Positions 1 to 64,000 of a stretch of DNA of 64,000 nucleotides are shown in pieces (within the stretch, counting starts at the first letter, position 1; every line of letters begins with the position of its first letter). The DNA lies in NCBI RefSeq assembly GCF_007923255.1, contig NZ_VOHJ01000017.1, positions 1 to 64,000 on the forward strand, given 5' to 3'. The position numbers were made by a program, and so were the translations under genes. The notes under the pieces are model-generated. The model made no database searches, was not told where the DNA came from, and saw only the letters and a program-made list of their open reading frames with translations. The stretch is from Vulcaniibacterium thermophilum (GTDB taxonomy: Bacteria > Pseudomonadota > Gammaproteobacteria > Xanthomonadales > Xanthomonadaceae).

Positions 1-552
1 CGCGGCGCCCGCGGTGGCGCCGCGACCGCGCGCGGCGGTGCCGGCTGCCGTCCCGGCCTCGCCCGCTTCGCGGGCACGCAGGCGGCGCAGCGCGCCGTTG
101 CGGTCCGCCATCTTCTGGGCGGGCGTGCGCGGCGGCGCGGCCGTGCGGGTCGCGGCCTTCTTCGCGGCCGTCTTCTTCACGGCGCTCTTCTTCACCGCGC
201 TCTTCTTCACCGCGGTCTTCTTCGTCGCCGTCTTCGCGGCTGCGCTCTTGCGGGCCGGCGCGGCCTTCCTGGCGGCCTTGCGCGCGGTGCCGGCGCCGCG
301 GGTCGCGCTGGTCTTCTTGGCCGCGCTGCGGGCAGCGGTCGATTTGCGCGCGGCGGTCGAACGGGTGGCGGTCTTCTTCGCCGCCGCGCCGCCGCGGGCG
401 GTGCCGGCGGACTTCCGGGCGGCGCCGCGGCCGGCGCCGGTCGAGGCGGTGCCGGCACGCTTCCGCGCCGTCGTGCTGGCGGATTTGCTTGCCGACTTGG
501 CGGCGGTCTTGCCGGCGCGGCCGGCGGTCTTGCGCGCACGCGTGGTGGCCAT
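1..552 (-). CDS. Histone H1-like Lys/Ala-rich DNA-binding protein, cut by window edge
   Basis: The reverse strand reads ATG at 552 and stays open to the window edge (184 codons, C-terminus missing). The product is almost entirely Ala, Lys, Arg, Thr, Ser and Gly, with a run of AAKK, AVKK and ATKK units about two thirds of the way along, then a less repetitive tail containing MADRNGALRRLRAR. This is the composition of bacterial histone H1/Hc1-like and AlgP-like proteins, which bind DNA without sequence specificity. A GGGAG about ten bases before the ATG supports the start. The opposite strand is also open, but its Phe/Ala/Val-rich translation is a mirror of the Lys/Ala codons. The family assignment rests on composition, not on a folded domain. 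Confidence 0.8.
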   Translation of the reverse strand, partial: MATTRARKTAGRAGKTAAKSASKSASTTARKRAGTASTGAGRGAARKSAGTARGGAAAKKTATRSTAARKSTAARSAAKKTSATRGAGTARKAARKAAPARKSAAAKTATKKTAVKKSAVKKSAVKKTAAKKAATRTAAPPRTPAQKMADRNGALRRLRAREAGEAGTAAGTAARGRGATAGAA

Positions 553-584
553 GGACTCGGTTCTCCCATCGAGACGGATGCGAG

Positions 585-605
585 CGCGATGCGCCTCGCA
601 TCGCG
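585..605 (-). promoter_or_regulatory. Perfect hairpin upstream of the histone-like gene
   Basis: CGCGATGCG and CGCATCGCG form a perfect 9-bp stem around CCT, 33 bases before the start of the histone-like gene. Further upstream (631-653) ATACC, GGTAT and ATACC alternate, with a TATAGAT that could serve as a -10. I could not find a convincing -35. A leader hairpin is an inference. Confidence 0.4.
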
Positions 606-702
606 GCGGTTCGCCGCGACGCCGTCCTCGATACCACCGGGGGTATCTATACCAGGTGAGCGCACGCCGGCATCGACGCGCGCCGGCCTCCGCGCCGCCC
701 GG

Positions 703-1305
703 CTAGAACCGCGGCGAGAGCAGCGCCTCCAGGAACAGCCCGGCCACCCTCGGCTCCATGGTCAGCATGAACAGCACGCCGTAGATCGCGCCCGACAGAT
801 GCGCGCTGTGGTTGATGTTGTCCCCGCCGCGGCGGTCCATGTAGAACGAGTACGCCACGTAGGCCACCGCGTACAGGATCGCCGGGACCGGCACGAAGAA
901 CACGAAGATCAGCGTCCAGGGTTGCAGCAGGATGTAGGCGAACAGCACCGCCGACACCGCGCCCGAGGCGCCGAGACTCCGGTAGCGCGGATCGTGACGG
1001 TGGCGGAGGTAGCTGGGCAGCATCGCCACCACGATCGCCGACAGGTAGAACAGCACGAACCCGAGCGGCCCGATCAGCCGCGACATCACCTGCTCGATGA
1101 CACGGCCGAAGAAATACAGCGTGATCATGTTGAACAGCAGGTGCATCCAGTCGGCATGCACGAAGCCGTGCGTGACCAGCCGGTCCCACTGCCGCTGGCG
1201 GTCGATCGCCGGCGGCCACAGCAGCAGGCGGTCCAGCAGCCGCGGGCGCTCGAAGGCCAGCCACGACACCAGCACGGTGACGGCGATGATGGCGAACGTC
1301 AGCAT
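703..1305 (-). CDS. Rhomboid family intramembrane serine protease
   Basis: A 200-residue polytopic membrane protein with the rhomboid catalytic set: GASG with the nucleophile Ser114 in one transmembrane helix, and His169 in AHLSG of a later helix. HxxxxHLLFNM-type residues (His50 and His55) lie in the second segment. Rhomboids cleave transmembrane helices of other membrane proteins inside the bilayer. The length fits the minimal six-helix bacterial form. The gene begins 3 bases after the stop of the upstream peptide transporter, so the two are probably co-transcribed. The physiological substrate cannot be told from sequence. Confidence 0.93.
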   Translation of the reverse strand: MLTFAIIAVTVLVSWLAFERPRLLDRLLLWPPAIDRQRQWDRLVTHGFVHADWMHLLFNMITLYFFGRVIEQVMSRLIGPLGFVLFYLSAIVVAMLPSYLRHRHDPRYRSLGASGAVSAVLFAYILLQPWTLIFVFFVPVPAILYAVAYVAYSFYMDRRGGDNINHSAHLSGAIYGVLFMLTMEPRVAGLFLEALLSPRF

Positions 1306-1308
1306 CGG

Positions 1309-2952
1309 TCACGCGCTCCGGTAGTGGTCCTGCATCGGATAGCGCCGCGCGTAGGCGGCGAACGCGGCCGCGCACAGCAGCGCGAAGGCGGCGAAGAAGA
1401 ACATCAGGAAGGCGTTCTCGCTGAGCCCGGTCTGCGCGATCTGGCGCATCACCGCCTCGTTGCGCACGGCCGCGTTGGTCAGCAACACCCACAGATTGCC
1501 GAACGTCACCGACAGGTACCACAGCGCCATGATCACGCCCTTCATCGCCAGCGTGGCCTGGCTGTAGGCGAACTCCAGCGCGGTCGCCGACACCAGCACC
1601 TCGCCGAAGGTGAGCAGCAGGTACGGCAGCGTCTGCCAGGCCAGCGAGGTCGATGCGCCGCTGTCGATCTGCAACTGGATCAGCCCGGCCACCACCCAGG
1701 CCAGGCCGGCGAAAGCGATGCCCCACCCCATCCGCTGCAGCGCGGTGACCGCGAAGCCCATCCGTCGCAGCACCGGATACAGCACGAGGTTGTTGAAGGG
1801 GATGATCAGCATCACCAGCAGCGGGTTGAGCGCCTGCATCTGCGCCGGCTCGGTCACCAGCCAGCTCGGCCACCACCAGGCCTCGTGCGGCACGCGCATG
1901 GCGTTGCCCTGCAGCACCCAGGTGGACGCCTTCTGGTCGAACAGCGACCAGAACGGCGTGATCAATCCGAACACGATCAGGATGCGCAGCACCGCGCGCG
2001 CGCTGTCCACCGCGGCGTCGGAATGCCGCCCGCGCGCGCGGTCGAGCTGCATCCAGATGCCGATCCCGCCGAACACGATCAGCAGCAGCAGCGCCACGCA
2101 GGCGCTCTTCACGAAATCGAAGGATTCCGGCCACCAGGGCGCCTCGCCGCCCGTCGCCCGCACCACCGCCTGCGCGGTCCACGCCAGCAGGATGAGCGCG
2201 AACAGCGCCGCGCCCAGCATCGCCACCCACCAGCCGGGGCGGCCACGCCCCGGCGCGGACGCGGTCAGCGCGGTGCGCGCGACGTTGCCGAACGTGTCCG
2301 GATCGCGCCCGTGCGTCGGCGGCACGCGCACGTAACGGCCGCGTCCCATCCAGAAGATCAGCGTGGCGAGGAACATCAGCGCGCCCGGCACGCCGAAGGC
2401 GACCGCCGGCCCCAGCTCGCGCAGCAGCCGCGGCGCCAGCAGCGAGGCGAAGAAGCTGCCGAAGTTGATCGTCCAGTAGAACGCGTCGAAGACGACCTTC
2501 GCCTTGTCCTTGTTGGTCTTGTCGAACTGGTCGCCGACGAAGGACACCACCAGCGGCTTGATGCCGCCGGAGCCGAGCGCGATCAGGAACAGGCCGGTGT
2601 AGAAACCGGCGCGGTTGTCCTCGAACAGCGCCAGGCACGCGTGGCCGGCGCAGTAGATCAGCGAGAACCAGAGGATGGTGTCGTACTTGCCGAAGAAGCG
2701 GTCCGACAGCCAGCCGCCCAGCAGCGGGAAGAAGTACACGCCGATGACGAAGCTGTGGAAGACGTCCTTCGCCATCCCCTCGCGCTCGGCTTCCGGCAGG
2801 TATCCGAGCAGCACGCTGCTGACCAGGAACGGCACCAGGATGTTGCGCATCCCGTAGAAGCTGAAGCGCTCGCAGGCTTCGTTGCCGATGATGTACGGGA
2901 TCTGCCGCGGCATGCGGCCCGCGGCGGGGGCGGTCGTGGTGACGGTGCTCAT
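1309..2952 (-). CDS. POT/PTR family proton-dependent oligopeptide transporter
   Basis: A 547-residue major facilitator protein of the POT (PTR2) family, which imports di- and tripeptides with protons across the inner membrane. The family ExxER motif is present as EACERF at residues 25-30, followed by SFYGMRN in the first helix. Long hydrophobic segments fill the rest, with a hydrophilic loop in the middle. I start it at the ATG reading MSTVTTTAPAAGR. A TTG eleven codons upstream would add residues before the usual N-terminus. It is followed 3 bases later by the rhomboid gene. The substrate range is inferred from family only. Confidence 0.92.
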   Translation of the reverse strand: MSTVTTTAPAAGRMPRQIPYIIGNEACERFSFYGMRNILVPFLVSSVLLGYLPEAEREGMAKDVFHSFVIGVYFFPLLGGWLSDRFFGKYDTILWFSLIYCAGHACLALFEDNRAGFYTGLFLIALGSGGIKPLVVSFVGDQFDKTNKDKAKVVFDAFYWTINFGSFFASLLAPRLLRELGPAVAFGVPGALMFLATLIFWMGRGRYVRVPPTHGRDPDTFGNVARTALTASAPGRGRPGWWVAMLGAALFALILLAWTAQAVVRATGGEAPWWPESFDFVKSACVALLLLIVFGGIGIWMQLDRARGRHSDAAVDSARAVLRILIVFGLITPFWSLFDQKASTWVLQGNAMRVPHEAWWWPSWLVTEPAQMQALNPLLVMLIIPFNNLVLYPVLRRMGFAVTALQRMGWGIAFAGLAWVVAGLIQLQIDSGASTSLAWQTLPYLLLTFGEVLVSATALEFAYSQATLAMKGVIMALWYLSVTFGNLWVLLTNAAVRNEAVMRQIAQTGLSENAFLMFFFAAFALLCAAAFAAYARRYPMQDHYRSA

Positions 2953-3110
2953 TCGCAGTGGCGTCGATACGGCGGAAACCGGCAAGCCTACCGGACGGGG
3001 CCGGGTTTGGCGCGTGCGCCGCCGCGCCCGGCGGCCCCCGCCCCGGCGGTCGGCCGAGAGCAGGCACGCGTTCCGCCCGCTGTCGCGGGCGGCGGCTTCC
3101 TATGCGGCGC

Positions 3111-3743
3111 TCACGCCCACTCGGTCAGTCCCTCGCGTTCGTAGAGGACGGCGAACGACGGGCGCGCCTTCATGCGCCGCGCCAGTTCGCCCAGATGCGG
3201 CCAGCGGTCGCCCGGGCGCGGCATGTTGCGCGACCAACGCAGCAGCATCGTCAGATAGAAATCGGCCGCGCTGAGCCGCGGGCCGAGCAGGAACGGGCCG
3301 TGCGCGGCCAGGTGCGCGTCCAGCCGGTCCCAGGCCGCTTCGATGCGCGGGACGACGTGCTCGCGGACGCGCCCGGCGTGGTCGGCGCCGGCCGGCTCGT
3401 GCGGGTACCACCAGATGCGGAACAGCGGCTGCACCGCGTTGGCGAGGTGGAACATCCACTGGTGGTAATCGGCGCGCGCGGGCTCCCCGGGCGCGGGCGC
3501 GAGGTCCGGCATGCGATGGCGGTCGGCCAGCGTCATCGCCAGCGCCGCCGCTTCGAAATGCGGCCGGCCGTCGATCAGCAGCGTCGGCACCACGCCGTTG
3601 GGATTGAGCGCCAGGTATTCGGGACGCTTCTGCTCGCCGGCCTGGGTGTCGACCCGGCGCAACTCGCAGGGCTGGTCGAACTCGATCAGCAGCCAGTGCA
3701 CCAGCAGGCTTGCCGCACCGGGCGCGTAGTAGAGCGTGTACAT
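3111..3743 (-). CDS. Glutathione S-transferase family protein
   Basis: A 210-residue protein starting MYTLYYAPGAASL, the thioredoxin-fold N-terminus of bacterial beta-like glutathione S-transferases. NPNGVVPTLLIDG carries the conserved cis-proline of the glutathione site, and an all-helical C-terminal domain follows from about residue 85 with the usual LGPRLSAADFYL. Such enzymes conjugate or reduce electrophiles with glutathione in the cytoplasm. It is transcribed divergently from the M14 peptidase gene. The substrate cannot be assigned. Confidence 0.92.
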   Translation of the reverse strand: MYTLYYAPGAASLLVHWLLIEFDQPCELRRVDTQAGEQKRPEYLALNPNGVVPTLLIDGRPHFEAAALAMTLADRHRMPDLAPAPGEPARADYHQWMFHLANAVQPLFRIWWYPHEPAGADHAGRVREHVVPRIEAAWDRLDAHLAAHGPFLLGPRLSAADFYLTMLLRWSRNMPRPGDRWPHLGELARRMKARPSFAVLYEREGLTEWA

Positions 3744-3884
3744 CGACGAACTCCGCGGAGGACGGGCGGCGATCATCGCACGCGGACGGAACGCACCGGC
3801 CCGCGCCGGACGGACCTGCGGCAGGCGAACCGGCGCCGCGCGCCGGCTACCATCGGCCCCTTCCGGACCGTGAACCTTCTGCCC

Positions 3885-5645
3885 ATGCGTCGAGCGCTCT
3901 GCCTTTCCGTCCTGCTGGCCTGCATCGCGCCGGCGACTGCCGATGATTCCCTGGTCACCGTCGCCGAGCGCAGCGGGTTCGTGCGCACCGGCCGCTACGA
4001 GGAGGTGATCGCGCTGTGCGAGGCGTTCGCACGGCGGTATCCGGACGCCGTCCGTTGCGACACCTTCGGCACCACGCCCGAGGGCCGGCCGATGAAGCTG
4101 CTGGTGGTCACGCGCACCGGCGCCTTCACCCCGCAGGCCGCGCGCGAACGCGGCCTGCCGGTGACGCTGGTGCAGGGCGGCATCCACGCCGGCGAGATCG
4201 ACGGCAAGGACGCCGGCTTCCTCGCGCTGCGCGAAGCGCTGGAGGGCAGCGCCGCGCGCGGCGCGCTCGAGCGCCAGGTGCTGCTGTTCGTGCCGGTGTT
4301 CAACGTCGACGGCCACGAACGCTTCAAGGCCTGGAACCGCCCCAACCAGCGCGGTCCGGAGGAGATGGGCTGGCGCGTCACCGCGCAGAACTACAACCTC
4401 AACCGCGACTACGCCAAGGCCGACGCGCCGGAGATGCAGGCGATGCTGGCGCTGGTGAACGCGTGGGATCCGCTGGTGACGGTGGATCTGCACGCGACCG
4501 ACGGCGCCCAGTTCGAACACGACGTGTCGATCCAGGTCGAACCCGCCTACAGCGGCGATGAGGCGCTGCGCAAGGCGGGCATCGCGCTGCGGCAGCGGAC
4601 GATCGACGCGCTGCGCCGGCAGGGCTCGCTGCCGTTGCCGTTCTATCCCTCGTTCGTGCGCGCCGACGATCCCGCCTCCGGCTTCGAGGACGGCGTGGCG
4701 CCGCCGCGCTTCTCGACCGGCTATTTCCCGCTGCGCAACCGGCTGGCGATGCTGGTGGAGACCCATTCCTGGAAGCCCTACCCGGTGCGCGTGCGGATCA
4801 CCCGCAACACGGTGCTGGCGGTGCTGGAGCAGGTCGCGCGCGAGGGCGGACGCTGGCGCGAGCTCGCGCACGCCGCCGACGGGCGCGCCGCGCGTCTTGC
4901 CGGCACGCAGGTGCCGCTGGAATACCGCGCCGGCGAACGCGTGCGCACCCTCGAGTTCCGCGGCTACGCGTACACGCGCACGCCCTCGGACGTGTCCGGC
5001 GCGCCGATGACGCGCTACGACGAGAACACGCCGCAGATCTGGCGCGTGCCGATGCGCGACGACGTGCAGCCCGCCCGGCTCGTCGCCGCACCGCGCGCCG
5101 GCTACCTGGTCCCGGCGGCGCACGCCGCGCGGGTGGCGGCCAAGCTGGACCAGCACGGCATCGCCTGGCGCCGGATCGACCGCGCGCTTCAGGACCATCC
5201 GGTCGAAGCGTTCCGTGCCGCGAGCGTGCAGTTCTCGCCGCAGCCGGTCGAAGGCCATCAACGCGCGCAGTTCGAGGGCGAGTGGCGCAGCGAACGCATG
5301 GCCGTCGGCGCCGGCGCGCTGTTCGTGCCGATCGACCAGCCGAAGGCGCGGCTGGCGATGGCGCTGCTGGAGCCGCAGGCGCCCGACTCGCTGGCGGCGT
5401 GGGGCTGGTTCAACGCCCACTTCGAGCGCAAGGAGTACATGGAGGATTACGTCGCCGAGGATGTCGCCCGCGCGATGCTGGCGGAGAACCCGGCGCTGAA
5501 GGCCGAGTTCGAGCGGCGCCTGCGCGAGGACGAGGCGTTCGCGAAGGATCCGGCGGCGCGGCTGGAGTTCTTCTACCGCCGGCATCCGTCGTGGGACGAC
5601 CGCCACAACCTGTACCCGGTGCTGCGGCTCGACCGCGCGCCCTGA
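3885..5645 (+). CDS. Secreted M14 family zinc carboxypeptidase
   Basis: A 586-residue exported protein with a signal peptide ending near Ala19 (ALCLSVLLACIAPATA). The M14 zinc site is visible as HAGE (His101, Glu104) and His203 in VDLHATDG. NLNRDY gives the substrate-carboxylate Arg174, and Glu292 in LVETHSW fits the catalytic glutamate. After the catalytic domain (about 25-310) there is a further C-terminal half of about 270 residues, common in the large proteobacterial M14 proteins. The reading frame is open far upstream, but the ATG at 3885 is the one followed by a signal sequence. It likely trims peptides in the periplasm or outside the cell. Confidence 0.92.
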   Translation: MRRALCLSVLLACIAPATADDSLVTVAERSGFVRTGRYEEVIALCEAFARRYPDAVRCDTFGTTPEGRPMKLLVVTRTGAFTPQAARERGLPVTLVQGGIHAGEIDGKDAGFLALREALEGSAARGALERQVLLFVPVFNVDGHERFKAWNRPNQRGPEEMGWRVTAQNYNLNRDYAKADAPEMQAMLALVNAWDPLVTVDLHATDGAQFEHDVSIQVEPAYSGDEALRKAGIALRQRTIDALRRQGSLPLPFYPSFVRADDPASGFEDGVAPPRFSTGYFPLRNRLAMLVETHSWKPYPVRVRITRNTVLAVLEQVAREGGRWRELAHAADGRAARLAGTQVPLEYRAGERVRTLEFRGYAYTRTPSDVSGAPMTRYDENTPQIWRVPMRDDVQPARLVAAPRAGYLVPAAHAARVAAKLDQHGIAWRRIDRALQDHPVEAFRAASVQFSPQPVEGHQRAQFEGEWRSERMAVGAGALFVPIDQPKARLAMALLEPQAPDSLAAWGWFNAHFERKEYMEDYVAEDVARAMLAENPALKAEFERRLREDEAFAKDPAARLEFFYRRHPSWDDRHNLYPVLRLDRAP

Positions 5646-5724
5646 GCCGTGCGCGCACCGGCGCCGGCGCGGTGCGCCGGTGCGACGTTTCGGGTCTATG
5701 CTGCATCGCTGGTAGCCCCGACTC

Positions 5725-8385
5725 GTGCCGCACGGCGTGGACACCCCGGTATTTCCCCTGACCAAGATCCGGCCGCCGAAGGCGCGCGCCGGGCTGATCG
5801 CACGCACGCGGCTGGAGCGCCGCCTCGGCGAGGCCCTCGCCGGACGCCGCCTGACGTTGCTGAGCGCGCCCGCCGGGTTCGGCAAGACCGCCGCGCTGGC
5901 GCGGCAGCTCGAGCTGCTGCCGCAAGGCACGGCCGTGGCCTGGATCGCCGGCGACGACGACGACGATCTGCACCGCTTCATCTCCTGTCTGTTCGCCGCG
6001 CTGGAGCCGTTCGACCTTCCCTGGCGGCAGCAACCCGATGCGCTGGTCGCGGCCGCCGCCGACCCCGCCGAGGGCGCGCTGCGTCGCGTCGCCGGCGAGC
6101 TGCTGAACGCGCTGGCCGCCTGCGAGGTGGCGCGCGGCCTGATCGTGCTCGACGACGCCGACCGCATCCGCGATACGCGCGTGTTCGGCTTCATCGACAT
6201 GCTGCTGGAACGGCTGCCCGAGCAGTGGGGCTGCGTGGTCTGCAGCCGGGTCGATCCGCCGCTCGCGCTCGCCCGCCTGCGCGCGCAGGACGAGCTGACG
6301 GAACTGCGCCAGACCGATCTGGCCTTCGTGCCGGACGAGGTGCGCGAGCTCATCGCCGAAGCCGGCAGCGCCGCCGACGGCGAGCAGTTGATGGCGCGCA
6401 CGGCCGGCTGGCCCGCCGGCGTGCGCATGCTGCTGCGCGCGGGCAGCCTTCCGCCGCAGGCCGGGCGTCTGATGGACCGGCACCTGTTCGACTTCCTGGC
6501 CAGCGAGGTGCTCGACCACATGCCGGTCGAGCTGCGCGAATTCCTGCTGCACTGCGCGGTGCTGCCCGAGCTCACCGCCGCCCGCTGCGCGCACGTCGCG
6601 GGCAATCCGCGCGCGGAGCGGCTGCTCGAGGAGATCGAGCGCCGGGGGCTGTTCGTCACCGTGCTGGACGCGCCGGAGCTGACGCTGCGCCTGCACGATC
6701 TGCTGCGCGACTTCCTCGAGGACCGGCTGCGGCGCGAGCGCCCGGAAATGCTCGCGCCGCTGCTCCGGCGCGCGGCCGAAACCGAGTCCGACCCGATCCG
6801 GCGGCTGTCGCTGCTGATGCGTGCGTTCGCCTGGCAGGAGGCGGAGGAGCTGCTGGAGGGCGTCGCCGAAGACCTGCTGGCCGCCGGCGCCGCCGACAGC
6901 GTGGCGCGTCTCGTCGAGCAGTTCCCGCCCGAGCGGCAGCGCGCCTCGCCGGTGCTGGCGCTGGTCCGCGGGCGGGTCGCCTGGGCGCGCTGGAACTGGC
7001 CGCTGATGACCGCCGAGCTCCAGCGCGCCGGCGCGGGCTTCGCCGCGGCCGGCGACGAGCGCCGCCGGCAACGGGCGCAGGCGCTGGAAGCGATGGCCTA
7101 CTGCGGCCGCGGCATGCTCGAGCCGTGCCAGGACCGCCTGCTGCCGCTGATGGAGTGCGACGTCGAACCGGAGACGCGCGTGCTGCTGCTGGCGCTGCAC
7201 GCCTGGCTGGCGCTGGACACCGGCGAGTTCCGCGCCGCGGCGCCGCGCTACGCACGGGTGCTCGATGCGCTCGAGCGGACCGAAGGGCTGCGCCTGTGGC
7301 ACCAGTGCTTCCAGCGCACGCTGTACGTCTGGCTGCCGGGGATGAGCGCGCCGCTGTCCCGCTTCGTCGAGGGCGTGATGCGCCAGACCGGCGACACGCC
7401 CTCGCAGATGCGCGCGATCGCGCATTCCGCGGCCGCCTGGCTGGCGTTCTGGCGCGGCGAGCTGGAGCGGGCGCTGGACCACCTCGACCAAGCCGCCGAC
7501 GACGCCCACTGGCTGGGCTGGCCGGCGAACCTGCGCATGTTCATCCATGCGCCGCGCGCGGCCGTCCATGCCGTGCGCGGAGACGCGGCGCAGACGTACG
7601 CCTCCATCGGCGTGCTGGTCGACTACTTCCGCACGCCGGGCGCGCATGCCGAAGGGCAGGAATCGATGCTGGGGCACTACCTGCTGTACGGCGCCCGCCT
7701 CGCGGACACGCTGGGCGATGGCGCCGGCGTGCGCGCGTTCGCCGACCGGATGCCACCGCCCGCGGCGATCACCAACGCCCGCATGCTGGCGCCGTCGCTG
7801 GCCACCCTGCCGCCCCGTCTGGCCGGGTACGCCGGCCGCCACGAGGAGGCCTGCGCGCTGTGGGCCGCCGCGCTGGCGGACGAGTCGAAGATCGACGTGC
7901 TGGGCCTGGCGCAGGAAGCGCGGCTGCGGTACGCGCATGCGCTGCTGGCCTGCGGCCGGCGCGCGGACGCCGCGGACGCGCTGCGGCCCGTGCTCGCCGC
8001 GGTCGCCCGCGACGGCCAGCTCGGCAGCGTCCTGCTGGCCGGCCCGCACGTGCTGGCGCGGCTGGCCGCCGAGCCCTGGGCCGACGAGCTCGACGGCAGC
8101 GAGCGGGCGATGCTGTGCAACTGGGCCGCCCGCTTCGCGCGCCAGGCGCCGCCGGCGGAAACGGCCGGACCCGGGCCGCTGAGCGCACGCGAGCTGGAGG
8201 TGCTGGCGCGGATGGCCGAGGGCGACAGCAACAAGCTGATCGCCCGCGCGCTCGACCTGTCTCCGCATACGGTCAAGCGTCACGTCGCCAACATCCTGGA
8301 CAAGCTCGGCGTCGCCTCGCGCGGACAGGCCGCGCAGTGGTACCGCGCGCGGATGGCCGCCGAGCTGCCCGCGGCGGCGCGCTGA
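5725..8385 (+). CDS. MalT-type (LAL) LuxR family transcriptional regulator
   Basis: An 886-residue one-component regulator of the MalT/LAL group. FPLTKIRPP near the N-terminus is typical of this group. The STAND-type ATPase has Walker [10 protein letters not shown] (47-55) and Walker B LIVLDDAD (about 139-146). A long helical, TPR-like sensor region follows, and a C-terminal LuxR helix-turn-helix (about 817-875) contains [15 protein letters not shown] and SPHTVKRHV. It starts with GTG; a second GTG four codons on is possible. Proteins of this type oligomerise on binding ATP and a small inducer. It lies 110 bases upstream of two co-directional cytochrome c genes, which are possible targets, but no operator is recognisable. 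Confidence 0.9.
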
Positions 8386-8495
8386 GGCCCCCGGTCGGGC
8401 CAGGCATGGCCCGCGCCGATGGCCCGCCGCGCCGGCGCGAATGGCCCGCCAAGGGCGATGCACGTCACGGTTCCGTGCCGCACGCTGGGCCGTCG

Positions 8496-9566
8496 ATGAA
8501 AGCCCTCCATGCCCTCGCGTTCCTGGCGGCCGGCGCCGCGCTTGCGCTCGCCCTCGCCGCGGCGGATGCGGCGTCGCCGCCCGATCCGCCGCCCCTGCCC
8601 GAACTGCTGAGCGGGACGGGCCTGTTCGTGCCCGGATCGGTCGAGCGCGTGCAGGCCGACGTCATCGAGTTCTCGCCGCAATACCCGCTGTGGTCCGACG
8701 CGACCGAAAAGCGTCGGTGGCTCCGGCTTCCGCCCGGCGCCTTCGTCGACGCCTCCGACCCGGACGCCTGGGTGTTTCCGCCCGGCACCCGGCTGTGGAA
8801 GCAGTTCGCGCTCGGCGGCCGCCGGCTGGAAACGCGCCTGATCGAGCGCCTCGCGGACGGCAGTTGGCGGTACGCCACCTACGTCTGGGACGCCGACGGC
8901 CGCGACGCGCGGCTGGCGCCGGCCACGGGCGCGGCGGCGCTGACGGTGGCCGGCCGCGACGCGCCCTATCCCATCCCGAGCGAAACCGACTGCCGCGCCT
9001 GCCACGAGGGCGCGCCGGTGCCGGTGCTGGGATTTTCCGCGCTGCAGTTGTCCCCCGACCGCGATCCGCTGGCGCCGCACGCCGGCCCCGCCGTGCCGGA
9101 GGCCGATCTGCGGGCGCTGGTCGCGCGCGGCGTGGTCCGCAACCTGCCGCCGTCGCTGCTCGAATCGCCGCCGCGCATCGCCGCCCGCTCGCCGGTCGAG
9201 CGCGCCGCGCTCGGCTACCTGCACGGCAACTGCGGCCAGTGCCACAGCCGCCCGGACGCGGCCGGCGCCGGGGTGCCGGTCGACGTCCGACTGGCGCAGT
9301 CGGTCGTCGATCCCGCCAGCGCGCGCCAGGTGCTGGACTCGCTGGTGCGTGCCCCCAGCCGGTTCCGCCCGCACGGAACCGACGCCGCCCGGGTGGTGCA
9401 ACCCGGCCATCCCGACGCCAGCGTGCTGGCGCTGCGCATGCGTTCGCGCGATCCGCGCACGCAGATGCCGCCGCTGGGCAGCACGCTGACCGATGCCGAA
9501 GGTCTGGCGCTGATCGAGCGCTGGATCGCCCACGATCTCCCACGAAACGAGAGCCTCACGCCATGA
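8496..9566 (+). CDS. Exported diheme c-type cytochrome (SO_2930-like)
   Basis: A 356-residue protein with an N-terminal signal sequence (MKALHALAFLAAGAALALALAAADA) and two heme c attachment sites, CRACH beginning at Cys166 and CGQCH beginning at Cys246. The region WVFPPGTRLWKQFALG before the first heme and QMPPLGSTLTDAEG with a late Met near the C-terminus match the family of periplasmic diheme proteins often annotated as SO_2930. The electron donor and acceptor are unknown. The stop overlaps the next start by four bases (ATGA), so the two cytochromes are translationally coupled. Confidence 0.85.
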   Translation: MKALHALAFLAAGAALALALAAADAASPPDPPPLPELLSGTGLFVPGSVERVQADVIEFSPQYPLWSDATEKRRWLRLPPGAFVDASDPDAWVFPPGTRLWKQFALGGRRLETRLIERLADGSWRYATYVWDADGRDARLAPATGAAALTVAGRDAPYPIPSETDCRACHEGAPVPVLGFSALQLSPDRDPLAPHAGPAVPEADLRALVARGVVRNLPPSLLESPPRIAARSPVERAALGYLHGNCGQCHSRPDAAGAGVPVDVRLAQSVVDPASARQVLDSLVRAPSRFRPHGTDAARVVQPGHPDASVLALRMRSRDPRTQMPPLGSTLTDAEGLALIERWIAHDLPRNESLTP

Positions 9567-10186
9567 AACCGCGCTTCGCCAGCCCCTCGTCGCGGCTGTC
9601 GCTCACGCTCGCCATCGCCACCTTCGCCGTCGCCGTGATCGCGGCGCCGGCCGAACCGGCCAAGCCGGCCGAGCCCGCCCGCGCGGCGGCCGACGCCGAT
9701 GCGGCCAAGGTCGAGCGCGGCCGCTATCTGGTCACCATCGCCGGCTGCAACGATTGCCACACGCCGTGGAGGCTGGGGCCGAACGGCCCCGAGCCGGACA
9801 TGAGCCGGATGCTGTCCGGCCATCCCGAATCGATGACGATGCCGCCGCCGCCCGCGCTTCCGGCCGGTCCGTGGGTCGGCTCGCTGTCCGCCACCAACAC
9901 CGCCTGGGCCGGACCCTGGGGCGTGAGCTACACCGCCAATCTCACGCCCGACCCGGACACGGGCCTGGGCAAATGGACCGTGCGCAACTTCATCGACACC
10001 ATCCGCAGCGGCCGTCATCTCGGACGCGGCCGGCCGATCCTGCCGCCGATGCCGATCCAGATGTACCGGCACATGACGGACCAGGACCTGGAGGCGATCT
10101 ACACCTACCTGCGCACCATCCCGCCGATCCGCAACGCCGTGCCCGAGCCGCAGCCGCCGGCGTCCGCGCCCGCGCCCGCGCCGTGA
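9563..10186 (+). CDS. Exported monoheme cytochrome c
   Basis: A 207-residue protein with a signal sequence, then a Pro/Ala-rich linker, then GRYLVTIAGCNDCHTPW containing one heme c site, CNDCH from Cys62. DLEAIYTYLRTIPPI is the C-terminal helix typical of class I cytochromes, and a Pro/Ala tail ends the protein. It resembles the cytochrome subunits that accompany alcohol or aldehyde dehydrogenases, but no such dehydrogenase is next to it. It overlaps the diheme gene by ATGA, so the pair probably passes electrons in series in the periplasm. Confidence 0.86.
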   Translation: MKPRFASPSSRLSLTLAIATFAVAVIAAPAEPAKPAEPARAAADADAAKVERGRYLVTIAGCNDCHTPWRLGPNGPEPDMSRMLSGHPESMTMPPPPALPAGPWVGSLSATNTAWAGPWGVSYTANLTPDPDTGLGKWTVRNFIDTIRSGRHLGRGRPILPPMPIQMYRHMTDQDLEAIYTYLRTIPPIRNAVPEPQPPASAPAPAP

Positions 10187-10212
10187 CCCGACCGCCCCCA
10201 GGAGCCCGCGCC

Positions 10213-11172
10213 ATGACCGACCGCCCCCTCATCGCCATCCTCGGCGCCACCGGCGCCCAGGGCGGCGGCCTCGCCCGGGCGATCCTCGCCGACCCGTGGC
10301 GGACCTTCGCGGTGCGCGCGCTCACGCGCGATCCGGGCTCGCCCGCCGCGCTCGCGCTGGCCGCGCTCGGCGCCGAGGTGGTGCGCGCCGACCTCGACGA
10401 TCCGTCGAGCCTGCCGCCGGCGTTCGCCGGCGCCTGGGGCGTGTTCGCGGTCACCAACTTCTGGGAGCACTTCTCGCCCGAACGCGAACTGCAGCAGGCG
10501 GCCAACGTCGCCGCCGCGCTGCGGCAATCCGAGGTGCGGCACGTGGTGTGGTCCACGCTGGAGGACACACGCCAGCGCGTGCCGCTGTCGGACGCCCGCA
10601 TGCCGACCCTGCTCGGCCGCTACAAGGTTCCGCACTTCGACGCCAAGGGCGAGGCGGACGCGCTCTTCTGGGGTCTGCCGGTGACCTGTCTGCGGACCTC
10701 GTTCTACTGGGACAACCTGATCCACTTCGGCATGGGCCCGCGGCGGGGCGCCGACGGCGTGCTGGAGCTCTTGCTGCCGACCGGCGAGCGCCGCATGGCG
10801 GGCATCGCCGCCGCCGACATCGGGCCCTGCGCGCTCGGCATCTTCAGGCGCACCGAGAAGTTCGCCGGCCGCACGGTCGGCATCGCCGGCGGACACCTCA
10901 CCGGCGCGGAGATGGCGACGGCGCTCTCGCAGGCGCTGGGCGAGCCGGTGCGGCATCTGTCGATGCCATTCGCCGACTACGCGGCGCTGGGTTTTCCGGG
11001 CGCCGCCGATCTGGCCAACATGTTCCACTACTACCACGACTTCAGCGACGCACTGTGCGCCGCGCGCCCGATCGAGACCACGCGCGAACTGCATCCTCCG
11101 CTGATGGACTTCCGCCAGTGGCTGGCGCGGTACGCGATGGACATTCCGGTGCCGCGCGTCGCCGAGGTCTGA
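10213..11172 (+). CDS. NmrA-like NAD(P)-binding Rossmann-fold protein
   Basis: A 319-residue protein opening with LIAILGATGAQGGGLA, the dinucleotide-binding glycine motif of NmrA/HSCARG-like atypical short-chain dehydrogenases (GATGAQGG at 11-18). VRALTRDPGSPAA is the usual NADP-discriminating strand, and the order of segments follows the NmrA family over its full length. Members act either as redox sensors that bind NADP(H) or as reductases; the sequence does not settle which. The start is 26 bases after the cytochrome stop and preceded by GGAGCCCGCGCC, so it may belong to the same transcript. Confidence 0.87.
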   Translation: MTDRPLIAILGATGAQGGGLARAILADPWRTFAVRALTRDPGSPAALALAALGAEVVRADLDDPSSLPPAFAGAWGVFAVTNFWEHFSPERELQQAANVAAALRQSEVRHVVWSTLEDTRQRVPLSDARMPTLLGRYKVPHFDAKGEADALFWGLPVTCLRTSFYWDNLIHFGMGPRRGADGVLELLLPTGERRMAGIAAADIGPCALGIFRRTEKFAGRTVGIAGGHLTGAEMATALSQALGEPVRHLSMPFADYAALGFPGAADLANMFHYYHDFSDALCAARPIETTRELHPPLMDFRQWLARYAMDIPVPRVAEV

Positions 11173-11197
11173 GCCTTCGCCCGCGAACGCGGCTGCC

Positions 11198-12100
11198 TTA
11201 CGCGCGCTGCAGTTCGTTCTGAAGCCACTGCCGCAGCGCGGCGATCATCGGCAGCTTGCGCGAGCCCTTCGGCCACACCAGCCAGTACGCGCGCCCGTCT
11301 TGCACGGCGACGTCGAACAGCCGCACCAGCCGGCCGGCGGCGAGGTCGTCGCGCGCCAGCAGTTCGCGGGTGAGCGCGATGCCCTGCCCGCTCACCGCGG
11401 CTTCCAGCAGCAGCGCGGCATCGCCGATCACCAGTCGCGGGTGCGGCTCGGGCCAGTCGAGCCCGGCGGCCCGCAGCCACGGCGTCCACGGTTCGAACGG
11501 ATTGCCGATCAGATCGTCGGGGCGCAGCTCGCGCAGGTTGCGCGGCAGCCGGCCCTGATGGAGGCGCGGGCTGGCGACCGCGAACAGCGTCTCGCGCGCG
11601 AGCAGCGCGCTCTCGGCGCCGTCCCAGTGCCCTTTGCCGTAGCGCACCGCGACGTCGACGCCGTCGTGACGGAAGTCGGCCAGCTCCAGCGTGGCGCGGA
11701 TGTCCAGCGCGATCTCGGGATAGCGCGCATGGAACTGCCCGAGCCGCGGCACCAGCCACTTGAACGCGAACGACGGCAGCAGGCTCAGGTGCAGCGTGCC
11801 GGGACTGCGGCGCTGCGGCGCGCGCTCGACCGCGCTTTCGAGCATGTGCAGCCCCTCGCGGATGCGCGTGGCCATCGCCCGCGCTTGGGCGGTCGGCACC
11901 ATGCGCCGGCCAACGCGGCGGAACAGGGTTTCGCCGAGCAGGGCTTCGAGCTCGCGCAACTGGTGCGAGACCGCGCTCTGGGTCAGCGCCAGCTCCTCGG
12001 CCGCCAGCGTGTAGGACTCGTGCCGCACGGCCGCCTCCAGCGCGCGCAGCGCCTGCAGCGGCGGGGGACGGCGGGGCCCGCTTCCATGAGATGCGCTCAT
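11198..12100 (-). CDS. LysR family transcriptional regulator (GcvA-like)
   Basis: A 300-residue LysR-type regulator. The N-terminal winged helix spans about 14-75, with PLQALRALEAAVRHESYTLA and LTQSAVSHQLRELEALLG, the exact layout of the GcvA/AmpR branch. A periplasmic-binding-protein-like effector domain follows from about 95. It is divergent from the glutathione S-transferase gene at 12180, with about 80 bases between the two starts. This is the arrangement in which LysR proteins usually regulate the neighbour as well as themselves. I could not identify a clear palindromic T-N11-A site in that gap. Confidence 0.91.
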   Translation of the reverse strand: MSASHGSGPRRPPPLQALRALEAAVRHESYTLAAEELALTQSAVSHQLRELEALLGETLFRRVGRRMVPTAQARAMATRIREGLHMLESAVERAPQRRSPGTLHLSLLPSFAFKWLVPRLGQFHARYPEIALDIRATLELADFRHDGVDVAVRYGKGHWDGAESALLARETLFAVASPRLHQGRLPRNLRELRPDDLIGNPFEPWTPWLRAAGLDWPEPHPRLVIGDAALLLEAAVSGQGIALTRELLARDDLAAGRLVRLFDVAVQDGRAYWLVWPKGSRKLPMIAALRQWLQNELQRA

Positions 12101-12179
12101 GGCAGCGAGTATCGCAATTCGCCGCGCTCAGGGCGGGGGCGATCTAGGCTGACCACCGCCTGTCCCCGCTGCCTCCGCC

Positions 12180-12827
12180 ATGTCCCTGACCCTGTTCCAT
12201 TCGCCCGGTGCCTGCTCGATGGCGCCCCATGTCTGCCTCGAGGAAGCCGGCGCCGAGTTCGAGGCGGTGCGCGTGCCGATCCGCGAAGGCGCCCACCTGC
12301 GCCCGGAGTACCTGGCGATCAATCCGCGCGGGCGCGTGCCGGCGCTGAGGATCGGCGAGCGGGTGCTGACCGAGAACCCGGCCGTGCTGACCTGGATCGC
12401 GTTCAACCACCCCGGGGCGGAGCTGCTGCCGGCGACCGACAGCGTCGAGTTCGGCCAGGCGCTGGAATGGATGGCCTGGCTGTCCAGCAGCCTGCACGTC
12501 GCCTATGCGCAGCTATGGCGCACCGCGCGCTTCGTCGGCGAAGGCGCGCCGCCGGCGGTGCTGGCGCCGCTGCAGGCCCAGGGACGCACGCTGATCGAAC
12601 GCCATCACGCGGAGATCGACGCCCGCCTGGAGAACCGCGCGTTCGCGGTCGGCGACCGCTTCGGCGTGGTCGATGCGAACCTGCTGCCGTTCTACCGCTG
12701 GGGCGGCCTGATCGGCCTGGACATGCGCGCCGCCTGCCCGGCCTGGACCGCGCATGCCGAGCGCATGCTGGACCGGCCCGCGGTGCGCCGCGTGCTCGAA
12801 CGCGAGGAGGTGTCGCTGTGGCCCTGA
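12180..12827 (+). CDS. Glutathione S-transferase family protein
   Basis: A 215-residue glutathione S-transferase. The thioredoxin-like N-terminal half starts SLTLFHSPGACSMAPHVCLE and includes NPRGRVPALRIGERVLTEN, with the cis-proline and the acidic residue that contacts glutathione. The helical C-terminal domain starts around residue 88. The N-terminal Cys/Ser arrangement (ACSMAPH) is like that of proteobacterial beta-class enzymes. It is divergent from the LysR gene and overlaps the following oxidoreductase start, so regulator, transferase and reductase probably form one detoxification unit. The true substrate is not known. Confidence 0.92.
   Translation: MSLTLFHSPGACSMAPHVCLEEAGAEFEAVRVPIREGAHLRPEYLAINPRGRVPALRIGERVLTENPAVLTWIAFNHPGAELLPATDSVEFGQALEWMAWLSSSLHVAYAQLWRTARFVGEGAPPAVLAPLQAQGRTLIERHHAEIDARLENRAFAVGDRFGVVDANLLPFYRWGGLIGLDMRAACPAWTAHAERMLDRPAVRRVLEREEVSLWP
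12805..12820 (+). promoter_or_regulatory. Strong ribosome binding site that decides a GTG start
   Basis: AGGAGG at 12805-12810 lies seven bases before a GTG at 12818 that is in frame with the quinone oxidoreductase. It lies inside the end of the transferase gene. The later ATG at 12848 has no comparable site, so the GTG is preferred. Confidence 0.65.
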
Positions 12828-13843
12828 GTTCCCCTCTGCCGACGACCATGCGCGCCATGCGCATCGCCGGGTTCGGCGATCCGCACGAGGTGTTCCAGCC
12901 CGTCGAGCTGCCGGTACCGGCGCCCGGCGCGGGCGAAGTGCTGATCCGCGTCGTCGCCACCAGCGTCAATCCCGCCGACACCAAGATCCGCCGCCACGGC
13001 GGCGCGCTGGCGCCGGTCTCGGGCGTGCTCGGCATGGACGTGGCCGGCATCGTGGCCGCCATCGGCGAGGGCGTGCGCGACTACCGCGTCGGCGATCGCG
13101 TGTTCGGCTGCGCCGGCGGTCTCGGTGCGCTGCAGGGCGCGCTCGCCGAGTTCATGACCGCGGATGTGCGGCTGATCGCGCCGGCCCCGAAGGCGCTGCC
13201 GCTGCGCGAGGCGGCGGCGCTGCCGCTGGTGTCGATCACCGCCTACGAAGGCCTCCTCGACCGCGCCCGCCTGCAGCAGGACGACCACGTGCTGGTGGCC
13301 GCCGCGGTCGGCGGCGTCGGTCACGTCGCGGTGCAGCTCGCGGCCCGCCACGGCGCGCACGTCACCGCGGTGGTATCGAGCACGGAGCGCGCCGCCCTGG
13401 CGCGCAGGCTCGGCGCGCAGGACGTCTCGCTGCGCGGCGAGGAAACCCTCGAGCAGGCCAGCGCCCGCGTCACCGGCGGGCGCGGCTTCGATCTGGTGTT
13501 CGACGCCAGCGGCCTGGACAACTTCGCCGCCGCGTTCGCCGCCGTGCGCCCGCAAGGGCAGGTGGTGACGCTGGTGACGCGCCACACCGTCGATCTCGCG
13601 CCGATGCACGTCAAGGGCCTCAGCCTGCATGCGGTGTTCATGCTGGTGCCGATGATCCACGGCATCGGCCGCGAACGGCACGGCGAAATCCTGCGCGAGA
13701 TCGCGCGCGCGGTCGACGCCGGTGAGCTGCGTCCGGTCGTCGACGCCCACCGCTACCGCCTGCAGGACGTGGCCGCGGCGCACGCGCGTCTCGAGGCCGG
13801 ACAGGCCCACGGCAAGCTCGTGATCGAGGTCGCCGATGGATAG
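12818..13843 (+). CDS. Zinc-independent quinone oxidoreductase / MDR family alcohol dehydrogenase
   Basis: A medium-chain dehydrogenase/reductase of 341 residues if started at the GTG with the good ribosome site, or 331 from the ATG at 12848. VLIRVVATSVNPADTKIR and GMDVAGIVAAIGEGV are the GroES-like N-terminal signature of the NADPH:quinone reductase branch. The structural and catalytic zinc ligands of true alcohol dehydrogenases are absent. VAAAVGGVGHVAVQLA is the nucleotide-binding loop. It overlaps the transferase stop, so the two are coupled. Expected role: NADPH-dependent reduction of quinones or enones. Confidence 0.9.
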   Translation: MALSSPLPTTMRAMRIAGFGDPHEVFQPVELPVPAPGAGEVLIRVVATSVNPADTKIRRHGGALAPVSGVLGMDVAGIVAAIGEGVRDYRVGDRVFGCAGGLGALQGALAEFMTADVRLIAPAPKALPLREAAALPLVSITAYEGLLDRARLQQDDHVLVAAAVGGVGHVAVQLAARHGAHVTAVVSSTERAALARRLGAQDVSLRGEETLEQASARVTGGRGFDLVFDASGLDNFAAAFAAVRPQGQVVTLVTRHTVDLAPMHVKGLSLHAVFMLVPMIHGIGRERHGEILREIARAVDAGELRPVVDAHRYRLQDVAAAHARLEAGQAHGKLVIEVADG

Positions 13844-13910
13844 GCCCGCCGCCCGCTCCCGTCCCGCGCGCCATCGCGCGGCCCCCGCCCACGACACCGG
13901 GATTCCCGCG

Positions 13911-15308
13911 ATGCCCCACCCGCCGCTTCCGCATGCCGACGACTACGCGCCGCTGCTCGAACGCGCGCGGGCGATCGCGCTTGCCTATCTGACGTCGCTG
14001 CGCGAGCGCCCCGCCGCGATCGCCGCGCCGGCGCGCGCGCCCTCGCTGCCCGAGGGCATCGGCATCGACGCCGCGCTCGCGCAGTTCCTCGAGACCATCG
14101 AACCGCACCTGTCCGCCTCGCCCGGCCCGCGCTACTTCGGCTTCGTCACCGGCGGCGCCAACCCGGCCGGGCTCGCCGGCGACTGGCTCGCCAGCGCATA
14201 CGACCAGAACGTCTCCAACGAGGTCGGCTCGATCGCCGCGGACGTCGAACAGCAGACGGTGGCCGCGTTCGCGCGGATGTTCGGCCTCGCGCCGGACATG
14301 CGCGGCTACTTCGTGTCCGGCGCCACCCAGTCGAACACGGTGGCGATGGCCACCGCGCGCCAGTGGGCCTACCAGAAGCTCGGCCGCGACGTCGCCGAGG
14401 ACGGCCTGGCCGGCGCGCCGCCGATCGCGGTCCTGGGCGGCGCGCCGCATTCCAGCCTCGGCAAGGCGCTGTCGGTGCTCGGCATCGGTCGCGGCAGCAT
14501 CGAGAAGGTGCCCTGCCTGCCCGGCCGCACCGCGGTCGACCCCGACGCGATGGCGCGCCGGCTGGCGCAGCGCGACGGCCGCCCGAAGATCGTGCTGGCG
14601 AGCGCCGGCGAAGTGAACACCGGCGACTTCGACGACATCGCCGCGCTCGCCGACCTGTGCCGCGCGCACGACGCCTGGCTGCACGTCGACGGCGCGTTCG
14701 GCCTGTTCGCCGCGCTCGATCCGGCGCGCCAGCACCTGCTCGCCGGCATCGACCGCGCCGACTCGGTGACGGCCGACCTGCACAAGTGGCTCAACGTGCC
14801 CTACGACAGCGCGCTGATCTACACCCGCCATCCGGCGTTGCAGCGGCAGGTGTTCCGCGCCGCCTCGGCCTACCTCGGCGATTCGCCCGATCCGCTGCAC
14901 CATGTGCCGGAGAACTCGCGCCGCTTCCGCGCGCTGCCGGCGTGGCTCACGCTCGCCGCCTACGGGCGCGCCGGCATCGCCGACTGGGTGGTGCGCAACT
15001 GCGCGATCGCCGGCCGGATCGGCGAAGGCCTGAAGGCGATGCCGGGCGTCGAGCTGCTCGACGAGGTACGCCTGAACATCGTCTGCTTCGCGCTGCGCGA
15101 CGGCGACATCGCGCGCCGCGACGAATTCCTCGACCGCATCACCGCCGACGGCCGCGCCTTCATGAGCCCCACGGTGCTGTTCGACCGGCCGGGCGTGCGT
15201 ATCGCGGTATCGAACTGGATGACGGACGCCCACGACGCCGGGATCGCGCTGGCGGCGGTGCGCGACGCGCTGGCGGCGGTGCGCGACGCGCTGGCGGCGA
15301 TGGCCTGA
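13911..15308 (+). CDS. PLP-dependent group II amino acid decarboxylase
   Basis: A 465-residue fold-type I enzyme of the aromatic-amino-acid/glutamate decarboxylase group. The cofactor lysine is Lys292 in TADLHKWLNVPYD. HVDGAFG carries the aspartate that pairs with the pyridine nitrogen, and FVSGATQSNTVAM is the phosphate-binding region. The substrate (aromatic amino acid, glutamate or another) cannot be read off. I start it at MPHPPLPH. An upstream in-frame ATG at 13836, overlapping the previous stop, would add 25 basic, Pro/Ala-rich residues and cannot be excluded. The C-terminus contains a short in-frame tandem duplication. Confidence 0.88.
   Translation: MPHPPLPHADDYAPLLERARAIALAYLTSLRERPAAIAAPARAPSLPEGIGIDAALAQFLETIEPHLSASPGPRYFGFVTGGANPAGLAGDWLASAYDQNVSNEVGSIAADVEQQTVAAFARMFGLAPDMRGYFVSGATQSNTVAMATARQWAYQKLGRDVAEDGLAGAPPIAVLGGAPHSSLGKALSVLGIGRGSIEKVPCLPGRTAVDPDAMARRLAQRDGRPKIVLASAGEVNTGDFDDIAALADLCRAHDAWLHVDGAFGLFAALDPARQHLLAGIDRADSVTADLHKWLNVPYDSALIYTRHPALQRQVFRAASAYLGDSPDPLHHVPENSRRFRALPAWLTLAAYGRAGIADWVVRNCAIAGRIGEGLKAMPGVELLDEVRLNIVCFALRDGDIARRDEFLDRITADGRAFMSPTVLFDRPGVRIAVSNWMTDAHDAGIALAAVRDALAAVRDALAAMA
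15246..15302 (+). repeat. 21-base in-frame tandem duplication at the decarboxylase C-terminus
   Basis: Two perfect 21-base units encode ALAAVRD twice and are followed by a 15-base partial third copy (ALAAM). The unit length is a multiple of three, so copy number changes would lengthen or shorten the final helix without a frameshift. Confidence 0.85.
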
Positions 15309-15332
15309 CGCTCTGCCGGCCCGGGCGCCGGC

Positions 15333-15935
15333 TCAGCGACGTTCGTATTTCCAGTGGCGCGACTTGCCCTGCGCGAGCTGGCCGATCGCCTGCGCAATCC
15401 GCCTCGCGCGGGTGTCCGCCCGCTTCGCTTCAAGGATCCATTCCAGGTATTCGCGCCGGTGGCTCGGCGCGAACGTCTCGAACGCGGTCCTTGCAGCCGG
15501 GTTGGCGTCGAGCGCCGCGGCGAAGTCGTCCGGCACCGGAAGCGGCGTTCGCGGGCGCGGCGTCCGCGCGCGCGGCGCGCCCTGCTCGATCGCCGCCATC
15601 GCTTCGCGTATCCGGCGTGCGAGCTCACGCTTGGTGGGCAGATCGCCGACCCGCGTGAGCCGGCCGAACTGTCCCATCGCATCGTCCGAAGCCCGGGAAC
15701 CGGCAACGTCGCGGTTCCAGAAACCGAATGCGGCGTGCCGTTTGAACGCCGCCATCGAGCACATCAGCTTGCCGCGAAAAAGGAAGGCCGGCGCGCCCCA
15801 TTTGATCGCCTCCTCGACGTCCGGACAGGCCTCGTGCACCACCGCGCGCAGATGGCGCAGGATCGGCTGCGCGAACGCCGCCGCCTGCTCGATGTAGGCG
15901 TCGATGCGTGGATCGGACGGGGTCATCGCGGTCAT
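15333..15935 (-). CDS. YdeI/OmpD-associated DUF1801 family protein
   Basis: A 200-residue cytoplasmic protein. The N-terminal half matches the DUF1801 (YdhG/YdeI-like) domain with IKWGAPAFLFRGKLMCSMAAFKRH. The C-terminal half has the YdeI tail, PSHRREYLEWILEAKRADTR, rich in basic residues. The biochemical function of the family is not established. Its ATG at 15935 overlaps the stop of thpR (ATGA); a second ATG three codons in is an alternative start. It is the last gene of a three-gene coupled unit. Confidence 0.85.
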   Translation of the reverse strand: MTAMTPSDPRIDAYIEQAAAFAQPILRHLRAVVHEACPDVEEAIKWGAPAFLFRGKLMCSMAAFKRHAAFGFWNRDVAGSRASDDAMGQFGRLTRVGDLPTKRELARRIREAMAAIEQGAPRARTPRPRTPLPVPDDFAAALDANPAARTAFETFAPSHRREYLEWILEAKRADTRARRIAQAIGQLAQGKSRHWKYERR

Positions 15936-16492
15936 CGCAGCGGCCAGCTCTCCAGCAGATCGTATGCCGGGCCTCCGCCGCCGTGACGGCTATCGATCAG
16001 CACGACGCGGTCCACCGGCCACTCGATCGGCGCCAGCGCGACCGGCGGCAGCGGGCGGCGCATGTCGCGCAGAACGGTCAGATGCGGCACGAAACGGGCG
16101 TGTCCGCGCGTGCGTACGCCTGCGCCGCGCAGGGCGGCGTCGAGCGCGCGCCACAGCGCGTCGAGCGGTTCCGGCGTGCGCTCGGGGCCGAGCCAGCCGA
16201 CGGTGCCGAAACGTCCCGCGCGCTCCAGCGGCAGCACGAAGCGCGGCATCCCGAGCGCCGCCAGCGCGCGGCGCACGTCGGCCAGCAGCGCGTCCGGCCG
16301 GCGGTCGAAATCGCCGAAGTACTGCAGCGTGACGTGGTAGCGCGCGGGGTTGACCGCGCGTCCGCCGGGCGCGTGTTCCCGCTGCAGGCGTTCGACCGCG
16401 GCGCGGACCGCGCGGCGCACCGGCGCATCGGGCCACAACGCGAGGAACAGGCGATGGATTTCGCCGGCGCCGCCGAGCAGATCGCCCTGCAT
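15932..16492 (-). CDS. thpR: RNA 2',3'-cyclic phosphodiesterase (2H family)
   Basis: A 186-residue 2H phosphoesterase with the two diagnostic motifs, HVTL at His53 and HLTV at His137, about 84 residues apart as in bacterial ThpR (formerly 2'-5' RNA ligase). The family hydrolyses 2',3'-cyclic phosphate ends to 2'-phosphates. LFLALWPDAPVR is the usual first strand. It starts 2 bases after the stop of the SRPBCC gene and overlaps the DUF1801 gene by four bases, so the three are translated from one message. Confidence 0.92.
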   Translation of the reverse strand: MQGDLLGGAGEIHRLFLALWPDAPVRRAVRAAVERLQREHAPGGRAVNPARYHVTLQYFGDFDRRPDALLADVRRALAALGMPRFVLPLERAGRFGTVGWLGPERTPEPLDALWRALDAALRGAGVRTRGHARFVPHLTVLRDMRRPLPPVALAPIEWPVDRVVLIDSRHGGGGPAYDLLESWPLR

Positions 16493-16494
16493 GC

Positions 16495-17034
16495 TCAGCG
16501 CGCGCGTTGCCGCAGGTGCTCGACCAGCCCCGCGAGCTGCTGCGCCTGCACGCGATCGACCACCGGCGCCAGCTTCGACAGATCGTCCGGCGAATAGCCG
16601 CCGGCGCGGTAGCGCATCGTGATCCTGGTGCCGCCGTCGGCGGGCGCGAGCTGGAACTCCAGCGCGCCGTGCAGCCCCATCCCCTGCAGCGGACCGAGAC
16701 CGCCGACCATCCGCAGCATCCTGCCCGGTTCGACGTGCGTGACCTGCAGGTGCTGCGCCTGCCGCGCGCCGTCGCGCGCGATCTCGCAGAAGCAGCCGCC
16801 GGCGCGCGGCTCGATGTTGAGCGTGGACGCGGTGCCCCACCAACTGTGATCCTTCGGCCACCAGCGGTCGACGTCCTCGACCAGCGCGCGCCAGGCGGTG
16901 TCGGCATCCACCACCACGGTCCGCACGTTTTCGACCGTGAAGCCGCTGGCGCCCGAATCCTTGACTTCGGCGCCCGCGCTGGCGGTGGCGAGCAGGAGCG
17001 AAACGGCGAGCGGACGCAGAGATCGACGGGCCAT
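16495..17034 (-). CDS. Exported SRPBCC (START/Bet v 1-like) domain protein
   Basis: A 179-residue protein with a probable signal peptide (RRSLRPLAVSLLLATASAGA) followed by a single SRPBCC domain: ADTAWRALVEDVDRWWP at the start, GGCFCEI in the middle and the final long helix PVVDRVQAQQLAGLVEHL. This fold binds hydrophobic ligands. The exported form is widespread in Xanthomonadaceae but has no assigned ligand. It heads the operon with thpR and the DUF1801 gene, a combination whose logic is not obvious. Confidence 0.82.
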   Translation of the reverse strand: MARRSLRPLAVSLLLATASAGAEVKDSGASGFTVENVRTVVVDADTAWRALVEDVDRWWPKDHSWWGTASTLNIEPRAGGCFCEIARDGARQAQHLQVTHVEPGRMLRMVGGLGPLQGMGLHGALEFQLAPADGGTRITMRYRAGGYSPDDLSKLAPVVDRVQAQQLAGLVEHLRQRAR

Positions 17035-17117
17035 GACGGGGCTCCAGCGGCGAGGTCGCGCAAGCGTAGCGGGTTCGCGGCGATCGTGGCCGCCGGAAGG
17101 CTACGGCGCCGTCGGCG

Positions 17118-19019
<1,902 letters not shown>

Positions 19020-19037
19020 GCGGCATTGTAGCCGCCG

Positions 19038-19643
19038 TCAGTGCTCGCCCCGGGGCCGCACGCGGAACGCGCAGCTGATGCGCGGGCCGACCGGCTCGTC
19101 GGTCTTGGGAATGCCGTGCTCGTAGACGAACTGCGAAGCATGGCTCATCACGAACAGGCTGCCGGGTTCGAGATCGACGAAATCCACCCGCGCGCCGCGC
19201 TCCATCCTGCGCAGCGTCATGCGGCGCGGCGATCCCAGCGACAGCACCGCGATCGGCTGCCCGGGCACCAGCATGTGCAGCTTGTCGCGATGCGGCGCCA
19301 CGCTGTCGCGGCCGTCGCGGTAGAAGTTGAGCCCGACCGCGTTGAACGGCGCGCCGACCGCCGCCCGCACCGCCGTCGCCGCTTCGGCCAGCGCGTCCGG
19401 CAACTTCGGATCGTCGAGCCAGAAGCTCGCGGTCAGCCGCGGCACGTCCACCACGCGGTCGTACATCGGCCGGCGCTGGGCCTGCCAGCGCACGGCCTCG
19501 CGCAGCGTCTGGAACCACCGCCGCTGCGTGACTTCGTCGACCACGGCGGGCCGGTACACCACCCCGCCCTCGGCATCCTCGGCCAGCACGCGCGGCGCCG
19601 GCGCGAACAGGGCGGTCTGCAGCAGGGACGGCGCGCGGCGCAT
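19038..19643 (-). CDS. alkB: AlkB-type alpha-ketoglutarate-dependent dioxygenase
   Basis: A 201-residue Fe(II)/2-oxoglutarate dioxygenase. The iron ligands are His118 and Asp120 (HRD) and His176 (YEHGIP). Arg188 and Arg194 in PRISCAFR fit the 2-oxoglutarate-binding arginines. NAVGLNFYRDG is the core strand of AlkB proteins, which demethylate alkylated nucleic-acid bases. It matches the short proteobacterial AlkB type. It lies 18 bases upstream of uup on the same strand, so a shared transcript with a DNA-maintenance theme is possible. Confidence 0.9.
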   Translation of the reverse strand: MRRAPSLLQTALFAPAPRVLAEDAEGGVVYRPAVVDEVTQRRWFQTLREAVRWQAQRRPMYDRVVDVPRLTASFWLDDPKLPDALAEAATAVRAAVGAPFNAVGLNFYRDGRDSVAPHRDKLHMLVPGQPIAVLSLGSPRRMTLRRMERGARVDFVDLEPGSLFVMSHASQFVYEHGIPKTDEPVGPRISCAFRVRPRGEH

Positions 19644-19685
19644 GCGGCGATGATGCGCGCGCCGCGTCTGAGGCGGCGAGACCGG

Positions 19686-20225
19686 TCACAGGCCCGGCTG
19701 CGAATGCGAAGGCGGTGGCCGCGTCTGGCCCTGCTGCAGATCGATCAGCTCGTTGCGGTTCATGAAGTGCGGGTCGTGGGTGACGCGCGCACCGATGAGG
19801 TACAGGGCCTTGCCGATCCAACTGCCCGGGCCGTCCCAGTACTCGGCGGTTTCCACTTCCACGCACAGCAGACGCAGGCGCGGGTCGTCCTTGCCCTCGG
19901 GAAAGAACGCCTTCATCGCCGGATTCCAGATGCGCTCCAGGCGCGCGCGGTCGTCCACCAGCCGCGCCTGGCCGCTGATCGAGACGAACACGTTGCGCAG
20001 GTGCGAGCTGCAGGACACGTTGACGCGCGGGTTGCGCTCGATGTCGTGCAGCTTGGGGCTGTCGGCGTGGGTCAAAAACCACAGCCGGCCGTCGAAGTCT
20101 TGGTGGTGCATCGCCAGCGGACGGCTGGCCAGGCGGCCGTCCTCGGCCACCGTGGTGAGCATGCCGACGCGGATGTCGCCCAGCAGTTCGCCGAGCTTGC
20201 GCAACTGGCTCTCGCGGTCTTCCAT
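19686..20225 (-). CDS. Pyridoxamine 5'-phosphate oxidase-like general stress protein
   Basis: A 179-residue flavin-binding split-barrel protein of the general-stress-protein-26 branch. VGMLTTVAEDGRLASRPLA opens the barrel, and WFLTHADSPKLHDIERNPRVN and YLIGARVTHDPHFMNRN follow. Such proteins bind FMN or other flavins and are linked to stress responses; true pyridoxamine oxidase activity is not expected. The C-terminal tail is Pro/Ser-rich and disordered. It is followed by alkB about 40 bases downstream on the same strand. Confidence 0.88.
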   Translation of the reverse strand: MEDRESQLRKLGELLGDIRVGMLTTVAEDGRLASRPLAMHHQDFDGRLWFLTHADSPKLHDIERNPRVNVSCSSHLRNVFVSISGQARLVDDRARLERIWNPAMKAFFPEGKDDPRLRLLCVEVETAEYWDGPGSWIGKALYLIGARVTHDPHFMNRNELIDLQQGQTRPPPSHSQPGL

Positions 20226-20302
20226 GCGCGTTCTCCGGTGAGCGGCTTCGCCGCGACCGGATCATGTAAGCGCCGCGCGCGGAAAGGCACGGTGAAGCGC
20301 GA

Positions 20303-21067
20303 TCAGGCGCGCCGGCTGCGGGCCGCGGGCTCGGGCGCCTCGCGCTGATGCGCCAGCCGGTCCAGGCGCGCGCGGTCGACCACGGCGACGCGCCGCCCCG
20401 TCACCTCGATGATCCCCTGCTCCTGCAGGCGGCCGAAGGTGCGGCTCACGGTCTCGATCGCAAGACCCAGGTAATTGGCGATGTCCTCGCGGCTCATCGG
20501 CAGCTTGAACACGTCGCGCGGCTGGCCGATGTGCGCGTAGCGCTCGCCGAGGCTGTGCAGGAACAGCGCCACGCGGCCGTCCGCATCGCGCCGCACCAGC
20601 ATGCCGAGGTGGTCGTGGTCGCGCCCCACGCTCTGGCCGATCACGCGCATGAGCTGCTGCTGCAGGCCGGGCACGCGCGCGGCCACGTCCGAGAGTTGGT
20701 CGAACGGCACCTCGCAGACGTTGGCCGTGGTCAGCGCGACCGCCTCGCAGCGATGGCGCTCCGCGCCGAGCGCGTCCAGACCGATCAGCTCGCCCGGCAG
20801 GTGGAAGCCGAGGATCTGCTCCTCGCCCTCCTCGGTGGTGCTCACCGACTTGAACGCGCCGTCGCGCGCGACGTAGACCGCCTCCAGCGGATCGCCGGCG
20901 CGGAACAGGCGGCCGCCGCGCTCCACCGGCCGCTTGCGGCGCACGATCGAATCGAGCTGCTCCAGTTCGTGGCCGTCGATGCCGCCCGGCAGGCACAGCT
21001 GGTGGAGCGAGCAGTGACCGCAACCGCGGCGGAGCTGGGTGATGTCGAGCGGAGGCGTGGCGGTCAT
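20303..21067 (-). CDS. fnr: FNR-type oxygen-sensing transcriptional regulator
   Basis: A 254-residue CRP/FNR regulator with all four cysteines needed for an oxygen-labile [4Fe-4S] cluster: Cys16, Cys19 and Cys25 (C-X2-C-X5-C) and Cys118 in NVCEVPF, aligned with Cys122 of E. coli FNR. The cyclic-nucleotide-fold domain spans about 30-150. The helix-turn-helix contains SREDIANYLGLAIETVSR, with the E..SR recognition residues that read TTGAT half-sites. It should switch genes for low oxygen. I found no clear FNR box in its own upstream region. Confidence 0.93.
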   Translation of the reverse strand: MTATPPLDITQLRRGCGHCSLHQLCLPGGIDGHELEQLDSIVRRKRPVERGGRLFRAGDPLEAVYVARDGAFKSVSTTEEGEEQILGFHLPGELIGLDALGAERHRCEAVALTTANVCEVPFDQLSDVAARVPGLQQQLMRVIGQSVGRDHDHLGMLVRRDADGRVALFLHSLGERYAHIGQPRDVFKLPMSREDIANYLGLAIETVSRTFGRLQEQGIIEVTGRRVAVVDRARLDRLAHQREAPEPAARSRRA

Positions 21068-21202
21068 CGAGGCCTCGAAGCGGACGGCGTGCCGGTCGGT
21101 GCGGACGATCGCGGCGCGCCCATGCTAGCAATCCCGGCGCGACCTCACACGCGCGGTCCCGACCGCGCGACGGTACGCTTCAGCCGCGCCGCCCGTCGCC
21201 GC

Positions 21203-21793
21203 TCAGCGCGCGGGCGCCGCCTGCGCGCTGCCCGCCCGGTAGGGATAGCGGGCGAAGACCGCGGCGATCGCGCGGTCCGCCGCCGCGGCGCGCTCCTGCG
21301 GCGTGCGCTGGGTCACGCGGCCGATCGCCGCACCGGTCCACACCAGATGGTTGCGGCGCGCATCCACCAGATCGACGGTGAGCGTGCCTTCGGTGTACTG
21401 CCGCACCTGCGCCTCGTCGTACCAGAACGGCACGCCGAAATAGGCGCGATGCCGGTAGCTGTAGAAGTAGCCCACGTCCATCCGCGGCACGCTGTAGACG
21501 TCGGTGCGCTCGCGCACCACGCCCTGGAAGTTCACGCGCAGATCGGGCGCGGCCTCGTCGTAGACGTAGCCGCGCGCCTCCATCTCGCGCCGCACGCTGC
21601 GGCGGATCTGCTCGGTCAGATAGCTGGTATAGCCCGACTGTTCCATTGCCAGCGGCTGGTAGAACGCCCAGCTCCGGTAGCGCGCGAAGTCGGCGTCGGG
21701 ATCGTGGTCGGTGCGCACGCGCGGGCCCATCGCGCAGGCCGACAGCAGTGCGAGAAGGACGAGGTAGGACACTCGGAACGCAGCGGAACGCAT
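21203..21793 (-). CDS. DUF4136 domain lipoprotein
   Basis: A 196-residue lipoprotein: MRSAAFRVSYLVLLALLSAC gives the lipobox with the modified Cys20. The mature part matches DUF4136, with TDHDPDADFARYRSWAFYQP, EARGYVYDEAAPDLRVNF and the final AAIAAVFARYP. Function is unknown; the domain is common in periplasmic lipoproteins of Proteobacteria. Tyr-rich central segments (YFYSYRHRAYFGVPFWYD) stand out. Confidence 0.9.
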   Translation of the reverse strand: MRSAAFRVSYLVLLALLSACAMGPRVRTDHDPDADFARYRSWAFYQPLAMEQSGYTSYLTEQIRRSVRREMEARGYVYDEAAPDLRVNFQGVVRERTDVYSVPRMDVGYFYSYRHRAYFGVPFWYDEAQVRQYTEGTLTVDLVDARRNHLVWTGAAIGRVTQRTPQERAAAADRAIAAVFARYPYRAGSAQAAPAR

Positions 21794-21868
21794 GGCTCAC
21801 CTCCGCGGATGTACCTGCGCACCATAGCCCGCGCGCGGAACAGGGAACGTGAACCGGCAGGCGCGCGT

Positions 21869-21895
21869 TCAACTTCCGGCCATACGTGCCGTTAT
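21869..21895 (+). promoter_or_regulatory. Sigma-28 (FliA) promoter of motAB
   Basis: TCAACTTC (-35), 11 bases, GCCGTTAT (-10). Compared with the known flagellar sigma-28 consensus TAAAGTTT-N11-GCCGATAA this matches 5 of 8 and 6 of 8 positions with exact spacing. The -10 overlaps an upstream in-frame ATG (21894), which supports translation of motA from 21927. Confidence 0.65.
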
Positions 21896-21926
21896 GGATC
21901 GGAGCGTCCCCCCATCGCGTCCTTTC

Positions 21927-22781
21927 ATGCTGATCGTCGCCGGCTTCGTCATCGTCATCCTCAGCGTCCTCGGAGGGTTCGTCCTTTCGCACGGCAAACT
22001 GGCCGCCCTCTGGCAGCCGTACGAGCTGCTCATCATCGGCGGCGCCGCGTTCGGTGCCTTCCTCGCGGCCAATCCGACCAAGGTGGTGAAGGCGGCGCTG
22101 GCCGGCATCCCGCAACTGCTGAAGGGCGCGCGCTACAAGCGCCAGGACTACGTGGACATCCTGTCGATGGTGTACGACGTGCTGGTGAAGGCGCGCCGGG
22201 AAGGCCTGATGGCGGTGGAGCGCGACGTCGAAGCGCCGCAGGAAAGTCCGTTGTTCGGCAAGTATCCGAAGCTGCTGGCGGACCATCACCTGATGGAATT
22301 CACCACCGACTGCCTGCGGCTGATGGTGAGCGGCAGCATGGAGCCGCACGAGCTGGAGGCGCTGCTGGAGATCGAACTGGAAACGCACCACAAGGAGGCG
22401 CACGAGCCGGCGCATGCGCTGCAGGTGCTGGCCGACTCGCTGCCCGGCTTCGGCATCGTCGCCGCGGTGCTGGGCATCGTGATCACGATGGCCTCCATCG
22501 GCGGCGAGGTCACCGAGATCGGCCAGCACGTCGCCGCCGCGCTGGTCGGCACCTTCCTCGGCATCCTGCTGGGCTACGGCTTCGTCGGCCCGCTCGCCTC
22601 CGCGCTGGCGGCCCGCGCGCACGAGGAGAGCAAGGCGTTCGAGATCATCAAGATGGCACTGGTGTGCAGCGTGCGCGGCTACGCGCCGCAGGTGGCGGTC
22701 GAGTTCGCGCGCAAGCTGCTGTTCTCCGACGTGCGCCCGGCCTTCGCCGACCTCGAAACCCACCTGCGGGGCAACCGCTGA
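21927..22781 (+). CDS. motA: Flagellar motor stator protein MotA
   Basis: A 284-residue inner-membrane protein starting MLIVAGFVIVILSVLGGFVL, the standard MotA N-terminus. Four hydrophobic segments are present. The charged cytoplasmic loop lies between the second and third. DSLPGFGIVAAVLGIVITM carries the conserved proline of the third helix that interacts with the MotB aspartate. With MotB it forms the proton-driven stator. In-frame ATGs upstream exist, but the sigma-28 -10 element covers one of them. No strong ribosome site is visible. The stop overlaps the motB start by one base (TGATG). Confidence 0.95.
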   Translation: MLIVAGFVIVILSVLGGFVLSHGKLAALWQPYELLIIGGAAFGAFLAANPTKVVKAALAGIPQLLKGARYKRQDYVDILSMVYDVLVKARREGLMAVERDVEAPQESPLFGKYPKLLADHHLMEFTTDCLRLMVSGSMEPHELEALLEIELETHHKEAHEPAHALQVLADSLPGFGIVAAVLGIVITMASIGGEVTEIGQHVAAALVGTFLGILLGYGFVGPLASALAARAHEESKAFEIIKMALVCSVRGYAPQVAVEFARKLLFSDVRPAFADLETHLRGNR

Positions 22782-23692
22782 TGGACAAGGCGGCGCCGGT
22801 CATCGTCAAGCGCGTGCGCAAGGTGGCCGCCGGCCATCACGGCGGCGCGTGGAAGGTCGCCTACGCCGACTTCGTGACCGCGATGATGGCGTTCTTCCTG
22901 GTGCTGTGGCTGGTCGGTGTGGCCAGCAAGAAGGAGAAGGCGGCGATCTCGGAGTACTTCAAGAACCCGAGCGCGGTGGTCGGCCGCTCCGCCACGCCCA
23001 GCGCGAGCACCGCCGGCCCCGGCGGCGCGGCCGACAAGATGCTGCCGACCACCGATCCGATCCTGGTGCCGCGCGGCGTGGGCGCCGCCAGCGGCACCGC
23101 GGTCAGCCGCGACCCGGACGCCGATCAGCTCGAGCGTCGCGAGCGGCGCGCGCTGGAAGCGCTCAAGCGCGACATCGAGCGCGCGATCGAAACCAGCCCC
23201 GCGCTGGCGAAGTTCAAGAACCAGTTGCTGCTGGACATCATCACCGAGGGTCTGCGGATCCAGATCGTGGACGACAGGAACCGGCCGATGTTCGATCTGG
23301 GCGAGGTGTCGCTCAAGCCGTACACGCTGGATGCGCTGCGTCAGCTCGGGCTGATGCTGCAGTCGCGCAGCAACCGCGTGGCGATCAGCGGCCACACCGA
23401 CGAAGCGCCGTTCCAGGCGCCCCACGGCTACGGCAACTGGGAGCTGTCGGCCGAGCGCGCCAACGCCGCGCGGCGGGCGCTGGTGGATGGGGGGTTGGCC
23501 GAAGCCAAGATCGCGCGCGTGGTGGGGCTGGCCGCATCGGTGCCGTTCGACCGCGACGATCCGCTGGCGCCGGTCAACCGCCGCATCAGCATCGTGGTGC
23601 TCAACCGCGCGAGCGACGCCGTGGCCGGCACCGCGCGCGCGATCCCGCCGGGCGGACTCTCGACGGCCGGGCGCGTGCTCGCCGGACGCTGA
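22781..23692 (+). CDS. motB: Flagellar motor stator protein MotB
   Basis: A 303-residue stator partner. HGGAWKVAYADFVTAMMAFF places the proton-carrying Asp30 at the start of the single transmembrane helix. A flexible plug/linker follows to about 130. The C-terminal OmpA-like peptidoglycan-binding domain has VAISGHTDEAPF and NWELSAERANAARRAL, ending with PVNRRISIVVL. It is translationally coupled to motA. The unusual features are only a Ser/Ala/Gly-rich linker (SATPSASTAGPGGAADK) and a disordered C-terminal tail. Confidence 0.95.
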   Translation: MDKAAPVIVKRVRKVAAGHHGGAWKVAYADFVTAMMAFFLVLWLVGVASKKEKAAISEYFKNPSAVVGRSATPSASTAGPGGAADKMLPTTDPILVPRGVGAASGTAVSRDPDADQLERRERRALEALKRDIERAIETSPALAKFKNQLLLDIITEGLRIQIVDDRNRPMFDLGEVSLKPYTLDALRQLGLMLQSRSNRVAISGHTDEAPFQAPHGYGNWELSAERANAARRALVDGGLAEAKIARVVGLAASVPFDRDDPLAPVNRRISIVVLNRASDAVAGTARAIPPGGLSTAGRVLAGR

Positions 23693-23752
23693 GCGGTCAC
23701 GCCCCTTCGACCCGCGCACGCCGACACTGAAGGCCCCGACGCAGGAGGTCCC

Positions 23753-23950
23753 ATGAGCGACGACCGCGCACGGCACGACATCGGCAAGAACAAGGGCCAG
23801 GGGCTGGCCAACGTCAACGACACCCAGCGGCGCGACCTCGCCGGCAGCGGCGATCGCGCGCCGACCCGGGACCAGGCCGGACGTCCGACTTCGGGCGAAC
23901 GCGGCGCGCACGAAGGCGCGGAGCGCGACGGCGACCGCGACGCGCGATGA
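23753..23950 (+). CDS. Small hydrophilic protein of unknown function
   Basis: A 65-residue, highly charged and probably unstructured protein (MSDDRARHDIGKNKGQGLAN and so on, ending RDGDRDAR). No domain is recognised. It is likely real because AGGAGG ends four bases before the ATG, one of the best ribosome sites in the window, and because the frame lies cleanly between motB and the GGDEF gene on the same strand. It has no Cys, no signal peptide and no membrane segment. Its Asp/Arg/Gly content recalls small stress-related hydrophilic proteins, but no function should be assigned. Confidence 0.6.
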   Translation: MSDDRARHDIGKNKGQGLANVNDTQRRDLAGSGDRAPTRDQAGRPTSGERGAHEGAERDGDRDAR

Positions 23951-24076
23951 ACCCGCGCACGCGGCGTGGCGCGGCGCACGGTCGGGCCTGAACGGACGCG
24001 GATGCGCACCGCGCCGGCGGGCGCGCGAGAGCGGACAATGCATGCGGGCGGCTCCCGCTCCAGGCGCGTCCGCGCG

Positions 24077-25210
24077 ATGAACCCCAAAAGCTCCGACCAC
24101 CGGGTCGCATGGGAGGCGCCCGCCTTCGCCAACGACATCCTGGCGTTCTGGCGCCCGCGCGGGACGTTGTCCCGCGCCGAGCGCGAGGAACTGCTGCGCG
24201 CGCAGGTCGCGGCGACGCGTCCGGTGATCAGCGGCGTGCTGTGCGGCGGCGCCGTGCTGCTGGCGCTGGTGGGCGCGCTGGAGGCGCTGGGCTGGGTTCC
24301 GGGCATCGGCTATCCGGGATGGGCGGTGCTGCTGGCCGCGCTCGCGACGGGCGCCGGCGCGCTGCTGATGGGGCGACTGCGGGACTGGCGCGCGCGCCTG
24401 CCGCTCATGCTGGCGTGCATCGCCGTGCTGGGCGTGTTCCTGTCGTTGCCGCCGCCGGGGGCTTCGGCCCCGCTGACGCTGCGCGCCGGCCTGTTCCACC
24501 TCTTGCCGATCGCGCTGCTGGCGCTGATGGCGCGGCGCACGGCACTGGCCTGCACGGTGGCGCTGGTGCTCGCGCTGGCGCTGCTGCGCGCGCACTGGCA
24601 CGGCGCGCCGGGCGGCGGGCCGGCGCTGTACTGGCTCTACGTGCTGACCACGCTCGCGTTCGGCCTGCTGCTGGGCGGCTACCGGGTCGCGTTCGCGGTG
24701 CAGATGTACCGCGCGCGGTTGCGGCTCCGCGAGCAGGCGATCACCGATGCGCTCACCGGGCTGCTCAATCGCGCCGGCTGGAACCGCGAGGCGCCGGCAC
24801 GCCACGCCGAGGCGGTCCGCGACGGGCGCGGGCTCAGCGTCGCGTTCCTCGACGTCGACCGTTTCAAGTCGATCAACGACCGTCACGGACACGAAGCCGG
24901 CGACCGGGTTCTGCAGACGCTCGGCACCCTGCTGCGCGGACGCGAGATCCTGCCCGGCACCTGTGCGCGTCTGGGCGGCGAGGAGTTCGTGCTGCTGGCG
25001 ATCGACACGCCGCCTGTCGAGTTCGAAGCCGGAATCGAGCGCCTGCGGGCGCGATTCCGCGATGCGATGCTGCCGCTGCAGGCGACGCTCAGCGCGGGCA
25101 TCGCCCACCATCGTCCCGGCGAGACGCTCGCCGCGCAGCTACGCCGCGCCGATGCCGCGCTCTATCGCGCCAAGGCCGCCGGCCGCGACCGTGCGCTGGT
25201 GTCGGACTGA
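24077..25210 (+). CDS. Membrane-bound GGDEF diguanylate cyclase
   Basis: A 377-residue protein: a short cytoplasmic N-terminus, about six hydrophobic segments (residues roughly 45-205), then a C-terminal GGDEF domain starting at AITDALTGLLNRAGW. The active-site motif is intact as GGEEF within RLGGEEFVLL, so cyclic-di-GMP synthesis is expected. I see no RxxD inhibitory site at the usual place five residues before GGEEF, so product inhibition may be absent. The start is chosen at MNPKSSDHRVAWEAP; three in-frame ATGs lie upstream and none has a good ribosome site. Its position after motAB suggests a link to the motile/sessile switch. Confidence 0.88.
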   Translation: MNPKSSDHRVAWEAPAFANDILAFWRPRGTLSRAEREELLRAQVAATRPVISGVLCGGAVLLALVGALEALGWVPGIGYPGWAVLLAALATGAGALLMGRLRDWRARLPLMLACIAVLGVFLSLPPPGASAPLTLRAGLFHLLPIALLALMARRTALACTVALVLALALLRAHWHGAPGGGPALYWLYVLTTLAFGLLLGGYRVAFAVQMYRARLRLREQAITDALTGLLNRAGWNREAPARHAEAVRDGRGLSVAFLDVDRFKSINDRHGHEAGDRVLQTLGTLLRGREILPGTCARLGGEEFVLLAIDTPPVEFEAGIERLRARFRDAMLPLQATLSAGIAHHRPGETLAAQLRRADAALYRAKAAGRDRALVSD

Positions 25211-25235
25211 GGGACGGGACGCGGTGAACGTTCGG

Positions 25236-25276
25236 GGTCGCGGCTGAAGCTGCTCCTGCAGGAGACGGCGTGGGGC
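25236..25276. repeat. Short palindromic intergenic repeat
   Basis: A perfect 12-base palindrome, CTCCTGCAGGAG (25253-25264), is framed by GCGGCTGAAG and ACGGCGTGGG between convergent genes. Similar GGCTGAAG-CTCCT-AGGAG units are frequent intergenic repeats in pseudomonads and Lysobacter. It may also serve as a bidirectional terminator, although there is no T-run. Confidence 0.5.
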
Positions 25277-25298
25277 GCGCGCGAAAGCGCGGGTGTGA

Positions 25299-25544
25299 TC
25301 AGCGCGCGGCGGGCGCGACGGCGGGCGCCGCGCCCGCTTCGGCGCGGGTGTCGTGCCAGCCCATGAACAGCACGCCCAAGCCGACCAGCACCAGTCCGAG
25401 CACCAGACGCAGGATCATCGACCACAGCGGAACGCGGCCGTGCCGGCGCCGGGTCGCCTCGCGCACGACCTCGGCCGCGCGTGCGGCGCCATCGCCCGGC
25501 ACGATGCCCGGGCTGCTCTCGATACCGGTGCGGATGCCTCGCAT
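25299..25544 (-). CDS. Small single-pass membrane protein
   Basis: An 81-residue protein starting MRGIRTGIESSPG. A basic stretch (REATRRRHGR) precedes one strong transmembrane segment (VPLWSMILRLVLGLVLVGLG), and an Ala-rich tail follows. The ATG is preceded by GGGGACAGGC. The same frame is open further upstream to 25661, but that part is Arg/Gly-rich and overlaps nothing else. No family recognised. Confidence 0.6.
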   Translation of the reverse strand: MRGIRTGIESSPGIVPGDGAARAAEVVREATRRRHGRVPLWSMILRLVLGLVLVGLGVLFMGWHDTRAEAGAAPAVAPAAR

Positions 25545-26136
25545 GCCTGTCCCCCTGTGCGGCACCCACGGACTCAGCCGGGGTGCGATGTTCATCTTGC
25601 CCCCGTCGGAGCGGCCACGAACCCGACCGCGCCCACGGTTCCTCGTGACGCAATGCAGCAACCGCGTCCTGCATCGCCCGCCCGGCCCGGCCCGGCGGCA
25701 CGCTTTCCAAGGCCATGCAAGTTCCGTTCCAGGCCGGCAGCGGTCCGCTCGAGGCGGCGGCTGCCGTGCGGCGCCGAAGTATGGCTTTTTGCCACGGATT
25801 TACACCGATGAGCACGGACAGAAGGCGACTCGGGAAAGGCCTTATCCGCGTTCATCCGCGTTGAGCCGTGGCGCAAGGCATCGCGTCCCGGGCGCGATCG
25901 ATTCGGCGGCAGCGCGCAGCGCGGATGCAAATTCGACCGCAAGCGCAGCTCCTTCACCCGCTGTGTGGCGCCCCGCGCCCGCGCTTTCAATCGGCGTGCG
26001 CCGCAACGGTCACTTGCCGTACAGCGGCGGAAGTGGCCCCGCCCGGGGAAGCGGCGCGCGTCAGCGGCAATGGCCGCGATGGCCGCTTGCGGGCGACGAT
26101 GGGGTCGCCGAGCATGCGGCGAGGAGGTGCGTCCGG
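25545..26136. other. Intergenic stretch without a convincing gene
   Basis: About 590 bases between the divergent small membrane protein and the Nudix gene. Several open frames cross it but they are Arg/Pro-rich, lack ribosome sites and overlap each other. Its one clear structure is the inverted repeat at 25791-25872. Confidence 0.55.
25791..25872. repeat. 82-base imperfect inverted repeat (GCCACGGATTT type)
   Basis: The left arm starts GCCACGGATTTACACCGATG and the right arm ends CATCCGCGTTGAGCCGTGGC. The two arms, about 30 bases each, are reverse complements with scattered mismatches around a central GAAGGCGACTCGGGAAAGGC-like loop. It is visibly less GC-rich than the surroundings. The same type of element recurs in intergenic DNA of many Xanthomonadaceae, from memory. 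No coding potential. Confidence 0.7.
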
Positions 26137-26607
26137 ATGCGAGGAACGACGCCGCTCAGCGCGGGAATCCTGCTCTATCGCCGCGATGGCGATGGCCCGC
26201 GCGTGCTGCTCGCGCATCCCGGCGGCCCGTTCTGGCGCACGCGCGATGCCGGCGCATGGTGCGTCCCCAAGGGTGCCGTCGAGCCCGGCGAGAGCGTCGA
26301 ACAGGCGGCGCGCCGCGAGTTCGAGGAGGAACTCGGCGCACCCGCGCCTGCGCGCCTGACGCCGCTGGGCCGCATCCGCCAGCGCGGCGGCAAATGGGTC
26401 GAGGCGTTCGCCGCCGAGGGCGCGTTCGACCCGCGCGCGCTGCGAAGCCTGGAGTTCGAGATGGAATGGCCGCCGCGCAGCGGCCGGCTGGCGCGCTTCC
26501 CGGAAGTGGACCGGGTGGCGTGGTTCACGTTCGCGCAGGCGCGCGAGCGCATCCTGCCCAGCCAGTTGCCGCTGCTGGACCGCCTGCAGGCGCTGCTCCA
26601 GGGCTGA
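26137..26607 (+). CDS. Nudix hydrolase
   Basis: A 156-residue single-domain Nudix protein. The Nudix box GX5EX7REUXEEXGU is complete as GAVEPGESVEQAARREFEEELGA, reported here only by its key residues: Gly-X5-Glu, then Arg-Glu-Phe-Glu-Glu-Glu-Leu-Gly. It binds metal and hydrolyses a nucleoside diphosphate linked to some other moiety. The middle shares GKWVEAFAAEG and EMEWPPRSGR with the NTP-pyrophosphohydrolase-like branch annotated YtkD/MutT-like. AGGAGG nine bases before the ATG fixes the start. The natural substrate is unknown. Confidence 0.9.
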   Translation: MRGTTPLSAGILLYRRDGDGPRVLLAHPGGPFWRTRDAGAWCVPKGAVEPGESVEQAARREFEEELGAPAPARLTPLGRIRQRGGKWVEAFAAEGAFDPRALRSLEFEMEWPPRSGRLARFPEVDRVAWFTFAQARERILPSQLPLLDRLQALLQG

Positions 26608-26650
26608 CGTGCGCGGAAGCGGTGCCTGCGGGCGGGTCGGGATGGCCCGC

Positions 26651-26809
26651 TCAGCGTCCGGCGCGCAGCGCCTTCCAGGAGCGCCAGGCGCCGACCGCGA
26701 TCGCGCCGATCAGCAGCGGCAGCGGCTGGAAGTTGCCGACCGACTGGAAGGTGAGCGCGCCGACGATCATGGCGAGCACGAGAACGATGAGAAGGTCGAG
26801 ACGAGGCAC
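26651..26809 (-). CDS. Small membrane protein, two hydrophobic segments
   Basis: A 52-residue protein starting at GTG (VPRLDLLIVLVLAMIVGALT), with two membrane segments separated by FQSVGNFQP and a basic C-terminus (RSWKALRAGR). An ATG at 26872 would add 21 residues of basic sequence with no membrane character. No family recognised. It is included because the two hydrophobic segments and positive-inside ends look like a real protein rather than a chance frame. Confidence 0.45.
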   Translation of the reverse strand: MPRLDLLIVLVLAMIVGALTFQSVGNFQPLPLLIGAIAVGAWRSWKALRAGR

Positions 26810-26872
26810 CGGGGTGTGTCCTGTTCGCAAGGCTGGAAACGCGCCGCGGCGGAAGTCGCCCCGGCGTGCCAT

Positions 26873-27166
26873 CGGAAGGCGATCGGTGTGCGACCGCTCC
26901 GCACACGTCAGCGGCCGCCTTCACGCGATCTGAAGGTTTCCCGGACGAACGGCGGCGCGCCTCGCGGCGCGCCGGGCGGTGCCCGGGCCGAGGGTATTCT
27001 GCATCAGCGCATGGGCGCGTCGAGCCGCGCGTGGAGCCGGCGTGAAGCGCGAATCCCCCGGCGTTCAGGCTGGGCTGCGAAGCCGCGCACGAGGCGACTG
27101 GACAGGCCGCGGACGACCTGCCTCGGGCACCCGTTCCGATCGCGCGCGGCGCCGCGCGAGGGCCTG
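26873..27166. other. Intergenic stretch, nothing recognised
   Basis: About 290 bases downstream of the histidine kinase gene. I see no gene, promoter match or terminator hairpin with a T-run. Confidence 0.5.
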
Positions 27167-28453
27167 TCAGCGCGCGTCCGCCCCGGCGGCGTGCGGCTGG
27201 CGCACCGGCAGCACCACGCGGAACGTCGTGCCCTTGCCCGGCGCGCTGTCGACCTCGATGCGGCCGTGGTGCTTGGCGACGATGCCGTAGGAAATCGACA
27301 GCCCCAGACCGCTGCCACGCCCCACCGGCTTGGTGGTGAAGAACGGATCGAAGATGCGCGGCAGCACCGCATCGGGAATGCCCTCGCCGTCGTCGCGGAT
27401 CGACACCCACACGTCCTCGCCCTCGTGCCCGGTGGCGATCTCGATGTGGCCGCGCTCGGCGATCGCCTGCCCGGCGTTGACCAGGATGTTCATGAACACC
27501 TGGTTGAGTTCGGACGGCAGGCATTCGACCAGCGGCAACTGGCCGTAGTGCTTCTCCAGCCGCACCTTGTACTTGAGCTCGTTCCAGACGATGTTGAGCG
27601 TGCTGTCCAGGCCCTTGTGCAGATCGGCCATCACCCACGATTCGCCGCGGCCGGCGTGGGAGAAGTCCTTCAGGTCCTGCACGATCTTGGTCACGCGCTC
27701 GATGCCTTCGCGCGATTCGGCCACCAGTTCGGGCAGGTCGCGCAGCATGAAGTCGAGGTCGAAACGCGCGCGCAGGTCGGCGATCTCGGTCGCCGCCTCG
27801 GCCTCGCTGCCCGGCGGCAGCACGCGCTCGTAGGCGTGCAGCAGGGTCAGCAGGTTGCGCAGGTACTCCTGCAGGGTGGCGAGATTGGAGTTGACGTAGC
27901 CGATCGGGTTGTTGATCTCGTGCGCGACGCCGGCGGCGAGTTGGCCGATCGAGGCCATCTTCTCCGACTGCAACAGTTGCTCCTGCGCGCCGGCCAGCCG
28001 CAGGTAGGCCTGCTGCAGTTCGGCGTGGCGGCGCTGCAGTTCCTCCTCGCGCTGCTGCATCACGGTGACGTCGCGCAGCAGCAGGCAGCGCGAGCGGCCG
28101 CCGTCCTCGCCCTCGCCGAGCGGGATCTCGGTGACCTGCAGCGTGCAGCGCTCGCCGGCGGCGGAGGTGAGGGTCACGGTGGCGTGGCGGTTGCTCGGCT
28201 CGCCGTTGTCCAGCCGCAACGGCAGCAGCGCCATCAGGCGCTCGCCGCAGCGTTCGTCGGGCGGCTGCCCTTCCAGCAGTTCGAGCAGGCGGTGCGCGGC
28301 CGGGTTGGCGTAGGTCGGGGCCGGCGGCTGCAGCACGATCAGCGCATCGTCCAGACGCTGGGCGAGCGCGTAGAGGTCGCGGCCCAGACGGGACCGGGCG
28401 GGATTGCGGCGTTCGGTGAGGACCACGATGGGCGAGACGGTGCCGGTGCTCAT
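27167..28453 (-). CDS. PAS-domain sensor histidine kinase of the flgM operon
   Basis: A 428-residue soluble kinase. A PAS-like region (about 25-135, including DALIVLQPPAPTYANPAA) is followed by a coiled coil (MQQREEELQRRHAELQQAY) and the phosphoacceptor His178 in AAGVAHEINNPIGYV. The ATPase domain has an N-box (LNQVFMNILVNAGQAI), DDGEGI and FDPFFTTKPVGRGSGLGLSI. No membrane segment is present, as in FleS and NtrB. It starts 13 bases after flgN and so lies in the flgM-flgN transcript, downstream of the sigma-28 promoter. No partner regulator is adjacent; VemR or the NarL-type regulator elsewhere in the cluster are candidates. Confidence 0.9.
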   Translation of the reverse strand: MSTGTVSPIVVLTERRNPARSRLGRDLYALAQRLDDALIVLQPPAPTYANPAAHRLLELLEGQPPDERCGERLMALLPLRLDNGEPSNRHATVTLTSAAGERCTLQVTEIPLGEGEDGGRSRCLLLRDVTVMQQREEELQRRHAELQQAYLRLAGAQEQLLQSEKMASIGQLAAGVAHEINNPIGYVNSNLATLQEYLRNLLTLLHAYERVLPPGSEAEAATEIADLRARFDLDFMLRDLPELVAESREGIERVTKIVQDLKDFSHAGRGESWVMADLHKGLDSTLNIVWNELKYKVRLEKHYGQLPLVECLPSELNQVFMNILVNAGQAIAERGHIEIATGHEGEDVWVSIRDDGEGIPDAVLPRIFDPFFTTKPVGRGSGLGLSISYGIVAKHHGRIEVDSAPGKGTTFRVVLPVRQPHAAGADAR

Positions 28454-28466
28454 CGCATCGTACACG

Positions 28467-28802
28467 TCATCCGTAGCCGAGGACGCGCGAACGCGGCTGG
28501 ACGGCCATGCGGCCGCGGACGTCGTAGCCGGTCTCGGCTTCGACGCGGCCCAGGTGACGCAGCGCCCAGCGCACCTCGCGCTGGCGGCGGGCCAGCAGCG
28601 CGCCGTTGGCGCGGTTGAGCTCGGCCAGTTCGGCGATGCGCTCGCGCGCCTCGACCGGCGGGTCGGCCTCCAGCGCGGCGAGCGCCTCGACCTTGGCGCG
28701 GTTGGCATCGATCAGCGCGGCCGCGTCGCGCGCGATCAGCGCCTCGCGCTCGGCCTTCAGGGCCGCCGCGAGGGCATCGAGCCAGGCCGCGCCGTCGCTC
28801 AT
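28467..28802 (-). CDS. flgN: FlgN-type flagellar export chaperone
   Basis: A 111-residue helical protein. The heptad-rich middle (LKAEREALIARDAAALIDAN and EALAALEADP) matches the FlgN family, chaperones of the hook-filament junction proteins FlgK and FlgL. It directly follows flgM with an ATGA overlap, the usual genomic arrangement. Sequence conservation in FlgN is low, so position carries much of the weight. Confidence 0.85.
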   Translation of the reverse strand: MSDGAAWLDALAAALKAEREALIARDAAALIDANRAKVEALAALEADPPVEARERIAELAELNRANGALLARRQREVRWALRHLGRVEAETGYDVRGRMAVQPRSRVLGYG

Positions 28803-29110
28803 CCGCCGAGCTCCTGTTCGAGCTGGATCATGCGCGAAGCGATCGCCTGCGGATCGATGCGGTAGGCGCCCGACTCGATGGCGCTGCGCACCGCGTCGAC
28901 CTTGGCCAGGTCCATCGCCGGGTTCTGCGCCAGCTCCTGCTGCAACTGGGCCAACTCGGCGGCCTCGCCGGTGAAGCGGGCGCTGTCGGCGGCGACGGGG
29001 CCTGCGACCGGCGCGCCGCCGCTGGCGGGCGCGCGGGTGCCGGCGGGCTCGGTGGCGAGCCGGGCCGGCGGGGCGACGCCTGCGCCGACGCCGTCGATCT
29101 TGTGAGCCAT
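28799..29110 (-). CDS. flgM: Anti-sigma-28 factor FlgM
   Basis: A 103-residue protein with a disordered Ala/Pro/Gly-rich N-terminal half and the conserved C-terminal sigma-binding region VDAVRSAIESGAYRIDPQAI followed by ASRMIQLEQEL. FlgM holds FliA inactive until it is exported through the finished hook-basal body. It has its own sigma-28 promoter 91 bases upstream, giving the known autoregulatory loop, and overlaps flgN by four bases. Confidence 0.94.
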   Translation of the reverse strand: MAHKIDGVGAGVAPPARLATEPAGTRAPASGGAPVAGPVAADSARFTGEAAELAQLQQELAQNPAMDLAKVDAVRSAIESGAYRIDPQAIASRMIQLEQELGG

Positions 29111-29200
29111 GACAGGGTGCTCCTGTGAAGGGTTCGGTCCGGATAGCGGCCTGCGGTGCGGGAACTTGAGCGCCCCTGCCTCCGTCTGCCTTGACGCCCG

Positions 29201-29228
29201 TTATCGGCGTCCCCGTTGACGAACTTTA
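29201..29228 (-). promoter_or_regulatory. Sigma-28 (FliA) promoter of flgM-flgN-kinase
   Basis: On the minus strand: TAAAGTTC, 12 bases, GCCGATAA. The -35 matches 7 of 8 and the -10 matches 8 of 8 positions of the flagellar sigma-28 consensus, with spacing one base above the norm. It lies between flgA and flgM, giving flgM a late promoter independent of flgA. The leader is about 85 bases. Confidence 0.88.
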
Positions 29229-29249
29229 ACGCGCGAAGGCGGATGGCCT

Positions 29250-29933
29250 TCAGCGCGCGGTCACTTCCGCCTCCCCTGCCCCCCGCGCGCGCGCCTGGAC
29301 GATGCGGCGGGTGGCGAGATTCTCGACGTTGACCCGGTCGCCGGGCGCCGCGTCGCCGAGCGCGCGGCCTTCGGCGCGGACCTCGATGCCGCCGGCGCGC
29401 GCGATCAGCGCCACGGCGTCGCCGCGGCGGATCACCGGCGCGGCGGCGAGGTCGCGCGCGGTCAGCACGGTGCCCGGCACCAGCAGGCGCCGCGCAAGCT
29501 GGCCGACCGCCTGCGCCGGATCGCTCAGCCCCGGGCTGGCGAGGCCGGCGACTTCGCGCGTTTCGACCGCCAGCGCCTCGGCCGGCACCGGCGCGCCGGG
29601 CGCGACCGGCTGGCGCACCACCAGCACCGGCACGCTGCGCCGCACCCGCACCGGCACGTAGAGCCGCCAGGCGGGCGCGGCGCAGCGCACCTCGACCGTG
29701 CCCGGACGCGCCGGCGCCGCCTGCAGCGCCTGCGGACAGGCGGGCAGGCGCAGACGGTCGTCGACGAGGGCTTCGACCGTCGTGCCGGGGGCGCCGGCGT
29801 CGGGCACGGCCGCCACCACGGCGGCGCGGATGGCCGCCACCGGGTGATGGCCCGCGCCCTGCTGGGCGCCGACGTCCAGCGGCGTCGTCGGCGCGAGGAG
29901 CGCAAGCAGCAGCAGAGCGAGGACGCGGGCCAT
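29250..29933 (-). CDS. flgA: Flagellar basal body P-ring formation protein FlgA
   Basis: A 227-residue periplasmic protein with a signal peptide (ARVLALLLLALLAPTTPLDVGA) and the C-terminal SAF domain: PVAPGAPVPAEALAVET, then VLTARDLAAAPVIRRGDAV and GDRVNVENLATRRIVQARA. FlgA chaperones FlgI during P-ring assembly. The only plausible start is the ATG at 29933, since the signal peptide begins there. A sigma-54 promoter match lies so close that the message would have almost no leader. It is divergent from cheV across a repeat-filled 400-base gap. Confidence 0.92.
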   Translation of the reverse strand: MARVLALLLLALLAPTTPLDVGAQQGAGHHPVAAIRAAVVAAVPDAGAPGTTVEALVDDRLRLPACPQALQAAPARPGTVEVRCAAPAWRLYVPVRVRRSVPVLVVRQPVAPGAPVPAEALAVETREVAGLASPGLSDPAQAVGQLARRLLVPGTVLTARDLAAAPVIRRGDAVALIARAGGIEVRAEGRALGDAAPGDRVNVENLATRRIVQARARGAGEAEVTAR

Positions 29934-29944
29934 GCGGGCGGGTC

Positions 29945-29961
29945 TGCAAGGGGTGTGCCGG
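29945..29961 (-). promoter_or_regulatory. Sigma-54 promoter of flgA
   Basis: On the minus strand the sequence reads CGGCACACCCCTTGCAG, with GG (-24) and GC (-12) exactly ten bases apart, as in the RpoN consensus TGGCACG-N4-TTGCW. The predicted transcription start falls within one or two bases of the flgA ATG. A heptamer array ends 11 bases upstream. Confidence 0.75.
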
Positions 29962-29971
29962 GTTGGGGGGC

Positions 29972-30091
29972 GGGAATCGGGAATCGGGAATCGGGAATCG
30001 GGAATCGGGAATCGGGAATCGGGAATCGGGAATGGGGAATGGGGAATGGGGAATGGGGAACGGGAAGCGGGAGGTGGAACGGGGAGCGGGG
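29972..30091. repeat. Heptamer array upstream of flgA (GGGAATC)n
   Basis: Eight perfect GGGAATC units (29972-30027), four GGGAATG units, then degenerate GGGAACG/GGGAGCG-like units. The G-rich strand is the plus strand, so the C-rich strand is sense for flgA. Triplets of G with four-base spacers fit the G-quadruplex pattern. A chance reading frame through it (GNRESGI repeats) is not a gene. Confidence 0.92.
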
Positions 30092-30123
30092 CGGGGTGAG
30101 GGAAAAGCTCACCGGCTTTCACT

Positions 30124-30151
30124 CCCTCTCCCCCACCCGTGGGGGAGAGGG
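30124..30151. repeat. Perfect palindromic repeat between flgA and cheV
   Basis: CCCTCTCCCCCAC and GTGGGGGAGAGGG form a 13-base perfect inverted repeat with a two-base centre, followed by GTGGGGTGAGG. The same element recurs at 31.3-31.7 kb and 60.7-61.1 kb. Here it sits midway between two heptamer arrays that point outwards to flgA and cheV. Confidence 0.85.
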
Positions 30152-30225
30152 TGGGGTGAGGGGGGAACGAAGCGACGCATCGCCACACGCGCGCATCGCC
30201 CGGTAGCCCGGGGCATCCTTCCCCG

Positions 30226-30301
30226 CCTCCCGCCTCCCGCCTCCCGACTCCCGACTCCCGACTCCCGATTCCCGATTCCCGATTCCCGACTCCCGATCCC
30301 C
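30226..30301. repeat. Heptamer array upstream of cheV (CTCCCGA/TTCCCGA)n
   Basis: About eleven seven-base units, shifting from CCTCCCG through CTCCCGA to TTCCCGA. The C-rich strand is the plus strand, which is the sense strand for cheV. The array ends three bases before the -35 of the sigma-28 promoter. Confidence 0.9.
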
Positions 30302-30303
30302 GC

Positions 30304-30330
30304 TCAAGACTCCCGGCGCGCGGCCGATCA
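30304..30330 (+). promoter_or_regulatory. Sigma-28 (FliA) promoter of cheV
   Basis: TCAAGACT, 11 bases, GCCGATCA: 5 of 8 and 7 of 8 positions of the sigma-28 consensus with exact spacing. The expected transcription start is at about 30337, directly before the ATG at 30338, so the message would be leaderless or nearly so. Confidence 0.65.
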
Positions 30331-30337
30331 CGCCGTC

Positions 30338-31267
30338 ATGCCGCTCGATCTTCTCGAACGTATCGACCAGCGCACGCGTCTGGCCGGCCACAACCGGCTC
30401 GCGCTGCTGCTGTTCCGTCTGGGCGGACGCCAGCTTTTTGGCGTCAACGTGTTCAAGGTGCAGGAAGTGCTGCGCAAGCCGCGGCTGTTCCCGATGCCGC
30501 ACAGTCCGGCGCAGGTGCTCGGCGCCGCCGATCTGCGCGGCCGCAGCGTGCCGGTGATCGACCTGGCGCAGGCGGTCGGCTTTCCCGAGCCCGATCCGAA
30601 CCCCGACTACCTGATCGTCACCGAGTTCAACCGCAGCGTGCAGGGGTTCCTGGTCAGCGCGGTGGACCGCATCGTCGACATCGACGTGGTCAACGTGCAG
30701 CCGCCGCCGGGGCACGAGGGCGAGTCCAGCCACCTCACCGCGGTCACCCGCCATCACGGCGAGCTGATCCAGATCGTCGACGTGGAGCGCGTGCTGGCCG
30801 AGGTGGCCGGACCCGCGGGGCCGCCGGCGCTGGCGCTGGAGCTGCCGGCGGTGGCGCCCGGCTGCCGCGGCCGGGTGCTGGTGGTGGACGACTCGCGGGT
30901 GGCGCGCGGGCAAATCCAGCGCGTGCTGGAGCAGCTCGGGCTGGAGGCGGTGCTGCTGGCCGATGGCCGGCAGGCGCTGGAGCATCTGCAGTCGCTCGCG
31001 GCGCAGGGCGAGGACGTCTGCGCGCGCTATCGGATGGTGATCTCCGACATCGAGATGCCGGCGATGGACGGCTACTCGCTGACGACGGAAATCCGGCGCG
31101 ACCCGCGCCTGGCGGGCCTGTACGTGCTGCTGCACACCTCGCTGTCGGGCATCTTCAACAACGCGATGGTCGAGCGCGTGGGCGCCAACTGCTTCGTCGC
31201 CAAGTACAGCCCGGACGAGCTGGCCCAGCGGGTGATGGCGCGATTGGAGGCGTTGGGGGTGCAGTAG
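30338..31267 (+). CDS. cheV: Chemotaxis coupling protein CheV
   Basis: A 309-residue CheW-REC fusion. The N-terminus IDQRTRLAGHNRLALLLFRL and QLFGVNVFKVQEVLRKP are the CheV signature. The CheW-like domain runs to about 160. The receiver domain from about 178 has VVDDSR at the acidic pocket, the phosphoacceptor Asp237 in VISDIEMPAMDGYS, and the conserved lysine in FVAKYSPDELA. CheV couples chemoreceptors to CheA and adapts through phosphorylation. No ribosome site precedes the ATG, which agrees with a leaderless message from the sigma-28 promoter. Confidence 0.94.
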   Translation: MPLDLLERIDQRTRLAGHNRLALLLFRLGGRQLFGVNVFKVQEVLRKPRLFPMPHSPAQVLGAADLRGRSVPVIDLAQAVGFPEPDPNPDYLIVTEFNRSVQGFLVSAVDRIVDIDVVNVQPPPGHEGESSHLTAVTRHHGELIQIVDVERVLAEVAGPAGPPALALELPAVAPGCRGRVLVVDDSRVARGQIQRVLEQLGLEAVLLADGRQALEHLQSLAAQGEDVCARYRMVISDIEMPAMDGYSLTTEIRRDPRLAGLYVLLHTSLSGIFNNAMVERVGANCFVAKYSPDELAQRVMARLEALGVQ

Positions 31268-31272
31268 CTCGG

Positions 31273-31293
31273 GGGAATCGGGAATCGGGAATC
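31273..31293. repeat. Three GGGAATC units after cheV
   Basis: Three perfect GGGAATC heptamers directly after the cheV stop, in the opposite sense to those before flgB. They show that the heptamer also occurs away from promoters. Confidence 0.85.
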
Positions 31294-31340
31294 GGCAAAG
31301 GATGCCCGGTTACCGGGCGGTGCGCGCGCGTAGCGGCGCG

Positions 31341-31667
31341 TCGCTTCGTTGCCCCCTCACCCCAACCCTCTCCCCCGCGAGCGGGGGAGAGGGAGCGAAA
31401 GGCGGACTCGCCCTGCTGCCGCGCTCCAGGACGGGCTGAGTTCTCGACGGGCAGGCCGTCGGAGCCGCGTCGCTTCGTTGCCCCCTCACCCCAACCCTCT
31501 CCCCCGCGAGCGGGGGAGAGGGAGCGAAAGGCGGACTCGCCTGCTGCCGCGCTCCAGGACCGGACTGAGTTCTCGACGGGCAGGCCGTCGGAGCCGCGTC
31601 GCTTCGTTGGCCCCCTCACCCCAACCCTCTCCCCCGCGAGCGGGGGAGAGGGAGCGAAAGGCCGGCT
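31341..31667. repeat. 129-base tandem repeat with palindromic core, about 2.5 copies
   Basis: Units begin TCGCTTCGTTGCCCCCTCAC at 31341, 31470 and 31599 (period 129; the third copy is partial). Each holds a perfect 13-base inverted repeat, CCCTCTCCCCCGC, GA, GCGGGGGAGAGGG. The rest of the unit (CGGGCTGAGTTCTCGACGGG and neighbours) is nearly identical between copies. There is no open frame with a ribosome site. Confidence 0.92.
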
Positions 31668-31672
31668 CCCGC

Positions 31673-31757
31673 GTTCCCCCGCTCCCCGCTCCCCGTTCCC
31701 CGCTCCCCGTTCCCCGCTCCCCGTTCCCCGTTCCCCGTTCCCCGTTCCCCGCTCCCC
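31673..31757. repeat. Heptamer array upstream of flgB (CCCCGCT/CCCCGTT)n
   Basis: About twelve seven-base units alternating CCCCGCT and CCCCGTT, with the C-rich strand sense for flgB. The array ends 26 bases before the sigma-54 promoter match; the gap between is also C-rich (CCCTCCCCCGCCCCCACCCC). Confidence 0.9.
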
Positions 31758-31782
31758 TCCCCCGCCCCCACCCCCACCCCTC

Positions 31783-31799
31783 AGGCACGCATCTTGCCT
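31783..31799 (+). promoter_or_regulatory. Sigma-54 promoter of the flgBCDEF operon
   Basis: AGGCACGCATCTTGCCT: GG at 31784-31785 and GC at 31796-31797, ten bases apart, with GGCACG and TTGC as in the RpoN consensus. The predicted start at about 31809 leaves a leader of about 25 bases to flgB. Confidence 0.85.
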
Positions 31800-31833
31800 C
31801 CCGCTCCGCAGGCATCCCGCCTCCGGAGCTCCC

Positions 31834-32184
31834 ATGAGCGACGCCACCGACCTGTTCGGCCTGCACGCCGCGGCGCTGCCGCTGCGCGAGCAACGGCTGA
31901 AGCTGCTGGCCGCGAACCTCGCCAACGCCGACACGCCGCACTACAAGGCGGTCGACATCGACTTCGCCACCGCACTGCGCCGCGCCGCCGCCGGCGGGGC
32001 CGAGGCCGCCCTGCCCGCGCCCGTGGTCTGGCGCGTGCCGACCCAGCCCAGCCTGGACGGCAACACCGTCGAAACCGACGTCGAGCAGGCCGCGTTCGGC
32101 CGCGCGGCGCTCGAGTACCGGGTCTCGCTGAGCCTGCTGGAAGGCCGCATCCGCAGTCTGCTGACCGCCATCACCGGGCAATAA
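31834..32184 (+). CDS. flgB: Flagellar basal body rod protein FlgB
   Basis: A 116-residue proximal rod protein. LKLLAANLANADTPHYKAVD is the FlgB form of the rod/hook N-terminal motif (usually NIANxxTPgyka). The C-terminal helix ALEYRVSLSLLEGRIRSLLTAI is typical. It is the first gene after the sigma-54 promoter and ends 3 bases before flgC. GGAGCTCCC before the ATG includes a usable ribosome site. Confidence 0.94.
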   Translation: MSDATDLFGLHAAALPLREQRLKLLAANLANADTPHYKAVDIDFATALRRAAAGGAEAALPAPVVWRVPTQPSLDGNTVETDVEQAAFGRAALEYRVSLSLLEGRIRSLLTAITGQ

Positions 32185-32187
32185 GCC

Positions 32188-32595
32188 ATGGCCAATCTCC
32201 CGATCTTCGACATCGCCGGCTCGGCGCTGTTCGCGCAGTCCACGCGCATCAACTCGCTCGCCAGCAACCTCGCCAACGCGCAGAACGTCAGCGGCGATCC
32301 GAATGCGGTCTACCGGCCGATCGAGCCGGTGTTCGCCGCGCAGCCGGTCGCGGGCAACCCGACCCTGCAGGGCGTGCGCGTGCTGGACGTGGTGCAGTCG
32401 CAGGCCGCGCCGGTCAAGCGCTACGAGCCCGGTCATCCGCAGGCCGACGCGCAGGGCTACGTGTACGCGCCGGACATCGACCCGGTCGCGCAGATGGTCA
32501 ACCTGATCTCCGCCTCGCGCAGCTACCAGGCCAGCGTCGAGGTGCTCAACACCGCCAAGGATCTCGCCCTGGCGACCATCAACATCAACCGCTGA
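32188..32595 (+). CDS. flgC: Flagellar basal body rod protein FlgC
   Basis: A 135-residue proximal rod protein with the N-terminal motif INSLASNLANAQNVSGDPNA and the C-terminal YQASVEVLNTAKDLALATI that pack into the rod coiled coil. Length and order are standard. FlgC, with FlgB and FlgF, builds the part of the rod attached to the MS-ring through FliE. Confidence 0.95.
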   Translation: MANLPIFDIAGSALFAQSTRINSLASNLANAQNVSGDPNAVYRPIEPVFAAQPVAGNPTLQGVRVLDVVQSQAAPVKRYEPGHPQADAQGYVYAPDIDPVAQMVNLISASRSYQASVEVLNTAKDLALATININR

Positions 32596-32606
32596 GGCCA
32601 CGCCGG

Positions 32607-33278
32607 ATGAGCGTCAACGCCACCTCGCTGTTCGGTTCGGCCGCCACGACGGGCACCGACAACCGCAAGAACAAGGACCTCGGACAGGCGGACTTCCTGC
32701 GCCTGATGACCGAGCAGCTCAAGAACCAGGATCCGCTGAAGCCGCTGGCGAGCAACGAGTTCCTCGGCCAGCTCGCGCAGTTCTCCACCGTGCAGGGCAT
32801 CCAGTCGCTCAACGGCGCGTTCTCGGCGCTGGCGGCGGCGGTCGAGGGCGACCAGGCGCTGAAGGCGGCCGCGCTGGTGGGCCAGCAGGTGCAGGTGGAG
32901 AGCGACCGCTTCCAGCTCGGCGCGGAGGGCGGGCTCGCCGCCGCGATCGACGTGCCCGGCGCCGGCAAGGTGACCGTCGAGATCCTCGACGCCTCCGGCG
33001 CCGTGGTCCATCGCAGCGAAACGCTGGCCAACGGCGCCGGCACGCTGGACATCGAATGGGACGGCACGCTGGCCGACGGCAGCCGCGCGCCGGCCGGCGA
33101 ATACCGCATCGCCGCGCGCGTGTCCGCGGGCGCCAGCACCGTCGCCCTCGCGCCGCTGCTGGAAGCGCGCGTGGACAGCGTCTCGCTCTCGCCCAGCGGC
33201 CTTCAACTCAATCTCGCGGGAGTCGGCGCGGTGCCGCTCTCCGCGGTCCATCGCATCGGCGCAAGCCCCCGCACCTGA
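32607..33278 (+). CDS. flgD: Flagellar hook assembly scaffolding protein FlgD
   Basis: A 223-residue hook cap protein. The conserved N-terminal part reads DFLRLMTEQLKNQDPLKPL and NEFLGQLAQFSTVQGIQSLN. The C-terminal half has the tandem FlgD Ig/tudor-like domains with VTVEILDASGAVV and DGSRAPAGEYRI. It caps the growing hook and is removed when the hook is complete. Confidence 0.95.
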   Translation: MSVNATSLFGSAATTGTDNRKNKDLGQADFLRLMTEQLKNQDPLKPLASNEFLGQLAQFSTVQGIQSLNGAFSALAAAVEGDQALKAAALVGQQVQVESDRFQLGAEGGLAAAIDVPGAGKVTVEILDASGAVVHRSETLANGAGTLDIEWDGTLADGSRAPAGEYRIAARVSAGASTVALAPLLEARVDSVSLSPSGLQLNLAGVGAVPLSAVHRIGASPRT

Positions 33279-33290
33279 CCGGAGTACGCC

Positions 33291-34508
33291 ATGAGCTTCC
33301 GTACCGCACTGAGCGGCCTGAACGCCGCCTCCACCGACCTCAACGTCGTCTCGCACAACATCGCCAACGTCAACACCGCCGGCTTCAAGAAGTCGCGCGC
33401 CGAGTTCGCCGACGTGTTCTCGGTGTCGCCCTATGGCCTTGCGCGCGTGCAGGTCGGCTCGGGCGCCAAGGTCGCCACCGTCGCGCAGCAGTTCGCGCAG
33501 GGCAACATCGACTTCACCGACAACAACCTGGACGTGGCGATCTCCGGCCAGGGGTTCTTCACCCTGTCCGACGCCGGTTCGCTGGTCTACTCGCGCGCCG
33601 GCAACTTCTCGCGCGACCGCGACGGCTACGTGGTGAACCCGGCCGGCCAGCGCCTGCAGGTATTCCCGCCCGGTCCGAACGGCACGTTCGACACCGGCCG
33701 CCTCGCCGATCTGCAGCTTTCCGCCGGCGAGAACCCGCCGGTCGCCACCACCACGATGGAAATCGCCACCACGCTGCCGGCCGGCGCCAACGCGCCCGCC
33801 ACCTCGCCGTTCGACGCCAACGATCCGACCTCGTACAACCACACCACCTCGATGACGGTGTACGACTCGCTGGGCGTCGCGCACGTCGCCTCGCTGTATT
33901 ACGTCAAGACCGCCAATCCGAACGAATGGCAGGTCTACACGCAGATCGACGGCAATGCGGTGGGCGGCGCGCAGACGCTGCAGTACTCCGACAGCGGCGC
34001 GCTCACCTCGCCGGCCACCGGGCAGTTCACGCTGCCGGCGTGGGATCCGGGCAACGGCGCCGCGCCGCTCAACATCACCGCCGACGTCGGCGATTCGACC
34101 CAGTACGGCGAGCGCTTCGTCGTCAGCGGCCTGAGCCAGAACGGCAACACCACCGGCCGCCTGACCGGCATCGAGATCAGCGCCGAAGGCGTGGTGTTCG
34201 CGCGCTACACCAACGGCCAGTCCACGCCGTTGGGCCAGCTCGCGCTGAGCAACTTCTCCAACCCGCAGGGACTGCAGAAGCTGGGCGACAACGCCTGGGG
34301 CGAGACGTTCGAGTCGGGCCAGCCGATCCGCGGGCAGGCCGGCACCTCGGCGTTCGGCCTGGTGCAGTCGGGCGCGCTGGAAGCTTCGAACGTCGATCTG
34401 ACCGAGCAGCTGGTGAACATGATCACCGCGCAGCGCAACTTCCAGGCGAACGCGCAGATGATCACCACCCAGGACCAGGTCACCCAGACCGTCATCAACA
34501 TCCGCTGA
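33291..34508 (+). CDS. flgE: Flagellar hook protein FlgE
   Basis: A 405-residue hook protein. SFRTALSGLNAASTDLNVVS and NIANVNTAGFKKSRAEFADV are the N-terminal motif, and NVDLTEQLVNMITAQRNFQA with TQDQVTQTVINIR the C-terminal one. The central part (about 85-330) is the outer hook domain, of ordinary length. GGAGTACGCC precedes the ATG. Confidence 0.96.
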   Translation: MSFRTALSGLNAASTDLNVVSHNIANVNTAGFKKSRAEFADVFSVSPYGLARVQVGSGAKVATVAQQFAQGNIDFTDNNLDVAISGQGFFTLSDAGSLVYSRAGNFSRDRDGYVVNPAGQRLQVFPPGPNGTFDTGRLADLQLSAGENPPVATTTMEIATTLPAGANAPATSPFDANDPTSYNHTTSMTVYDSLGVAHVASLYYVKTANPNEWQVYTQIDGNAVGGAQTLQYSDSGALTSPATGQFTLPAWDPGNGAAPLNITADVGDSTQYGERFVVSGLSQNGNTTGRLTGIEISAEGVVFARYTNGQSTPLGQLALSNFSNPQGLQKLGDNAWGETFESGQPIRGQAGTSAFGLVQSGALEASNVDLTEQLVNMITAQRNFQANAQMITTQDQVTQTVINIR

Positions 34509-34564
34509 CCGCCGCCGCGCCGCCGCGCGCGGCGTGAGCGGCTTCGGCGGCGCCGGAGGTCCGC

Positions 34565-35302
34565 ATGGACAAAGCGCTCTACACCGTCATGACCGGCGCC
34601 AGCGCCACGCTGCGCGCGCAGGGCACGGTCGCCCACAACCTGGCCAACGCCAGCACGGTCGGCTTCAAGGCCGGCTTCGTCGCCACCGACACCTTCAAGG
34701 TGCCCGGCACCGGGCTGCCCACGCGCATCGACGCGGTGCCGCGCGCGGACGGCTTCGACGCCGCGCCGGGCTCGATCCTCAACACCGGCGGCGCGCTCGA
34801 CGTCGCCCTGCACGACGGCGTGTGGATGGCGGTGCAGGCGCCCGACGGCAGCGAGGCCTACACCCGCGCCGGCGAGCTGCGCATCTCCGCCGAAGGCATG
34901 CTGACCACCGCCTCCGGCGCGCTGGTGCTGGGCGACGGCGGGCCGATCTCGCTGCCGCCGTACGAGCAGGTGCAGATCGGCGGCGACGGCACGCTGTCGA
35001 TCCAGCCGCTGGGCCAGGGGCCGCAGACGCTGGCGATCGTCGGCCGGCTGAAGCTGGTGCAGGTCGAATCGCCGGCGCAACTGAGCCGCGGCGAGGACGG
35101 CCTGATGCGCGCCAACGCCGAGCTGCCGCCCGCCACCGGCACCGCGCTCACCGCCGGCGCGTTGGAGAACAGCAACGTCGATCCGGCCGGCGCGCTGGTG
35201 CAGATGATCGAGCTGTCGCGCCAGTTCGAGCTGCAGGTGAAGGTGATGAAGGACGTCGAGGACAACGCCCGCTCCGCCAACAGCCTGCTGCGCCTGGCCT
35301 GA
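34565..35302 (+). CDS. flgF: Flagellar basal body rod protein FlgF
   Basis: A 245-residue rod protein. MDKALYTVMTGASATLRAQG with AHNLANASTVGFKAGFVATD is the FlgF-specific N-terminus. The C-terminus (NSNVDPAGALVQMIELSRQF, ending NSLLRLA) is standard. It is the last gene before an internal sigma-54 promoter that precedes flgG. Confidence 0.95.
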   Translation: MDKALYTVMTGASATLRAQGTVAHNLANASTVGFKAGFVATDTFKVPGTGLPTRIDAVPRADGFDAAPGSILNTGGALDVALHDGVWMAVQAPDGSEAYTRAGELRISAEGMLTTASGALVLGDGGPISLPPYEQVQIGGDGTLSIQPLGQGPQTLAIVGRLKLVQVESPAQLSRGEDGLMRANAELPPATGTALTAGALENSNVDPAGALVQMIELSRQFELQVKVMKDVEDNARSANSLLRLA

Positions 35303-35310
35303 GGCCGCGC

Positions 35311-35326
35311 TGGCACGCCGCTTGCA
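35311..35326 (+). promoter_or_regulatory. Internal sigma-54 promoter of flgGHIJKL
   Basis: TGGCACGCCGCTTGCA is a full match to the RpoN consensus TGGCACG-N4-TTGCA, with GG at 35312-35313 and GC at 35324-35325. It lies in the 57-base gap between flgF and flgG. The predicted start is at about 35337, leaving a short leader to flgG. No heptamer array is present here. Confidence 0.9.
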
Positions 35327-35359
35327 GCGTGAGTTCCACGTAGACCGGAGTTCCCTTCC

Positions 35360-36145
35360 ATGATCAAGGCCCTGTGGATCGCCAAGACCGGCCTGGATGC
35401 GCAGCAGACGCGCATGTCGGTCACCGCCAACAACCTGGCCAACGTCAACACCACCGGGTTCAAGCGCAGCCGCGCCAGCTTCGAGGACCTGCTGTACCAG
35501 CACGAGCGCGCTCCCGGCGGCGCCACCTCGCAGCAGACGCAGTTGCCGTCGGGCGTGTCGGTCGGCACCGGCGTGCGCGTGGTCGCCACCGAGAAGACCT
35601 TCCAGCAGGGCAACCTGCTGCAGACCGGCAACGCGCTCGACGTGGCGATCAACGGCCGCGGCTTCTTCGAGGTGCAGTTGCCGGACGGCACGCCCGCCTA
35701 CACCCGCGACGGCAGCTTCCAGATCAACGCGCAGGGCGAGCTGGTCACCAACGCCGGCTACCGCGTGCAGCCGGGCATCCAGATTCCGGAAGGCGCGCAG
35801 AGCGTCTCGATCGGCAGCGACGGCACCATCAGCGTGCAGGTCGCAGGCCAGGCCGCGCCGGTGCAGATCGGCTCGCTGACGCTGGCCGACTTCGTCAATC
35901 CGGCCGGCCTGCAGGCCAAGGGCGAGAACCTGTTCCTCGAAACCGGCGCCAGCGGCCCGGCGCAGACCGGAACGCCGGGGCTGTCGGGCCTGGGCACGCT
36001 CGCGCAGGGCTCGCTGGAGAGCTCCAACGTCAATGTGGTCGAGGAGCTGGTGAACATGATCGAGACCCAGCGCGCCTACGAGATGAACGCCAAGGCGATC
36101 TCGACCACCGATCAGATGCTCGCCTTCCTCAACAACAACGTGTGA
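35360..36145 (+). CDS. flgG: Flagellar distal rod protein FlgG
   Basis: A 261-residue distal rod protein. [20 protein letters not shown] and [20 protein letters not shown] are the FlgG N-terminus. [20 protein letters not shown] with [13 protein letters not shown] is the C-terminus. Length matches enteric FlgG. It is the first gene after the internal sigma-54 promoter. Confidence 0.96.
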
Positions 36146-36150
36146 CCGTC

Positions 36151-36822
36151 ATGCGCGCGCCGTTCGCTGCCCTGCTCGTCCTCGCCCTCGCCGGCTGCGC
36201 GAGCGCATCGCGTCGCGACGCCGACTGGACGCCGACCCAGCCGCTCGCCGCGGCGACGCCCGCGCCCGCGCCCACCGCCGGGGCGATCTACGGCGGCCAG
36301 GGCGGCCTGCGGCTGTTCCAGGACAAGCGCGCGCGCGAGGCGGGCGATCTGGTCACCGTCGTGCTGGTCGAGCGCACCGTCGCGCAGAGCCGCGCCAGCA
36401 CGCAGATCAGCAAGGACTCGGAAACCAGCATCGCCGCGCCCAGCCTGTTCGGCGCGCCGGTGACCTACGGCGGGCGCAACATCCTCGACGCCGAGGTCAG
36501 CGGCTCGCGCACGTTCAAGGGCGACGGCGACACCTCGCAGAGCAACCGGCTGGACGGCGAGATCACCGCCACCGTGGTGCAGCGCCTGCCCAACGGCAAT
36601 CTGGTGATCGTCGGCGAGAAGCGCGTGCGGCTGAACCAGGGCGACGAGCTGATCCGCATTCAAGGCGTGGTCCGCCCGGCCGATATCGGTCCCGACAACC
36701 GGATCGCGTCCAGCCGCGTGGCCGATGCCCGCATCGTCTACGGCGGCCGCGGTCCGGTCTCGAAATCCAACGCGATGGGCTGGCTGAGCCGCTTCTTCAA
36801 TTCCGTGCTGATGCCGCTATGA
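36151..36822 (+). CDS. flgH: Flagellar L-ring lipoprotein FlgH
   Basis: A 223-residue outer-membrane lipoprotein that forms the L-ring. The lipobox is LVLALAGC with the modified Cys16. [20 protein letters not shown] and [18 protein letters not shown] with [12 protein letters not shown] are FlgH signatures, and [11 protein letters not shown] ends it. The ATG at 36151 is preferred over a GTG three codons upstream that overlaps the flgG stop. Confidence 0.95.
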
Positions 36823-37928
36823 GCCGCCTTCTCGTCCTGCTCGCCGCCGCCCTGCTCGCCCTCGCCGGCCCGGCGCGCGCCGAGCGCATCAAGGATCTCG
36901 CCTCGGTCGAAGGCGTGCGCGACAACCCGCTGATCGGCTACGGCCTGGTGGTCGGGCTGGACGGCTCGGGCGACCAGACCTCGCAGGCGCCGTTCACCGT
37001 GCAGAGCCTGAAGGCGATGCTGGACGAGCTCGGCGTGTCGATTCCGCCGGGCGTGAATCCGCAGTTGAAGAACGTCGCCGCGGTGGCGGTGCACGCGCAG
37101 TTGCCGCCGTTCGCCAAGCCCGGACAGGCGATCGACGTCACCGTGTCGTCGATCGGCAACGCGCGCAGCCTGCGCGGCGGCAGCCTGCTGATGACGCCGC
37201 TGCGCGGCGTCGACGGCCAGGTGTACGCGATCGCGCAGGGCAATCTGGTGGTCGGCGGCTTCGGCGCCTCCGGCCGCGACGGCTCGCGGATCTCGGTCAA
37301 CATCCCCAGCGCCGGCCGCATCCCCAACGGCGCGATCGTCGAGCGCACGGTCAGCGAAGGCTTCGGCGGCGCCGGCAGCGGCGAGCTGCGGCTGAACCTG
37401 CACCGCGCCGACTTCACCACCGCATCGCGCATGGTCGAGGCGCTGAACGCCGCGTTCGGCCCCGGCACCGCGCGCGCCATCGACGCGGTGACGGTGAGCG
37501 TGCGCGCGCCGGAGGAGATGAGCGAGCGCATCGGCTTCATGGCGCGGGTGGAGTCGCTGGAGCTCGATCCCGGCGCGGCGGCGGCGAAGGTCATCATCAA
37601 CGCGCGCACCGGCACCGTGGTGATGGGCGGCAACGTGCGCGTGGGTCCGGCGGCGGTGTCGCACGGCTCGCTGGTGGTGACCGTGTCCGAGAGCGCCACC
37701 ATCAGCCAGCCCAACCCGCTCGGCAACGGCGCCACCGTGGTGGTGCCGCAGTCGCAGGTCGAAGCGCGCCAGGACGGCGGGCGCATGTTCCTGTTCCCCG
37801 GCGGCGTGTCGCTGGAGGAGATCGTGCGCGCGGTGAACGCGGTCGGCGCGGCGCCGGGCGACCTGGTCGCCATCCTCGAGGCGCTCAAGCAGGCCGGCGC
37901 GCTGCGCGCCGAGCTCGAGGTGATCTGA
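36819..37928 (+). CDS. flgI: Flagellar P-ring protein FlgI
   Basis: A 369-residue periplasmic P-ring protein with a signal peptide ([20 protein letters not shown]). [20 protein letters not shown] and [13 protein letters not shown] are the family signature near the mature N-terminus. It overlaps flgH by four bases. FlgA, encoded on the other strand of the same cluster, is its chaperone. Confidence 0.96.
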
Positions 37929-37929
37929 C

Positions 37930-38886
37930 ATGCAACTGCGCCCGACCGCCCTGCCCCTCGCTTCGTCCGCTCCGCAGGACGCGAAGTCGATCGACAAGGC
38001 CGCGCGCGCGCTGGAAGGCGAGTTCGCCCGCATGATGATCCGCGCCATGCGCCAGACCGGCCTCGGCGAGGACGCCAGCTTCCCCGGCGCGGCCGCGCAG
38101 TACCGCGATCTGTACGACGGCCAGCTCGCCGAGATGATCACGCGCGGTCGCGGCCTCGGCCTTGCGGAGACGATCCGCCGCCAGCTCGGCGCGCAGAGCG
38201 CGTCGTCGGCGCCGCCGTCCGCCCCCCTCCCGCTCGGCCGCGCGGCCGCGGCGCCGATGCCGCTGTACACCGGCGTGACGCCGCCCGCGCTGCCGATCGC
38301 GCCGCGCGCGCCGACCGTGCCCGGCGCCAGCCCGTCGTGGCCGCGCGCGGACGACTGGCAGGCCACGCCGCGCCAGGTCGCCGAGGCGGCGCGTCCCGCG
38401 CGCGAGGGCGCCAGCCGCGCCGAACGCTTCGTGGCCGAGATCTGGCCGCTGGCGAAGCAGGCCGCGCAGCAGCTCGGCGTCGATCCGAAGACGCTGGTCG
38501 CGCAGGCCGCGCTCGAAACCGGCTGGGGCCGGCGCCAGATCCGCACAGGCGACGGCGCCAGCGCCAACAACCTGTTCGGCATCAAGGCCACCGGCTGGAG
38601 CGGCGAGCGCGCGCGCAATCTCACCACCGAGTACGTCGGCGGCGAGCCGCGCCGCGAGAGCGCGCAGTTCCGCGTCTACGGCAGCATGGCCGAGAGCTTC
38701 GCCGACTACGTGCGCCTGCTGTCCGGCAACCCGCGCTACGCCGAGGCGCTGCGCGCGGGCGGCGACGGCCGCCGGTTCGCGCAGGCGCTGCAGAAGGCCG
38801 GCTACGCGACCGATCCCCACTACGCCGACAAGCTGATCGCGATCGCCGAGGGCCCCACCCTCAAGCGCGCGCTGGCGGGACTCTGA
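37930..38886 (+). CDS. flgJ: Flagellar rod assembly protein / peptidoglycan hydrolase FlgJ
   Basis: A 318-residue two-domain FlgJ. The N-terminal rod-capping domain (about 20-105) has ALEGEFARMMIRAMRQTG and DLYDGQLAEMI. A Pro/Ala linker of about 60 residues follows. The C-terminal glucosaminidase domain from about 170 has AQAALETGWGRR with the catalytic Glu196, then NNLFGIKATGWSG. The cap and hydrolase together let the rod cross the peptidoglycan. Confidence 0.95.
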   Translation: MQLRPTALPLASSAPQDAKSIDKAARALEGEFARMMIRAMRQTGLGEDASFPGAAAQYRDLYDGQLAEMITRGRGLGLAETIRRQLGAQSASSAPPSAPLPLGRAAAAPMPLYTGVTPPALPIAPRAPTVPGASPSWPRADDWQATPRQVAEAARPAREGASRAERFVAEIWPLAKQAAQQLGVDPKTLVAQAALETGWGRRQIRTGDGASANNLFGIKATGWSGERARNLTTEYVGGEPRRESAQFRVYGSMAESFADYVRLLSGNPRYAEALRAGGDGRRFAQALQKAGYATDPHYADKLIAIAEGPTLKRALAGL

Positions 38887-38898
38887 GGGAGGGCCTGA

Positions 38899-40788
38899 AT
38901 GAGCATCCTCGGCACCGGAAGCTCCGCCCTGCTAGCGTTCCAGCGCGCGCTGGCGACCATCAGCCACAACGTCGCCAACGCCAACACCGACGGCTACAGC
39001 CGCCAGCGCGTGGAACTGGCCGCGCGGCCGGGCAACCCCTACGGCTACGGCTTCGTCGGCGCGGGCGTGGAGACCAGCGCGGTCACCCGTCTGGCCGACG
39101 GTTTCCACTTCTCGCGCGCGCTCGACAGCGCCGCGGAGCTGGGCCGGCTGGGCACCCTCGCCGGCCTCGCCGAACGCTTGGACACCGCGATCTCCGACGA
39201 CGCGACCGGCCTGGCCGCGCCGTGGTCGGCGTTCTTCGACGCCATGCAGGGCGTCGCCTCGCAGCCGGCGTCGGGCGCCTCGCGGCAGGCGCTGCTGGAT
39301 CGCGCCAACGCCATGGCCACCCGCGTGCGTTCGCTCGACGCGCAGTTCAAGTCGATCGACGTCGAGGTCAACGCCAAGATCGAAGGCAACGTGCGCGAGG
39401 TCAACCGCCTCAGCGGCGAGATCGCGCGCCTGAACGAGGAGATCGTGCGCCAGCGCGGCCTGGCCGGCGGCCAGCAGCCCAACGATCTGCTCGACCAGCG
39501 CGAGCGCCTGATCCAGGAGCTCTCCGCCAAGGCCGGCGTCGTCACCGCGATGCAGGAGGACGGCGCGATCAACGTGTTCACCGGTGGCGGGCAATCGCTG
39601 GTGGTGGGCACCAAGGCCCAGGCGCTGACCACGGTAGCCGACCCGTTCCGCCCCGAGCGGCGCGAGCTGGCGCTGCAATCGCCGAGCGGCCCGGTGCCGC
39701 TCGGGCCCGGCACGCTCGGCGGCGAGCTCGGCGGCCTGCTGGAGTTCCGCAGCCAGGTGCTCGATCCGGCGGCTTCGCAGCTCGGCCGCATCGCCGCCAC
39801 CGTCGCCTACACCGTCAACGCGCAGCACCGTCAGGGCATGGACCTGTACGGGCAGATGGGCGGCGACTTCTTCCGTCCCATCACCGCCAACGTCAGTCCG
39901 CACGCGCTCAACACCGGCGGCGCCAGCCTGAGCGGCGCGCTGGCCGACCCGGCCGCGTTCGACGGCATCGATGCGGTGCTCACGTTCGACGGCGCGAGCT
40001 GGAGCGCGGTGCGGCGCGACAACGGCCAGCCGGTGACGCTGACCGGCACCGGCACCGCCGCCGACCCGCTGCGCGTGGGCGGCATGGCACTGGTGGTGAG
40101 CGGCAGCGCCGCCGCCGGCGACCGCTTCCTGCTGCGCCCGGCCAGCGGTGCCGCCGGCCAGTTGCAGGTGGCGATCACCGATCCCGGCCGCATCGCGGCC
40201 GCCTCGCCGCTGAAGGCGTCGGCGGACCTCGGCAACGATTCCGACGCCACCCCGGGCGCGCTCGCGATCGCCGACGCTACCGCGCCGGGCGTGGTCGCCA
40301 ACCACACCGTCGTCTTCCTCGACGACACCACCTACAGCGTCGACGGCGGCCCGCCGGCGACCTACGACCCGGCCACCGGCATCGTCGGCGGCGGCTGGAC
40401 GCTGAAACTCGAAGGCACGCCGCGCGCCGGCGACCGCTTCGACCTCGCCCCGCGCGGACCGGGTTCGAGCGACAACGGCAACATGCGCGCGCTGGCCGCG
40501 CTCGACGATCTCGGCCGCCTCGAAGGCGGCCAACTGTCGATGAACGGCGCGCTGCAGCAGCTCACCGTCGCCACCGCCTCGGCCGCGCGCCAGGCCGGCG
40601 ACGCGCGCGACGCGCAGGGCATCATCGACCAGCAGGTGCGCGCCGATCGCGAGGCGCTGTCGGGCGTCAACCTCGACGAAGAGGCCGCCAACCTCCTGCG
40701 CTTCCAGCAGGCCTACCAGGCCGCGGCGCAGGTCATCGCGGCGGCCGACACCGTGTTCCAGAGCCTGTTGTCGGCGGTGCGGCGATGA
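38899..40788 (+). CDS. flgK: Hook-filament junction protein FlgK
   Basis: A 629-residue hook-associated protein 1. LGTGSSALLAFQRALATIS and NVANANTDGYSRQRVELAAR are the N-terminus. SGVNLDEEAANLLRFQQAYQ and DTVFQSLLSAVRR are the C-terminus. The middle is longer than in enterics, with Ala/Gly/Asp-rich domains. FlgN, encoded on the minus strand of the same cluster, is its export chaperone. Confidence 0.95.
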   Translation: MSILGTGSSALLAFQRALATISHNVANANTDGYSRQRVELAARPGNPYGYGFVGAGVETSAVTRLADGFHFSRALDSAAELGRLGTLAGLAERLDTAISDDATGLAAPWSAFFDAMQGVASQPASGASRQALLDRANAMATRVRSLDAQFKSIDVEVNAKIEGNVREVNRLSGEIARLNEEIVRQRGLAGGQQPNDLLDQRERLIQELSAKAGVVTAMQEDGAINVFTGGGQSLVVGTKAQALTTVADPFRPERRELALQSPSGPVPLGPGTLGGELGGLLEFRSQVLDPAASQLGRIAATVAYTVNAQHRQGMDLYGQMGGDFFRPITANVSPHALNTGGASLSGALADPAAFDGIDAVLTFDGASWSAVRRDNGQPVTLTGTGTAADPLRVGGMALVVSGSAAAGDRFLLRPASGAAGQLQVAITDPGRIAAASPLKASADLGNDSDATPGALAIADATAPGVVANHTVVFLDDTTYSVDGGPPATYDPATGIVGGGWTLKLEGTPRAGDRFDLAPRGPGSSDNGNMRALAALDDLGRLEGGQLSMNGALQQLTVATASAARQAGDARDAQGIIDQQVRADREALSGVNLDEEAANLLRFQQAYQAAAQVIAAADTVFQSLLSAVRR

Positions 40789-41984
40789 GCGGACGGATCT
40801 CCACCCTGGGCATGCATCTGCTGGCGGTCTCGCAGATGCAGGCGCGCCAGGTCGAACTCTCGAAGACCCAGCAGCAACTGGCGACCATGCGCCGCGTGCT
40901 GGTCGGCCGCGACGACCCGATCGCGGCCGGCGTGGCCACCGCGCTCGAGCGCGCGCGCGCCGAGCACGAGCGCTACGGCACCAACGCCGACTTGGCCGAA
41001 ACCCGCCTGCAGCTCGAGGAAACCGCGCTGGTCTCGCTCGGCGACCGGCTGGTGCGGATGCGCGAGATCGCGATCCAGGCCAACAACGCCACGCACACCG
41101 CCGACTCGCGCCGCGCGCTGCTGGCCGAACTGCGCGAACACCGCCGCGCGCTGGTGGCGCTGGGCAACGCCAGCGACGGCCAGGGCCGATTCCTGTTCGC
41201 CGGCACCGCCGACGGCAGCGCGCCGTTCGTGGAAACCGGCGGCGCGGTGAGCTACGTCGGCGATCAGACCCGCCGCCAGGTGGAGGTCGCGCCCGAAGTG
41301 ACCGTGGTCGACAGCGATCCGGGCAGCGAGATCTTCATGCGCGTGCGCACCGGCGATGGCCAGGTGGCCGCGCGTGCCGCCGCCGCCAACACGGGCACCG
41401 CCGTGCTGCGTTCCACCGGCTTCGTCGATGCCTCGCAGTGGGACGGCGGCCAGTACCGCATCGAATTCGCGGGCGGCAACTATCAGGTGCTCGATGCGGC
41501 CAATACCCTCGTCGCCTCCGGCGCCTATGCCTCGGGGCAGGCGATCGTCGTGCGCGGGTACCAGGTCACGCTGGAAGGCGCGCCCGCGGACGGCGACCGC
41601 ATCGACGTGGGGCCGGCTCCCGCGCGCAGCCTGTTCGAAACCGTCGATGCCCTGATCGCCGCGGTGCAGATGGCCGATACCCCGGCGTCCACCCAGGCCG
41701 CGCAGCAGAACGCCTTCTACGCCGCCATCCAGGATCTGGACACCGCGTCCGACCACGTCGTCGACCTGCGTTCCTCGGTCGGCGCGCGGCTGGCCACGCT
41801 GGAGGCCAGCGAGGAAGAACGCAACGCGCAGATCGTCTCGCTCAAGGCCACGCTCTCGGAGCTGCGCGATCTCGACTATGCCGAAGCCACCAGCCGCCTG
41901 GCCCGCGAATCGGCGGCACTGGAAGCGGCGCGCCTGAGCTACATGCGTATCCAGTCGCTGTCGCTGTTCTCGATGCTGCGCTGA
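40785..41984 (+). CDS. flgL: Hook-filament junction protein FlgL
   Basis: A 399-residue hook-associated protein 3. The flagellin-like N-terminus MSGRISTLGMHLLAVSQMQA leads into QVELSKTQQQLAT. The C-terminus has YAEATSRLARESAALEAARL and MRIQSLSLFSMLR. It overlaps flgK by ATGA. It is the last gene of the flgG-L transcript; a set of hairpins follows 30 bases after its stop. Confidence 0.94.
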   Translation: MSGRISTLGMHLLAVSQMQARQVELSKTQQQLATMRRVLVGRDDPIAAGVATALERARAEHERYGTNADLAETRLQLEETALVSLGDRLVRMREIAIQANNATHTADSRRALLAELREHRRALVALGNASDGQGRFLFAGTADGSAPFVETGGAVSYVGDQTRRQVEVAPEVTVVDSDPGSEIFMRVRTGDGQVAARAAAANTGTAVLRSTGFVDASQWDGGQYRIEFAGGNYQVLDAANTLVASGAYASGQAIVVRGYQVTLEGAPADGDRIDVGPAPARSLFETVDALIAAVQMADTPASTQAAQQNAFYAAIQDLDTASDHVVDLRSSVGARLATLEASEEERNAQIVSLKATLSELRDLDYAEATSRLARESAALEAARLSYMRIQSLSLFSMLR

Positions 41985-42013
41985 GACTGCGCGAGCAAGG
42001 GGAGGAGTCGAAG

Positions 42014-42149
42014 CCCTCCCCTTCAAGGGGAGGGTTGGGTGGCGATGGGGTCGGAAGCCGCTGAACCTCGGATTCGGCGCAACCCCCTCCCAGCCTCCCC
42101 CTGCATCCGCAGGGGGAGGAGTGAGCCCTCCCCTGTTCACAGGGGAGGG
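42014..42149. repeat. Three hairpin repeats between flgL and the effector gene
   Basis: Three GC-rich inverted repeats: 42014-42034 (CCCTCCCCTT/AAGGGGAGGG, one mismatched centre), 42094-42119 (11-base perfect stem CCTCCCCCTGC with loop ATCC) and 42126-42149 (10-base perfect stem CCCTCCCCTG with loop TTCA). They separate convergent transcripts and may end both. No T-runs follow. Confidence 0.8.
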
Positions 42150-42231
42150 TTGGGTGGGGTTGCGTCGGCGCCCCGCAGTGCGTCGGCCGCCGGGCAACCC
42201 CTGTGGATCGGGCGCCGGCCGGCGTCGGAGG

Positions 42232-43728
42232 TCACATCCGCGCCAGGCGCGGCGCCTCCTGCGTTGCATGCGTGTGCGCCAGCGCATGCTCGGGCAAACG
42301 CACAGGTTCGCGCTCGAAAGCTTGGAGTCGCTGCACGGACTGCTCCACCGGCGTGGCGACCGCCACCTCGGTGCGAACCCCCGCGCGCAGCGCCGCCGGA
42401 TTCGCTGGATTCCCCTGCACCGCGAACGCATACTCCCCCGCGCCCGCCGTCGCGGTCGGGCGACTGAGCACGACCTGGTCGATCCGGCTCAGGCCCTGCT
42501 CGCGCGCCGCGACCGCCAGCGCGCCGGCGAGTCGCTCGCTGACCGCGTCGTAGGCGCGACCGAGCGATTCGTCCAGCGCACGTACCCGTTCGCGCGCCTG
42601 CTCCAGCAGCGGATGCGCCTGCCGCTCGCCCTCGAACGGCGGCGGCACGCGCACCGGCCGCTGCTGCAGTTCTCCGCCGCCGCGTGTGGAGGTGAGGACG
42701 TACTGCCACGTCGTCTGGCGGGGGTTGCCCCGGACGGCGTCCATAAAGTCTTTGTAATCACGCGTGTGGATCGTCTGACAGCCCGCGGAATCGGTGCTGT
42801 CGCGTGATCCACGGTGGATCTTCAAAGTGTTGTTGAGGTCCCGAATCCCGTCCACGTCGCCGGCGGTAAAGCGGCCATCGCCGTTGGTGTCGCGCTCGAC
42901 CTGCCCGGCGCCGTTTTCCACGGCTGCCGCGGTCGGTCGCAACGCGCGATCGTGCGGATTCCCGCGCACCGGATGGGTCGCCGCTTGCATCTCGTAGACG
43001 CCCTCGCGCAGGCGACCGAGGTCCAGCACGCCATCGTGGTTCGCATCCTCGCCCTGGATGCGACGCGGCTCGACGCTCTCGAAGCCCGGCGCCGCTGCAC
43101 GCCGCCCGCGGCCCGCCCGCTGGTCGTACTGCGCCGTCGGCTCGGTATTGGCCCACTCGGCGGTGAACACATCCCGCCGCCCCTGCACGTCGGTCCACAG
43201 CACCACGATGCGGTCGTCGTACACGCCCGTACCGCGCGAGGATTCGTCGAACGGCGTGCGCGGATCGTCCGCCTGCCGCCGGTCCGGTTCCCTTCTGGTG
43301 GCGGAAGCGCGGGTGTCGGTTTCCTGCCGCAAGCCGAGGATCACCCGCTCCTCCGCACGATCGAGCGCGCGCGCCGAAGCCTCGTTGCCGCGCACGCGGA
43401 CGATGCTGGCGTAGATGTCGTACTGCTGCGCCTTGCCCAGGTGCGCCACTTCGGCGGCATGGTCCGGCAGACGCGGCGCCCCGCGCGCGGCGTCGAGGCG
43501 GTCGAGCGCGGGGCCAAGGCCCACGCGCCGGGCCGCCTGCCCCTCGGCCGCGATGCGCTCGCCTGCGAACGCCACCACGTACCGGTCCAGCGCCTCCTGG
43601 ATCGCCGGCGGCTGCGCCGCCCGGCGCTGCTCCAGCAGCCGCAGCGCCTCGATCGCCTGCCCCTGCCGCGCCAGCCTGGCCACCTCGTCCGCGTTGGCCC
43701 GGATGTCGAATTCCCTTTCGCGGCTCAT
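42232..43728 (-). CDS. Putative Xanthomonas-type T4SS effector with XVIPCD domain
   Basis: A 498-residue protein. The C-terminal 100 residues (about 372-475) match the XVIPCD secretion domain of X-T4SS effectors: HPLLEQARERVRALDESLG, then GLSRIDQVVLS and YAFAVQGNPANPAALRAGV. The N-terminal part is helical and charged. The middle has two EF-hand-like loops, DANHDGVLDLG (about 228-238) and DTNGDGRFTAGD (about 280-291), then IHRGSRDSTDSAGCQTIH (304-321). That motif pairs a His with an SxGC cysteine, as in L,D-transpeptidase-like active sites. A peptidoglycan target is therefore possible but unproven. A lipoprotein gene ends 3 bases upstream, the usual immunity position. A/T content is visibly higher than in the flagellar genes. 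Confidence 0.8.
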   Translation of the reverse strand: MSREREFDIRANADEVARLARQGQAIEALRLLEQRRAAQPPAIQEALDRYVVAFAGERIAAEGQAARRVGLGPALDRLDAARGAPRLPDHAAEVAHLGKAQQYDIYASIVRVRGNEASARALDRAEERVILGLRQETDTRASATRREPDRRQADDPRTPFDESSRGTGVYDDRIVVLWTDVQGRRDVFTAEWANTEPTAQYDQRAGRGRRAAAPGFESVEPRRIQGEDANHDGVLDLGRLREGVYEMQAATHPVRGNPHDRALRPTAAAVENGAGQVERDTNGDGRFTAGDVDGIRDLNNTLKIHRGSRDSTDSAGCQTIHTRDYKDFMDAVRGNPRQTTWQYVLTSTRGGGELQQRPVRVPPPFEGERQAHPLLEQARERVRALDESLGRAYDAVSERLAGALAVAAREQGLSRIDQVVLSRPTATAGAGEYAFAVQGNPANPAALRAGVRTEVAVATPVEQSVQRLQAFEREPVRLPEHALAHTHATQEAPRLARM

Positions 43729-43731
43729 GCC

Positions 43732-44667
43732 TCAGTCGTCCCTTCTGCTTTCGGTGTCGTTTTCGATCCAGGGCGATTTTGGCGGTACGTCGTCCGATGC
43801 GTAGCACCGTCCGAGGTAGCTGAGTGCACATGGCCAGAGCGCGCGCGGCACTCGCTCGCGCAGCTCGAACCGCTCACCGTTCCACGTCACGAAGCCGAAA
43901 TGGCCGAGGCCGTCGTCTGGCGAGAAGCGTCGATAGCGCCGGGGCGGCGGGTTTTCCGGATCGTACTCGGCAACCCAGCGTGTGGTGGGCACATCGCCCA
44001 GTTTCGAGATCTCCTCACCAGGCCCGCTGCCGGTGTGCTCCTCGAGCATCCGCAGATCGAGCGCATCGGGCTTGGGCGCCGGCGGCATGACCTCGGCGGT
44101 GACGTCGCGCGCCTGCCCGCCGGCATCGAGCCGGAACACACGGCGCCCGTAGGCCGCTTCGGGGCAATCCGTCTGCGAGTACTCGCAGAAGTGGGTCCAC
44201 ACCGCGTAGACGGTGTCCCCGGGCCGCCGGCCCTCGAACGAGCGCAGAACCAGATACTCCTGCGTCGCGCCAAGGTCGACGACCACGTCCGCACGCGCCC
44301 CGAAGCCGGGAACGACGCGGTAGATCACCCTTGCGAACCGACCATCGCCGGGCACCGGCGGCGCCCACGGCAGCAGCGGCGCGATCGCCCGCCACGCCCG
44401 CGCCATGTGCCGGGGCATGGGCCCCTTGCACTGCTCGCGTAGCAGCACCCGCGATCCGATGCTGGTCCGCTCGCCCGGACCGGTACAGTCCGCCCCCATC
44501 GCCCGCTCCAGCTCGAACGGCGCCGGTCTTGCGACCGCGGGCATCTCGGGCAGGGCTTCGAGGGGATCGTCCGGGACGGGCGCGGCGTCCGTCGGCCGGG
44601 CAGCGGCGCAGCCGAGGACCAGAAGCGCAGACAGGACGAGGACAGAGGAACGGCGCAGGAGCGGCAT
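43732..44667 (-). CDS. Periplasmic lipoprotein, probable immunity protein of the adjacent effector
   Basis: A 311-residue lipoprotein starting MPLLRRSSVLVLSALLVLGC, with the modified Cys20. No domain family is recognised. The mature part includes DVVVDLGATQEYLVLRSFEG, THFCEYSQTDCPEAAYG and WNGERFELRERVPRALWPCA, with several cysteines that could form disulfides. Its gene lies directly upstream of the XVIPCD effector on the same strand with a 3-base gap, exactly where X-T4SS immunity lipoproteins are encoded. Immunity function is inferred from position and export. Confidence 0.7.
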   Translation of the reverse strand: MPLLRRSSVLVLSALLVLGCAAARPTDAAPVPDDPLEALPEMPAVARPAPFELERAMGADCTGPGERTSIGSRVLLREQCKGPMPRHMARAWRAIAPLLPWAPPVPGDGRFARVIYRVVPGFGARADVVVDLGATQEYLVLRSFEGRRPGDTVYAVWTHFCEYSQTDCPEAAYGRRVFRLDAGGQARDVTAEVMPPAPKPDALDLRMLEEHTGSGPGEEISKLGDVPTTRWVAEYDPENPPPRRYRRFSPDDGLGHFGFVTWNGERFELRERVPRALWPCALSYLGRCYASDDVPPKSPWIENDTESRRDD

Positions 44668-44917
44668 CGCGAATCCCTTCGGCGGATGGTGACGTGAGCG
44701 GGCCGGCGGTCGCGGCCGGCGTGACGCGGCATATCGCACTGGAATGGCGCCGAAGTTGCAAGACCGGCTGCGCGCCCTTGCCGTCTTGGCCGCGCCCGAT
44801 GTCCTCGGGAGCCGGCTCCGCGTCGAGGCACGCACCAGCCCACGACGCCCAGGATGCTGCGACGGTCGCCTGGGCGGCCGACGGAATTCCGGAGCGCGGC
44901 CGCCGACGGAAAGCCGG

Positions 44918-44933
44918 CGGCACGGGTCTTGCC
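44918..44933 (+). promoter_or_regulatory. Sigma-54 promoter of the flagellin-modification operon
   Basis: CGGCACGGGTCTTGCC: GG at 44919-44920 and GC at 44931-44932, ten bases apart. It closely resembles the fliE promoter (TGGCACAAGTCTTGCC). The predicted start is at about 44944, 22 bases before the ATG of the HAD gene. Confidence 0.8.
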
Positions 44934-44965
44934 TCTGGCAGGCACCCCTGGCCTGCCGGACCGCC

Positions 44966-47395
44966 ATGCTCGCCACTCCGATCGAGACGCCCGCCGCTTC
45001 GGACGAGACCCTCCGCCCCGCCGAGCTGGGCGGACTGCTGGAACGCTTCCCGCGGCTGAAGCTGCTCTCGCTGGACTGCTTCGACACCATCCTGTGGCGG
45101 CACGTCGCGCATCCGATCGACGTGTTCTACGACCTGCAGTCGCATCCCCGCTTCGCCGATTCCGGGCTCGACGGCCGCAACCGCCGTCGCGCCGAGCAAC
45201 TGGCGCGCGAAATCGCGCAGGTCCGGCGGGGACAGTCGGAGGTCACGCTGGCGGAGATCTACCGCGCCGCCCTGCCCTCGCTGGCGGACGAGGCGTGCGC
45301 GGCGATGCAGGAGGCCGAGCTGGAGGCGGAGATTCGCGCCTGCTACGCGCATCCGCAGGCCGTGCGGCTGCTGCGCGATGCGCAGGCACGCGGCATCCCG
45401 GTGATGATCGTCAGCGACACCTACCTCGGCGAGGACCAATTGCGGCGCCTGCTCGCCGCGCGGCTGCCGGCGGACGCGTTCGCCGCGATCCGCCGCATCG
45501 TGGTGTCGTCGGCCCACGGCATGTCCAAGGCCGGTGGCCTGTTCCCGCGCCTGCGCCAGCGCTACGACCTCCCGGTGCGGCAGATGCTGCACGTGGGCGA
45601 CAACCCGGTCGCCGACCTGCGCGCGCCGCGCGAGGCCGGCATCCCGGCGCTGCATCTGCAGCACGTGCCGGACGCGGTGGTGCGCCAACGCAACTACCAG
45701 ACCGCCGCGATGCAACTGCTCGCGCCCGACGTGCGCAACCGCCGTCCGCTGTTCGCGCCCTATCACGGCGTCCAGGCCGCGACGGTAGGCGACGCCGATA
45801 TCGCGCGCACGCTCGGACATACCAGTCTCGGCCCGATGCTGCACGCGTTCGCCGACTGGCTGCTCGCGCACAAGCGGCGCGTCGAGGCGGAAGGCCGGCC
45901 GGTGAAGCTGGCCTTCCTGCTGCGCGACGGCTTCCTGCCCTGGCGCGCATGCGAAACGCTGGCCGGCCACGCCGTCGGCAAGCCGGTGTACCTGTCGCGA
46001 TTCGCGGCCTTCGCCGCCTCGTTCCGCAGCGTCGAGGACATCGACCGCTACCTGGCGCTGTTCCTCGGCTCGCGGCGGTTTCCGGCGATGCTGCGCCAAC
46101 TGCAGCTCGACGGCGAGCTGGGCGAGCGCATCCTCGACAAGGTGCGATCCGCGCCGCAACCGGTGCAGGAATTCGCGCGCCAGTTGCATCGCCCGGAGAT
46201 CGTGCGCCGCATCGTCGAGCGTTCCGCGGCCTACCGCGCCCGCCTGCGCCGCTACCTGGAACGCCAGCTCGGGTTGGCCGAGGGCGACACGCTGGCGTTC
46301 GTCGACCTGGGCTACGTGGGCACCGCCCAACGCGTGCTGGGGCCGGTCATGCGCGAGGAGTGGAACGTCGACCTGCACGGCTGGTACTTCATGTGCACGC
46401 CGGAGGCCGGCGGCGACGGCCGGCGGCTGGGCATGATCGACGCCACGCGCTACGACGCCGGCGCGATCGACGCCCTGCTGCCGTTCGTGTCCCTGCTGGA
46501 GAACCTCTGCACCGCACCGGGCGGCTCGGTCGAGGACTACACCGAAAGCGGCGAGCCGCTGTTCGCGGAAAGCCGCATCGACGCGGCCCAGAACGCGCGC
46601 GTGGAGGCGATCCAGCGCCACGCGCTCGCATTCGTGGAAGCCGCGCGCACCCACTTCGACGCACTGGACAACCCGCCGCACACCGACATGCTCCGCGACG
46701 CCGCGCTCGCCGAGTTCGGTCGCATGGCGTATTTCCCGAGCCCGGACGAGCTGACGCATTACGGGACGTTCGCGCTCGAGCTGAACCTCGGCACCGACCG
46801 CACTCTGCGCCTGCAGGATGCCGGCCGCAGTCTTGCCGACCTGCGCCGCCACGGCATCTTCTACACCATGCAGCACGGCGGCGACGAGCGGATCAACACG
46901 CCGCACGAACTGCGCGCCGCCGGGCTCGAACTGGGTCTGGCGATGTTCTCCACCTACCGCTTCGGCCTCGGCTTCGTGCGGGGGGACTGGAGCCTGCGGG
47001 AGCAGCCGTTCACCGTGTTGATGCTGCACGGCGAGCGCGCCACGCGGCGGCGCATCGCCGCGCGCTATACCTACGACGGCTGCTACCGGCTGGTCGTGCC
47101 GCTGGGCGACGGCCGCTTCGACGTCGGCCTGATGCCCGCCGACGAGCAGCGGATGCTGCAGATCGTCGACGCGCGCGTGGTCGAGGTGGCTGGCCTCGGC
47201 GACGGCGAGCGGTCCGCGGAGGCCGTCGACGTCAGCGGCCACCTCGTGCTGGACGGCCTGGAACATCTCGGCGACGGCGTCCTGCGCCGAAGCGCGCCGA
47301 CCTCGCTGATCCTGCTTCCCGGCGGCACCGTCAGCGGCAGCGCCCGGCTTGCACTCGATCTGGTCGTGCGGCCGCTGGATCTCGGCGAGGGTTGA
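44966..47395 (+). CDS. HAD-family protein of a flagellin-modification-like operon
   Basis: An 809-residue protein. The N-terminal 240 residues form a HAD domain: LLSLDCFDTILWR (nucleophile Asp37), MIVSDTYLGEDQLRRLL (motif II) and LHVGDNPVADLRAPREAGIP (motif IV). The remaining 570 residues match nothing I can name; they include FLLRDGFLPWRACETLAG and a C-terminal part rich in beta-type segments. HAD proteins with DxFDT motifs are common in surface-polysaccharide and flagellin-glycosylation clusters. It heads a three-gene unit between flgL and fliC, the usual place for flagellin-modification genes in xanthomonads, and has its own sigma-54 promoter. Confidence 0.82.
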   Translation: MLATPIETPAASDETLRPAELGGLLERFPRLKLLSLDCFDTILWRHVAHPIDVFYDLQSHPRFADSGLDGRNRRRAEQLAREIAQVRRGQSEVTLAEIYRAALPSLADEACAAMQEAELEAEIRACYAHPQAVRLLRDAQARGIPVMIVSDTYLGEDQLRRLLAARLPADAFAAIRRIVVSSAHGMSKAGGLFPRLRQRYDLPVRQMLHVGDNPVADLRAPREAGIPALHLQHVPDAVVRQRNYQTAAMQLLAPDVRNRRPLFAPYHGVQAATVGDADIARTLGHTSLGPMLHAFADWLLAHKRRVEAEGRPVKLAFLLRDGFLPWRACETLAGHAVGKPVYLSRFAAFAASFRSVEDIDRYLALFLGSRRFPAMLRQLQLDGELGERILDKVRSAPQPVQEFARQLHRPEIVRRIVERSAAYRARLRRYLERQLGLAEGDTLAFVDLGYVGTAQRVLGPVMREEWNVDLHGWYFMCTPEAGGDGRRLGMIDATRYDAGAIDALLPFVSLLENLCTAPGGSVEDYTESGEPLFAESRIDAAQNARVEAIQRHALAFVEAARTHFDALDNPPHTDMLRDAALAEFGRMAYFPSPDELTHYGTFALELNLGTDRTLRLQDAGRSLADLRRHGIFYTMQHGGDERINTPHELRAAGLELGLAMFSTYRFGLGFVRGDWSLREQPFTVLMLHGERATRRRIAARYTYDGCYRLVVPLGDGRFDVGLMPADEQRMLQIVDARVVEVAGLGDGERSAEAVDVSGHLVLDGLEHLGDGVLRRSAPTSLILLPGGTVSGSARLALDLVVRPLDLGEG

Positions 47396-47397
47396 GC

Positions 47398-48513
47398 GTG
47401 GGCGCTCCGTCCTTCTCGCGCGTGGTGGTGACCGGCGATCTGCTGCGGCCGTTCTTCGTCGGCGCCCGCGTCGAGAGCGCGACGTGGAAGAACGTCCGCT
47501 GGCTGCACGGCATGTTGGAAGCTCCGCTGCGCGCGAGCGGGCTGACCGCGCGGATGCTGGCGTGGGACGAGCGCGGCGCGCCGGAGACGACCGCCTTCTT
47601 CGATACGCCGTCGCTGTACGACGCGCTCGGGCTGGATCTCGATCTCGCCTCGTGGGCGGCGCTGTGCGCCGACGGCCGCACCCCGCAGGCGCTGGTCGAG
47701 ATGCTGGCGCCGCAGGTCGAGGATGCGCTGGTGATCGGCTACGAGCTGCCGCCGCCGCTGATCGCCGCGCTCGAACGGCTGGGTCGGCCGGTCGTGGACC
47801 TCATCCTGCACCCCGTGCGGTTCATGCCGGATCTGATCTTCGCGCTGCGCACCAATGTGCCCGCGTGGGACGCGTGGCTGCGGGCGCGGCGGCTCGACGA
47901 GGCGGCGATCGCGGAACGCGCCGGACATATCCGCGCGAAGGCCGCGTGGATGGCGGCCCCCATGCCGTTGCCGCCAGGCACCGCGCTGGTGCTGGGCCAG
48001 GTCGCCAGCGACCGCGCGATGATCCAGGCCGACGGCGGCTTCGCATCGCTCGAGCGCCACTGCGCCTTCCTGCACGAGCTGTGCTGCCGGCATCCGCGCG
48101 TGCTGTTCCGCCCCCACCCTTATGCCGCGCCGGACGATCCCTGCGAACGCGCGATCGCGCGTCTTCCCGCCATCCGCCGCACCGACGCCAACTTCTACCA
48201 TCTGCTGGCGCAGCCGGAGCTGACGACGGTGGTCGCGCTGAACTCCAGCGGACTGATCGAAGCGCGCCACTTCGGCCGCGAGTCGATCAACCTGATGCCG
48301 TGGCTGTACGACTTCGATGCCTGCGCGCCCGCCGCCGACGGGCGCACCGGCACGCCGGTGCCGCTGTCCTCGGCGTGGGCGACCGCGGCGTTCTGGCGCG
48401 GCCTGCTGCAGGACGACGCGCAGGCCTCGCCCGCGCCCCTGCCCGACCACACCCTGCGCCGGGCGATGAACGCCGACTGGGGCTACGGCTTCATCGAGAG
48501 GATCTGCGCATGA
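47398..48513 (+). CDS. Glycosyltransferase-like protein of the flagellin-modification operon
   Basis: A 371-residue protein starting at GTG, six bases after an AGGG ribosome site and directly after the HAD stop. FRPHPYAAPDDPCE and VALNSSGLIEARHFGRESIN resemble the C-terminal donor-binding region of GT-B transferases in capsule synthesis (RPHP and a later SS-G-E-A motif). The N-terminal half (VVVTGDLLRPFFVGARVESA) fits a Rossmann-type domain. Transfer of a sugar, or of a sugar phosphate, to flagellin is an inference from motif and position. The stop overlaps the methyltransferase start. Confidence 0.65.
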   Translation: MGAPSFSRVVVTGDLLRPFFVGARVESATWKNVRWLHGMLEAPLRASGLTARMLAWDERGAPETTAFFDTPSLYDALGLDLDLASWAALCADGRTPQALVEMLAPQVEDALVIGYELPPPLIAALERLGRPVVDLILHPVRFMPDLIFALRTNVPAWDAWLRARRLDEAAIAERAGHIRAKAAWMAAPMPLPPGTALVLGQVASDRAMIQADGGFASLERHCAFLHELCCRHPRVLFRPHPYAAPDDPCERAIARLPAIRRTDANFYHLLAQPELTTVVALNSSGLIEARHFGRESINLMPWLYDFDACAPAADGRTGTPVPLSSAWATAAFWRGLLQDDAQASPAPLPDHTLRRAMNADWGYGFIERICA

Positions 48514-49475
48514 ACCTGCACACCCGAACGCCGGGGCCGGACCCGGTCGAATGCGCGCTCGCGGCGATGAGCCAGGGCGACACCGAGCGCGCCGCCGCGA
48601 TCGTGCGCGCGGCGTTGGACGACGATCCGCTGGACACGCGGCTGCATGTGGTGCATGCCACCCTCGCCGCGTACTCCGGCGACGGCCGCGCCGCCCTCGA
48701 GCATCTCTGGCGCGGGCTCGCCGCCGAGCCCGGCCATGCATTCTGCCGGCAGGAGTTCGGCGAACTGCTGGTTCCGGTGCGGACCGATCCGGGCACGGTG
48801 GCGAAGAACTTCGAGTTCGACAGCGGCGAGCGCCAGACCGCGGCCGAGGTGGAGGCGATCCGCGCCGATCACCGCGAGCGCTACGCCTTCGCCGCGCGCT
48901 GGCTGCGCGCGCATCTCGGCGAGCTGCGGGTGCGCACCGGCATCGACGCCTTCGCCGGCAACGGGTACGGCAGCCGCATGCTGGCCGATCTGTGCGGCGC
49001 GCGCATGGTCGGGATCGACGGTTCCGCAGGCGCGGTCGAGCATGCGGAGCGCTGCTTCGGCGACCATCGCGTGGTATTCGTGCATGCGGTGTATCCGTTC
49101 GCGCTTCGCGCCGGCATGTTCGACTTCGCCGTGTGCTTCGAATCGATCGAACACGTCGACGATCCGCTCGGCCTGCTGGAGCAGCTGCGCGGCGCCGCCA
49201 GCGGACCGATCGTGGTGTCGGTGCCGAACGAACGCGCATTGCCGTTCGCTACGTTCGGCGCGCGCTTCGAGCATCACGTGCGGCATTTCCGCATGACGCA
49301 ACTGCAGGCGCTGATGTCGGCCGCCGGCTGGCCGCGGATGCGCGCCGCGTACGGCCAGGACGTGTACGCGATCGAGCACGGAGACATCGCCGGCCTGCTT
49401 CCCGAACACCGGATGCGTCTGCATGCCGTGCGGGAGGACAGCCAGTTCCTCGTGTGCGCCTTCGACACCGCCTGA
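48510..49475 (+). CDS. SAM-dependent methyltransferase with TPR-like N-terminus
   Basis: A 321-residue protein. Residues about 10-95 form a TPR-like helical region (ALAAMSQGDTERAAAIVRAA). A class I methyltransferase domain follows, with motif I as GIDAFAGNGYGSRMLADL, then MVGIDGSAGAVEHAERCF and CFESIEHVDDPLGLLEQL. It overlaps the previous gene by ATGA. Methylation of a flagellin glycan or of flagellin itself is the likely role, given the operon and fliC 190 bases downstream. Confidence 0.83.
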   Translation: MNLHTRTPGPDPVECALAAMSQGDTERAAAIVRAALDDDPLDTRLHVVHATLAAYSGDGRAALEHLWRGLAAEPGHAFCRQEFGELLVPVRTDPGTVAKNFEFDSGERQTAAEVEAIRADHRERYAFAARWLRAHLGELRVRTGIDAFAGNGYGSRMLADLCGARMVGIDGSAGAVEHAERCFGDHRVVFVHAVYPFALRAGMFDFAVCFESIEHVDDPLGLLEQLRGAASGPIVVSVPNERALPFATFGARFEHHVRHFRMTQLQALMSAAGWPRMRAAYGQDVYAIEHGDIAGLLPEHRMRLHAVREDSQFLVCAFDTA

Positions 49476-49544
49476 ACGGGGCGGGCACTCCCTCGCGATG
49501 GAGCCTGCGGGCGGCCGGCGGCCGCCCGCCTCCTATCACAACCC

Positions 49545-49571
49545 TAAAGGTCGGGCCAGCCGTTCCGATAA
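49545..49571 (+). promoter_or_regulatory. Sigma-28 (FliA) promoter of fliC
   Basis: TAAAGGTC, 11 bases, TCCGATAA: 6 of 8 and 7 of 8 positions of the flagellar sigma-28 consensus with exact spacing. The predicted start is at about 49578, giving an 85-base leader. Confidence 0.88.
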
Positions 49572-49583
49572 CGGGGTCAGCAG

Positions 49584-49601
49584 CGGCACGGCCTGGTGCC
49601 G
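49584..49601 (+). other. Stem-loop in the fliC leader
   Basis: CGGCAC, loop of six bases, GTGCCG, lying just after the predicted sigma-28 start. CAGC and GCTG outside it can extend the stem. It may stabilise the flagellin message. Confidence 0.45.
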
Positions 49602-49662
49602 GCGCTGCGGAACCAGGCCACCTACGGCTACCTGACCGAACTCGCAAGGGGAGTACCCGACA

Positions 49663-50538
49663 ATGCAAGTCATCAACACCAACGTGATGTCGCTGAACGC
49701 CCAGCGCAACCTGGCGTCCAACAACGTCAACCTGGCCACCTCGATCCAGCGCCTGTCCTCGGGCCTGCGCGTGAACAGCGCCAAGGACGACGCCGCCGGT
49801 CTGGCCATCGCCGAGCGCATGAACGCCCAGGTCCGCGGCATGAACGTCGCGATCCGCAACGCCAACGACGCCATCTCGCTGGCGCAGACCGCCGAAGGCG
49901 CGCTGGGCAAGATCGGCGACGCCCTGCAGCGCATGCGCGAGCTGGCGGTGCAGTCGGCCAACGCCACCAACAGCTCGAGCGACCGCACCAGCCTGGACGC
50001 CGAGTTCGCCCAGTTGCAGAGCGAAATCACCCGTCTGGTGGACGGCACCACGTTCAACGGCACCGCGCTGTTCACCGGGTCGAGCGCTTTCTCGTTCCAG
50101 GTCGGCGCCGGCACCACCAGCAACGATACCGTCAGCGTCACGCGCAACCAGCTCTCCGGCGGCACGGCGGCGGCCAGCGGAAGCCTGACCGCCTCCAGCG
50201 CCACCGACGTCGTGATCGCGACGGTGACCTCGAACTCCGACATCGCCGCCAGTGCCACCGCCGCGCAGAACGCGATCGAGGACATCGATATCGCCCTCGA
50301 CAAGATCAACAGCGAGCGCGCGAACTACGGTGCGGCGCAGAACCGCTTCCAGTCGATCATCAGCAACCTGCAGATCTCGGCCGAGAACGTCACCGCCGCC
50401 CGCAGCCGCATCATGGACGCCGACTTCGCGAAGGAGACCGCCGAGCTGACCCGCACGCAGATCCTGGCCCAGGCCGGTACCGCGATGCTGGCGCAGGCCA
50501 ACCAGGTGCCGCAGAGCGTGCTCGGCCTGCTGCGCTAA
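49663..50538 (+). CDS. fliC: Flagellin FliC (short form)
   Basis: A 291-residue flagellin. QVINTNVMSLNAQRNLASNN and RLSSGLRVNSAKDDAAGLAI are the N-terminal D0/D1 region, and SRIMDADFAKETAELTRTQI with ANQVPQSVLGLLR the C-terminal one. Only about 90 residues separate the two conserved halves, so the outer D2/D3 domains of longer flagellins are missing. Ser/Thr-rich stretches (TNSSSDRTS, GSSAFS, TTSNDTVSVT) in the exposed part are possible O-glycosylation sites for the neighbouring modification genes. AGGGGAG lies about nine bases before the ATG. Confidence 0.96.
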   Translation: MQVINTNVMSLNAQRNLASNNVNLATSIQRLSSGLRVNSAKDDAAGLAIAERMNAQVRGMNVAIRNANDAISLAQTAEGALGKIGDALQRMRELAVQSANATNSSSDRTSLDAEFAQLQSEITRLVDGTTFNGTALFTGSSAFSFQVGAGTTSNDTVSVTRNQLSGGTAAASGSLTASSATDVVIATVTSNSDIAASATAAQNAIEDIDIALDKINSERANYGAAQNRFQSIISNLQISAENVTAARSRIMDADFAKETAELTRTQILAQAGTAMLAQANQVPQSVLGLLR

Positions 50539-50578
50539 GCAGCGCCCGACCGTCTCGGCGACAAGCTGGCGCAACCCC

Positions 50579-50604
50579 GGGAGGGCCGCTCGCGCGGCCC
50601 TCCC
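50579..50604 (+). terminator. Terminator-like hairpin between fliC and flaG
   Basis: GGGAGGGCCGC, loop TCGC, GCGGCCCTCCC: a perfect 11-base stem 40 bases after the fliC stop. No T-run follows, so it may act as a partial terminator or 3' stabiliser that keeps fliC message abundant relative to flaG. Confidence 0.65.
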
Positions 50605-50626
50605 TGGCCCATGAGGGCCCCGCGCC

Positions 50627-50965
50627 ATGACCGTCCTGCCGCCTCTCGTCCCTTCCGTCCACGCTCCATCCGCACCGTCGCCCGCGGCTTCGCCGGCCGC
50701 GCCCCGACAGACGCCGGCCGCGCCCGCCGCCCGGGCGGAGCCCCCGTCGCACGCCCCCGCGCAACTGCAGGCCGAGCTGGACCGCTTCCTGCAGGACAGC
50801 CGCACCAGTCTGCGATTCCGCATCGATCGCGACACCGACCGCGTGGTCGTCACCGTGCTCGATGCCCACGGCCAGCCGATCCTGCAGATCCCCAGCGAAA
50901 CCGCGCTCCGCATCGCGCGTTCGCTCGCGGCCACCGGCCGCGGGCTGCTCGACGACGAGGCCTGA
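50627..50965 (+). CDS. flaG: FlaG family protein
   Basis: A 112-residue protein. The first 45 residues are Pro/Ala-rich and disordered. The C-terminal half is the FlaG domain: LRFRIDRDTDRVVVTVLDAH, then QPILQIPSETALRIARSL. FlaG proteins affect filament length and are usually encoded between fliC and fliD, as here. Confidence 0.88.
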   Translation: MTVLPPLVPSVHAPSAPSPAASPAAPRQTPAAPAARAEPPSHAPAQLQAELDRFLQDSRTSLRFRIDRDTDRVVVTVLDAHGQPILQIPSETALRIARSLAATGRGLLDDEA

Positions 50966-50990
50966 CGTCAGCCGCACCGGCCCCGCCGGC

Positions 50991-51018
50991 TCAAGTCGGC
51001 ACCGCTGCCGGCCGATAA
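50991..51018 (+). promoter_or_regulatory. Sigma-28 (FliA) promoter of fliD
   Basis: TCAAGTCG, 12 bases, GCCGATAA: 5 of 8 positions in the -35 and 8 of 8 in the -10. It lies between flaG and fliD, 52 bases before the fliD ATG. The spacing equals that of the flgM promoter. Confidence 0.72.
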
Positions 51019-51069
51019 CCCGGGCAACCCGTCCGCCGCAGGCAGGATCGGCGACTCTCCGGAGGACAC

Positions 51070-52410
51070 ATGGCTCTCACCCTGTCCGGTGCCGGTTCCG
51101 GCATCGACATCAACGGCCTGGTGCAGCAGCTCGTCGCCGCCGAGCGGATGCCGGCCGACCAGCGCCTGAAGCGCATCGAGAACGAAACCCGCGCGCAGAT
51201 CTCGGCGATCGGTTCGCTGCGCTCGGCGCTCGGCGGCCTCGAGTCGGCGCTGAAGAGGCTGGACGGCACCGGCATGGCGCTGGGCCGCAAGGCCAGCGTC
51301 GCCGAGGGCGCCGGGTTCGGCGCCACCGCCAGCGGCAGCGCGGCGCTCGGCAGCTACCAGATCGAGGTCGAACGCCTCGCCAGCACGCAGAAGTGGCAGT
51401 CGGCGGCGGTCGCACTCAACGGCGACGGCAGCCGGCCGCAGGTCGGCTACGGCACCCTCACCATCACGCTCGGCGATGCCGATCCGGTGGCGGTGACGAT
51501 CGACAGCGGCGCCGGCACGCTGGCGGACATCCGCGACGCGATCAACGACCAGGCCGGCGATCTCGGCGTGAGCGCCACGCTGGTGCGCGGCGACAGCGGC
51601 GAGGTGCTGGTGCTGAGCTCCAACCGCGTCGGCGCCGACAGCGCGATCGCCGTCAGTGCGAGCGGCGGCGACGGCGGGCTGGCGATGTTCGACACCGCCA
51701 CCGGCACGATGACCGAGAAGACGCCCGCGCAGGACGGCATCGTCCGCGTCGACGGCATCACGCGCACCGTCGCAGGCAACACCGTCGCCGACCTCATCGA
51801 CGGCGTGACGCTGCAACTTTCGCAAGCCAAGCCGGGCGAGACGTTCCGGCTGGACGTCGCCAGCGACCCGGCCAGTCTGCGCGGCGTGGTGGACGAGTTC
51901 GTCAAGGCCTACAACGCCGCCATCACCCAGTTGCGCACGCAGACCGCGCCCGGCACCGAGAGCAGCAGCGCCGGCGCGCTGCGTGGCGACAGCGCGGCGC
52001 GCGGCATCATGCAGGCGCTGCGCACGGCGGTGGGCACCCACTACGCCGCGGCCAGCGCGCTGGGGCTCAAGACCGCGACCGACGGCACGCTCACCGTGGA
52101 CGGCAGCGCGTTCGATGCCGCCGTGCAGGCCGACCCTTCCGCGGTCTCGCGCCTGCTCGCCGATGCGGACGGATTGGGCGCGGCGATCCTCGGCCAGCTC
52201 AAGACCTACATCGGCACCGACGGTCTGTTCGAGGACCGCACGGAGAACCTCAACGAACGGCTCGAACGTCTCGGCAAGGACCGCGAGGCGCTCGACCGCC
52301 GCATGGGTTCGCTCGAAGCGCGCCTGCGCGCGCAGTACACCGCGATGGACACCTTCATCGCCCAGCTCAACGCCACCAGCCAGTTCCTGGTGCAGCGCCT
52401 CTCGCAGTAA
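51070..52410 (+). CDS. fliD: Flagellar filament cap protein FliD
   Basis: A 446-residue hook-associated protein 2. LSGAGSGIDINGLVQQLVAA is the FliD N-terminus, and a C-terminal coiled coil (ERLERLGKDREALDRRMGSL) ends QYTAMDTFIAQLNATSQFLV. FliD caps the filament and folds new flagellin. It follows a sigma-28 promoter and an AGGA-type ribosome site. Confidence 0.95.
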   Translation: MALTLSGAGSGIDINGLVQQLVAAERMPADQRLKRIENETRAQISAIGSLRSALGGLESALKRLDGTGMALGRKASVAEGAGFGATASGSAALGSYQIEVERLASTQKWQSAAVALNGDGSRPQVGYGTLTITLGDADPVAVTIDSGAGTLADIRDAINDQAGDLGVSATLVRGDSGEVLVLSSNRVGADSAIAVSASGGDGGLAMFDTATGTMTEKTPAQDGIVRVDGITRTVAGNTVADLIDGVTLQLSQAKPGETFRLDVASDPASLRGVVDEFVKAYNAAITQLRTQTAPGTESSSAGALRGDSAARGIMQALRTAVGTHYAAASALGLKTATDGTLTVDGSAFDAAVQADPSAVSRLLADADGLGAAILGQLKTYIGTDGLFEDRTENLNERLERLGKDREALDRRMGSLEARLRAQYTAMDTFIAQLNATSQFLVQRLSQ

Positions 52411-52422
52411 CGGATCCCACCC

Positions 52423-52830
52423 ATGTACGGCAAACGCGGCATCCTCGCGCAGTACCGCCAGACCCACTCGGCCGCGGCCGACGACGATCCGCACCGCCTG
52501 ATCGCGCTGCTGCTCGCCGGCGTGATCGAGCAGGTGCGCGGCGCCGGCGCATGCATCGCGCAGGGCGATGTGCCCGGCAAGCTCGCGGCCATCCGGCGCG
52601 CGCTCGACATCCTCGACGGCCTGCGGCTGTCGCTGGACCACCAGGCCGGCGGCGAGATCGCGCGCGGCCTCGACTCGCTCTACGAGTACGCCAGCCTGCG
52701 CCTGGTCGAGGCCAACCTGAACGACGACACCGCCAGGCTGCAGGAAGTCGAGAGCCTGCTGGCCGAGATCGAATCCGCCTGGCTCGCCATTCCCCAACAG
52801 TTGCAGACGGCGGGAGGTTCCCATGGCTGA
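52423..52830 (+). CDS. fliS: Flagellin export chaperone FliS
   Basis: A 135-residue helical chaperone for FliC. YRQTHSAAADDDPHRLIALL and AGVIEQVRGAGACIAQGDVP, then SLYEYASLRLVEANLNDDTA are all FliS signatures. It lies 12 bases after fliD and overlaps the next gene by eight bases. Confidence 0.94.
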   Translation: MYGKRGILAQYRQTHSAAADDDPHRLIALLLAGVIEQVRGAGACIAQGDVPGKLAAIRRALDILDGLRLSLDHQAGGEIARGLDSLYEYASLRLVEANLNDDTARLQEVESLLAEIESAWLAIPQQLQTAGGSHG

Positions 52831-53107
52831 CTGGAGCACCGGCAGCGCCGAACTGGACGAAGTGGCGCACGCCTGCGCCGACCAGGACTGGCCGCGCGCC
52901 CAGGCGCTGCTCGGCGCCTACTGCGCGCGGGCGCAGGATCTGGCCGCGCGCGGCGCGGTCGACGACGACACCCTGCGCGCGATGCTGGAAGCCCAGCAGC
53001 GCCTCGCCGCCTGCCTGTACGCCGGCCGCGACGAGGCCGCGCGCGCCCTCGCCCGCCTGCGTCGCAACGACCGCGCGATCGGCGCCTACCGCCAGGACAC
53101 GGAATGA
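52823..53107 (+). CDS. fliT: FliT-like flagellar chaperone
   Basis: A 94-residue helical protein with a heptad-like pattern (LRAMLEAQQRLAACLYAGRD) between fliS and the PilZ-like gene. Sequence similarity to FliT is weak in general; size, helicity and position after fliS support the call. FliT binds FliD and, in enterics, inhibits FlhDC. Confidence 0.62.
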   Translation: MADWSTGSAELDEVAHACADQDWPRAQALLGAYCARAQDLAARGAVDDDTLRAMLEAQQRLAACLYAGRDEAARALARLRRNDRAIGAYRQDTE

Positions 53108-53673
53108 CGCCGGACGCCGCCCGCGCGGAAGTCGAACTGTTCGACGAGGCGATGAGCTGCCGCGACGCGCTGCCGGCGGCATTCGTCTTCGCCGCGCTCG
53201 ACGAGCGCCGCATCGTGCAGTCGTGCGAGCGCGCCGAGGCGCTGCTGCGCACCATCGCCCAGATCGAGGACGGCACCGGCGAGGACGACGACCGTGCGCA
53301 CGACCCGGTGATCCAGCGCCTGGAGGCGAAGGTCAACGTGCTGCTGGAGCTGGTCGGCGGCCTGATCGCGCGCGACCTGGCGATGCCGCCGGTGCGCGAG
53401 GTGCGCTGGTCGCGCAAAGGCATCGTGCTCGCCCAGGCGGAGGGCGGATCGCTTGGCGAACACGGCCTGCTGCGTCTGCAGCCGGCCGCCTGGCTGCCGC
53501 AACTGCTCGAATTGCCGGCGCGCGTGATCGCGGTCGAGCCCGGCGCCGAACGCCGCCTGTGGCTGCGCGTGGAGCCCCTGCCCGACCCGCTCGAAGCCGC
53601 CCTCGAGCGCCACCTGTTCCGCGTGCACCGGCGCGCCATCGCCCGCCGCAACCAGCAGAAGGCGCGCGGGTAA
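53104..53673 (+). CDS. PilZ-like protein of the fliD operon
   Basis: A 189-residue protein. DEAMSCRDALPAAFVFAALD, then a long helical stretch (IQRLEAKVNVLLELVGGLIA) and a beta-rich C-terminal half (RWSRKGIVLAQAEGGSLGEH) match the atypical PilZ-like proteins encoded after fliS/fliT in xanthomonads. The classical RxxxR and (D/N)xSxxG cyclic-di-GMP motifs are not obvious, so ligand binding is uncertain. It overlaps the fliT-like gene by four bases and is the last gene of the fliD transcript. Confidence 0.6.
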   Translation: MTPDAARAEVELFDEAMSCRDALPAAFVFAALDERRIVQSCERAEALLRTIAQIEDGTGEDDDRAHDPVIQRLEAKVNVLLELVGGLIARDLAMPPVREVRWSRKGIVLAQAEGGSLGEHGLLRLQPAAWLPQLLELPARVIAVEPGAERRLWLRVEPLPDPLEAALERHLFRVHRRAIARRNQQKARG

Positions 53674-53746
53674 CCACGCTTTTCCGTGGACCAGCCGCAT
53701 CCGCCGCGCGCCAGTCCCGCCGACAAGCCGCTCCGCCCGCCTACCT

Positions 53747-55171
53747 TCAAGCCGGCCGGCGCACCGGCGCGCCGAACGCAGACGCCTCCTGCCGCATGTC
53801 CGGCCCGCGCATGTCCTGTGCCTTCCATACCGTATCGAGCAGCGCGACCTGCCGGACTGTCTCATCAAGCGGTCGGGCCAGCGCCTCATCGGTTCCGAAG
53901 CGGGCGCGATGGTGCGCGGGATCGCGCGGATCACCCTGCACAGCGAAGGCGAACACGCCCGCGCGAAGATCGGGCGTCGCCGCATTCAGCACCACATGGT
54001 CCACGCGCGAAAGTCCTTCGTGCCGTGCCGCAAGCCAGGCGCCGTAGGCCAGCTTGCGGCTCGACTCATCGAACGGTCGCCCCAGCGCGGCTTCCAGGCG
54101 TCGCGTCGCCTCCAACGACTGCCGCAGCAGCGGATCGTGCAGCCCCCAGCGCTGCAGCTCGCCTTCGCGTACGGCCTCCTCCAGCACGCGGATCAGGCGA
54201 TCCATCTCGTGCTTCTCGCCGAGGTCCGCACCACGCGCCGCCTTCTCCAGCCTCTGCCCCCATTCCACCGAGCGCGCCGCAACTTCGGGCAGCGACTTCG
54301 CCGCACGCCCGAGCAATGGAATCCCATCCAGCGTCTCCCCAATGCCACCTCCAACGATCCCCGCCACGTACTTCGCATGATCGGCGAACCCCTGACGACC
54401 GCCCAAACCGGTGATACCGCGCGTCCGGCCCAGATGCGGGCCTGTCTCGTGCGACACCTCGCTGTTGTTCACCAGAAAGCTGACGAACGTATTCCCGTAG
54501 GTCTGCCAGCCCGCATCGAATACTGCCTCCGGGTCGAAACCGTGCCGCATCGCCCAAGTGCGATAGCCGCCCGACCGCGCGACGTTCTTCGCGCCCAGCG
54601 GATCGAACGCAGCCCCCGGCAGGGCGAACGTCGCCGACGCGAGTTGCGCCATCGACCCGCCGCTGCCGTGGCCGGTCACCTCGATGCGGTAGCCCAGCGG
54701 CTGGTACTTCTGAACGACGCGCCGGGTGTAATCGAGCGCCTGCTCGAACTGCACGTGCCAGTCCGGCAGGAACGCCTGCTGCAACTCCCCCAATTGTCGC
54801 TCCACGCGCTCGGTCTGAGCCGCAACCCCCAGCTCCTCGAGAATCGACCCGTCCGCCGACAGCGCCAGATTCGGTCCCGACCAGTCGTTCAGCGTGTCGC
54901 TGCCGCGGAAGGCGATGACGAGGTGGCGTTTCCTTTCGTCGACGAATGTCATCGCGACGAAACCGCTCGTGGCGTTCCGGTCAATTGCTCTATCGTCGGG
55001 GTCGTCCAGAAGTGACCAATCGGCAGGCAGCAACCGTCGTCGGTCACGATCGATGGCCTGCGGGCTTTCGTACGAAGCGCGGCTCAGAATCGCAAGACGC
55101 AGTTCATCGCGAAAGTCGTGTGGCCCACCCGCGAGCTGGCGAAGACCTTCCTCGTATGAAATCTCCCTCAT
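53747..55171 (-). CDS. Putative Xanthomonas-type T4SS lipase effector with XVIPCD domain
   Basis: A 474-residue protein. The N-terminal domain is a class 3 lipase/alpha-beta hydrolase: HLVIAFRGSDTLNDW, then EVTGHGSGGSMAQLA with the nucleophile Ser170 in GHGSG, and GFADHAKYVAG with a candidate catalytic His265. The C-terminal part (about 344-455) is an XVIPCD: HDPLLRQSLEATRRLEAALG, GLSRVDHVVLN and FAFAVQGDPRDPAHHRARF. X-T4SS lipase effectors attack phospholipids of rival bacteria. The gene is convergent with the fliD operon, and the lipoprotein gene upstream is the probable immunity partner. Base composition is visibly richer in A and T than the flanking flagellar genes. Confidence 0.87.
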   Translation of the reverse strand: MREISYEEGLRQLAGGPHDFRDELRLAILSRASYESPQAIDRDRRRLLPADWSLLDDPDDRAIDRNATSGFVAMTFVDERKRHLVIAFRGSDTLNDWSGPNLALSADGSILEELGVAAQTERVERQLGELQQAFLPDWHVQFEQALDYTRRVVQKYQPLGYRIEVTGHGSGGSMAQLASATFALPGAAFDPLGAKNVARSGGYRTWAMRHGFDPEAVFDAGWQTYGNTFVSFLVNNSEVSHETGPHLGRTRGITGLGGRQGFADHAKYVAGIVGGGIGETLDGIPLLGRAAKSLPEVAARSVEWGQRLEKAARGADLGEKHEMDRLIRVLEEAVREGELQRWGLHDPLLRQSLEATRRLEAALGRPFDESSRKLAYGAWLAARHEGLSRVDHVVLNAATPDLRAGVFAFAVQGDPRDPAHHRARFGTDEALARPLDETVRQVALLDTVWKAQDMRGPDMRQEASAFGAPVRRPA

Positions 55172-55174
55172 GGC

Positions 55175-55858
55175 TCATCCTCCTCGACCCATGTCGGTGC
55201 GGTCGTTGATGTTCACTTCCACCACGCGAGTCTCCGGACGCAACGACTGGCCGAGTTTCCTCACTTCGCGAAGAAGCTCCTGACAGGTGAAGTACTCCTC
55301 TCGTGGCGCCCGTTCAGCACGCTTGACCCGACAATTGATCTCCACCGGTGTGGGTTTCGAGTCGTAGAGGACTTGGGCACGCTCCACGCACACGGGATCG
55401 CTCCCGCATCTCGACGCGGGGCTCTCCCCGGCAAGCGCACCGCCATCCACGGAGTGCACGTTTGGGGACACGGCATCGTCAGGCCAGCGAGGATGCGCGA
55501 CGAGCAGTCTTGCTTCCGCAAACCTCCAGCCGCACTCGCCGGGCAGAAACTTGTCCACGCTGAGTAACGCCTCGTAGCGATTGCCATTGCGGCTCACTTC
55601 CATCGGCACCCGCCAGGTGAGATTGCTCCACGTATCACGCGTGCGGCATGTTTCGCTCCAGTGCCGGGCCTCGTAGATGGCGAACCACTCCAGCCGCAAA
55701 TGCGCCGGCGCCTTGCCGTGGATCCGCACGATATGCCGAGGCGCGGGATTGGCCTGCGGCGGTGGCGGTGGGGGTGGCGCGCAGGCGGCCAGAGCGAGAA
55801 AAACGGCGGCGGCAATGGGCGCGAAGCGCCCGGAGCGGTTCGATCGTGGTGGGGACAT
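55175..55858 (-). CDS. Periplasmic lipoprotein, probable immunity protein of the lipase effector
   Basis: A 227-residue lipoprotein. MSPPRSNRSGRFAPIAAAVF leads into LALAAC with the modified Cys, then a Pro-rich spacer (APPPPPPPQANPAP). The mature domain has LRLEWFAIYEARHWSETCRT and LPGECGWRFAEARLLVAHPR with several cysteines. No family recognised. GGGAGAGGAACC before the ATG is a good ribosome site. The gene lies 3 bases upstream of the lipase effector, the same layout as the first pair. Immunity is an inference. Confidence 0.72.
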   Translation of the reverse strand: MSPPRSNRSGRFAPIAAAVFLALAACAPPPPPPPQANPAPRHIVRIHGKAPAHLRLEWFAIYEARHWSETCRTRDTWSNLTWRVPMEVSRNGNRYEALLSVDKFLPGECGWRFAEARLLVAHPRWPDDAVSPNVHSVDGGALAGESPASRCGSDPVCVERAQVLYDSKPTPVEINCRVKRAERAPREEYFTCQELLREVRKLGQSLRPETRVVEVNINDRTDMGRGG

Positions 55859-56076
55859 GGTTCCTCTCCCTGGAATGACGGATGCGGCACGGCGTCCGGA
55901 GTGCGGAGTATGCCAAGGCGGCCCCGCCTCCCCGCGCGTGGCGGGTGATCCGGGGCGCGGACGGCGGCACGCCCGGTTTCCAGCACGCGTCACGAACCCG
56001 CCGTCTGCGGGCGTGCCGCCTTTCCTCGCTTCCCCCCAGCCGCTAGGCTAGGCCGATCACGGGATCCGGAACCCCA

Positions 56077-56733
56077 GTGCGCGTCCTTCTCGCCGACGAT
56101 CACACCCTCGTCCGCGCCGGCATCCGCCGGCTGCTGGAATCGTTCGGGGACATCGAGGTGGTCGCCGAGGCCCGCAGCGGGCGGGAAACGCTGGAGCTGG
56201 CGCATCTGCACCGCCCCGACGTCGCCGTGCTGGACCTGTCGATGCCCGAGGGCAACGGCCTGGAGACCACCGCGCGCCTGCGCGAGCAGTTGCCCGGCAT
56301 CGCGGTGGTGATCATGTCCATGCACGCCGACCTCGCCCACGTGCGCGAGGCGCTGGACCGCGGCGCGCGCGGCTTCGTGGTGAAGGACGGCGCGGTCGCC
56401 GAGCTGGAACTGGCGCTGCGCGCGGCCATCGCCGGGCAGACGTTCCTGAGCCCGGAAGTGTCCGGCCGCATGGTCAACTCGTTCATGCGCGGCAGCCCGC
56501 GCAACGAGCTGGAGTCGCTCTCCCCACGCCAGCGCGAGATCCTGCTGCGCATCGGGCGCGGCGAATCGACCAAGGAGATCGCCGCCGCGCTCGGCATCAG
56601 CGTCAAGACGGTGGAGACCCACCGCACGCGCATGATGGAGACGCTCGGCTGCCGGCGCGCGCCCGAACTGCTGAGGCTGGCGATCCGCCACGCCCGGGAG
56701 CTGCAGCCCGACGACGGAACGCCGTCGCTGTAA
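56077..56733 (+). CDS. NarL/FixJ-type response regulator
   Basis: A 218-residue two-domain regulator starting at GTG. The receiver has LLADDHTLVRAGIRRLL and the phosphoacceptor Asp53 in VAVLDLSMPEGNG. The C-terminal LuxR helix-turn-helix has LSPRQREILLRIGRGESTKE and SVKTVETHRTRMMETL. No sensor kinase is adjacent. Its position just upstream of rpoN suggests a role in motility control; the kinase in the flgM operon is a possible partner. Confidence 0.9.
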   Translation: MRVLLADDHTLVRAGIRRLLESFGDIEVVAEARSGRETLELAHLHRPDVAVLDLSMPEGNGLETTARLREQLPGIAVVIMSMHADLAHVREALDRGARGFVVKDGAVAELELALRAAIAGQTFLSPEVSGRMVNSFMRGSPRNELESLSPRQREILLRIGRGESTKEIAAALGISVKTVETHRTRMMETLGCRRAPELLRLAIRHARELQPDDGTPSL

Positions 56734-56841
56734 GGGAATCCCCGACAGCCCGTCAGGCGCATCCGACCGCGGGTAGGAAACGCCCCGATTACAACTCCGT
56801 CGCATGGCATTCACACTGGCTTCACCCAGAGGGAAGCCGCC

Positions 56842-58233
56842 ATGAAGACGACGCTGAAAGCGCAGATGAGCCAGCAGATTGCGATGACGCCGCAACTGCT
56901 GCAGTCCATCCGTCTGCTTCAGCTGGATTCGCTGCGGCTGGAGCAGGAAGTGCGCCGCATGCTCGAGCGCAATCCGCTGCTGGAGCAGGAGGAGGACGAG
57001 GAGGACGTCGTCGCCGAGGACACCAATCCGCGCGCGGTGATCGACGAGGACGAACCGGACTACGCCTGGGAGCGCGGCGCGCACGCCGGCGGCGGCGGCG
57101 AGGACGAGGATGCGATGGCGCGCGTGGCCGACCGTCCGCATGGCGATTTCCGCGCCGCCCTGCTCGAGCAGTTCGCGCTGGAGTGCCGGGCGCCGTCCGA
57201 ACTCGCGCTCGCCGCGCTGGTGCTCGATCACACCGACGACAACGGCTACCTGGAAGTGCCGGTGGCCGAACTGGCCGCGCTCGCCCGCGCGCAGGGCCTC
57301 GACGCCGACGCGCTGGAGACGGTGCGCCAGCGCGTGATGCGGCTGGAGCCGGCCGGCTGCGGCGCGGCCGATCTTTCCGAATGCCTGCGCGCGCAGCTCG
57401 ATGGGCGCGACGGCGTGGACCCGCTGGCCCACGCCATCGTCCGCAGCCACCTCGCGCTGCTGGCCGCGCACGACCTGCCCGCCCTCGCCGCCGCGCTCGG
57501 CGTGGACCGCGATCGCGCGGCGGCGGCGGTCGATCGGGTGCTGGCGCTCGACCCGCGTCCGGCCAGCGGCTGGGGAGCCGCGGAGGATGCGGTCGTGGTG
57601 CCTGATGTGGTGGTGCGCAAGCAGGACGGCCAGTGGCGGGTCTCGCTGAACCCGCGCACGGCCCCGCGCCTGCGCGTGAACGCGGCCCTCGAGCGCCTCA
57701 TGGGGGAGGCGAACGGGCCCGGCGAGCACGCGGTGATGCGCGAACTGCTGCAGGAGGCGCGCTGGATGGCCCGGGGGGTCGCCATCCGCAACGACACCCT
57801 GCTGCGCGCCACCACCGCCATCGTCGAGCGCCAGCACGGCTTCCTCGAACGCGGCGAGGAGGCGATGGTGCCGCTGACGCTGAAGGAGATCGCCGACGCG
57901 ATCGGCGTGCACGAATCGACCATCTCCCGCGTGTCCACCGGCAAGTACGTGCAGACCCCGCGCGGCACCTTCGAGCTGAAGCACTTCTTCGCCGTGCGCC
58001 TGAACGGCGCCGAGGTCGGCGGCAGCGCGGTGCGCGCGATGGTGCGCAAGCTGATCGACCAGGAGAACCCGGCCGCGCCGCTCGGCGACGACGCCATCGC
58101 CACGCTGCTGGCGCGCCAGGGCATCCGCATCGCGCGCCGCACGGTCGCCAAGTATCGCGACCAGCTGCGCATCCCGCCCGCCAAGGTGCGTGCGCTCACC
58201 GGCAACGGGCGCGGCTACGCGCGCTCAGCCTGA
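56842..58233 (+). CDS. rpoN: RNA polymerase sigma-54 factor (RpoN2-like)
   Basis: A 463-residue sigma-54. Region I is Gln/Leu-rich ([20 protein letters not shown]), followed by an acidic region II ([12 protein letters not shown]). The helix-turn-helix is [20 protein letters not shown] and the RpoN box is intact as [12 protein letters not shown] from residue 431. Its place next to vemR and fleQ matches rpoN2 of Xanthomonas, the copy devoted to flagella. AGAGGGAAG precedes the ATG. It should read the five sigma-54 promoters listed here. Confidence 0.95.
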
Positions 58234-58250
58234 AGGACAAGGACACGACG

Positions 58251-58627
58251 ATGGACAAGGTCACCGTGCTGCTCGTGGACGACCACGAAGGCTTCATCAA
58301 GGCCGCGATCCGCCACCTGCGCCGGATCGAGTGGATCGAGATCGTCGGAGAGGCCTACAACGGGCTGGAGGCGATCGCCAAGTCCGAGCAGTTGCGTCCG
58401 CAGGCGGTGCTGATGGACCTGGCCATGCCCGAGATGGGCGGCCTGCAGGCCTGCCGACTGATCAAGGCCCAGGACGATCCGCCGTTCGTGGCGATCGCCA
58501 GCCATTTCGACGACGCCCAGCACCGCGAGCACGCCGCGCGCGCCGGTGCCGATGCGTTCGTCAGCAAGCTCACCTACGTGCACGACGTGCTGCCGTTGCT
58601 CGAAGCCCTGCGTACCGGAGGCCGGTC

Positions 58628-58631
<4 letters not shown>
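58251..58631 (+). CDS. vemR: Single-domain response regulator VemR
   Basis: A 126-residue stand-alone receiver: [20 protein letters not shown] with acidic residues Asp10 and Asp11, phosphoacceptor Asp56 in [13 protein letters not shown], and Lys106 in AFVSKLTYV. The place between rpoN and fleQ is that of VemR in Xanthomonas, which works with FleQ and RpoN2 in motility and virulence. It overlaps fleQ by ATGA, so a stoichiometric partnership is plausible. Confidence 0.88.
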
Positions 58632-60079
<1,448 letters not shown>

Positions 60080-60121
60080 GGGTCGGGAGAGCGGTTCCCC
60101 GTCGCCACGCCGCCCCGAGCT

Positions 60122-60560
60122 CGTCATCCCCACGCAAGCCCGTAGGGCGGGACTTGTCCCGCCATCGCACGCCGCGCCACTGCCGATGCCGCGGACGTCC
60201 GTGGGTTCCCGCTTGCGCGGGAACGACGACCGCGACAACCGGCGATCTCCCACGTCGTCATCCCCGCGCAAGCCCGTAGGGCGGGACTTGTCCCGCCATC
60301 GCACGCCGCGCCACTGCCGATGCCGCGCGAACGTCCATGGGTTCCCGCTTGCGCGGGAACGACGACCGCGACAACCGGCGATCTCCCACGTCGTCATCCC
60401 CGCGCAAGCCCGTAGGGCGGGACTTGTCCCGCCATCGCACGCCGCGCCACTGCCGATGCCGCGGACGTCCATGGGTTCCCGCTTACGCGGGAACGACGAC
60501 CGCGACAACCGGCGATCCCCCACGTCGTCATCCCCGCGCAAGCGGGGATCCATGGACGCT
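60122..60560. repeat. Tandem repeat of about 135 bases, 3.3 copies
   Basis: Units begin CGTCATCCCC at 60122, 60256, 60392 and 60526 (periods 134, 136 and 134). Each carries GTAGGGCGGGACTTGTCCCG and a palindrome TTCCCGCTTGCGCGGGAA. The last copy is cut after CGCAAGCGGGGATCC. Copies differ by a few bases, so the duplication is not brand new or is under conversion. No gene. Confidence 0.93.
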
Positions 60561-60690
60561 GGGCGCATCGCGCCACTGCAACCGCTGGCCTGGAACGCCA
60601 GGCGACATGTCGGATTTCCGGCGAGACCTGGATGCCGGGTTTCCGACATCGTGACGGCCCCGCGCTGGCGTCAGGCGAGTCCCGACGCGC

Positions 60691-61070
60691 CTCGTGCCCC
60701 CTCACCCCAACCCTCTCCCCCACTGGCGTGGGGGAGAGGGGGGCTAAAGCACCGCTCCCGCGCAGCGCGACGCGGTTCCGACGCGGCTCGTGCCCCCTCA
60801 CCCCGGCCCTCTCCCCCACTGGCGTGGGGGAGAGGGGGCCGAAACACCGCTCCTGCGCAGCGCGACGCGGTTCCGACGCGGCTCGTGCCCCCTCACCCCA
60901 ACCCTCTCCCCCACTGGCGTGGGGGAGAGGGGGGCTAAAGCACCGCTCCCGCGCAGCGCGATGCGGTTCCGACGCGGCTCGTGCCCCCTCACCCCGGCCC
61001 GACGCGCCTCGTGCCCCCCCCCACCCCAACCCTCTCCCCCACTGGCGTGGGGGAAAGGGGGCTGAAACGT
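60691..61070. repeat. Tandem repeat of about 96 bases with palindromic core, about four copies
   Basis: Units begin CTCGTGCCCCCTCACCCC at 60691, 60787, 60882 and 60978, with a further partial unit at 61008. Each complete unit has CCCTCTCCCCCACTGGCGTG followed by GGGGGAGAGGG, an inverted repeat related to those at 30.1 and 31.3 kb, then a CGCGCAGCGCGACGCGGTTC spacer. Confidence 0.93.
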
Positions 61071-61081
61071 GCTTCCTCGCA

Positions 61082-61200
61082 CTCCCCGCTCCCCGCTCCC
61101 CGCTCCCCGCTCCCCGTTCCCCGCTCCCCGCTCCCCGCTCCCCGCTCCCCGCTCCCCGCTCCCCGCTCCCCGATTCCCGATTCCCGATTCCCGATTCCCG
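61082..61200. repeat. Heptamer array upstream of fliE
   Basis: About thirteen CCCCGCT units (one CCCCGTT) followed by four GATTCCC units, ending 11 bases before the sigma-54 promoter. The C-rich strand is sense for fliE. The junction GATTCCCGCCCCCC is identical to that before the flgA promoter. Confidence 0.93.
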
Positions 61201-61210
61201 CCCCCCGGCG

Positions 61211-61226
61211 TGGCACAAGTCTTGCC
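61211..61226 (+). promoter_or_regulatory. Sigma-54 promoter of fliEFG
   Basis: TGGCACAAGTCTTGCC: GG at 61212-61213 and GC at 61224-61225, ten bases apart, near-perfect for RpoN. The predicted start is at about 61237, 26 bases before the fliE ATG. Confidence 0.9.
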
Positions 61227-61262
61227 TCTTCCATCACGCCACGTTGATGCGGCCCTGGACCC

Positions 61263-61619
61263 ATGACCGACGCCATCTCCTCCGTGCTCTCGCAGATCCG
61301 CGCCCTGCAGGCGCAGGCCAAGGGCGTGGGCGCGGCGCTCGACAAGCCGCTGGGCAATGCGGTGGCCACGCCGCAGGTCGCGGCGGGCGCCGCGCCGGCC
61401 AGCTTCGGCCAGGCGCTGCAGCAGGCCCTCGGCCAGGTGAACCAGACCCAGTTGCACGCGCGCGACATGGCGACCGCCTTCGAGCTGGGCGATCCGCGCG
61501 CCGACCTGGCGCGGGTGATGGTGGCGCAGCAACAGGCGTCGGTGGCGTTCCGCGCCACCGTCGAAGTCCGCAACCGTCTGGTACAGGCGTACCAGGACGT
61601 CATGAACATGCCGCTGTGA
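61263..61619 (+). CDS. fliE: Flagellar hook-basal body complex protein FliE
   Basis: A 118-residue protein linking the MS-ring to the rod. The conserved C-terminal part reads SFGQALQQALGQVNQTQLHA and GDPRADLARVMVAQQQASVA, then VEVRNRLVQAYQDVMNMPL. First gene after the sigma-54 promoter. Confidence 0.94.
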   Translation: MTDAISSVLSQIRALQAQAKGVGAALDKPLGNAVATPQVAAGAAPASFGQALQQALGQVNQTQLHARDMATAFELGDPRADLARVMVAQQQASVAFRATVEVRNRLVQAYQDVMNMPL

Positions 61620-61627
61620 GGTGACCG

Positions 61628-63274
61628 ATGGCGATGGGCGGTGCTCTCACGCGTCATCTGCAGGATCTTCCGAGCCTGCGCCAGTTCGTGCTGCTGGTCG
61701 GCCTGGCGGGCGCGATCGCCGCGGGCCTGTGGCTGTTCTTCTGGACCCAGCGGCCCGGCTACGTGCCGCTGTTCGCCGAGCTTGCGCCGCGCGATGCGGC
61801 CGAAGTCACCGAAGCGCTCGGCGCGGCCGGAATCGAATACAAGCTGGACGACGCCACCGGCGCGGTGAAGGTGCCGGAGGACAAGCTGCACGAAGCGCGC
61901 CTGAAGCTGGCCTCGCAGGGCCTGCCGCAGCAGGCCGATCGCGGTTTCGAGCTGATCGCGAAGGATCCCGGCTTCGGCGTCAGCCAGTTCGTCGAGAACG
62001 CGCGCTACCAGCACGCGCTGGAAACCGAACTGGCGCGCACCGTGGCCACCCTGCGTCCGGTGCGCTCGGCGCGCGTGCATCTGGCGCTGCCCAAGCCGAC
62101 CGCGTTCGCGCGCAATCGCGATCAGGCCGGCGCATCGGTGGTGCTGGAGCTGTTCTCGGGACGCACGCTGGACGAGAACCAGATCGCCGCCATCGTCAAT
62201 CTGGTCAGCTCCAGCATCCCCAACCTGCCGCCGGAGCGCGTCACCGTGGTCGACCAGACCGGCCGCCTGCTCACCCGCCGCGATGGCGAGCAGAGCGCGG
62301 CCGACGCGCAGTTCGACCAGGTGCGCCGGATGGAGACCGCCTACGTCGAGCGCGTGCAGCAGTTGCTGGAGCCGATGCTCGGCCCCGGCCGCGTCAGCGC
62401 GCAGGTGACGGTGGACATGGATTTCTCGGAAACCGAGGAAGCGCGCGAGGTCTACGGGCCCGATCCGGGCAAGGTGCGCAGCGAGCAGGTCGCCGAGGAG
62501 ATCACCGGCAGCGCGGCGCCCGCGGCCGCCGGCGTGCCGGGCGCCACCAGCAACACGCCGCCCGGCCCGCCCGCGCCCAGCGCCAATGCGACCGCGGCCG
62601 CGCAGGAGCCGGCGCCGGTCGGCAACCGCAACGCCACGCGCAACTACGAGATCGACCGCACCATCAGCCACTCGCGCCGGCCGGCCGGCCGCATCCGCCG
62701 CGTCACCGCCGCGGTGCTGGTGGACAACCTGCCGGCCGCCGCGGGCGACGGCAAGAAACCCGCCTCGCGGCCGCTGACGCCGGCGCAGGTCGCCCAGGTG
62801 GAAGCGCTGGTGAAGCAGGCGATCGGCTTCGACGCCAACCGCGGCGACGCGGTCACCGTCGCCAACGCGCCGTTCGTGCGCAACGAAACGCCCGAAGGCG
62901 GCGAGGAGCCGCCGCTCTGGGAGAACCCGACCGTGCAGCAGCTTCTGCGCCTGGGCGTCGGCGCGCTGGCGGTGCTGGCGCTGGTGTTCGGCGTGCTGCG
63001 CCCCACCCTGCGCCAGATCGTGGCGCCGCGCGCCGCCGCCGCCCTGCCGGCGGCCGCGCTGGAGGGCACGCTCGAACCGGCGGCGGCGCTCGCCTCGCCC
63101 GACGGCGCGGCGCCGGCCGCGGCGATGCGCGGTCCGGCCCCGGGCACGGCGGGCGCGACCGACGCCGGCCCGACGACGCACGAGGCGCGCCTGCAGCAGG
63201 CGCGCAGCGCGGTGGCGCAGGACCCGAAGCGGGTCGCGCAGGTGGTGAAGGCATGGGTGGGCAGCGATGGCTGA
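61628..63274 (+). CDS. fliF: Flagellar MS-ring protein FliF
   Basis: A 548-residue membrane protein with two transmembrane helices: about 17-38 (LRQFVLLVGLAGAIAAGLWL) and about 438-456 (LLRLGVGALAVLALVFGVL). The periplasmic ring-building motifs include YKLDDATGAVKVPEDKLHEA and SARVHLALPKPTAFARNRDQ. The cytoplasmic C-terminus (RLQQARSAVAQDPKRVAQVV) binds FliG. A Gly/Ala/Pro-rich insert around 290-325 is longer than in enterics. Ends eight bases inside fliG. Confidence 0.96.
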   Translation: MAMGGALTRHLQDLPSLRQFVLLVGLAGAIAAGLWLFFWTQRPGYVPLFAELAPRDAAEVTEALGAAGIEYKLDDATGAVKVPEDKLHEARLKLASQGLPQQADRGFELIAKDPGFGVSQFVENARYQHALETELARTVATLRPVRSARVHLALPKPTAFARNRDQAGASVVLELFSGRTLDENQIAAIVNLVSSSIPNLPPERVTVVDQTGRLLTRRDGEQSAADAQFDQVRRMETAYVERVQQLLEPMLGPGRVSAQVTVDMDFSETEEAREVYGPDPGKVRSEQVAEEITGSAAPAAAGVPGATSNTPPGPPAPSANATAAAQEPAPVGNRNATRNYEIDRTISHSRRPAGRIRRVTAAVLVDNLPAAAGDGKKPASRPLTPAQVAQVEALVKQAIGFDANRGDAVTVANAPFVRNETPEGGEEPPLWENPTVQQLLRLGVGALAVLALVFGVLRPTLRQIVAPRAAAALPAAALEGTLEPAAALASPDGAAPAAAMRGPAPGTAGATDAGPTTHEARLQQARSAVAQDPKRVAQVVKAWVGSDG

Positions 63275-64000
63275 CGGAATCACGCTCAGCGGCGTGCAGC
63301 GCGCCGCGGTCCTGCTGATGTCGCTCGGCGAGAGCGACGCCGCCGAGGTGCTCAAGCATCTCGGCGCCAAGGAAGTGCAGAAGCTCGGCATGGCGATGGC
63401 GACGATCGGCAACGTCACCCGCCAGCAGGTCGAGGAGGTGGTCGACGAGTTCGTCGCCTCGCTCGAGGACCAGACCTCGCTCGGCGTCGGCGCCGACGAC
63501 TACGTGCGCAAGGTGCTGGTGCAGGCGCTCGGCGAGGACAAGGCCGCCAGCCTGATCGACCGCATCCTGTTCGGGCGCAACACCAAGGGCCTGGACACGT
63601 TGAAGTGGATGGAGCCGCGCGCGGTCGCCGAGCTGATCCGCAACGAGCACCCGCAGATCATCTCGATCGTGCTGGCCCACCTGGACCCCGACCAGTCCGC
63701 GGAGGTGCTGAAGTCGCTGCCCGAGCGCACGCGCGCCGACGTGCTGCTGCGCATCGCCACGCTCGACGGCATCCCGCCGAACGCGCTGCACGAGCTCAAC
63801 GAGATCATGGAGCGCCAGTTCTCCGGCCAGAACAATCTGAAGTCCTCGAGCGTCGGCGGCGTGAAGCTGGCGGCCAACATCATCAACCAGCTCGACACCA
63901 GCACCGAACAGGCGGTGATGGCGCTGATCCGCGACATCGACCAGGACCTGGGCAGCAAGATCCAGGACCTGATGTTCGTGTTCGACGACCTCGGCGAGCT
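63267..64000 (+). CDS. fliG: Flagellar motor switch protein FliG, cut by window edge
   Basis: The first 244 residues of FliG. GVQRAAVLLMSLGESDAAEV opens the FliF-binding domain, and the middle domain contains EHPQIISIVLAHLDPDQSAE, ending near KIQDLMFVFDDLGEL. The C-terminal torque domain lies beyond the window. It overlaps fliF by eight bases, so the stoichiometric ring partners are translationally coupled. Confidence 0.95.
   Translation, partial: MADGITLSGVQRAAVLLMSLGESDAAEVLKHLGAKEVQKLGMAMATIGNVTRQQVEEVVDEFVASLEDQTSLGVGADDYVRKVLVQALGEDKAASLIDRILFGRNTKGLDTLKWMEPRAVAELIRNEHPQIISIVLAHLDPDQSAEVLKSLPERTRADVLLRIATLDGIPPNALHELNEIMERQFSGQNNLKSSSVGGVKLAANIINQLDTSTEQAVMALIRDIDQDLGSKIQDLMFVFDDLGE

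Follow-up and report, generated by a model that had tools for sequence, protein, structure and literature searches.

A RavA/PdeK-type histidine kinase encoded at the end of the flgM operon of Vulcaniibacterium thermophilum and its probable connection to VemR and FleQ

The window analysed here is a stretch of 64,000 nucleotides of Vulcaniibacterium thermophilum DNA, in which the last gene of a flgA-flgM-flgN-ravA series encodes a histidine kinase of 428 amino acids (27167..28453, minus strand). Based on sequence comparison, this kinase is orthologous to the Xanthomonas kinase RavA/PdeK; its gene, referred to below as ravA, keeps its place in the flgM operon throughout most of the family and is both retained and lost together with vemR and ravR. 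On balance, it is probable that RavA, timed by sigma-28, feeds back via VemR on FleQ and serves RavR in a second branch. The original prediction had recorded the kinase correctly, but missed its identity as RavA and its second partner, RavR. The identity of the kinase is in itself ordinary; the feedback hypothesis is sharp, testable and, in that sense, useful.

The kinase was described from the outset as soluble. Its highest 19-residue Kyte–Doolittle mean is 0.95, and no hydrophobic or transmembrane-like stretch is present, so the label is a fair one. The HATPase_c catalytic domain (residues 314–418; 27200..27514, minus strand) is clearly recognised by Pfam (E-value, 1.4e-26), while HisKA falls just below the Pfam cut-off (23.9 vs. 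26.9 bits). The phospho-acceptor histidine, His178 (codon at 27920..27922, minus strand), is part of an HEINNP motif, corresponds to His164 of RavA and is invariant in 19 of 19 alignment rows. At the N-terminus, a PAS domain is predicted (residues 18–128; 28070..28402, minus strand). Pfam gave no PAS match for the window protein; of the 22 relatives in the alignment, up to 9 matched Pfam PAS families. A PAS-like N-terminal fold was obtained with AlphaFold both for the full-length kinase (mean pLDDT, 82.5) and for residues 1–135 alone (mean pLDDT, 82.4; pTM, 0.74), and the solved structures closest to the model are LOV and PAS domains (Foldseek E-value, ~1e-5; Z, 10.3, at an rmsd of 2.6 across 107 residues). 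The models therefore predict a PAS fold for the RavA N-terminus, a common fold that says nothing about the ligand.

The assignment to RavA/PdeK is based on phylogeny, gene order and residue numbering. In a kinase tree of 90 rows, from which three rows without the motif were excluded, the kinases of flgM operons and the kinase of genome G052 form one clade (support, 94/91); inside this RavA clade, the tree does not fix the position of the window row. Published marks of the system are a degenerate GSDEM motif and Asp496 in RavR, and His164 in RavA (PMC6707612). When counted from the GTG start, the kinase histidine is residue 164 both in locus L048 and in that of Xanthomonas populi (L059), and the convergent neighbour in L048 is a GGDEF-EAL-REC protein with a GSDEM motif and a phospho-acceptor Asp at position 496. 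PdeK has been reported to be 95.7% identical to XCC1957, and both to adjoin PdeR/RavR (PMC6637768). Thus, the gene order, the convergent ravR in relatives and the residue numbers matching those in print identify the kinase as RavA/PdeK, and the possibility of a novel or orphan kinase was rejected on account of the clade, the neighbour with GSDEM and Asp496, and the His164 numbering. The known system nearest to the window kinase is RavA of X. campestris (XC_2229/XCC1957), which is PdeK of X. oryzae (PXO_01018). Like Xanthomonas RavA, the window kinase belongs to this clade, is encoded after flgN, has the conserved histidine, the HATPase_c domain and the HEINNP motif, and lacks a transmembrane helix. 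It differs from Xanthomonas RavA in that ravR is not its neighbour in the window genome, in that its gene follows flgN after a gap of 13 nt instead of the ~50–160 nt seen in the Xanthomonas loci compared, and in its predicted PAS fold, whereas Xanthomonas RavA is reported to have no recognisable input domain (PMC6707612).

The best NCBIfam match of the kinase is T2SS_HK (NF038348), which covers the catalytic half only (residues 137–418) with 352.6 bits; this is below the curated family cut-off of 450 bits. The FleS/FlgS-type kinases of polar flagellates are cytoplasmic, serve in flagellar gene control and have an adjacent NtrC-type sigma-54 response regulator. The window kinase resembles them in being cytoplasmic and tied to flagellar gene control, and likely feeds the flagellar hierarchy. 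Unlike them, it has no adjacent NtrC-type regulator and is encoded last in a late operon, and the partner proposed for it consists of a receiver domain alone, encoded next to fleQ. No response regulator adjoins the kinase in the window; the closest receiver domain of the contig is found at 30875, in a CheV-like ORF. A paralogous kinase, 42% identical to the catalytic half of RavA, is encoded elsewhere in the same genome (G000:C10:51289-52200; L137), with receiver domains nearby.

The genes preceding ravA on the minus strand are flgN (28467..28802; Pfam FlgN, 1.5e-8), flgM (28799..29110; Pfam FlgM, 3.9e-14), which overlaps flgN by 4 nt, and the upstream gene flgA (29250..29933), with a likely ATG at 29933. 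The ORF coordinates place exactly 13 nt between the flgN stop and the ravA ATG, in agreement with the spacing given originally, and an in-frame GTG sits 1 nt past the flgN stop. A near-perfect sigma-28-type promoter site, TAAAG-N15-GCCGATAA (29201..29228, minus strand), is located between flgA and flgM; it is the single match in the 64 kb window, and 100 shuffles yielded none. Of the 51 loci in which flgM was recognised, 44 have a sigma-28-like site 5' of it, as do 42 of 46 loci in a second scan (500 shuffles, which preserve single-base content only, gave a mean of 0.036 and a largest value of 1); many of these 46–51 loci are near relatives, and at least three contigs among them are doubly named (L035/L057, L036/L056 and L037/L058). 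Between flgM and ravA, a sigma-28-like site was found in none of the 46 loci having both genes, and the search of window positions 26000..30300 revealed neither a sigma-70-like promoter nor a terminator. The claim that the kinase is expressed from the flgM sigma-28 promoter is thus backed by a conserved site and by the lack of a terminator or sigma-70-like promoter in between; judged from the DNA sequence, transcription of ravA from this promoter is likely.

The spacing between flgN and ravA varies across loci from an overlap of 8 nt to a gap of 254 nt. The two genes overlap by 4 nt in 5 of 46 loci, and many relatives have gaps of at least 40 nt; in the wider gaps, an additional promoter is possible. 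Only 2 of the 46 loci have a terminator-like hairpin separating ravA from flgN; in all three loci without ravA that were examined in one genus (g28), such a hairpin lies within ~60 nt after flgN. Sigma-28 timing would be weakened by transcription running on from flgA, or by a promoter inside the broad gaps that separate flgN from ravA in many relatives. A scan for sigma-54 sites remained at chance level (20 found vs. 23.8 expected), with one weak site situated directly upstream of flgA. Several repeat arrays were also observed in the window. Arrays of the heptamers CGGGAAT, CCCGACT, CCCCGCT and CTCCCCG (13–18 copies) occupy positions 29971-30072, 30222-30315, 31677-31769 and 61082-61207, and three of these four surround the flgA-cheV-flgB genes; longer tandem arrays, whose units measure 129, 134 and 96 bases (93–97% matches), are found at 31337-31662, 60121-60543 and 60682-60995.

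The search for ravA in 297 genomes of the family gave 156 matches at 1e-40 (this cut-off and those of 1e-35, 1e-60 and 1e-90 were chosen by hand). The six weakest matches (G099, G107, G119, G127, G198 and G256; E-values, 1e-42 to 1e-55) were counted as ravA-negative, and the 146 ravA genomes are the 150 matches with a position minus four paralogs. The kinases of G166, G224, G289 and G261 were rejected as orthologs, being paralogs away from flagellar genes. In 137 of the 146 ravA genomes, the gene follows the FlgM match on one and the same strand at a distance of 370–1184 nt; the other nine comprise six genomes without a listed FlgM position, one with a split contig and two without FlgM. All three genes, flgA, flgM and flgN, were recognised beside the kinase in 28 of 29 loci, the window's own not counted. 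Among the best 80 of the 586 loci of a GTDB-based scan, at least 12, all of them Lysobacteraceae, encode the kinase beside flagellar genes, and many betaproteobacterial kinases among these listed matches have RavR-like genes instead. For the betaproteobacterial loci, only the presence of a RavR-like gene and the absence of flg genes were used, some distances being unreliable (the measurement for L088 refers to a second match). Such RavR-like neighbours away from flagellar genes suggest that the RavA-RavR pair predates its flagellar location.

Outside the family, an order-wide search found a RavA-like kinase in 14 genomes at 1e-60. Nine of these were checked for vemR, which was present in G318 only; G318 is also the sole one of eight fetched out-of-family kinase loci that lies beside flagellar genes (flgA and flgN). 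It has a convergent ravR, FlgM, and vemR between rpoN2 and fleQ, and the search for the sigma-28 pattern gave no match 5' of its flgM. In G301 and G311, FlgM and a RavA-like kinase are present, with no match for vemR. The view that the locus is limited to one family was rejected, since G318, from another family, has the same order, vemR included.

The candidate partners are encoded on the plus strand of the window, in the order NarL-type, FsnR-like response regulator (56077..56733), rpoN2 (56842..58233), vemR (58251..58631) and fleQ (58628..60079). VemR, the proposed partner, is a single-domain response regulator, and fleQ, the proposed output, overlaps the vemR stop by 4 nt. A HATPase_c search of the whole contig found no further kinase, so both VemR and the NarL-type regulator are without an adjacent kinase, as had been pointed out from the sequence at the start. 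For Xanthomonas, RavA is reported to phosphorylate VemR, which interacts with FleQ and represses flagellar genes (PMC9923393, citing Lin et al. 2022); PMC9218911, citing the same work, likewise names RavA as serving VemR. HpaS (PMC7036368) and CheA (PMC9218911) are described as other phosphate donors of VemR. The original choice of VemR as a target of the kinase agrees with these reports on the Xanthomonas ortholog (PMC9923393, PMC9218911), and with the pattern of co-presence and co-loss.

FlgM was detected in 157 of the 297 family genomes, with its position available for 150 of the 157. Among these 157 genomes, 143 have both ravA and vemR, 13 (spread over five genera) have neither, none has vemR only, and the one with ravA only is G093, a genome that is 75% complete. 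For ravA and ravR, the four counts are identical, the exception being G016, where ravA lies at a contig end. The ravR search gave 156 matches, of which 145 were used; the 11 omitted (eight of genus g42, and G166, G224 and G289) are all FlgM-negative, and none of them was counted as ravA. For the NarL-type gene, the corresponding counts are 123 genomes with both genes, 21 with ravA only, four with the NarL-type gene only and nine with neither. Fisher values of 4e-18 for vemR, 4e-18 for ravR and 5e-5 for the NarL-type gene merely rank the associations, since the counts are not independent of phylogeny. In genus g28, the complete set of four genes is present in eight of the 12 FlgM-positive genomes; the other four lack ravA, vemR and ravR, yet retain the flagellar genes and the NarL-type gene. 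One genome of this genus without ravA, G219, retains rpoN2 and a fleQ match; the stretch between these two gave no match for vemR, and FlhA is present. Such joint losses represent natural experiments, namely genomes with flagellar genes and without ravA, vemR and ravR. The association of RavA with RavR being equally tight, the co-occurrence counts do not single out VemR.

In genome G052, from which FlgM and FlhA are absent, ravR and ravA are convergent, and a NarL-type gene and a vemR-like gene are divergent from ravA; the set is located next to prfC (L038, G052:C7:128000-147900, 11906-14375). Since G052 keeps this set without flagella, RavA can do without the flagellum, and a flagellum-free role of the ravR-ravA-NarL-vemR set is implied by its gene content. 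In G106, another genome without FlhA, a transposase-like frame truncates ravA before the His region (L044, G106:C65:1-8000, 1-1043). In the window's genome, a second FlhA-family export gene (G000:C80:14434-16344; L139; 667 bits) was observed besides the copy on contig C44, and a second export system is likely on this basis.

The most serious alternative is that RavA acts mainly via RavR, through c-di-GMP hydrolysis or phosphate-sink traffic with RavS, while VemR is a side target and the flgM operon merely supplies RavA in motile cells. RavA is reported to phosphorylate RavR at Asp496 in vitro (PMC6707612), 128 of the 146 genomes have a convergent ravR (GGDEF-EAL-REC) no more than 3 kb from ravA, its co-occurrence is as tight as that of vemR, and many betaproteobacterial relatives away from flagellar genes, among the matches listed, carry a nearby RavR-like gene. 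In the window genome, however, a convergent ravR was not found beside ravA, and a NUDIX-domain gene (26128-26607, plus strand) follows ravA where most relatives have ravR. The nearest RavR-like protein is encoded on contig C34 (L136:4966-8652; G000:C34), unlinked to ravA; it has 1228 amino acids, a REC-PAS-PAS-GGDEF-EAL-REC make-up and an AGDEF motif, adjoins a GAF-GGDEF-EAL protein and branches just outside the convergent RavR group. Because this closest relative is unlinked, differs in domain make-up and falls outside the RavR group, the RavR branch in the window genome is uncertain, the C34 protein being only a possible ortholog of RavR. In addition, among the nine out-of-family genomes checked, vemR occurs only where the kinase was seen beside flagellar genes. 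Taken together, RavR as the main outlet of RavA is unlikely.

There is little probability that the NarL-type, FsnR-like protein near rpoN is the cognate regulator. Its gene is found beside ravA and vemR in the flagellum-less G052, and its receiver domain forms the closest pair with that of VemR among the three compared, a comparison that singles out no partner. On the other hand, its Stenotrophomonas counterpart FsnR, a flagellar regulator of the NarL type, is reported to be phosphorylated in vitro by RavS (PMC9600515), the gene is retained in the four g28 genomes from which ravA and vemR are missing, and 21 genomes with ravA gave no match for it at 1e-60, a cut-off that diverged copies may escape. 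The NarL-type regulator, named in the original prediction as a second possible target, was therefore rejected as the main partner on the grounds of the RavS-FsnR link in print and of its retention without ravA. It is also very doubtful that ravA is a passenger, placed by history, with its own constitutive promoter and an output that has no bearing on flagellar assembly. The broad gaps between flgN and ravA in many relatives, the ~1890 copies of RavA per cell reported for Xanthomonas under the conditions tested (PMC6707612) and the retention of ravA in G052 are set against a position kept in 137 of 146 genomes, the 4-nt overlap with flgN in some loci, the lack of a sigma-70-like promoter at window positions 26000..30300 and the joint losses with vemR.

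In the preferred reading, the sigma-28-timed feedback from RavA to FleQ, ravA would share one transcript with flgM and flgN, started at the sigma-28 promoter. Upon completion of the hook-basal body, FlgM would be exported and sigma-28 set free, and the level of RavA should then rise, because ravA shares the flgM promoter. RavA would donate phosphate to VemR, a step reported in Xanthomonas, and phospho-VemR may act on FleQ and damp flagellar transcription, the connection of VemR with FleQ being likewise reported there. Late assembly would in this way report to the top of the hierarchy and close a loop, while a second branch would lead from RavA to RavR, a GGDEF-EAL-REC phosphodiesterase. The suggestion that the kinase reports completion of the hook to an upstream regulator fits this wiring, with FleQ as the regulator upstream. 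The published signs, however, are in conflict. In a ravA mutant, fliC mRNA is reported at 363% and swimming at about two-fold (PMC6707612), whereas loss of vemR lowers motility in X. citri (PMC6637908) and in X. campestris (PMC9923393); deletion of the vemR homolog of X. oryzae is reported not to lower swimming (PMC7970052). The other phosphate donors of VemR and the persistence of the gene set in G052 also speak against the loop.

A more far-reaching form of the feedback reading is put forward tentatively, with less confidence than the loop itself. RavA, RavR and VemR may constitute a single inherited unit in the flagellated members of the family and in at least one genome elsewhere in the order, in which synthesis of the kinase would have to await the completed hook, owing to its place in the flgM operon, and phospho-VemR would restrain FleQ. 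Timed synthesis, and not a ligand, might then be the main signal, with the PAS domain as a second input. The operon link and the joint loss of ravA, vemR and ravR were not found in the literature searched, in an incomplete search, so that they may have been published. According to the published view, RavA belongs to a three-protein c-di-GMP/virulence system that lies close to the flagellar cluster and responds to a stimulus not yet identified. If RavA synthesis is tied to sigma-28, flagellar assembly itself would be part of this signal, and hook completion would be linked to FleQ control and c-di-GMP.
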